From positions 1 through 25,822 of the IMG/VR virus record IMGVR_UViG_3300011252_000263: DNA of 25,822 nt, one strand, 5' to 3'. Shown here piece by piece: positions 1 to 25,822 of this stretch. Numbering within the stretch: position 1 is the first letter of the stretch; each line of letters opens with the position of its first letter. Below the pieces are notes generated by a model. That model worked only from the letters and a program-made list of their open reading frames with translations, did not search any database and was not told the origin of the DNA. The position numbers were made by a program, and so were the translations under genes. The DNA comes from a virus.

Positions 1-81
1 CTCGCGGCCGCCGCCAATCTGACGAAGGTCTAGGACGTAGTCGCCGTTCCTTTTCGTGATGTTGTCTAATTTCTTCCTCAT
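1..81 (-). CDS. 5' end of a small early-type phage gene (truncated by window edge)
   Basis: The ATG at 81-79 follows a strong purine-rich ribosome binding site (AGGAGAGAGAGAC on the minus strand). The frame stays open for 27 codons to the edge of the window, so only the N-terminus is seen. It begins MRKKLDNITKRNGDY and is basic and polar. It is the third gene of a leftward cluster of tiny genes (572 to 1) whose ribosome binding sites are almost identical. A hairpin (101-121) lies just upstream, overlapping the end of the previous gene. I do not recognise a family. The start is well supported by the RBS; function is unknown. Confidence 0.6.
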   Translation of the reverse strand, partial: MRKKLDNITKRNGDYVLDLRQIGGGRE

Positions 82-92
82 GTCTCTCTCTC

Positions 93-296
93 CTATTTGC
101 AGCGGTGCTGACGGCACCGCTCGCGGTAGCCGTCAACAGCCTCGTCGAAAGTTGTGAAGTAGTCGCCCGACAGCGCAAGGCCGTCCTCGCGCATATACCA
201 AGTGGCGAACGGCGTGTAGCTGTTGCCGGTTTTGCACAATGCAATCTTGGCGGTGTCGCGGCGAACTGGGCGGGCGTCGATGATTTCGTAGGTCAT
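93..296 (-). CDS. small conserved-looking phage protein, unknown function (67 aa)
   Basis: A 67-residue protein starting at an ATG preceded by AAGGAGAGAGAGC, a strong Shine-Dalgarno. It is basic, with aromatic residues in the middle (YTPFATWYM) and a charged C-terminal helix (DEAVDGYRERCRQHRCK). No signal peptide, membrane segment or recognised motif is visible. The pattern of a short beta-rich start followed by a helix is common for phage early accessory proteins, but I cannot name a family. It lies between two other tiny genes in the same leftward cluster. A UGCG-loop hairpin (313-334) sits between it and the gene upstream. Confidence 0.6.
   Translation of the reverse strand: MTYEIIDARPVRRDTAKIALCKTGNSYTPFATWYMREDGLALSGDYFTTFDEAVDGYRERCRQHRCK
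101..121 (-). other. stem-loop just before the RBS of the leftmost gene
   Basis: AGCGGTGC pairs with GCACCGCT around a five-base loop. The hairpin overlaps the last codons of the 67-aa gene and ends just upstream of the ribosome binding site of the next gene. No U-tract follows, so it is unlikely to be an intrinsic terminator. It resembles the other hairpins placed between small genes in this window. Confidence 0.45.
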
Positions 297-312
297 GCTC
301 TCTCTCCTTGGT

Positions 313-334
313 GCCGGGAGCCGCAGCCCCCGGC
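313..334 (-). other. UNCG-loop hairpin between two small genes
   Basis: On the minus strand the transcript reads GCCGGGGGC, UGCG, GCUCCCGGC: a nine-pair stem (one G-U) closed by a C(UGCG)G tetraloop of the very stable UNCG class. It lies after the stop at 342 and about 17 bases before the ATG at 296. No U-tract follows. Two very similar hairpins occur between the plus-strand small genes at 24124-24143 and 24364-24383. Confidence 0.65.
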
Positions 335-341
335 TGTGTGA

Positions 342-572
342 TTAAGAAAGTGCCGCTTTTGTTTGGATGGTCGTTTCTGTCCAAGTCGCTAACGCGACCT
401 TGGCGACCACAAGGCAAAGCGATCTGCGAGTAGGCAGTCCGCTGTCCGCCAGTTCGTCTGCGGCGTGCGCCGCGATTTTACTGATCGATGACTGCGAATG
501 CAGCGATCCGACCTCGAACGCGCTTTGCAGGTTGTCGGCGACTTCGGCTATTTTTTTATCGGTAACAACCAT
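342..572 (-). CDS. small phage protein, unknown function (76 aa)
   Basis: The start is placed at the ATG at 572 because AGGAGAGAGAC lies directly upstream; an earlier ATG at 623 lacks such a site. The 76-residue product begins MVVTDKKIAEVADNLQ and is predicted mostly helical, with Ala-rich amphipathic stretches (KIAAHAADELADSG and LVVAKVALATW). No catalytic motif, signal peptide or membrane segment is evident. It is the first gene of the leftward cluster and sits about 50 bases downstream of an AT-rich promoter-like block (622-660). A small regulatory or host-takeover role would suit its position, but that is only inference. Confidence 0.6.
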   Translation of the reverse strand: MVVTDKKIAEVADNLQSAFEVGSLHSQSSISKIAAHAADELADSGLPTRRSLCLVVAKVALATWTETTIQTKAALS

Positions 573-617
573 TGTCTCTCTCCTGATCTGCGGATGCCCC
601 ATCAGCGGGTCACCCTT

Positions 618-659
618 GGTCATTATATATAGTCACTATTTATTACGCTACAAGGTCAA
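618..659 (-). promoter_or_regulatory. possible promoter with dyad for the leftward small genes
   Basis: On the minus strand an AT-rich block containing TATATATAAT (about 622-631) lies some 50 bases upstream of the ATG at 572. A TTGTAG hexamer lies 16 bases upstream of TATATA; this is a weak -35. The -10 block sits inside an imperfect 18-base palindrome (GTGACTATATATAATGAC, 14 of 18 symmetric), which could be an operator. A better TTGACC (654-659) is too far from the -10 to pair with it. The call rests on position and composition. Confidence 0.3.
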
Positions 660-717
660 AAAGTAACTAAATGACCTTCTGATTAAATTCGGGGAAAAAT
701 AATTGGCAGTTGAATGC

Positions 718-752
718 AAAAACCCCCCCGATCCTAAGATCGAGGGGTTCTA
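718..752 (-). terminator. rho-independent terminator at the end of the late operon
   Basis: On the minus strand ACCCCTCGATC and GATCGGGGGGGT form a long stem around UUAG, followed by UUUUU. The U-tract appears only in this orientation. It lies downstream of the last late gene (994-1308) and beyond the attP-like region, so it would stop late transcripts before they enter the leftward small genes. Confidence 0.75.
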
Positions 753-759
753 AGAACAC

Positions 760-872
760 CGCTAAGTGCTTGATATTAAATGGTGCCGGCTAGAGGATTC
801 GAACCCCTGACCCCCTGATTACAAATCCGTGGAAGGTCTTGCCAAGCCTCGTTTAATATCAAAGGTTTAGCG
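760..872. other. probable phage attachment site (attP) built on a tRNA-Thr 3' end
   Basis: Positions 781-828 read, on the minus strand, as the 3' half of a tRNA: anticodon loop with UGU (Thr), variable region, T arm containing GGTTCGAATCC, acceptor strand and encoded CCA. The 5' half is missing: sequence beyond 828 does not pair with the anticodon stem or the acceptor strand. The fragment is flanked by inverted repeats, CGCTAA-N4-TTGATATTAAA at 760-780 and its inverted partner at 852-872, with the 11-base TTGATATTAAA part perfect. The left arm abuts the CCA end. A tRNA 3' fragment with flanking arm-type repeats is the usual form of an attP used by a tyrosine integrase. No integrase gene is present in the window. 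Confidence 0.75.
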
Positions 873-960
873 TTCAAACCATTCGATCAAAAGACAAAGA
901 TGATCCTACAGGGGATTTTCAAAACTGACAAGGGAATAATTTGCAGGAATATTTTGGCAG

Positions 961-993
961 CGCCGGTCCCTACTCAGTAGGTCGCCTCCGGCG
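961..993 (-). other. stem-loop directly after the last late gene
   Basis: Nested inverted repeats lie between the stop codon at 994 and the attP region: an outer CGCCGG/CCGGCG pair and an inner CCTAC-TCA-GTAGG hairpin. No U-tract follows on either strand. It may be a 3' end stabiliser or a weak terminator. Confidence 0.4.
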
Positions 994-1308
994 TTATGAA
1001 TTGTCAATCGGCGGCACGACATGAACGTCGCGGGTGTCGAGATCAATGTAGGCGACACGAACACCCAAAGTTTTTTGCAGGGCCGTCAGCGGGCGATGAA
1101 CACGCGTTGGTATTTTTCGACCAGGGTTTACGCGACGCGCTTCTTGCTTGGCGTCCAGCAGCAGGATTTCACCGTCGTCGTTGTAGGCGACACAATCCAC
1201 CGGACCCTGCGCACTGAGCGGACGGCACACATAATATCCCTGCCGCAGTAGCCACTCTGTCAGGATCGTCTCGCAGATCTGCCCCTGCTGCTGCCGGTAG
1301 TCAGGCAG
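994..1308 (-). CDS. PD-(D/E)XK-type nuclease-like protein, probable CTG start (104 aa)
   Basis: The conserved region contains GPVD (D38) followed by EILLLDAK (D52, K54), which fits the spaced Asp and Asp-x-Lys core of PD-(D/E)XK nucleases such as resolvases and VRR-NUC-like phage enzymes. A basic stretch (RRVNPGRKIPTRVHRP) and a beta strand (RVAYIDLD) follow. The reading frame upstream holds plausible protein (QICETILTEWLLRQGYYV) but no ATG. AGGAG at 1315-1319 lies six bases before a CTG at 1308, so I place the start there, overlapping the lysozyme stop by eight bases. A GTG at 1230 would give a shorter protein lacking the N-terminal helix. It is the last gene of the late operon, after the lysis genes. 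A role in processing DNA junctions is inference. Confidence 0.6.
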   Translation of the reverse strand: MPDYRQQQGQICETILTEWLLRQGYYVCRPLSAQGPVDCVAYNDDGEILLLDAKQEARRVNPGRKIPTRVHRPLTALQKTLGVRVAYIDLDTRDVHVVPPIDNS

Positions 1309-1741
1309 CGTAGACTCCTGTCCTTATACGATCAGCAATACGGTCTGCGCGCTTGCCAACCTGCTCTGCCCACCTAGACGACAGTGCCTCGTCGGCGGCG
1401 CCTCCATAATCCTCTTCACTCAGCGCCGCAAGCATCCGCCGAAACTTCGCCAGGTTGCCGGCGCCCATGTTGAAGGCCATCTCGATCAGCGCCTCTCGGC
1501 GTGTCTGGTTCAGCAGCGACCATGTCGGCTCGCCGACCACGCGTTGCGCGGCTACCTCAAAACGCTCCAGATCATTTGCCAGCAGCATTTCGGCCTCCGC
1601 TTCGGTGATGCCCGTTCCCGGCTCGTCGGGATCCACGCACCTGCCAAAGCCGATCGTTAGCCGGCCCGTGGGGCAGCGGTACACTGTCGGGCTGAAGCCT
1701 TCGCCGAGCTTGATGCTATCGATCAGGTTCGCGCTGATCAT
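1301..1741 (-). CDS. endolysin, T4-lysozyme-like muramidase (GH24)
   Basis: The protein cleaves the glycan backbone of peptidoglycan at the end of infection. The GH24 triad is visible as Glu14, Cys23 and Thr29 with the standard spacing of eight and five residues; Cys in place of Asp at the second position is known in this family. The motif GRLTIGFG follows, and the later NQTRREALIEMAFNMG segment is the typical helical lobe. Length (146 aa) is normal. There is no signal peptide or SAR membrane anchor at the N-terminus, so it should stay in the cytoplasm until a holin opens the membrane. The ATG overlaps the holin gene's stop as ATGA, so the two are probably translationally coupled. Confidence 0.92.
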   Translation of the reverse strand: MISANLIDSIKLGEGFSPTVYRCPTGRLTIGFGRCVDPDEPGTGITEAEAEMLLANDLERFEVAAQRVVGEPTWSLLNQTRREALIEMAFNMGAGNLAKFRRMLAALSEEDYGGAADEALSSRWAEQVGKRADRIADRIRTGVYAA

Positions 1742-2139
1742 TTGCTAACGCCCTTGGTACGTTCCCAGCTTCGCAGCCCGCCAAGTCCCAACATGCCCAG
1801 CAGGATCGGCATCATCTGCGACATATCAAGCGCCGGCAGATCGACCAGGTGGCCGGTCTGCGCCAACACGAACGACGCCATAGGCTGGAACAAATACGTC
1901 CACGCTAAAGATGCCGCGCACGTCCACCCGGTGAGCGGTCGCCAACTGGACTGAAACCAGTTGCCCTTTGCCTCTTCCTTGTTCACGTCAATCTGCGCGA
2001 GATCCACCTTGGCAAGGTGTTCCGTTAGGCTCGCCTTGATTGCGCGCTCTGCCTTCGCACGCTCTTCTTTATCTTCCGGCAAAAACCTGCCGACGATGTC
2101 GGTGACCGCGGGGAGGACGGCGCTGACCAATCCGATCAT
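1738..2139 (-). CDS. holin, three-transmembrane type (GTA_holin_3TM-like)
   Basis: This 133-residue protein has the layout of the three-TM holins known from alphaproteobacterial phages and gene transfer agents. It has a hydrophobic N-terminus (MIGLVSAVLPAVTDIVG), a charged helical stretch with KEERAKAERAIKA and AKVDLAQIDVNKEEAK, the signature NWFQSSWRPLTGW, and then two membrane segments (about residues 73-93 and 107-122) with the ending GLGGLRSWERTKGV. It would form lesions in the inner membrane that release the endolysin encoded immediately downstream. It overlaps the genes on both sides by ATGA, within a compact lysis cassette. Confidence 0.88.
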   Translation of the reverse strand: MIGLVSAVLPAVTDIVGRFLPEDKEERAKAERAIKASLTEHLAKVDLAQIDVNKEEAKGNWFQSSWRPLTGWTCAASLAWTYLFQPMASFVLAQTGHLVDLPALDMSQMMPILLGMLGLGGLRSWERTKGVSK

Positions 2140-2492
2140 TTTGCAACCCTTTCGTTTGGCACAGGAGGATGTACGCCGTTATGGAGTTTGCGGAGACTCG
2201 CTGTTTCAGACTTGAGGTACGCGATATCCGTTTGCATCACAGCAGCGGCCATATGATCGCGGCGCAAAAGTTCCGGCGCTGACATTTGCGCCAATATATT
2301 CAAACGCTGCCCCTGTTTTTCCGCGCTCGTATCCAGCGCATCAATGCGCCGATCCAGGCCGCGAAGCCTGACCTCGGTATCGGCGAGTTGAGCGATGACG
2401 GTAGCCAGTTTTTGGCGGACAATGGCTGCTGCCGATACGACACTGACCAGCATCCCCGCCGCGGTTAGGGCCATCCGCGAATCGATCTCCAT
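2136..2492 (-). CDS. membrane-anchored coiled-coil protein, i-spanin candidate (118 aa)
   Basis: I place the start at the ATG at 2492 because it overlaps the upstream stop as TGATG; the ATG at 2510 lies inside the upstream gene. The N-terminus has one hydrophobic segment (about residues 8-25, ALTAAGMLVSVVSAAAIV). A long heptad-like helix follows (QLADTEVRLRGLDRRIDALD and onward), and the tail is proline-containing. One TM followed by a coiled coil, next to a holin and endolysin, is the layout of an inner-membrane spanin. I see no partner outer-membrane lipoprotein nested in another frame, so the spanin role is only likely. A topology accessory to the holin is an alternative. Confidence 0.6.
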   Translation of the reverse strand: MEIDSRMALTAAGMLVSVVSAAAIVRQKLATVIAQLADTEVRLRGLDRRIDALDTSAEKQGQRLNILAQMSAPELLRRDHMAAAVMQTDIAYLKSETASLRKLHNGVHPPVPNERVAK

Positions 2493-2638
2493 CAGCGTTT
2501 TTTCCACCACTCATATATCCGAATGCCGGTCCAGATGATGGACAACAGCGCAGCCAAGGCAGGTAGCCAATCGATCAGCGCGGCCCAGGCGACGAACAAG
2601 CTGCTCACGTCAACGGCGGTCTTCACATGATCAGTCAT
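2492..2638 (-). CDS. small holin-like membrane protein (48 aa)
   Basis: A 48-residue protein starting MTDHVKTAVDVSSLFVAWAA. It has a hydrophobic hairpin-like core interrupted by DWLP (about residues 13-40), then an aromatic and basic tail (IYEWWKKR). This matches the plan of small class II-type phage holins. It overlaps the upstream secreted-protein gene by eight bases and shares TGATG with the downstream gene. A larger three-TM holin lies two genes away, so this one may be an antiholin, a second holin or a pinholin-like partner. Function is inferred from topology and context only. Confidence 0.65.
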   Translation of the reverse strand: MTDHVKTAVDVSSLFVAWAALIDWLPALAALLSIIWTGIRIYEWWKKR

Positions 2639-2939
2639 TAAGTGCAGCCTCCTCGCCACGCGGCGCAACAAACTCCCAGCCCTCGCCCATCCACACCAGG
2701 CACACCATGCCGTCAGTTTTCGGCGGGCTGAACGTGATGAGAAACGCGCCGGTTGCTGTAACCGACAGCTTGATCAGCCCCTCAGTCGTCAGCCCGTAGC
2801 CGCGCAGTTCGTCGCGCGGCTGGATCAGGTCGGCCTGTTCCGGCTTGAAACACGGAAGGTCGTGCGCGTGTGGGCTGCCCACAAAAAAGGCCGTCAAAAT
2901 GACGACCAGCAAGAAAACGATAAATGGGCGCGCGGTCAT
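2631..2939 (-). CDS. secreted small protein in the lysis region (102 aa)
   Basis: The N-terminus is a classical signal peptide: MTARP, a hydrophobic core (FIVFLLVVILTAFFVG), then SPHAHD, where cleavage after Ala is likely. The mature part is about 75 residues with two cysteines (in DLPCF and GMVCLVW) that could form a disulfide, and a beta-rich pattern ending GWEFVAPRG. It would act in the periplasm. The gene overlaps the upstream chaperone gene as ATGA and sits at the head of the lysis cassette. I know no defined function; similar small signal-peptide proteins occur in marine phages. Blocking superinfection or helping lysis are guesses. Confidence 0.65.
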   Translation of the reverse strand: MTARPFIVFLLVVILTAFFVGSPHAHDLPCFKPEQADLIQPRDELRGYGLTTEGLIKLSVTATGAFLITFSPPKTDGMVCLVWMGEGWEFVAPRGEEAALND

Positions 2940-3274
2940 GCTGGCGGCGTCGGCCAGACCGGGTTTTCTGGGTCAGTCGTATTGTCGGGCAGATCGCGAA
3001 GCGCTTGCCGGTAGGTAGCCCACGCCGCTTTATCGACAGGAGCGTCCGCCGATTGCGTCCAATCGGACCCAAACAGAAGACCATCGCGCCGCCACCGCAG
3101 AAGACGCCACGGTTCGTCTGCGACAATCTCGTCGTATTTGGCATTGATCTCAGCTTCCGTTGGCTTCGGCGTCGTGTCTGCCCATACGAGGTTCGCGTAA
3201 TCTTCGCCCTGCCAACTAAACTTCTCTCCGGGGCGCAGTTCGCTCAGAGCTATCGCTTTAGTCACAAAATCCAT
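2936..3274 (-). CDS. phage tail assembly chaperone (Phage_tail_APC-like)
   Basis: The C-terminal half carries the recognisable pattern of this family: RRDGLLFGSDWTQ, KAAWATYRQALRDLP, then a Pro-rich WP ending (VWPTPPA). The middle (TEAEINAKYDEIVADEPW) is helical. Such proteins are encoded directly after tail-fibre genes and help the fibre fold or assemble. Here it lies nine bases downstream of the second fibre gene, which fits. The ATG at 3274 has an AGGAAAAAA ribosome binding site. Length (112 aa) is usual for the family. Confidence 0.8.
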   Translation of the reverse strand: MDFVTKAIALSELRPGEKFSWQGEDYANLVWADTTPKPTEAEINAKYDEIVADEPWRLLRWRRDGLLFGSDWTQSADAPVDKAAWATYRQALRDLPDNTTDPENPVWPTPPA

Positions 3275-3283
3275 AATTTTTTC

Positions 3284-4243
3284 CTATGCCACCGTGCAAA
3301 TTGTGCCGTCGATTTCGGTGATACGCATAAACGCGTTACTCCACGATGTTGCCGGGCCGCCTTGCGCACCCGCGTTACCGTAAACGTAAAGCTGATATGT
3401 GTGAGATGACGTGTCGCCAGGTTTTATCAGCGTCTCAATGTACATGGGGTTCATGAAATTCTGTGACGAGAAATAACTTTCTGTGACATAATCGATAGAA
3501 CCCGAATCAGGGGCAGAACTCTCGCTTAACTGAGAGCCGTCCTGGAAAAGTTTAATCATCGTGTACACATTTCCAGCACAATTAGGGTTGTAGCCGCGGG
3601 CGTAGCCTTGAAACAAAAGAGCGTTTCCCGCTGACGCCAATGTGTGCGTGATCGACCAGCCGGTCGGCAACACATCACCGTTGATCGTCGTAGACGAAAA
3701 ATCCCCCAGGGCTTTTTGGTTCATCGAAATGGTCCGTCCGCCGCCCGCCGCGTCTTGAAACGTCGGAGCCGCGCCGGCGCCGTTCGAAGTCAGAACCTGG
3801 GATGCGCTACCCACAGCCACAGTCGCCGGGTTGCCTGACGTATCCCACGTAATCAACTCGCCGTCTGTGCCAGCCGCGAGATCAGCGACGTCTACGTTCG
3901 ACAAGGCGTTGCCGGTCGCGTTTGCATCAAAAGTTTTATTGGTAAGCGTGTCAGTTGAAGCTGGCCCGATGCCGCCCAGGTTGCTCAAGGCGGCGCTGGC
4001 GGTGCTGGCGCCCGTACCGCCATCAGCGACCGCGAGGTCCGTGATGCCGGTGATCGAGCCGCCATCAATATTGATGCTTGAGAGGGCTACCGTGCCGGCC
4101 ACGACGTCTGCGGTATGGCTCATCAACTCCCGCATGGCATTGTTGACATTTCCAGGCGCCATGCCCTCATCGCAATCTATGCCGCCCACGTCGGTGTTTG
4201 AGGCGGCGGTTGCCGAATAATCGTTCCAAGAATTTTTAGCCAT
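3284..4243 (-). CDS. tail fibre protein, paralogue B (319 aa)
   Basis: The first 80 residues (MAKNSWNDYSATAA through ADGGTGAS) closely match those of the fibre gene at 4541-5895, so they probably attach both proteins to the same site on the tail. A low-complexity Thr/Ser/Gly shaft follows, including the NKTF-type repeat (TLTNKTFDANATGN) common in phage fibres. A Gly linker (AAGGGRT, about residue 168) leads into a distinct C-terminal domain of about 150 residues ending in ITEIDGTICTVA, presumably the receptor-binding tip. It lacks an S74 chaperone. A terminator (4256-4279) lies just upstream, and a GAGG ribosome binding site precedes the ATG. Start is clear. Confidence 0.85.
   Translation of the reverse strand: MAKNSWNDYSATAASNTDVGGIDCDEGMAPGNVNNAMRELMSHTADVVAGTVALSSINIDGGSITGITDLAVADGGTGASTASAALSNLGGIGPASTDTLTNKTFDANATGNALSNVDVADLAAGTDGELITWDTSGNPATVAVGSASQVLTSNGAGAAPTFQDAAGGGRTISMNQKALGDFSSTTINGDVLPTGWSITHTLASAGNALLFQGYARGYNPNCAGNVYTMIKLFQDGSQLSESSAPDSGSIDYVTESYFSSQNFMNPMYIETLIKPGDTSSHTYQLYVYGNAGAQGGPATSWSNAFMRITEIDGTICTVA
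4004..4243 (-). repeat. fibre N-terminal module, copy B
   Basis: Codes for about 80 residues shared with copy A at 5656-5895. Protein identity is high in SWNDYSATAA, RELMSHTADVVAGTVALSSI, NIDGGS, TGITDLAVADGGTGAS. Synonymous codons differ widely between the copies, so the duplication is old or the copies came from different phages. Confidence 0.85.
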
Positions 4244-4255
4244 AAGCCCTCACAC

Positions 4256-4279
4256 AAAAAAACCCGCCAGAGGCGGGTT
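4256..4279 (-). terminator. rho-independent terminator before fibre B
   Basis: On the minus strand AACCCGCC-TCT-GGCGGGTT is followed by a run of seven T. It lies between the stop of the 82-aa gene (4303) and the ATG of fibre B (4243). The base of the stem and the following TTTTTTTGTG(TG)AGG are also found before fibre A. Confidence 0.85.
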
Positions 4280-4302
4280 AAAAAAAATCAAAGCGGTTAA
4301 AG

Positions 4303-4551
4303 TCAGTCGCCGAAAAGCGCGTCAAATTCAGTCGTATCGACGGCGATCGCAGCGTTAAACGGTTCCAAGTCCTCATCAGTCCAAAAGTCCTGTTCGAGCA
4401 TAATTTTCAGATGATCTACGTTGCGCTGGATTACTGTTTCGTCATTAACATACGCAGCAGGGTCAGCGATGACTGCGTTAATCAGATTCACTGAATCCAT
4501 TGCTGCGCTGTAGTGCTGTGCAATTTCTTCAGCAGTGATTTCATTTTCCAT
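4303..4551 (-). CDS. small acidic protein downstream of fibre A (82 aa)
   Basis: The ATG at 4551 has AAGGAG seven to eight bases upstream and overlaps the end of the fibre A chaperone domain (stop 4543-4541 in the other frame). The product begins MENEITAEEIAQHYSAAMDS and is acidic and helical, with the stretch QRNVDHLKIMLEQDFW followed by TDEDLEPFNAAIA. Similar small proteins with the RNVDHL...DFWT pattern follow fibre genes in marine phages; their role is not known to me. Because of a base loss in fibre A, this gene is in frame with the fibre and appears as the tail of a 530-residue reading frame. I treat it as a separate gene. Confidence 0.75.
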   Translation of the reverse strand: MENEITAEEIAQHYSAAMDSVNLINAVIADPAAYVNDETVIQRNVDHLKIMLEQDFWTDEDLEPFNAAIAVDTTEFDALFGD

Positions 4552-5895
4552 TTGCGATCTCCTTCTTGAGAGTTTCAACTTCAGCAGACAATTCCTGCAC
4601 GGCACGCACCAAAACAGGCACAAGTCTTCCATAGAACACGCTTCTAGTTTTTCAGGGTTGTTTTTGAGGACAAGATTTAGATAGTCGTCAGCACCGGCAT
4701 CGATCTGTGCTTCGTCTAAATCTTGTGCAATAAAGCCAGCTTCTTGCTCACCGACTTTAGCACCATCTCGCATGTTCCAAGTGAACTTGACGGGCTTCAG
4801 CGTGTTTATGAAATCCACGCCAAGAGGCAGTTCTTCGATGTCTTTCTTGTCACGACGATCTGATAGACTAGAGATGGTCTGTACTGCACAACGCAGAGTT
4901 GTTATTGCGTAACTACCTAATGTAAACTCGTTCGATACTGTGGCAGTACTGGCTTCAGAATCATAGCCAATGCAGATATTATTAGCACCACCAGTTACGT
5001 TCTTACCTGCGAGCATGCCGACAAAAACATGGCCGTTCCCGGTTGCATTGAGCGTACCGCAGTAATAACCGAGAGCAGTATTGTTGTTCCCAGTAGTCGT
5101 GTTAGAAGAGGCTAACCTGCCAACGGCTGTATTATTAGCCCCTGTAGTAGTATTAGATAAACTAGTATGGCCGACTGCTGTATTGGCATCCCCTGATGTA
5201 TTATCTTCAAGAGCATTATAACCAAGAGCAGTATTTCTATTAGTGGTGCCATCGTCGCTGGATAATGCATTTGTACCAAGACCAACTGTCTGTCCAGATG
5301 AGTTGGTTATACCATCACTTAGCCCATTGATGTCAGTAGCACCACCACCACCGGCAGCTTCCCACGTCATGCCGCCAGTATTGCCCGACCGGGCGGTCAA
5401 AATGTAGCCGTCGGACGGCGAGTTGCTCACCTTGAGGTTGTCTTCATCAACCACGTTACTCGCAATCACGGTCGCGCCGTCGGCGCTTGATGTCACCTCG
5501 CCCGAATGATCTGGGTGGGTGTAGGTGGTCGCGGCATTTTGGAACGTTGGCGCTGAAGATCCGTTACTCGTTAATACCTGCCCGGACGACCCGACCGCCG
5601 TGACGCCAATTGCGCTCGTCCCGTTGCCGAACAAAACACCATTTGCCGTCAGCGTGCTGGCGCCTGTCCCCCCATCGGCGACCGCGAGATCTGTAATTCC
5701 GGTCACAGATCCGCCGTCGATGTTGATCGACGACAGGGCGACTGTCCCTGCGACCACGTCCGCCGTGTGGCTCATCAACTCACGGACCGCGTCGTTCACG
5801 TCAGACGGATTCATCGTCTCGGACGTGTTCACGTTGCCCACGTCGGTGTTATTTGCCGCCGTCGCGGAGTAGTCGTTCCAGCTATTTTTCGCCAT
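4541..5895 (-). CDS. tail fibre protein, paralogue A, with frameshifted S74 chaperone
   Basis: Residues 1-80 are the shared attachment module. Residues 200-312 hold imperfect repeats of the NTALGYNAL...NTTTGANN type, forming a beta-rich shaft. From about residue 345 (SDRRDKKDIEELP) a Peptidase_S74 intramolecular chaperone starts; this domain normally trimerises the fibre and cuts itself off. After EKLEA (residue 419, 4641-4639) the frame runs into unrelated Cys-rich sequence, while the -1 frame continues as VFYGRLVPVLVRAVQEL and then VETLKKEIANGK, stop at 4541, the expected end of an S74 domain. So one base is missing near 4638-4644, or a -1 shift occurs. The coordinates assume the shift. Terminator and GAGG site lie upstream. 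Confidence 0.8.
5656..5895 (-). repeat. fibre N-terminal module, copy A
   Basis: Partner of the copy at 4004-4243; see there. The region just upstream is also alike in the two copies: terminator stem, TTTTTTTGTG and AGG before the ATG. Confidence 0.85.
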
Positions 5896-5905
5896 TTTTC
5901 CTCAC

Positions 5906-5927
5906 AAAAAAACCCGCCGGCGGCGGG
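5906..5927 (-). terminator. rho-independent terminator before fibre A
   Basis: On the minus strand CCCGCC-GCC-GGCGGG is followed by seven T. It lies between the stop of the 671-aa gene (5952) and the ATG of fibre A (5895), so it should lower fibre expression relative to the virion genes upstream. Confidence 0.85.
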
Positions 5928-5951
5928 GTGTGGTGGTGCTGATAAGGTTGC

Positions 5952-7967
5952 TCAGAAGTCGAGCAGGTTCATGCTGGGCGTGTTTGAGCCGACGATGTTG
6001 CCCATCGTCACGGGGTTCGTGACGCCCTTTGCCACAAGCGGTGGCGCCACCTTGAGAAACTCCACCAACTTCTGCGCTTTTGATGGGTCGCCAAGTTCTT
6101 TCATAATCCTCGCGGTGGCCTCTTCGCCGCCGTCGCTCATCAAGTCGGCGATACGAGATGTGGCCGCGCGCAGTTGTTCATCCGATAGCTCCGCAACATT
6201 TTTCCGCAGCAGGCCCATAACCGCCTCTGTTATAGACGTCGGCGGCAATGCGCGCGTGGCGCCTGCGCGTAAATTAGCCACCGCCTCTTGACGCGCCGCA
6301 GTGGCGCTGTTGCCAAGAACTTGTGCGGAAGTCCGTTTTATGTCGATTTCGCGGCCCAAGTTACTGATAAACCGGTTGTACGCCTTGGTGCCAGCTTCCG
6401 TTTTCGGGAACGTCTGGCGGATCAAGCTGCGGTTCCGCTGCGTCTTCAGCAAATTATTTGCCACGCTGCCCGTCGAAATCTGGCGCTCAATGTTATCCAT
6501 CAACCCCTGCATGGCGCCGATGCGAAAGGCGTCAAGTTCCGCCTTGCCCATGTTCGCGACCGCTGCGCCCAACTCGTCAATGTCGTCGGTCAAAAATTTT
6601 CTGCCGAGCTGCATTGCGTTCATCGATGCCGTCTCGCCCGCCCAGTAATTACGCGCCACCTTGTAGGTGGTATTGTTGGCGTCCATGATATCGAGCAGTT
6701 TATGTCGCACGCCCTGGATAGCGCCTTTTTGCGCCTGCCCAATACCGGCGGAGGGGACCGCCGAGAACACCACATCGTCCAGCCCCATCTTAATATAGTG
6801 CAGGAACTGCGTCTGAACGCCCGAAACCAAATCGCCAGACGCGTCCACCAATCGGCCCGCATCATCAATACTTAGGTCAGGCAGCTTGACTTGTTGATTG
6901 CCAGCAATTTCGCGAGCCTTTTCGATGGCACTCCGCATTGACGGTGTCTTGAACAATTCCGTCAACTCACGGGTCATCGGGATGATTTTTTTGTTTGCGC
7001 GATCGTAGATTTTGCCGCCCTTGATAGCGCGCGCATCCTTCATGGACTTGAACTCATCAAAGAAACGACCGCGCTTGCCAAACGCTAGTTGTAAGTCGTT
7101 GGTCATGCGGCTCAACATGCCGCTGTCGCGATCCCTCAGAAAGCCGCTGATCTTCTGCTTGCCTTCGCCTGGCAACAGGTGCGCGGCATCAAACACGCCG
7201 CGCGTATTGTCACCGAGATCTGCGAGCGCCATCGGCTTGCCGGCCTGACGGGCCTCGCGCAGAATTTTTGTTGCCTCGTCCAGCGACCCAACATCATCAA
7301 CAATCGCTTGGCGAACCGCATCGTCGCCCTGGCTCAAACCCATCTTTTTTACGCTGGGTTTCGTGAATGCGCGATAGCCCGCGCCGAGAACCTTGCCAGC
7401 GCCCGCCACGGGAACAGGCAACGCGCCTGAGATCATTGCCGGGGCTTTGGCTGCGTCGAGGCGGTTTTGAAAGCCGCCCTCGGCGTTCAAAAACCCGCTC
7501 AGTCCGCCAGCCCCGGCCCCCATCATCATTTGACCACCCAGCTTGGCCTTGGCTACGGGCGGGTACAACATCGGCGCAAGTGCGCCCAGGGTGCGATAGC
7601 CAAGAGCTTTTGCAGGATTTTCTTTTTCGTAGTCTTTTAGGTTCTTGCGTTGCTCCGCTAAGTTTGCGGTGTAGCGATTAATTTCTGGTTGTTTTTGTAC
7701 ATTCACGCGATATTCATTGATAGCCTTGACCAGATCATCGCCTTCGCCAAACATATCCCTGATGCCCGCAATTACTTCATCAGCACCACCACCGCCCAGC
7801 AATCCGTCAAGAAAAGCGCCCAATCCCCTTTTTGAGACTGAGGGACTTTGTATTAAGCGCAACGCCTTCTCGCCACCACCGCCCGGTTTAAGCCCGACCG
7901 TCTTATCTTGCTGAATAAGCGCAGCCTCTAAAGATCGCAAGCTGCTCTCTGCTGAAACCTGGTTCAT
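5952..7967 (-). CDS. large ejection-type internal virion protein (671 aa)
   Basis: A long, Ala-rich, mostly helical protein. Residues about 120-205 are rich in Gly and hydrophobic residues (LGALAPMLYPPVAKAKLGGQ and MMMGAGAGGLSGFL), like the membrane-active parts of podovirus ejection proteins. The rest is amphipathic helix (TKILREARQAGKPMALADLG and similar) with no catalytic motif. It follows a second similar large protein by ten bases and precedes the fibres, the usual place for proteins that leave the capsid with the DNA and build a channel into the cell. Length is in the range of such proteins. The function is inferred from architecture and position. A terminator follows it. Confidence 0.65.
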   Translation of the reverse strand: MNQVSAESSLRSLEAALIQQDKTVGLKPGGGGEKALRLIQSPSVSKRGLGAFLDGLLGGGGADEVIAGIRDMFGEGDDLVKAINEYRVNVQKQPEINRYTANLAEQRKNLKDYEKENPAKALGYRTLGALAPMLYPPVAKAKLGGQMMMGAGAGGLSGFLNAEGGFQNRLDAAKAPAMISGALPVPVAGAGKVLGAGYRAFTKPSVKKMGLSQGDDAVRQAIVDDVGSLDEATKILREARQAGKPMALADLGDNTRGVFDAAHLLPGEGKQKISGFLRDRDSGMLSRMTNDLQLAFGKRGRFFDEFKSMKDARAIKGGKIYDRANKKIIPMTRELTELFKTPSMRSAIEKAREIAGNQQVKLPDLSIDDAGRLVDASGDLVSGVQTQFLHYIKMGLDDVVFSAVPSAGIGQAQKGAIQGVRHKLLDIMDANNTTYKVARNYWAGETASMNAMQLGRKFLTDDIDELGAAVANMGKAELDAFRIGAMQGLMDNIERQISTGSVANNLLKTQRNRSLIRQTFPKTEAGTKAYNRFISNLGREIDIKRTSAQVLGNSATAARQEAVANLRAGATRALPPTSITEAVMGLLRKNVAELSDEQLRAATSRIADLMSDGGEEATARIMKELGDPSKAQKLVEFLKVAPPLVAKGVTNPVTMGNIVGSNTPSMNLLDF

Positions 7968-7977
7968 GCCGACTTAC

Positions 7978-9264
7978 CTATTTCAGTGATGAGGGGAGTT
8001 GAGTGCCGGTGGGGGCGGCGGAGCGCAGATTTTTAACAGCTTCCGTCCAGAGAGGATCGGTTCGTGTGAGATTGCTGATCTCTCTCATGTAACGCACCCG
8101 ATACTCCATCGGGTTAGTGCGCAACAAATCACCGTTCTGCGTCATAAAATCACGATCAAACTCGCCAAGTTTTTGGTCGCGAGCCGCCTTCACTTTTAAT
8201 ATCTCAATCATAAACCGATTACCCGCTAGGGTCTTACCGAGCGACGGATTTCCTTGGACGATGAAATCCAAATCTTTGTCGGTCGGGTTGACGCCCAACT
8301 GCTTTACCGCAGGTAATATCAATTTCATGGTTTCTGCGGCGAAGCCTTCCTTGCTCGCTATGGCGGCGTTTGTTGCCTCGCTTGTCCACCCGAAACGCTG
8401 ACCAAGTCTCTGGATTTCTGTGATTGTCTCAGTACCAAACCCAGTACTAATCCCACTGTCCAAAATGCTCGAAAGCTGGTTCATGCTTGCAATCGTGCCA
8501 GACGCGCTTTGTGCATTTTCTTGCAAAGTGTTACTGCGTTTCAACGCCCAATCCACGAAACCTTCGTCCGCTTTTCTGCCGGCGTTCATATTTATGCTAG
8601 TGGTTGGCGCCGAGTAAGGCGCAATCGTCGCACCCTGTCCCCGATACTGTTCAAGCTGCGGCGTGGTCAATCGCATAGGCGTACCGTCCACGGTGACGTT
8701 GTGATACTGAGGCTTGCGATACTTGAACTGCTCCGCCATCAAGTTGCCGGCCATCTGCACGCCCGCCATCGGATTTACTTCGCCAATCGCGCTGATCAGT
8801 GGCCGGGCCGCCGCCGGCACACCTGCCAAGGCGGTCGGCACTGTGGTCTGCTCGCGAGCCAGAGGCAGCGCCCTGTCCATGTACCCCTGCCGCCATGTGT
8901 CGTAGTCGCTTCCAAAGGCACCAGGATCGTCCATTGCTGGCTGCGCCATGATGGGGTTAACCACGCCGGTCGCCCTGCGCTGCGCCGTCTGCTCGTTGAC
9001 AGGCCGCGGCGCAAACATACCGCGCAGCCTTTCTTCGTCGCGCATTTTCTTCGCCAACGCACCGCGCTGGAGGGCCGTGTTCATCGAATTTTGGTACGCC
9101 GCCATCGGTCCCGCCAGGTCGAGCGGCGGCGGCGTGGGTGACAGACGCGCGGCGCCGCGATTGCCGATACTTTGCCCAAGCGCGATCAGGCCCATCAGAC
9201 CAGCGTCTCGACGGTCGCCGGCGTTAAGCAGGCCGGCCCTTATCAGATCGTTATAATCCGCCAT
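7978..9264 (-). CDS. ejection-type internal virion protein (428 aa)
   Basis: Starts MADYNDLIRAGLLNAGDRRDAG, with an N-terminal Gly/Ala-rich helical stretch and a Pro-rich middle (SPTPPPLDLAGPM). The C-terminal half is helical (FAAETMKLILPAVKQLGVNP, KDLDFIVQGNPSLGKTLAGN) and resembles phage internal proteins that have a conserved KxLGxxPTDxDxxF type segment. No enzymatic motif is seen. It sits two bases after the stop of the 295-aa gene and ten bases before the 671-aa gene, so the three probably form an ejection set. The assignment rests on context and composition. Confidence 0.65.
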   Translation of the reverse strand: MADYNDLIRAGLLNAGDRRDAGLMGLIALGQSIGNRGAARLSPTPPPLDLAGPMAAYQNSMNTALQRGALAKKMRDEERLRGMFAPRPVNEQTAQRRATGVVNPIMAQPAMDDPGAFGSDYDTWRQGYMDRALPLAREQTTVPTALAGVPAAARPLISAIGEVNPMAGVQMAGNLMAEQFKYRKPQYHNVTVDGTPMRLTTPQLEQYRGQGATIAPYSAPTTSINMNAGRKADEGFVDWALKRSNTLQENAQSASGTIASMNQLSSILDSGISTGFGTETITEIQRLGQRFGWTSEATNAAIASKEGFAAETMKLILPAVKQLGVNPTDKDLDFIVQGNPSLGKTLAGNRFMIEILKVKAARDQKLGEFDRDFMTQNGDLLRTNPMEYRVRYMREISNLTRTDPLWTEAVKNLRSAAPTGTQLPSSLK

Positions 9265-9266
9265 GA

Positions 9267-10154
9267 CTAAAATAAACTCCCAATCGCATCAAACAGCCCG
9301 GCGTCGTTCGCAAACTTCCCAGCGGCACCCAACGTCGCAATGTTACCGATCGCTGAAGATGTCGGATCCGAGTACACCGGCTGCGACGACTGCCCGCCCA
9401 TCGTGCCACCGCGGACGGTCGCCATGTAATTTGCAAGGCGCTGCTGCGGCTCGTTCTGCAAGAAGTTGTAGCGCGCAACCTCGTCAGCAAGCTGCTCTGC
9501 CGTCTTCTGCTCGCGTGCCAGCCCAAACGCCGCCAAGCGACCGACGTCGGTGTAGTCCTCGGCAGCCATGCCAGGAGCCATCGCCGCCGCGCCGGCACGG
9601 TTTGCAAAATCTGTTTGCGCCAAGTCGCCGATTGACCGCTGCGCGGCCAACTGGTTAGCACGCTCTGTCGCGTAATTCTGAGCGTAAACCGGCGCAAGGG
9701 CAGATGTCATGGCGGACATATTCGCGCCCGACCCTAGGCGCCCTGCCTGCGAGAACTGGCCCTGTATTTGATCAATTGCGGGCTGCAACGCGGCGCTTAA
9801 ATACGGGTTGCCACTATCAAGATAGTCGCCCTGCGCGGTGCCTTGAAGCATCGCAGCGGCGGGGTTCAAGAAGCCGCCCTGCATTGCCGTGTTCACAAAA
9901 TTCTGTGCGCCCGATACCAGCGGGCTGCCAGCCATCGCGCGCGCCTCACCGCGATCAAGCGCCGCCTGCGTCGTCGGGCTGAAATCTACAAAAGTCTGGC
10001 CGGGGAAATATTCGCGTGGCGTGTTGTAAACTTCCTCGGCACGCTCAAGGCCACGGGTTAAAAATGGCTGCGCATAGGAAGGTGGCGCACTTGTTGCGGT
10101 CGCGATTGACGTCTGCTTTGACCCGCCGCCAAAAAGATCACCCAAAAAACTCAT
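9267..10154 (-). CDS. virion protein, probable ejection or tail component (295 aa)
   Basis: Begins MSFLGDLFGGGSKQTS, a start typical of small phage structural proteins with a Gly-rich N-terminus. The centre has QIQGQFSQAGRLGSGANMSA followed by YAQNYATERANQLAAQR, a pattern I have seen in internal or tail proteins of podoviruses that infect alpha- and gammaproteobacteria. The protein is Ala/Gln-rich and helical and ends in a small hydrophobic tail (DAGLFDAIGSLF). It overlaps the upstream gene as ATGA. It is the first of three genes of ejection type. Exact role is not known. Confidence 0.65.
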   Translation of the reverse strand: MSFLGDLFGGGSKQTSIATATSAPPSYAQPFLTRGLERAEEVYNTPREYFPGQTFVDFSPTTQAALDRGEARAMAGSPLVSGAQNFVNTAMQGGFLNPAAAMLQGTAQGDYLDSGNPYLSAALQPAIDQIQGQFSQAGRLGSGANMSAMTSALAPVYAQNYATERANQLAAQRSIGDLAQTDFANRAGAAAMAPGMAAEDYTDVGRLAAFGLAREQKTAEQLADEVARYNFLQNEPQQRLANYMATVRGGTMGGQSSQPVYSDPTSSAIGNIATLGAAGKFANDAGLFDAIGSLF

Positions 10155-10525
10155 CTGATTTCCTTCGTCATAATAACCCCGGCCTCGCGGTAACCGTCTA
10201 ACTTGGCGCGCCAGCCGCGCCGCCCGATAATGGATATTCGTGTGATGCCGCCCTCGCGCGCGGCAGCCTCTACGTCACTGACGATATCGACGACCTCATC
10301 GAGGTCGCCGCCCGCCAGCCAAAAGTGCAACTGCGTCTCGCGCGGCAGATCGATTTCTTGTGTCACCACCGCACACCGCTCGCCAACCCACAAAGCCGCG
10401 CGCCCCTCCATGATCATTTCGACCACATCCGCCGGCTCATGCGTGTTGCCGGCGTGGTGAAGGGCCGCGACGATGTGCGGCTCCGCTTGCTGCCAATCGG
10501 CAGCAAAGTCACCCGATGACCACAT
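10151..10525 (-). CDS. GNAT-like conserved phage protein (124 aa)
   Basis: I start this at the ATG at 10525 (MWSSGDFAADWQQAEPH); the longer frame from 10636 runs over the end of the neighbour and is unlikely protein. The sequence has the pattern I associate with a widespread phage family: GRAALWVGERCAVVTQEI, LHFWLAGGDLDEV, ISIIGRRGWRAKLDGY, ending TKEIR. The strand-helix order and the GRRGW turn recall acetyltransferase (GNAT) folds, but I cannot point to an acetyl-CoA loop with certainty. It overlaps the upstream gene by 17 bases and has no clear ribosome binding site, so it may depend on coupling. Function in the head-tail region is unknown. Confidence 0.65.
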   Translation of the reverse strand: MWSSGDFAADWQQAEPHIVAALHHAGNTHEPADVVEMIMEGRAALWVGERCAVVTQEIDLPRETQLHFWLAGGDLDEVVDIVSDVEAAAREGGITRISIIGRRGWRAKLDGYREAGVIMTKEIR

Positions 10526-10826
10526 AGTCAAAAGTTCGCGTGGTGCCGGCGTTAGCGTGCGTGATCGTGAAAGTATTTTTGGCGCGGGCTGACACGTACA
10601 TGCCGCCAGCCGCAAGTTCCGTCGCGCCTGCGGCATTCGTCGGCATGAACAAAATCACGCTCTCCGATCCGACGATGTAGTCGGTTACCGCCGTCGTCGT
10701 GGCTGATGTCGCAAGCGTCACTGATCCGGTGTTGTTTTGCTTACCGGATAAAATATTGTTGACGACGGTCGCCACGTCACGCTCATCCGAAAACGGTGTA
10801 AGCGCGCGGAAACTTGTCGTCGCCAT
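10509..10826 (-). CDS. small beta-rich virion protein (105 aa)
   Basis: The protein has the repeating strand pattern GSVTLATSATTTAVTD, SVILFMPTNAAGATELAAGG, NTFTITHANAGTTRTFDYVV. I recognise this as a common small phage protein encoded near tail or fibre genes; the ITHAN...RTF.Y ending is typical. It is probably a minor structural or decoration protein. The ATG at 10826 shares one base with the stop of the tail hub gene (TGATG). No enzyme motif or membrane segment is present. Confidence 0.7.
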   Translation of the reverse strand: MATTSFRALTPFSDERDVATVVNNILSGKQNNTGSVTLATSATTTAVTDYIVGSESVILFMPTNAAGATELAAGGMYVSARAKNTFTITHANAGTTRTFDYVVIG

Positions 10827-12289
10827 CAGCGCATCCCCATCATCTTCGCATCGACGTCAACGCCCTGGGCGACGTCAAAGTCGCCGGTAATGTTCATGCG
10901 TATGCGGTGGAAGGCGCCAGCCGATCTGGTTGGACAGTAGCCGTCTGCGTTCAAGCTGGTCGCGGACGTGAAGGTCGCATCATCAATCTGCCGCTGCCGA
11001 GATCCGATCGCCACCGTCACCGTCGGAGACGACCCGGTCAGGTACGGGATAACGGTGCTGATAAGGGCGCGCTTGCCTGGAGAGACGGCGAACTCGCCCG
11101 TCTCAATCGTGGCTGGCAGGCAGTCGCCCGTGAAAGACTGAACCTTCGCGTCCCGCGCGCCGGCAAAGAAAAAAGAGCCGCCCTTATAAAGCGCACTATC
11201 AAGTGAGGCCGGCAAGGCGTCAATGCTACTGGAAATATTATTAAGCTGCTCCAGCGTGTAGCCAGCGGTGAAAAGCTGCGACAACGCAGTACACGCCGAT
11301 TCAACGTAGGACCAGCGATTGAGGTTGTAATTGTAAATCAGAATCTCATCGTTTTCGCCGCTTGCGCTGTTTGTGCTTGGGTACGCCCAAATGACGTTTT
11401 GGTTGATGGGATCAACCGCAGAGACGACGTTATCCGCGTTGGCAATTTTGAACCGATCTAAGAACCAGCGATTTATTTTTTCGGCACCGATCGGCGTTAG
11501 CTCGTTGCCGCGCAGCATCCAAAACCCGTCATCGGACAAGAAGAAGACCATCGCGCTGCCGACACTCGCCACGCTGCCAGGCACTGAGCAGCCGCGCTGA
11601 TTGGTCAGCCGATCGACCTGGTAGATCAATGGTGCGCCGACAAAAGAGAGACGCACAATTGCACGATCAAATAGCGCAATGGCGTACTCGCCACCGATCA
11701 GCCCGGTGCAGTCGCCGGCATCAACCACGTCCTGATAATCCGACAGGCCCGTGCCTGGCGTCCAACTGGTCGCGCTATTGATACCTGACCACCAGAGGCG
11801 ATAAGGCTTCTCGCCGTCCGTGCCGTCGTTCGTGTAGCCGAGCATTACCTGGTCGCGCACGGCGGCGATGTATTTTGCTTTTGGAGGCGTGCCGCCGAGA
11901 TCAGCAAACGCCGAGCCGCTGGCGACAGTCGCCGTCTGCGGATTGTCGTCGTAATTGGTCGCGATTAACGTCTCGCCGAACTGCACAAACCGCCAGCGAT
12001 CATCGCCAGCGGTAGAGTAACCGCCGGCCTTGCTGACGTCGGTCAACGAAGAATCTGCTGCGTTGAACTTGTACAATTTCGACGCGTTGCCGACGTAGAG
12101 CGCGGCATTACCACTGTCTGATTTACCCGCAAACATTCCAAGTATTTTCGCGTCGGCGGCACCAGATAACGGCGACAAGTCCTTGAAGCAGCGATAGCCG
12201 GTCGCTGCCGGGATGACGTTTTTTGCCTCGGTCGCGCCGGCGTTATTTAGCGCCGGCTGATCAGGGATGAACTCGCCAAAATTTATCAT
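10826..12289 (-). CDS. tail hub / DNA stabilisation protein, P22 gp10-like (487 aa)
   Basis: Length (487 aa) and plan match the P22 gp10 type. It starts FGEFIPDQPALNNAGATEAK followed by NVIPAATGYRCFKDLSPL, the usual opening in which a short lead is followed by beta-propeller strands. Later blades show aromatic strand motifs such as RWRFVQFGETLIATNYDDNP, KPYRLWWSGI and DDGFWMLRGNELTPIG. The C-terminal third is a separate beta domain. Such proteins close the portal-adaptor channel and hold packaged DNA. The gene overlaps the repeat-protein gene upstream as ATGA and the small beta-rich gene downstream by one base. No database comparison was possible; identity rests on pattern and order. Confidence 0.75.
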   Translation of the reverse strand: MINFGEFIPDQPALNNAGATEAKNVIPAATGYRCFKDLSPLSGAADAKILGMFAGKSDSGNAALYVGNASKLYKFNAADSSLTDVSKAGGYSTAGDDRWRFVQFGETLIATNYDDNPQTATVASGSAFADLGGTPPKAKYIAAVRDQVMLGYTNDGTDGEKPYRLWWSGINSATSWTPGTGLSDYQDVVDAGDCTGLIGGEYAIALFDRAIVRLSFVGAPLIYQVDRLTNQRGCSVPGSVASVGSAMVFFLSDDGFWMLRGNELTPIGAEKINRWFLDRFKIANADNVVSAVDPINQNVIWAYPSTNSASGENDEILIYNYNLNRWSYVESACTALSQLFTAGYTLEQLNNISSSIDALPASLDSALYKGGSFFFAGARDAKVQSFTGDCLPATIETGEFAVSPGKRALISTVIPYLTGSSPTVTVAIGSRQRQIDDATFTSATSLNADGYCPTRSAGAFHRIRMNITGDFDVAQGVDVDAKMMGMR

Positions 12290-13113
12290 GCCGCGTCCGT
12301 CCAGGTTTCATTGCCGTCAGCGACCGGCGTCCAGGTTTCGTTGCCGTTGGCTACGATGCTATAGAGATAATCGGCATCGGCATTTGTTGTTATATTGATT
12401 GCGACCGCTGCGGAGTTTTTCAGCAGGATACTCGTATCCGTCGCCGCAGAAATTTGCAGTGCCGCGCTTGCCGATGAGGTAAATGTCGCGCTTGCACTAG
12501 TTGTTGCTGTAACAACCAGCGGCGCGACGGCAGTAACGCCCCGATAACGAACGGCGGCGCCGCCGGTCGTAAACGCAATTGTTGATGCAGAACTGGCAGA
12601 GCGAACACGGGTTGCTGACCCTGCCGCAGAGATTGTGAGTGCGGCTGACGCTGTCGTCGTCATCTGCGTCGATGCAATTGCTGACGTGGTGATCGAAACA
12701 GCCGACGACGCAGTTACATCGAAGACTTTATTACTGCTACTCGACGCGGTCATCGTGATCGTCGCCGCACCGTCAACTCCACGAACAAGGGTAGGCTGAC
12801 CCGTTGACGTGATTGATGTCGCTGCACTCGCGCTAGTTTCAAACACTCCACGCGCGGTGGCGCTTGTCGTCAACGATGCGGAGACAGAACCGGCGCCCGC
12901 CAAGGTACTGGCGGCCACACCGGCAGCCGTTAGAGCTATCGTTGCGGCAGCGGTAGCGTCGATCAGGCCCGCAACTTGAGCAGATGCACTTAGCGTGATC
13001 GTCGCCGTGGCAGCCCCGGAGTGCAGGACAAGCGCGTCCAGTGCCTCCAAGTTGCCATAGGCGTCTAGGGCTTGAAGGTTGCCCCAGCTATCGAGTTGCT
13101 CAAGTGTCGCCAT
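12286..13113 (-). CDS. Ala/Ser/Thr repeat protein, likely beta-solenoid virion component (275 aa)
   Basis: Residues 33-253 form eleven tandem repeats, ten of exactly 20 residues and one of 21. The repeat pattern is about x-A-x-A-A-x-x-I-T-x-x-A-x-A-x-x-x-x-x-x, with Ala, Ser, Thr and alternating hydrophobic residues. The N-terminal 32 residues contain a doubled LDxxGNLxAL motif, and the last 22 contain a doubled NGNETWT / DGNETWT motif. Such regular short repeats suggest a beta-solenoid or stacked beta-turn fibre, perhaps a tail-associated or decoration protein. It overlaps the upstream and downstream genes by one and four bases. The exact function is unknown, and I know no named family. Confidence 0.75.
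   Translation of the reverse strand: MATLEQLDSWGNLQALDAYGNLEALDALVLHSGAATATITLSASAQVAGLIDATAAATIALTAAGVAASTLAGAGSVSASLTTSATARGVFETSASAATSITSTGQPTLVRGVDGAATITMTASSSSNKVFDVTASSAVSITTSAIASTQMTTTASAALTISAAGSATRVRSASSASTIAFTTGGAAVRYRGVTAVAPLVVTATTSASATFTSSASAALQISAATDTSILLKNSAAVAINITTNADADYLYSIVANGNETWTPVADGNETWTDAA
12355..13017 (-). repeat. eleven 60-bp coding repeats (20-residue periodicity)
   Basis: Degenerate tandem repeat within the 275-aa gene. The period is clear at the protein level and weak at the DNA level, so the array is old and kept by selection on structure. One unit (the second) is three bases longer. Confidence 0.75.
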
Positions 13114-13503
13114 TAGGCGGCGGTTACGTCCAGGTCACCCGCGCTAATCCTCAATATGTCGCCGGTTGAAATGGTTTTTGCGCTACTCAGCGCACCGTGA
13201 ATAAGCAAATTGCCGCCGCTGCTCGCGTCAAAAAGACCAAAGAAGCGAGACGGAACCCCAGCTTCCTGTCGCTGCCGGGAACTCGATGTTGCTGGTATTA
13301 TCCGCAACGCCGCCGGAGGCAGCATCAAATGCAACATCGCCCTGTCGCACATAGCCGCTACCTGACAGTTCCGTGCCGGAATTGTCATCGCCAAAGCTGC
13401 CCGTGGACAGGCCAACGTAGACGCCTGTCGGCATTGTGAAGCTGGTCGTTGACAGGACGTGATCCAGAATTTTTCCTTCGAGGTAATCGCTCATTGCGCT
13501 CAT
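13113..13503 (-). CDS. small virion protein (tail/fibre-type), split by an apparent frameshift
   Basis: The N-terminal part (MSDYLEGKILDHVLSTTSFT, TGVYVGLSTGSFGDD, EFPAATGSWGSVS) stops at 13228. The C-terminal part continues in the +1 frame as FGLFDASSGGNLLIHGALSS followed by KTISTGDILRISAGDLDVT, stop at 13113. Together they give a familiar phage protein of about 129 residues with the junction GSWGSVS-x-FGLFDA. One base too many lies in CTTCTTTGG (about 13239-13246). Alternatively a +1 shift at TTT TGA C (13227-13233) would join the halves without changing length. The start overlaps the adaptor stop as ATGA; a second ATG lies nine bases later. Probably a minor tail or decoration protein. Confidence 0.7.
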
Positions 13504-14129
13504 TGTATTTCACCATATTGAGATTGAACTTGGAGGGGTGACCCGCCGTACTTGACGCGGTCTTCGTCGGCGTTTACCGCCGCGATCGTGCGAGTGAACA
13601 GCGCGTCGTGCTGCGCTTGGCGCTGCTCGTCCATCAGGTAGCCGAATGCCTCGGCAAGCGTGCCGTGCAGGTACAGATCGGGGTGACGGGAGAGAATTGT
13701 GTTTGATGTGTTGGCGTCACTCAGTGCGGACACGCTGCCGACGTAGGCTATTTCCGCCTGATATCCACTGTCGGGCGTCGGGCGAAAATACAATTCACCG
13801 CCGACCACACTGTAGTATCTCGGCTTGCCAGTGCCTGTGCCGGGGAAGTTCTCGTCTGCCGCCGCCGGCGACTGATACTGTAAGACGGTGATCGGGTTTG
13901 TGTTCAGTCGAACGCTGCGTATTTGACGCGCGTCTGCCGGCAAAGTGACATAAGCGTCACCGGCTGTCATCGTGCTGACCACGCGCTTTTCCTGGCTCTG
14001 CGTCTCCAACTCGCGGCTCATGCGCGCCTCGGCGAGTGCAATGAACTCTGGCGAGCGACCCGCCAAGTCAGTTCGCGCGAGCCAGTTATCGACTGCCGTT
14101 TGGAGTTCCGCATAGGTGGTAATTGCCAT
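13500..14129 (-). CDS. head-tail adaptor protein (SU10/P22 gp4-type)
   Basis: The N-terminus TTYAELQTAVDNWLARTDLA followed by RSPEFIALAEARMSRELE is the hallmark of the adaptor family that forms the ring below the portal in short-tailed phages. The middle has beta strands (VRLNTNPITVLQYQSP, KPRYYSVVGGELYFRPTP), and a helical end follows (LHGTLAEAFGYLMDEQRQAQ). Length (209 aa) fits. It lies between the 106-aa gene and the frameshifted virion gene. The ATG at 14129 shares a base with the previous stop. Confidence 0.82.
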   Translation of the reverse strand: MAITTYAELQTAVDNWLARTDLAGRSPEFIALAEARMSRELETQSQEKRVVSTMTAGDAYVTLPADARQIRSVRLNTNPITVLQYQSPAAADENFPGTGTGKPRYYSVVGGELYFRPTPDSGYQAEIAYVGSVSALSDANTSNTILSRHPDLYLHGTLAEAFGYLMDEQRQAQHDALFTRTIAAVNADEDRVKYGGSPLQVQSQYGEIQ

Positions 14130-14449
14130 TAGACTGAGCCGCCGCTTGACCTAAAAAATCTGTTTTCGGAATCGTTGAGCCAACGCTTCCACGCCTTCGG
14201 GTTCTGGTGTGGCTCGCCTAGCTTCTTGATCAAATCGTAGTAGAGGCTGGCCGGAATCTCGGCGACTTTCTGCTGGTGGCGTTGGGTATTGCCGAGCAGG
14301 TTGCCGTACTTCCAATCGTTCGCCCGGCGCTTGTTATGCTCCAGGATGTGATCGACTTTTTGTTCGGTGACGACGTGTGTGTCGTCGCCAGAAAATTCCA
14401 TGTAGGTTTTTTTGCCGGCTGCTTTGTCTTCGCTGATCGGAAGTTTCAT
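14129..14449 (-). CDS. conserved small phage protein after the capsid gene (106 aa)
   Basis: I start at the ATG at 14449 (MKLPISEDKAAGKKTYME), five to nine bases after GGGGA; a TTG further upstream lies in the terminator U-tract. The rest has VDHILEHNKRRANDWKYGNL, VAEIPASLYYDLIKKLGEP and KAWKRWLNDSENRFFRSSGG. This combination (IxEHNKR, IP..., KxWLNDxxNRFFRT) recurs in phages directly downstream of the major capsid gene; I know no proven role. A function in head completion or in capsid assembly would suit its place. It lies just past the capsid terminator, so it should be expressed at a lower level. Confidence 0.72.
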   Translation of the reverse strand: MKLPISEDKAAGKKTYMEFSGDDTHVVTEQKVDHILEHNKRRANDWKYGNLLGNTQRHQQKVAEIPASLYYDLIKKLGEPHQNPKAWKRWLNDSENRFFRSSGGSV

Positions 14450-14462
14450 ATTTTCCCCATGC

Positions 14463-14493
14463 AAAAAGGGCCAGCACCCGGAGGTGCTGACCC
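14463..14493 (-). terminator. rho-independent terminator after the major capsid gene
   Basis: On the minus strand GGGUCAGCACC pairs with GGUGCUGGCCC around a short loop, followed by UUUUU. One pair is G-U on this strand and would be a mismatch on the other, confirming orientation. It lies 38 bases after the capsid stop. Confidence 0.88.
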
Positions 14494-14504
14494 TTGATCA
14501 CTTG

Positions 14505-14521
14505 AAGGGGCAAAGCCCCTC
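14505..14521 (-). other. second hairpin after the capsid stop
   Basis: AGGGGC and GCCCCT pair around a three-base loop, 10 bases after the capsid stop and 12 bases before the terminator. It has no U-tract. It may protect the 3' end of the abundant capsid mRNA. Confidence 0.45.
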
Positions 14522-14530
14522 CGTTACGCG

Positions 14531-15490
14531 TTACGAGGTAGAGAGATCGAAAACCGCGCCATGCGCCTTCGGAGCGCGCATGATGAGGCAATACTCGGAC
14601 ACGATCGCAAAGCGAGTGGCGTCACCGACAGGTGCGACATCGCTAACCGAATACATGCGACCCGGCAGGTGACCGATCGAGTAGTGATCGGGATCCATCA
14701 GGTAGATTTCCGAGTTGGGCGCCGCGCGGTCAATCACGACGTTAAGCTGGCCGAAATCGGTCAGAAAAATGCTGACCGAGCCGACGATGACGGCGTCTAC
14801 TGGATTGCCAGCCGTCATGTGAAGCTGGTTCGTCACTGCGCTGCCGGATGACAGATCAGAAAACGCGACCTTGTTTTTCGGCGACACGACCATCATGGAT
14901 GGCTTGCCGCCGTCCGTGTACGCAAGCTCCATTGCGTTATCGATAAGAGCGAGGGAGAGAGCGCGGTCGTTGCCGGAAAGTGTGGCAGCGTCAGCACCCG
15001 TGCCAGCGGAAACAGCCGACGTGGTTCCAGCGGTCGAGAAATCGACGTTGGTAATCCACGAGGTCAGCTTGCCGGTCTTGCGCGGCTCAGAGGCCGAGCG
15101 AGCCTCGTTCTTGTACATCGACTTATTGATGTCACGGCGCTGTTCGATTGCCTTGGTCACCTTCACGTAGGCCGTCTCTTTTTCTCGACCCGCTTTATCA
15201 ATTGTATCCAAGGTATTTGAGACACTCGCCGCCTGCACAGCTATCTGATGATAATTGCCCAGCCTAATCGTGGGATTGGGGTTCGTATAGCTGAAGTCCG
15301 CTCCTTCCGACGCCGAGTTCGTATCGACGGCGGCGGCAAGTTCTGACACTTGCCATTCGTGGAAAATGCCTTTGGTCGTTTCGACCTTGGCATTGCTGAC
15401 CAGCGGCGTTTCGTCAGGATCGATCCGAGATATTACGTTGCTCAGATCCTCCCGCTCGCCTACGGCGTTTGAAGTAAGATATGTTGCCAT
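14531..15490 (-). CDS. major capsid protein (SU10/DUF5309-like HK97 fold)
   Basis: The N-terminus ATYLTSNAVGEREDLSNVIS followed by RIDPDETPLVS and the later segments IFHEWQVSELAAA, TNPNPTIRLGNYHQIAVQ, VSNTLDTIDKAGREKETAYV are the recognisable pattern of the SU10-type major capsid protein family. A later PSMMVVSPKNKVAFSDL and LMDPDHYSIGHLPGR fit too. Length (319 aa) is normal. It follows the scaffold gene by nine bases with a GGAG ribosome binding site. A hairpin and a strong terminator follow, so this gene is probably the most highly expressed. Start and identity are both well supported. Confidence 0.9.
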   Translation of the reverse strand: MATYLTSNAVGEREDLSNVISRIDPDETPLVSNAKVETTKGIFHEWQVSELAAAVDTNSASEGADFSYTNPNPTIRLGNYHQIAVQAASVSNTLDTIDKAGREKETAYVKVTKAIEQRRDINKSMYKNEARSASEPRKTGKLTSWITNVDFSTAGTTSAVSAGTGADAATLSGNDRALSLALIDNAMELAYTDGGKPSMMVVSPKNKVAFSDLSSGSAVTNQLHMTAGNPVDAVIVGSVSIFLTDFGQLNVVIDRAAPNSEIYLMDPDHYSIGHLPGRMYSVSDVAPVGDATRFAIVSEYCLIMRAPKAHGAVFDLSTS

Positions 15491-15499
15491 GATTGGCTC

Positions 15500-16510
15500 C
15501 TATTTTTCCAAGAGATAATTCACCGCAGCGTCCATCGCGTTTCTGCCCTTCTGCTGCGATATGTTAGCGAGAGCTTTCTGCTTTCGCCGTTGGGTGGTTT
15601 GCTTACTGCTCTTGGGCTGTCCGCTCTTGGTCATTTTGGGAGCCTTAGATGCTCGCTTTTGCGCTGCCGGTTTCGTCTTCATTAGTTCGTCGTACAAGTA
15701 CGCCTTCCTGATCATCGAAACCGCGCGTGCGTCGGATACCTGGGCGAGTTCGACGTCGCTGTATCCTTGCCGCTGCGCATAAGTGACGACCGCCGCCTTT
15801 TCTTTGGCCGCGACTTCTTCATCTAACCACTCAGGAATAAGCTCGTTCATCCGGTCGCGCTCTTGTGCGAGACGCTGCTGCGCCTGCGCTTGCAAGTGTG
15901 CGGCCTGTTCCTGCTGAACGCGCTGTTGCTCCGCTTGTATCTGCTCCATTGCTTCCTTTCGGTCGCGAGCAAGATCACGCTGTCGCGTGTATTCAAGCGG
16001 ATCGGCTTCGTAGAGTTCGTTCCAGTATTCCTGTGTCGGCTCCTGCTGACTGAGCGCCTGCTCAACTACAGCAAGCTGGTCGGCGTAGCGTTGCCGCTCG
16101 CCTTGCACGGCTGCCAGTTCCGCTTCCGCAGCCTTACGCTGCTCCGCGACCTGCTGGGTCTTCCGCGTGTAGTCTGCGTTCCGCATGTACGAATTTTTCA
16201 ACTCGTCCAGCGTAACTTCAGCCTCATCGTCGCCAGCTTTGACGCGATAACGCTGTTCTTCGACTACGGGTGCTTCGTCCGCTTCGTCCTCGTACTCGGG
16301 TTCGTCGTCATCGACTTCCTCGTACTCGGGTTCGTCGGCTTCAGCTTCGACCTCTACCTCATCGGCTTCGGCGTCTGCCGGCTCTTCGACCGGCGGCTCT
16401 TCGCTTACCTCTGGCGTGTCCTCTTCAGGAGCCTCGGCTTGCAAGAGTAGGTCCACCGCAGATGCAGTGGACAGCAATGAAGTCCCATCGTCCTGGGGTG
16501 CTTCAGTCAT
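15500..16510 (-). CDS. capsid scaffolding protein (336 aa)
   Basis: The first 100 residues are strongly acidic with Glu/Asp/Pro/Val repeats (VEVEAEADEPEYEEVDDDEP). The signature RYRVKAGDDEAEVTLDELKN followed by SYMRNADYTRKTQQVAEQRK is typical of scaffold proteins in this type of phage. A long coiled coil follows (AEAELAAVQGERQRYADQLA, QIQAEQQRVQQEQAAHLQAQ). The C-terminus is basic (KRASKAPKMTKSGQPKSSKQ), as expected for the part that binds the capsid protein. It is encoded immediately before the major capsid gene, the usual order. The protein should be absent from mature virions. Confidence 0.88.
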   Translation of the reverse strand: MTEAPQDDGTSLLSTASAVDLLLQAEAPEEDTPEVSEEPPVEEPADAEADEVEVEAEADEPEYEEVDDDEPEYEDEADEAPVVEEQRYRVKAGDDEAEVTLDELKNSYMRNADYTRKTQQVAEQRKAAEAELAAVQGERQRYADQLAVVEQALSQQEPTQEYWNELYEADPLEYTRQRDLARDRKEAMEQIQAEQQRVQQEQAAHLQAQAQQRLAQERDRMNELIPEWLDEEVAAKEKAAVVTYAQRQGYSDVELAQVSDARAVSMIRKAYLYDELMKTKPAAQKRASKAPKMTKSGQPKSSKQTTQRRKQKALANISQQKGRNAMDAAVNYLLEK

Positions 16511-16573
16511 AATATTTTATCCTAGTGGTGTGTGACTGCCTTGCGGCTTGGTCATCGCGCCAGTTGGCGTGAT

Positions 16574-16855
16574 TTAGTGGACGGGCTTGCCTCTGGCCGC
16601 CTCGTCAATTTCGTGGCCGGCCATCTCGCCGGTCTGCATCGTTCCCACGATGTGATCGTAGATGTCTTCCAGCACGTTGATTGCGACGTAGAGCCGCTCT
16701 CGCTCATCACTCTGATTGATTTGCGTGTCTGCCCACTGGGTCGCGTAACGCGATCGCAGTGTATCAATGGCCTCGGTAAATATGGGATTGCGGAGAAGTT
16801 CTGCGGCCTTGCTGCCGCGATCCATCTCCTCGCGCAACTTGCCCTCGTCGCTCAT
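16574..16855 (-). CDS. small helical phage protein between portal and scaffold (93 aa)
   Basis: An acidic helical protein: MSDEGKLREEMDRGSKAAEL, IFTEAIDTLRSRYATQWADT, ERLYVAINVLEDIYDHIVGT. This pattern, with a charged first helix followed by RSRY...W and a helix with LY.A.N.L..I..HI, recurs in many phages next to the portal gene and has no defined role that I know. The ATG at 16855 shares one base with the portal stop (TGATG), so translation is probably coupled to the portal. Confidence 0.75.
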   Translation of the reverse strand: MSDEGKLREEMDRGSKAAELLRNPIFTEAIDTLRSRYATQWADTQINQSDERERLYVAINVLEDIYDHIVGTMQTGEMAGHEIDEAARGKPVH

Positions 16856-18906
16856 CAGTTGCGCGGAATGTTGGTTGAGATGTTCGCGCCCGACGATGCC
16901 TCAATACCGCGAAGCTGCGCCTCGTAGGCCATCTCCTGCTGGCGCATCTCAAACTTCATCTGCATTTCCTGCATCTGCATTTCGCGCTTCAGTTGGAGTT
17001 CAGCCATCATCTTTTCGCGATCGAGCGCGATCTCGGCTTCTATTTTTGCTCTCTCGACCTGTAGCTTTTCGCGCTCAATCTCGGCCAGCGGATTTTCCTG
17101 ACCCTGCGCGGCCTGCATCTTCTGCTGGATTTTCTGTTGAAGTTCCGGCGGCAGGTTGTCTGGGTCGAGGAAAAACTCGTCGGCAGATTTTATGCCGCCA
17201 GCCTCAAGCATCTTCGCCAGGGTGGCGCGATACTGCCCCATCGTGCAGAGCGGGTTATCAAGGCCCATCTGCGTCAGCACCTGCTCCTGCTTGGCGGCAA
17301 TCATTGCGTAGGACGCCTGACGCTTCTGCGCATCGCCCCGGCCCAGCCCGACGTTGACCGACACGTCAAACTCTGTGTCGAACATTTGCGGGTTCATCGG
17401 GACGAACTGGTTACGCAGTCGGATAATCCGCTCGCCCTGCTGATGCTCCTGCACCAGCTTGAGGATGCACTTCATCAGGCGCTTTACGCCGGTTTCGGCA
17501 AAGACCCTAGCAATCATCTCGACCTTCGCCTGGGCGGCGCTCACCGTCGCGTTCACCGCCGCTGCGGTGCTGGACTGCAACGCGTCAGCGTCGAGGCCCA
17601 TCGATGCCTTGCTCATGCCGGTACGCATCTCGCGCACGTTGTCCATGTACGAGAGCAGCGGGAACGCTGCGTCTGCCACACTCGGCGGCGTGATCGGCTG
17701 AACCATGCCCGGCGCGCGCATACGCACGATGCCGCCGGGACGGTTCGCGATCAGGTCGTCCATGTTGACCTGACCCTCAACCGCGCCCACGCGCGCGTTG
17801 TTCATCAGGTAGATGTTGTCGAGTAGCTGGCGCAAAATCGCGGTCTTGCTCGACTGAAGATCAGTCAGCAGTTCCGCGACACCGCGACCGACCATGCGGT
17901 GCGGCATGAGGATCGGGCTGATAATCGAAAACGGGAACATATAGAAATTCTCGTTCTCAACGATTTCGTAAGCGGGGCCGATCGCGACCACGCGGCGGAT
18001 CTGGCTCTTGCCGTCGTTGTTGTAGTCGGTGCGAATGTACGCCTCGGTGACTAGAACGTCCTGCTCGCTGATGTCGCTGGTGGTGTTCTGCGCCTGGCTT
18101 TCCAAATCTTCAAAGCGCGCCTGCTTTTCGTTCAGCGTGTCGATCTCGGTGTAGCCAGCGTTGGCTTCCACAACCTCACGGTCGTAGCCCATCTCCAGCA
18201 ACTCGGTGACCGTCATCTGCGTGCGGTGCGCGACGAAGCGGCAGTCGTCCAGGCTCTTAGCGCGCTGGCTGAACAAGAACTCTTCGGGCGGCACGTTCTC
18301 AATCTTCACGCGACCGTCGCGCTTTGTCCTTTGGATCGTCACGTCGTAGGCCATCGGCGGCGGCATGATGCTGCCGTCGGGCGCCTCGATCGGCGTGCCA
18401 ACCTCACGCGCTTCCTGCGCGGTGACTTCGATCTCGTCGTCCATTAGCAGGGCGGTCAGTTCGTCGTCGGTCAGGTCGGTGTAGTTTTCCTCGACCGTCT
18501 CTTCAGTCTCCAGCCAGAAATGCTTCACGATCCCAGCCTTGAAAATGAGCGCGTCCTTGAAAAAATCGTGCATAATCTGGAAGCCGTCGTTGTCGGCGTT
18601 CAAGATGAAATTCACGTACTCTGTCGCCTGCGCGGCGGCCTGCACGTCTTCCGGCCCACGCGGCTCAAAGCGCACAAAGTCGTCTGTCTCGGCAAAGACC
18701 TTGATCAGTTGCGGCATGATCATCTCGACCATGTCGCTGACCTCGGTCTGCACCACCTGGCTGCGGCCATCGACCTCGTTGCCGAGCGGCTCGCCCAGGT
18801 AGTAGCTCATCGCCTGGATACGGTCGGCCGCGAACTCGCTGTCGTGGTAATTTACAGCTTGCTCGATCTCGCCGCGTATCAGCGATTGAAACTCGATTTT
18901 GTCCAT
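16855..18906 (-). CDS. portal protein, P22-like (683 aa)
   Basis: Forms the dodecameric ring at one capsid vertex through which DNA is packaged and ejected. The sequence has the P22-type plan: an N-terminal AADRIQAMSYYLGEPLGNEV, then the conserved SDMVEMIMPQLIKVFAETDD, FKDALIFKAGIVKHFW, the middle FSIISPILMPHRMVGRGVAE followed by LLTDLQSSKTAILRQLLDNI, and a later FDVSVNVGLGRGDAQKR. The last 80 residues form a long Glu/Met/Gln-rich coiled coil (about 604-665), like the C-terminal barrel of P22-type portals. P22 portal is 725 residues, so the length fits. It follows the plus-strand gene (18950-19150) with a 43-base gap. Confidence 0.9.
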   Translation of the reverse strand: MDKIEFQSLIRGEIEQAVNYHDSEFAADRIQAMSYYLGEPLGNEVDGRSQVVQTEVSDMVEMIMPQLIKVFAETDDFVRFEPRGPEDVQAAAQATEYVNFILNADNDGFQIMHDFFKDALIFKAGIVKHFWLETEETVEENYTDLTDDELTALLMDDEIEVTAQEAREVGTPIEAPDGSIMPPPMAYDVTIQRTKRDGRVKIENVPPEEFLFSQRAKSLDDCRFVAHRTQMTVTELLEMGYDREVVEANAGYTEIDTLNEKQARFEDLESQAQNTTSDISEQDVLVTEAYIRTDYNNDGKSQIRRVVAIGPAYEIVENENFYMFPFSIISPILMPHRMVGRGVAELLTDLQSSKTAILRQLLDNIYLMNNARVGAVEGQVNMDDLIANRPGGIVRMRAPGMVQPITPPSVADAAFPLLSYMDNVREMRTGMSKASMGLDADALQSSTAAAVNATVSAAQAKVEMIARVFAETGVKRLMKCILKLVQEHQQGERIIRLRNQFVPMNPQMFDTEFDVSVNVGLGRGDAQKRQASYAMIAAKQEQVLTQMGLDNPLCTMGQYRATLAKMLEAGGIKSADEFFLDPDNLPPELQQKIQQKMQAAQGQENPLAEIEREKLQVERAKIEAEIALDREKMMAELQLKREMQMQEMQMKFEMRQQEMAYEAQLRGIEASSGANISTNIPRN

Positions 18907-18937
18907 ATTTGTGCTTTTTTGCAGAATTTATAGGGTG

Positions 18938-18943
18938 TAGAAT
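18938..18943 (+). promoter_or_regulatory. possible -10 box for a leaderless plus-strand transcript
   Basis: TAGAAT (five of six matches to the consensus) lies so that the expected start of transcription, seven bases downstream, is the A of the ATG at 18950. No convincing -35 or Shine-Dalgarno is present. If used, the transcript would be leaderless. Confidence 0.3.
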
Positions 18944-18949
18944 CAGACG

Positions 18950-19150
18950 ATGTCTGACGAAGTATTCGCATACGCTGAATTAGAACTAGCCGGCACGAAG
19001 GCGCTGGCAGACTTTGGCGTGTCTTTTTTCAGTGAATTGCCTGACGCAAAACAAGGCGACCTGCTTGCATTGCAGGAACGTGTGCTGAAAAAACACAACT
19101 TGCAGAAAGACGATTTTTTCGCGGACAGCCCCTTCATTGCGCTAGACTAG
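18950..19150 (+). CDS. plus-strand gene inside the late operon, moron candidate (66 aa)
   Basis: The product (MSDEVFAYAELELAGTKALA, then DFGVSFFSELP, DLLALQERVLKKHNLQKDDF, ending FFADSPFIALD) is acidic, with a plausible helix-rich globular composition. It runs opposite to all surrounding late genes and overlaps the end of the 420-aa gene by four bases. The competing minus-strand frame here encodes a Ser/Lys/Cys-rich sequence that looks like a shadow. An independent gene of reverse polarity between packaging genes is typical of a moron, a gene that may be expressed from the prophage. I do not recognise a family. Confidence 0.55.
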   Translation: MSDEVFAYAELELAGTKALADFGVSFFSELPDAKQGDLLALQERVLKKHNLQKDDFFADSPFIALD

Positions 19151-20409
19151 TTGCCTAGAAAATTCATCACGCCATCTAACCATTCTTGGTTAGTAGGCTG
19201 TAGGACTGCTTTCATCTGAAACGCCCGATTGTCACCTGCTGGCGCCACACCCAAGCTGCGGCGCTGCTGGTAAAATTCTGGAAACAAAAGACTGCGCGGG
19301 ACCGCTTCCTCAAACCCACCTACATAGCCGCCCTTCAAATCTGTGTCGTATGTACCGTGTGGCATAAGCAAACCAGATGTTGGTCGCGTAGTTCCAGCGT
19401 CGTCAATTCGAGCAATTGACTGTCCGCCATACTGTTCAACGCCGGCTGGTATGTCTCGCAGTGCTGGATCTTGGATAGCAAAACGCGCTTCCGTTACATT
19501 CGGGAAGCCTTTATTACGCCATTCGGCTTTGTCCATAAAATCAAAAAAAGCAGCGCGGCGCGTGCCAGATTTATCAAGCCATTCGTCAAGTTTCGGCGAG
19601 TCAATTCCAGGGAAATCATCACGAAGCCGTGTTTCGTATGCCTTTGCTGATCTAAACCGTTTGTTGAAATCCTTGATGTCTTTTTTTAGCAAGTCGGACG
19701 GCTCAAAATTACGCATCGCTACTTGGCGGGTCATGTTTGCAAAATCTGAGCCGGTGCCGCTCATCGGCATATATGTGCCAAACACCGGACGACCCTCTGC
19801 CGATCGTGTCTTTTTTGCCAACGAATTTACAACTCGTTCGTCCGATGCCCAAGCCCCGGTATCCTTACCGCGCATATAGCCCATCCCGCCATCTAGCGTG
19901 ATTGGCCGATCAAGATCACGCCCGCCAATGCGGGTTAACTCCCCAACGTTCGTTCTGTCCCCAACCAAGTTGAGCAGGTAACCGTCTCTTGGCAAATCTT
20001 CTGGCGACACAATTCTTGGCGGCACATAGGCCCGCGTTGGCTTAACCGTAATTTGCTCATCCAACTGCTTTGGCAAGTCCGGGTCGATTTTGTAGTTTGA
20101 ATAGGGTGCATCGTAGAGCAACCGACGCCCGCCAGATTTTGCCGCCTTTGCAAGTGGTGGCCCTATAACGGGAACCGCACCCAGTGCGGTCGCGCCAGTG
20201 AGCAAACCGCCTTCAAGGTAGTTACCCTGATTAAAGGCATCTCGCGCATCAGAAGCACCCAAGCCGCCGCCAACAAACGGGACATAGTCCAATAGCCCCG
20301 TGAATTTCTTAGCGCGGCGGGCGCCTTGTCTACCCCCGCCTAGTAGACCACCCAAGCCTATTTCTATCTGCTCGCGATAACCTGGCTCGCGGCTGTACAA
20401 CTCAGCCAT
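19147..20409 (-). CDS. conserved phage protein of polyvalent-protein type, unknown function (420 aa)
   Basis: The N-terminal 85 residues have the Gly-rich hydrophobic pattern DYVPFVGGGLGASDARDAFN, EGGLLTGATALGAVPVIGPP, which often begins phage proteins that travel with the virion or carry toxin-like domains. The main part contains SPEDLPRDGYLLNLVGDRTN, LDGGMGYMRG, WASDERVVNSLA, FGTYMPMSGTGSDFANMT, HGTYDTDLKGGYVGGFEE, VPRSLLFPEFYQQRRSLG. I have the impression of this domain within very large polyvalent proteins of other podoviruses, but no function is known to me. The start shares TAATG with the upstream 53-aa gene. Base composition seems somewhat richer in A and T than its neighbours. Confidence 0.6.
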   Translation of the reverse strand: MAELYSREPGYREQIEIGLGGLLGGGRQGARRAKKFTGLLDYVPFVGGGLGASDARDAFNQGNYLEGGLLTGATALGAVPVIGPPLAKAAKSGGRRLLYDAPYSNYKIDPDLPKQLDEQITVKPTRAYVPPRIVSPEDLPRDGYLLNLVGDRTNVGELTRIGGRDLDRPITLDGGMGYMRGKDTGAWASDERVVNSLAKKTRSAEGRPVFGTYMPMSGTGSDFANMTRQVAMRNFEPSDLLKKDIKDFNKRFRSAKAYETRLRDDFPGIDSPKLDEWLDKSGTRRAAFFDFMDKAEWRNKGFPNVTEARFAIQDPALRDIPAGVEQYGGQSIARIDDAGTTRPTSGLLMPHGTYDTDLKGGYVGGFEEAVPRSLLFPEFYQQRRSLGVAPAGDNRAFQMKAVLQPTNQEWLDGVMNFLGN

Positions 20410-20570
20410 TAGGATTTCTTTTTTCGTTTTTTCGCGGTCTTCGCAGCGGCCTTAAACGCCTTTGCGGTTGGCGCACCCTTCGTTCCGGGCTTGCGCATCT
20501 TCTCGTTGCTGCCCGCCTTGATGCGGCGCTTTTTGGCCGCAATGTTCGAGTATAATCCAGGCTTCGCCAT
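20409..20570 (-). CDS. tiny basic protein with KxRKPGxxGAPT motif (53 aa)
   Basis: A 53-residue protein: MAKPGLYSNIAAKKRRIKAG, SNEKMRKPGTKGAPTAKAFK, then a Lys/Ala-rich tail ending KKRKKKS. The core AKKRRIKAGSxEKMRKPGxxGAPT is a recognisable phage element, found alone or fused to other small domains near terminase and capsid genes. It is very basic and could bind DNA. TAATG overlaps join it to the genes on both sides (20570 and 20409). Confidence 0.75.
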   Translation of the reverse strand: MAKPGLYSNIAAKKRRIKAGSNEKMRKPGTKGAPTAKAFKAAAKTAKKRKKKS

Positions 20571-20845
20571 TACCACTTCACCTTGTGCGACCAGTAGCGG
20601 GCCGACAGCTTGTCGGGGTTGGAATCCTGCGCGTTGTGCCGCGCGTAGTACGATTTTTTCCGCGCCTTATCGGCGGCGGTCTTGGGCTTCTTGCCCGCGC
20701 CGCTGACGCCCTGCTGACCAAAGCGAACCAGCTTTACCTGGTCGCCCTTTTTGGCAAGGACCGCGTGGCTCTTCGTCTTGTGACCGGGCGTGCGTTTCGG
20801 GACGTTGTAATTTTTGAACGTCTCGGAGCCACGCTTTACCGTCAT
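20570..20845 (-). CDS. small basic phage protein with ARH...YWSxKxKW ending (91 aa)
   Basis: The N-terminal part (VKRGSETFKNYNVPKRTPGH) and the beta-like KSHAVLAKKGDQVKLVRFGQ are followed by a basic helix (KTAADKARKKSYYARHNAQD) and the C-terminal DKLSARYWSHKVKW. This C-terminal pattern, KKSYxARH then ARYWSxKxKW, recurs in small proteins of tailed phages (I associate it with DUF6321, with limited confidence). The role is unknown; a DNA- or capsid-associated role is possible because of the charge and position. The ATG overlaps the preceding stop as ATGA. Confidence 0.75.
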   Translation of the reverse strand: MTVKRGSETFKNYNVPKRTPGHKTKSHAVLAKKGDQVKLVRFGQQGVSGAGKKPKTAADKARKKSYYARHNAQDSNPDKLSARYWSHKVKW

Positions 20846-20946
20846 TTTTTCTTGACGACCTTCTTGCCCGACTTCTTCGCCGCGGCCTTGGCCTTTGCCA
20901 TGCCCTTCGCGGTGTAGGCGTACTTTTTGTTTCCAACTTTAGGCAT
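20842..20946 (-). CDS. tiny Lys/Ala-rich protein (34 aa)
   Basis: A 34-residue protein, MPKVGNKKYAYTAKGMAKAK then AAAKKSGKKVVKKK. It starts at 20946 and ends with ATGA overlapping the 91-aa gene. The beginning PKVGxKKFxYTxxGxxxAxxxA is a common small element in phages. About 40 percent Lys; it may bind nucleic acid. It is the first of three consecutive basic mini-genes. Confidence 0.7.
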   Translation of the reverse strand: MPKVGNKKYAYTAKGMAKAKAAAKKSGKKVVKKK

Positions 20947-20984
20947 CAGAAAACATCTTTCTGTTGTTGGGATTGAAAATTTTA

Positions 20985-21707
20985 TTACCAGTCACTGTTG
21001 TCACCGAAGCCACCGTCATCGCTGTCAGAATAATCGCCTGAACTGTAGTCACCGTAGCCGCCGCTTTCGTCGCCCTCGTCAACGCCGTAGCCATCGTAAC
21101 CGTCCGCCAAGTCGGATACCGCATCCGACCAACTTGCCGTGCCGGGGCCGTCAAAAGCGGCTCCAAAATTGTCAAACGCGGCTGTGGTTACCGCGTCATT
21201 AAATGCACCTGCATCAACACCGCCTGTGCCGTAGCCGCCCTTGCCGTCGAAGCCGCCGTAATCTCCAGATAAAAGATCACTGAGCAGGCTCAAGGGGGTT
21301 GGGATCGATACTGTGTTTCGGTTGGCTGCCATATTGCCGAAAAGCCCTAACGCGAAACCAAATGGACCTGTCGCAAACGACGCAAGGTTGCCCGCTATTG
21401 CCGCGATGTTTGCAGCCGTCGGCTCCACTGTTCCAGCCAGACCAAGCTCAGCCTCAATGTCTTCCATTGTTGGCGCGTTCGTGTCGAAACTGCGTCTTAC
21501 CGGCGCTACAGGCGCCACCGGCTGCACGCCAAACGGTCCCGGCTCAATGGGCGTGTAAGGTTGCGGCGTCGGCGCGGCGTAACTCGGAATGCTTATCGGC
21601 AGCAGGCCCGTGTCCGTGTAATTGAACGGACTTGTCAGCAGCGGCTGCGGCAGAGGCTCCACGCTCACAGGCTCGCCCATGTTGAGCAGGTTGGTGTAGT
21701 AGGCCAT
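20985..21707 (-). CDS. Gly/Asp-rich phage protein downstream of terL (240 aa)
   Basis: I start at the ATG at 21707 (MAYYTNLLNMGEPVSVEPLP) because it shares TAATG with the terminase stop; the frame's earlier ATG at 21749 lies inside terL. The first 70 residues are Pro-rich, the centre has a hydrophobic Ala/Gly stretch (ANIAAIAGNLASFATGPFGF, ALGLFGN), and the last 35 are very rich in Gly, Asp, Ser and Tyr (GYGDYSSGDYSDSDDGGFGD). The tail is likely disordered. The hydrophobic centre could insert in a membrane or pack in the virion. I do not recognise a family. Confidence 0.65.
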   Translation of the reverse strand: MAYYTNLLNMGEPVSVEPLPQPLLTSPFNYTDTGLLPISIPSYAAPTPQPYTPIEPGPFGVQPVAPVAPVRRSFDTNAPTMEDIEAELGLAGTVEPTAANIAAIAGNLASFATGPFGFALGLFGNMAANRNTVSIPTPLSLLSDLLSGDYGGFDGKGGYGTGGVDAGAFNDAVTTAAFDNFGAAFDGPGTASWSDAVSDLADGYDGYGVDEGDESGGYGDYSSGDYSDSDDGGFGDNSDW

Positions 21708-23113
21708 TAGACTACGTAACTCGTATCGATATCGATGTTGCCACTCCACGCGTACTTGTTGCCGTGGACGCCCACGATCGCGTTGGAGGCAAAGGTCAGG
21801 CAGAACGCATCTGCGATGTCAGGCGAGGTGATCCCTCTTTTCTTCATCTCGTCCTTACCTTCGATTTTAATTTTGCCGGTTGACGTAAAATTGAAACGGG
21901 GCGCCGCCAGTTCTGCGACCAACGTGCTGTCGTCAGGCAGCGTGCAACTCTTTTCCTCAAACCAATCGCGCGCGCGCCCCCACAACTCGTCTCTGAGGCG
22001 CATGTACTTCTGGTTCATGCTCGCGGACTCGGCGACGTTAATTCCACGGGCCGGCAGATCCAGTTCCTGCAATCGATCGACCACGCCGGCGCCAATGCCG
22101 ATCACGTCAACGCAGATCTCCTGCGGACGCTCCATGATCGGCGTGGACTCGTACTCGTTCATTATTATGCCGGCCAATTCCATCGTGGATTTGTCGCGCC
22201 AGGTCTTGATTTCCTCGACCAGCGTGCCGCCCTTGCGCTTCGCAAGCGCGCTCCTGTCGCGGCCATACCTGGCGACATCCAATCCCCAGATGACGCCGGC
22301 GGTGGGACTTTCAGTTATGTCGCGCTTGGTGGCCGCCTCGATCAGGTGAAGCGGGATAAAAGTGTCATCATCCGCCTGCGGAAACTCGCCCAGCACGCGG
22401 ATGCGGAACGCATTACTCTCGTCCCCGTAACGCTTTGCCATATCCTCGATGAAGTCTTTGCTGACCAGCGGACTGTCCGCGCAAGATACTTTTTTGGTCC
22501 ACCAATCATTCTTTAAGTCCGTGTGCGTGCGGTAAAAAAAGCCGCTGGTCCTTGTCGGGTTGCCCAGTAGCAGGGTCGTCGCGGCGTGGCCGCTCATGCT
22601 GCCGGCGGCAGATTCGTATACTTCTTCGGGGATGCCGCTCGCCTCGTCGGCGATTAGAAGCACGTTTTCACTGTGTACGCCCGCGAGACTTTCGGGGCGC
22701 TCTTTGCTGCTTGTCCTGGCGCTGCAAAAGGCTTCCGTTGGGCTGCTTTTCAGCACTATTCGGTCGCTGGTGGCCTCAAGCAGCTTGCTGATGGCCGGCG
22801 GCATCTCTTTCAGGCGGCGCTTCACTTCCGCGAACAGGGCATCGTATAGCTGGGACGCCGTCGGCGCGGTGACTACCACCTTCGCCGGGTATCTCGTCAG
22901 CAGATACCAGAGGATTATGCTGGCCGCGCAGCTTGATTTTCCGACACCGTGGCCGGATCTGACGCTTATTCTGCGCTCTCCGGCGGCGATGGCGTCCATA
23001 ACCTCGCGCTGCCACGGTAGGGGCTGCATTTTGATGACGTGTTCGCTGAAGCCCGACGGGTCGTCGCGATAGCGTGTGAGGAAGGCGGACCAGGCTGATT
23101 TTTTTTCGCTCAT
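21707..23113 (-). CDS. terminase large subunit (packaging ATPase and nuclease)
   Basis: Walker A is SGHGVGKS (residues 53-60, Lys59), Walker B is VLLIADE (151-157, Asp156-Glu157), and motif III is LLLGNPT (181-187). The RNase H-like nuclease has its three acidic residues at Asp279 (WGLDVARYG), Asp336 (ICVDVIGIG) and Asp432 (SPDIADAF). The protein pumps DNA into the prohead through the portal and cuts concatemers. The 468-residue length fits. A 214-base GC-rich gap separates it from terS. The ribosome binding site at 23113 is weak (AGG some distance upstream, then A-rich). Confidence 0.95.
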   Translation of the reverse strand: MSEKKSAWSAFLTRYRDDPSGFSEHVIKMQPLPWQREVMDAIAAGERRISVRSGHGVGKSSCAASIILWYLLTRYPAKVVVTAPTASQLYDALFAEVKRRLKEMPPAISKLLEATSDRIVLKSSPTEAFCSARTSSKERPESLAGVHSENVLLIADEASGIPEEVYESAAGSMSGHAATTLLLGNPTRTSGFFYRTHTDLKNDWWTKKVSCADSPLVSKDFIEDMAKRYGDESNAFRIRVLGEFPQADDDTFIPLHLIEAATKRDITESPTAGVIWGLDVARYGRDRSALAKRKGGTLVEEIKTWRDKSTMELAGIIMNEYESTPIMERPQEICVDVIGIGAGVVDRLQELDLPARGINVAESASMNQKYMRLRDELWGRARDWFEEKSCTLPDDSTLVAELAAPRFNFTSTGKIKIEGKDEMKKRGITSPDIADAFCLTFASNAIVGVHGNKYAWSGNIDIDTSYVV

Positions 23114-23327
23114 TTTTTTTGGGCAGCCTGTGTGTGGTCAGATTATTTGGGCGGGGGTGATACAAATAAAACCCGCCCCACCCGACGGCTCGAAGGGGGG
23201 GTCTCGATCGATCGGCGGCGGCCTGCGGCGGGAGAGAACGCCGGGCCAGCCGCCCCGCCAGCGCGCTTGGGATCAACCCTCACGCAGGCGGAAACGGATA
23301 CATAATCAGTAGGTCAGCCCAATGATA
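23114..23327. other. GC-rich non-coding gap between terS and terL
   Basis: This 214-base stretch is the longest gap inside the otherwise tightly packed late operon. It contains a GGGCGGG / CCCGCCC inverted pair (23149-23155 and 23172-23178), a G-run, CGATCGATCG (23205-23214), and GC-rich dyads around 23215-23260. Frames open across it encode Arg/Pro-rich shadow-like sequence. The packaging recognition or cutting site (pac or cos) of many phages lies near these genes, so it is a candidate. Not proven. Confidence 0.4.
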
Positions 23328-23804
23328 TCAATGGGTTACGTGGTCTTCGTCGGGTTCTGCTGCCATTATTGGTGCGATCGGTGGTGCAGTCGGGACGTTT
23401 GCCAGGTCGGCGACGGCGTCGAGATGCTCGCGCGCGTCGTCAACCTGCACCTGGCGCTTCTCCACCAGCAGCCCGCCCAGCTTGGCGAGGCCGAGCAGCG
23501 CCTGGGTCGCGGCCGATTGCTGGCCCGCCGCGGCGGCGGACTCTGCCGCGCGCCGCAATCCGGCTGTAATTTCCTCGATGGTGATGGCGTTTTGGTCGGC
23601 CTGTTCCGCTTTTAGCTGATCTATCATTAGGGACACATTAGGGCGCTCAAGTAGGCGGCAAGCTTCAACCCGTATCGCTTCAGCCGACATGTTGCTTGCC
23701 GCATAGGATTTCCGATACGCCTCGGACGCATTGCCCTCGCACGGCCCCACATACTGCCGGGCAAACTTCTCTTGTTTGATTGTCAGCTTCGGTCGATCGG
23801 CCAT
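23328..23804 (-). CDS. terminase small subunit (Terminase_2-like)
   Basis: The N-terminal DNA-binding part LTIKQEKFARQYVGPCEGNA followed by SEAYRKSYAASNMSAEAIRV and ACRLLERPNVSLMID is the classic pattern of this family, with a helix-turn-helix that recognises the packaging site. A coiled coil (MIDQLKAEQADQNAITIEEI) for oligomerisation and a Pro/Ala-rich tail follow. Length (158 aa) is typical. It is the first gene of the leftward late operon. A terminator (23816-23841) lies directly upstream. Confidence 0.92.
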   Translation of the reverse strand: MADRPKLTIKQEKFARQYVGPCEGNASEAYRKSYAASNMSAEAIRVEACRLLERPNVSLMIDQLKAEQADQNAITIEEITAGLRRAAESAAAAGQQSAATQALLGLAKLGGLLVEKRQVQVDDAREHLDAVADLANVPTAPPIAPIMAAEPDEDHVTH

Positions 23805-23815
23805 GCTTTACCCAT

Positions 23816-23841
23816 AAAAAAAGCGGCTCCGATAGAGCCGC
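23816..23841 (-). terminator. rho-independent terminator directly upstream of terS
   Basis: On the minus strand GCGGCUC and GAGCCGC pair around a five-base loop and are followed by seven U. It points toward terS and ends 12 bases before its ATG. A possible extended -10 promoter (23853-23861) lies just upstream of it. Confidence 0.85.
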
Positions 23842-23852
23842 CCATTGTTGCA

Positions 23853-23861
23853 AATATATCA
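23853..23861 (-). promoter_or_regulatory. possible extended -10 promoter facing terS
   Basis: On the minus strand TGATATATT (TG, one base, TATATT) resembles an extended -10. No good -35 is seen. Transcription would start near 23846, just ahead of the terminator hairpin. Weak call. Confidence 0.3.
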
Positions 23862-23888
23862 CACTTTCGAGCGTTTCGGCATTAAAAT

Positions 23889-23903
23889 ATGACGTTACGT
23901 CAT
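23889..23903. promoter_or_regulatory. 15-base palindrome, operator candidate between divergent promoters
   Basis: ATGACGT-T-ACGTCAT is a perfect seven-base dyad. It ends seven bases before the -35 of the plus-strand promoter and is about 30 bases from the possible minus-strand -10, so a single regulator bound here could affect both directions. Confidence 0.5.
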
Positions 23904-23910
23904 TCTTATA

Positions 23911-23941
23911 TTGATATCTGTACGCTCTGCGCGTATATAAT
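23911..23941 (+). promoter_or_regulatory. sigma-70-type promoter for the rightward small genes
   Basis: TTGATA (23911-23916, five of six matches) is followed after 17 bases by TATATA (23934-23939), with TATAAT at 23936-23941 at a spacing of 19. It lies about 45 bases before the ATG at 23986. Confidence 0.5.
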
Positions 23942-23948
23942 GTATCAA

Positions 23949-23965
23949 GGCAGCGAGGTGCTGCC
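23949..23965 (+). other. hairpin in the 5' leader of the rightward small genes
   Basis: GGCAGC and GCTGCC pair around GAGGT, about 8 bases before AAAGGAG of the first small gene. It would lie near the 5' end of the transcript and may stabilise it. Confidence 0.45.
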
Positions 23966-23985
23966 GGAAAAAAGGAGACCACCAG

Positions 23986-24117
23986 ATGACCAATAACGAC
24001 TATCGCGAGATGTACGCCGAGTACTGCACCGAAGGAAACACCCAACCCACAGAAGACGGGTTTGTAGAATTTGTAGCTTGGCGCAAACGTGTCGAATCTT
24101 TCTTCAAAAGAAAATAA
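23986..24117 (+). CDS. tiny protein, first of the rightward small genes (43 aa)
   Basis: The ATG at 23986 follows AAAGGAGACCACCAG, a strong ribosome binding site. The 43-residue product is MTNNDYREMYAEYCTEGNTQ, PTEDGFVEFVAWRKRVESFF, KRK. It is helical, acidic in the first half and basic at the end. It was below the length usually reported but is supported by RBS, promoter and its place in a series of similar small genes. Stop is followed by a UUCG hairpin. Function unknown. Confidence 0.65.
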   Translation: MTNNDYREMYAEYCTEGNTQPTEDGFVEFVAWRKRVESFFKRK

Positions 24118-24123
24118 CAACCC

Positions 24124-24143
24124 GCCGGGGCTTCGACCCCGGC
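24124..24143 (+). other. GCCGGGG/CCCCGGC hairpin with UUCG loop
   Basis: Seven-pair stem around CUUCGA, located between the first two small genes and ahead of the next ribosome binding site. No U-tract. Confidence 0.65.
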
Positions 24144-24164
24144 ACTAACTGAGGAGACAGAGAC

Positions 24165-24353
24165 ATGACGACCTACACAGTGACAATCAAAAAACAATTT
24201 CCGGCATGGGACGAAAAAGAGGGTCTGGGCTACTACGGGGTCGAGGCGAAATCCAAGAGCGAGGCCATAAAAATTATCCGAGAAGAATCCCGCTGGGACG
24301 GCAACACGGGGCCGGGGCAGGGGCGCATCACATTCTCCGCAGTGGCGGAGTAA
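24165..24353 (+). CDS. small protein of the rightward cluster (62 aa)
   Basis: Starts MTTYTVTIKKQFPAWDEKEG, then LGYYGVEAKSKSEAIKIIRE and ESRWDGNTGPGQGRITFSAV. A beta strand, then a helix with KSEAIKIIREE, then a second strand: a compact alpha/beta fold is likely. The EAxSKSEAIKxxREE element is common in small phage proteins of unknown function. RBS GAGGAGACAGAG precedes the ATG. No catalytic motif. It lies between two UUCG-loop hairpins. Confidence 0.7.
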   Translation: MTTYTVTIKKQFPAWDEKEGLGYYGVEAKSKSEAIKIIREESRWDGNTGPGQGRITFSAVAE

Positions 24354-24363
24354 TAACCAACCA

Positions 24364-24383
24364 GCCGGGGCTTCGGCCCCGGC
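24364..24383 (+). other. GCCGGGGC/GCCCCGGC hairpin with perfect C(UUCG)G loop
   Basis: Eight perfect pairs closed by C(UUCG)G, the most stable tetraloop class. It sits after the second small gene. No U-tract follows. A 14-base palindrome (GCGCCGATCGGCGC, 24403-24416) follows 19 bases later. Confidence 0.7.
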
Positions 24384-24402
24384 ACAAAACACAAGACACC
24401 CC

Positions 24403-24416
24403 GCGCCGATCGGCGC
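24403..24416 (+). other. 14-base perfect palindrome upstream of the third small gene
   Basis: GCGCCGATCGGCGC is self-complementary and could be a short hairpin or a protein site. It lies 27 bases before the ATG at 24443. Confidence 0.35.
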
Positions 24417-24442
24417 TACGATAAAACAAACGGAGAGACGAT

Positions 24443-24625
24443 ATGGAAACCATTGGAGACTTCATTATTTCATCCCTTACCGGAGACGATGGAAAAATCA
24501 CATACGTTGTTAGCGATGCTTGTGACGGTTATGGAAATGCCACGCTACGCGGGGGCAGGGTTCTCGAAATCTTTGATACGCGGGAGAAAGCAATCAGATA
24601 CGTTGGTATATGTCGCGCATTGTGA
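24443..24625 (+). CDS. small protein of the rightward cluster (60 aa)
   Basis: The ATG is preceded by CGGAGAGACGAT. The product starts METIGDFIISSLTGDDGKIT, continues YVVSDACDGYGNATLRGGRV and ends LEIFDTREKAIRYVGICRAL. Two or three strands followed by a helix (TREKAIRYVG) suggest a small alpha/beta protein. No known motif. It uses more A and T codons than the late genes. Function unknown. Confidence 0.62.
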   Translation: METIGDFIISSLTGDDGKITYVVSDACDGYGNATLRGGRVLEIFDTREKAIRYVGICRAL

Positions 24626-24795
24626 TGCCGAGTGTCGGCGTATATTCCAATCAAACCAATGGGTTAGCCACCTACTGATCAAAACTGGTGGGTTGACCTG
24701 CGGAAGCCACGATCATCATCGCCGTGCAACGCCTTGCAAGCCAGCGCAACGACATGACCGATGGAGCAGGTAACCAACACAACCAAGGCGAGAAT

Positions 24796-25029
24796 ATGAC
24801 CCCAGAAAACTTCAAGCACCGCCGACAAAAACTCGGCCTCTCACAAGCCGCCACGGCGCGCCTGATGCGCATGGGCGGGCGCGGCGCCCAGAACGTCCAC
24901 AGATGGGAAGTCGGCCGCAGTCCGCTACCGGGCTGGGCTGCCGTGATCATGGAGATCGTCAGTACCGGCACGATCCCGAACCTCGATCAGGTCAAAAACC
25001 AAAAACGAGCCGAACGACCTGAACAATAA
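24796..25029 (+). CDS. helix-turn-helix DNA-binding protein, XRE-like (77 aa)
   Basis: I start at the ATG at 24796, which has AAGGCGAG upstream; the frame is open 24 codons earlier but without a comparable site. The sequence MTPENFKHRRQKLGLSQAAT, ARLMRMGGRGAQNVHRWEVG, RSPLPGWAAVIMEIV matches the Cro/C1-type helix-turn-helix: helix 2 (LSQAATARLMRM), recognition helix around RGAQNVHRWE, then helix 4. The tail is basic and polar. A regulator of this size in the early region could control the lysis-lysogeny choice or early genes. It faces the gene at 25144-25563, and nothing obvious separates them. Confidence 0.72.
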   Translation: MTPENFKHRRQKLGLSQAATARLMRMGGRGAQNVHRWEVGRSPLPGWAAVIMEIVSTGTIPNLDQVKNQKRAERPEQ

Positions 25030-25143
25030 TATCAATCACAGTACAATCTCCTCACAATCGGCCTCAGAGCGATGCACAGGCGCATCTACCACTTTCCTAC
25101 ACCACCCCAGCCCAGAACATCACTAAACGCTCTGCGCACCCCT

Positions 25144-25563
25144 CTAAGCCCGTTTAATAGCGTACCACATCTGCAACATGGCCCGCTCAAAGTCCCGCTT
25201 CACCGTCTGCGGGTGCGATCCCACGATCCGCGCCACCCGTGACCAGGCTGGCCCACGTCGCCGCCGAACGGCGCTATGCGCCACCGCCCACACCAGCCTC
25301 GCGTCGTCCGCGTCCAGCACCCGCGCCAGTTCCAGCGCACAGTCGTAGCGGAAAAGCTCAGCCGCGTCCGCTGGCCCGGGTCGAACGTCCGCATCAGAAT
25401 ACCCGTAAGCCAAATTCACGTCGGGCGCATAATCCGGCCACGCCACCCGATACCGTTTCCGCACCACGCCCGGCAACTTTCTCTCAGTCCCAGCCGCCTC
25501 AAAAAACAAACCTGGCATTCCTGCCACGTCGCCGACGTGCCGAAGTAGTCTCTCAGCGTCCAT
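25144..25563 (-). CDS. DUF6362-like helix-turn-helix protein (139 aa)
   Basis: I start at the ATG at 25563 with GAGGTGG just upstream; a GTG two codons earlier is possible. The sequence has VVRKRYRVAWPDYAPDVNLA, then AAELFRYDCALELARVLDAD, DARLVWAVAHSAV, and the helix-turn-helix WSRVARIVGSHPQTVKRDFE followed by RAMLQMWYAIKRA. This layout (WPxY motif, acidic helix pair, DxxLVW, then HTH) matches the DUF6362 family of alphaproteobacterial phages and prophages as I remember it. It probably binds DNA. The GCGG-T5-GCGG repeats lie directly upstream of its start, so it may control itself through them. Function is not established. Confidence 0.65.
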   Translation of the reverse strand: MDAERLLRHVGDVAGMPGLFFEAAGTERKLPGVVRKRYRVAWPDYAPDVNLAYGYSDADVRPGPADAAELFRYDCALELARVLDADDARLVWAVAHSAVRRRRGPAWSRVARIVGSHPQTVKRDFERAMLQMWYAIKRA

Positions 25564-25593
25564 GACCACCTCTTACAAGGGCCAGTTCGCCAA

Positions 25594-25700
25594 GCCGCAA
25601 AAAAACCGCATTTATACTATATATAAATGCGGTTTTTGCGGTAGGTCTTGGCACGAACCGCAAAAACCGCAAAAAGGCTAAAGGCGGTTTTTGCGGTAGG
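25594..25700. repeat. four GCGG-T5-GCGG repeats and a long palindrome
   Basis: The unit GCGG-TTTTT-GCGG occurs at 25629-25641 and 25684-25696, both followed by TAGG, and inverted at 25658-25670 and, with seven A, at 25595-25609. Orientation alternates. The first pair forms a large palindrome: AAAACCGCATTTATA (25602-25616) pairs with its complement at 25622-25636 around CTATA, with CCGCA/TGCGG continuing outside. The arrangement suggests multiple binding sites for a protein, with an AT-rich centre that opens easily. An origin of replication or an operator for the adjacent HTH gene are the two best explanations. Confidence 0.7.
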
Positions 25701-25822
25701 CTAAATAATCCAGCAAACATCGTCATTTTTTCCCACAAAATCATCACCGAGTAGTGCGTCAGCCGCCCGTAAAAATGTTGTGTGCCTGTGCTTTCTCTCT
25801 CCAACCAGCAGCGTGAGTGCCT
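25701..25822. other. right end of the window, no gene supported
   Basis: The frame that spans it on the minus strand reads through the repeats and looks like a shadow. A purine-rich patch occurs on the minus strand near 25795-25804 (GGAGAGAGAAAG), similar to a ribosome binding site, but no fitting start follows. Confidence 0.4.

Follow-up and report, generated by a model that had tools for sequence, protein, structure and literature searches.

Organisation of the attP locus

The window, i.e., the whole stretch of DNA that was analysed, is the 25.8-kb (25,822 nt) IMG/VR virus record IMGVR_UViG_3300011252_000263. Its late genes are podovirus-like and lie on the minus strand (portal, terminase, holin, and lysozyme). 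Two 75%-identical stretches at gene starts (4002-4260 and 5654-5912), each followed by a CCCGCC..GGCGGG hairpin, are apparently the N-termini of paralogous structural genes, and two 22-bp direct repeats (TAAATGCGGTTTTTGCGGTAGG) at 25624-25700, upstream of a DUF6362 gene (25144-25569), are operator- or iteron-like. Read in the direction of the late genes, the locus studied here runs from the nuclease gene through the H arm, a spacer, an anticodon loop, a tRNA 3' half, its CCA end, the H' arm, and a terminator to the integrase gene (int). The features are collected in Table 1.

Table 1. Features of the attP locus in window coordinates.
Feature	Position	Strand	Remarks
Tyrosine integrase, first 27 codons (MRKKLDNITKRNGDYVLDLRQIGGGRE)	1-81	-	Remainder beyond contig end; near-identical to N-termini of relatives' complete integrases
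Third satellite, half-core copy (TGACCCGCTGATGG)	599-612	-	In int leader; close relatives only
Satellite 2, half-core copy (reverse complement TAATCAGAAGGTCA)	672-685	+	95 nt past CCA, beyond terminator, before int leader
TTGGCAG, putative integrase arm-type repeat, int side	703-709	+	Same orientation as 954-960; CTGCCAA common to both flanks
Intrinsic terminator	724-747	-	Hairpin and T run
H' arm, perfect IHF consensus TATCAAGCACTTA (763-775)	760-780	-	Begins at CCA end
tRNA-Thr(UGU) 3' half	781-825	-	Anticodon loop 819-825 (putative 7-bp overlap) to CCA; C'-type half-core 808-821
Phage spacer, core to H arm	826-851		26-27 nt constant; sequence replaced when tRNA target differs
H arm, perfect IHF consensus TATCAAAGGTTTA (857-869)	852-872	+	Inverted relative to H'
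Promoter-like TTGTCA-17-TAGGAT	903-931	-	Reads into attP; same block in near relatives
TTGGCAG, putative integrase arm-type repeat, late-gene side	954-960	+	Common to both flanks
Satellite 1, inverted half-core copy (CGACCTACTGAGTA)	971-984	-	162 nt from core, late-gene side

On the minus strand, positions 825 to 781 read as tRNA-Thr(UGU) from the loop TTTGTAA through CCA (783-781), without a 5' half. Neither ARAGORN nor Rfam found a complete tRNA in the whole window, and blastn against phages showed 781-826 to be 87% identical to annotated tRNA-Thr genes, bearing out the orphan 3' half, from anticodon loop to CCA, that the original prediction had proposed. The same arms surround a tRNA half in eight IMG/VR stretches found by exact pattern and in many more found by homology and, since the arrangement recurs, the presence of the tRNA half between the arms is not due to chance.

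A search of the genome for an integrase had been suggested as a check, and the N-terminus of one is indeed present at the left edge of the window, where the gene starts at position 81 and reads leftwards; full genes are found in relatives. A PF00589 integrase is encoded by 16 of 20 related contigs, and the full integrases of relatives match both PF00589 and phrog_1. In these relatives the gene is encoded on the late-gene strand and is found on the same side of attP as the terminator, mostly at a distance of 0.1 to 1.1 kb. Close relatives have integrases that are 79% to 84% identical to that of the L027 reference. Phage and plasmid integrases, among the matches listed, reach at most about 30% identity to the clade integrase. 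An AlphaFold2 prediction of the integrase, made from eight sequences, gave a mean pLDDT of 51, with the N-domain alone usable; this domain is predicted, at low overall confidence, to have the strand-strand-strand-helix order of the arm-binding type.

With a cognate tyrosine integrase present, the proposal of an attP built from a tRNA-Thr 3' half, placed where the late operon finishes and ahead of its terminator, is supported. As anatomy, the attP is near certain, and it very probably serves a temperate podovirus-like phage. Judged from the sequence, we would expect this marine bacterial virus to integrate into the tRNA-Thr gene of its host.

The inverted arms resemble IHF sites

The two arms (21 nt each, 81% complementary, and 71 nt apart) are the only inverted pair reported within 600-1100, and the left one directly abuts CCA (780/781), as the original prediction had it. 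Each arm holds a perfect WATCAANNNNTTR, reading TATCAA-GCAC-TTA at 763-775 and TATCAA-AGGT-TTA at 857-869, and together they account for 2 of just 5 perfect matches to the IHF consensus in 25.8 kb (with R allowed at the sixth base). The 13-bp IHF consensus is described with an AT-rich 5' side (PMC7581858), which the arms have as well (TTTAA), and the unconserved N4 between the arm halves is the N4 of the consensus. Both arms retain the consensus positions across approximately 23 lineages, with the first 3 N positions varying; this profile was anchored on the IHF consensus and is supportive rather than independent. C10, G14, and C15 are kept beyond the consensus, in part perhaps because in some relatives (L039, L084, L086, and L094) the arm doubles as one strand of the terminator stem. 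The arms are likely to be IHF sites H and H'. Their strict inverted symmetry, which had been called unusual, is not so, since either arm is an IHF-consensus site.

The arm motif follows tRNA ends at least 120 times in viral contigs (more than 100 contigs), and, of 112 other tRNA-arm loci, 98 differ from it at no more than one position, a proportion to be read with the search pattern favouring such matches. In the form CCA-N6-26-CAANNNCTTAG, it is present in over 100 viral contigs next to the ends of Gly, Phe, Val, Lys, Arg, Cys, Asn, Leu, Pro, and Met tRNAs, providing a handy signature for unannotated tRNA-type attP or attL sites.

Could the inverted arms instead be the arm-type sites of the integrase itself, bound by its N-terminal domain, with direct repeats further out serving an excisionase? 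We consider this unlikely. CTTAGC is kept in the arms beyond the IHF consensus, the predicted arm-binding N-domain is in line with such a role, and RDF sites are direct repeats one helical turn apart (PMC7498355). However, the motif adjoins tRNA ends in more than 100 other viral contigs and also in unrelated gammaproteobacterial phages, its N4 varies as it does for IHF sites, and phage-specific repeats are placed on both sides of attP in the manner of arm-type sites. Those repeats were apparent as 7-mers in the same orientation common to both attP flanks, which number 12.0 per own locus compared to 3.4 in cross-locus controls. The words differ between phages (e.g., GGAGCA in L100, GTCGCAAAAT in L086 and L087, and GGTTGCA in L106), and the signal, clear in the family, is weak in the window, where it amounts essentially to one 7-mer, TTGGCAG. 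The outer direct repeats, as far as their letters go, would fit integrase arm-type sites.

Being a 113-bp unit with 21-nt inverted ends, the element could also be taken for a MITE-like insertion that captured a tRNA half between its terminal inverted repeats. In relatives, however, the unit occupies the same location, flanked by lysis genes and int, with contents that differ while ends and flanks stay constant; the window has no second copy, and no target-site duplication is visible by eye. Given one copy in the window, the same locus in relatives, and no dispersed copies or variable insertion site, we rejected this explanation, the chance of which is negligible.

Terminator, promoter-like block, and polarity

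In nearly all relatives displayed, a hairpin and T run come after the arm, no further than approximately 100 nt from the tRNA half (by eye). The location of this terminator just past attP suggests a role in the prophage, where it would shield int from transcription started at the tRNA promoter. On the other side, the promoter-like block is kept in the near clade and faces attP, with no gene ahead of the terminator; once the phage is integrated, transcription from this block would run outwards into host DNA. The element is thereby bracketed by a promoter-like site and a terminator, and its arms are complementary, so that a short regulatory RNA running from 931-903 to 747-724, with the arms as a stem around the tRNA fragment, deserved consideration. 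We find this very improbable and rejected it: pairing of the arms is lost in L028 and L030 while the IHF-type sequence is kept, the promoter block is not general (it is not kept in the L032-L037 group), and the promoter match is weak (9/12; 2 found in the data versus 0.9 in shuffles).

The order of features also bears on the geometry of the prophage, for which the host tRNA gene had been predicted to lie beside the nuclease gene. The polarity is the reverse of that. Because the 3' half comes from the phage, integration would place the H' arm, the terminator, and int, in that order, behind the restored host tRNA, and the displaced host 3' fragment would come to lie beside the nuclease end.

Searches for a prophage and host site

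No prophage, attL/attR, or host tRNA of the clade was found by searching viral contigs with a 47-mer or genome contigs with an integrase profile. The exact 47-mer of the tRNA half occurs, within viral contigs, in 2 free-phage contigs only, and the integrase alignment gave a single match to genome contigs, with 30% identity, in a planctomycete MAG. A complete initiator tRNA plus arm is present in 3 IMG/VR contigs, none of them with an integrase of the clade. One contig, L283, has a complete initiator tRNA-Met followed by an IHF-type arm and a terminator, which is the order expected after integration; by its integrase it is not a relative but another element.

The tRNA target is exchanged between the IHF-type arms

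Integrase moves between tRNA genes have largely been reconstructed from distant comparisons. Relatives of the window phage carry halves of tRNA-Thr(UGU), Lys(UUU), Arg(UCU), or initiator Met (anticodons assigned by eye), and an integrase tree with these 4 target labels needs 9 changes, compared to a minimum of 3. Within the near clade, L024 (Thr), L026 and L042 (Arg), L028 (Lys), and L002 and L003 (Thr) interleave on well-supported branches. The integrase has been passed on vertically, while the tRNA target differs between close relatives.

Pairs of close relatives with different targets show which part of the locus is replaced. For L024 (Thr) versus L026 (Arg), identities are 93% in the late flank, 90% in H, 24% in the spacer, 70% in the tRNA half, 100% in H', and 97% in the terminator; the corresponding values for L037 (Arg) versus L034 (Lys) are 97%, 76%, 27%, 70%, 90%, and 94%. 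These segment identities identify the stretch of approximately 75 bp between the IHF-type sites as the replaced part. The simplest idea is that the new piece came from recombination with the attP of another phage; secondary att sites have also been suggested as the point from which specificity switches begin (PMC8371274). Having Thr, Arg, and Lys targets in an otherwise nearly unchanged attP, these phages form a natural series for dissecting target change.

Satellite copies of the half-core

Outside the arms are what we term satellites, 13-bp copies of the C' half-core of the target (3' anticodon stem plus variable loop). The direct copy is located 84 to 120 nt past CCA, and at exactly 95 nt in the near clade, while the inverted copy lies at -161/-162 or at -173 to -176. 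Downstream satellites match their own core at a mean of 10.5/13 positions versus 7.0 for shuffled cores (Wilcoxon P 5e-8), and upstream satellites at 8.9/13 versus 6.7 (Wilcoxon P 2e-5), P values that are indicative and overstate the significance because the lineages are related and not independent.

The letters of the satellites follow the target. The initiator-Met phages L100, L101, and L103 have AACCTGAAGGTC, the Arg phages L026, L032, and L037 have AATCCGTAGGTC, and the Lys phages L033 and L036 have AATCAGTGGGTC; in L086, with an Arg core that reads GCCGAATGTC, the satellite is likewise GCCGAATGTC. No satellite-core match was present in L039, L087, L102, L105, L096, L047, and L049, and for several distant lineages no satellites were found. 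Outside the clade, a downstream copy matching at least 11/13 positions is present in just 1 of 112 other tRNA-arm loci, and that single locus (L248) has sequence of the window's phage clade.

The satellites may be extra integrase-binding sites, and the integrase would be their simplest reader, because the same protein reads the tRNA core. Alternatively, they could serve a different regulator as operators or be left over from earlier integration targets, a possibility that we rate as doubtful yet worth weighing. Each of L039 and L087 has 2 satellites that are alike and do not match the core, and in L034 and L042 the satellites match another tRNA better than their own core; the latter is also expected if cores change first. 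Against this alternative, the downstream copy matches its own core at a fixed position in 22 of 30 lineages (shuffled P ≤ 0.01), its letters change with the target in 2 separate contrasts of Thr or Lys versus Arg, and it is the protein reading the core that would have cause to follow its changes.

Taking the satellites as integrase sites, a further step is that the core-binding domain of the integrase reads them too, making the locus a target-coupled, autoregulatory attP with a tRNA cassette between 2 IHF sites. We put this forward tentatively, as quite possible though short of probable. If true, a change of tRNA target would oblige the phage to change its own operators. Target choice would be coupled to integrase expression, an arrangement of which we found no description in the open-access papers searched.

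A related pair of motifs lies past the end of the terminase small-subunit-like gene (23303-23338), where an IHF-consensus match (TATCAATGGGTTA, 23326, plus strand) is adjoined by a perfect half-core-like copy (TGACCTACTGATTA, 23303-23316, minus strand). The pair is conserved in L006 and G001 and could serve in packaging or as a distal integrase/IHF site.

Proposed mechanism

We infer integration, IHF binding, integrase binding, and autoregulation from the anatomy, integrase, conservation, target exchange, and co-variation observed above, which could work together as follows. The integrase would cut at the 7-bp anticodon loop of the host tRNA-Thr(UGU) gene, and joining of the host 5' half to the 3' half carried by the phage would make the tRNA complete again. 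As in lambda, P2, and HP1, IHF would bend the DNA at H and H' and so place the outer, putative arm-type repeats close to the core. Transcription of the late operon in the free phage, and of the restored tRNA in the prophage, would stop at the terminator beside H'. Within the clade, the tRNA target would have been changed repeatedly by replacing just the stretch between the IHF sites, and the satellites at fixed distances would be further core-type sites of the integrase, perhaps for autoregulation of int. As a joint explanation of the locus (an attP with IHF arms, exchange of the target between them, and satellites as integrase core-type sites), we consider this scheme likely, with good confidence.

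Comparison with known systems

Two named phages, Acinetobacter phage Alexa and Pseudomonas phage UFJF_PfPro (Peduoviridae), have the same layout beside their integrases, with a similar tRNA 3' half, IHF-type sites, and two-sided repeats; unlike the window phage, they are gammaproteobacterial and unrelated, and satellites were not seen in them by eye. Their attP-like sites, at 1501-1558 in L280 (Alexa) and 1801-1855 in L281 (UFJF_PfPro), have tRNA-Thr-like 3' halves and are unannotated.

The classical attP sites of lambda, P2, and HP1 span 240, 220, and 420 bp, respectively, and use IHF as the host factor (PMC4111918, Table 1). The window site resembles them in its core with a putative 7-bp overlap, in IHF-type sites between the core and the putative arm-type repeats, and in an integrase gene beside attP. 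It differs in having its core within a tRNA half, one IHF-type site right at each side of that core, a terminator inside the P' side, and satellite half-cores further out.

For integrase autoregulation, the excerpt of PMC11963761 on ICEMlSym-R7A of Mesorhizobium reports that attP-bound IntS limits intS transcription. That element, like the one we propose, is proteobacterial, is inserted in a tRNA gene, and has repeated arm-type motifs; it differs in being an ICE at tRNA-Phe with 5 P motifs, and the same excerpt describes no tRNA-tracking satellites. In the KplE1 prophage, with IntS at argW, the integrase was shown to repress itself (PMC2951348). As in the window, the tRNA and int are co-oriented with the tRNA first, and core- and arm-type sites (putative in the window) lie near the int promoter (PMC2951348). 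In KplE1, however, it is the ordinary att sites that overlap the promoter, whereas in the window additional copies of the half-core are found next to the int leader, where they would be the elements of a putative repression.
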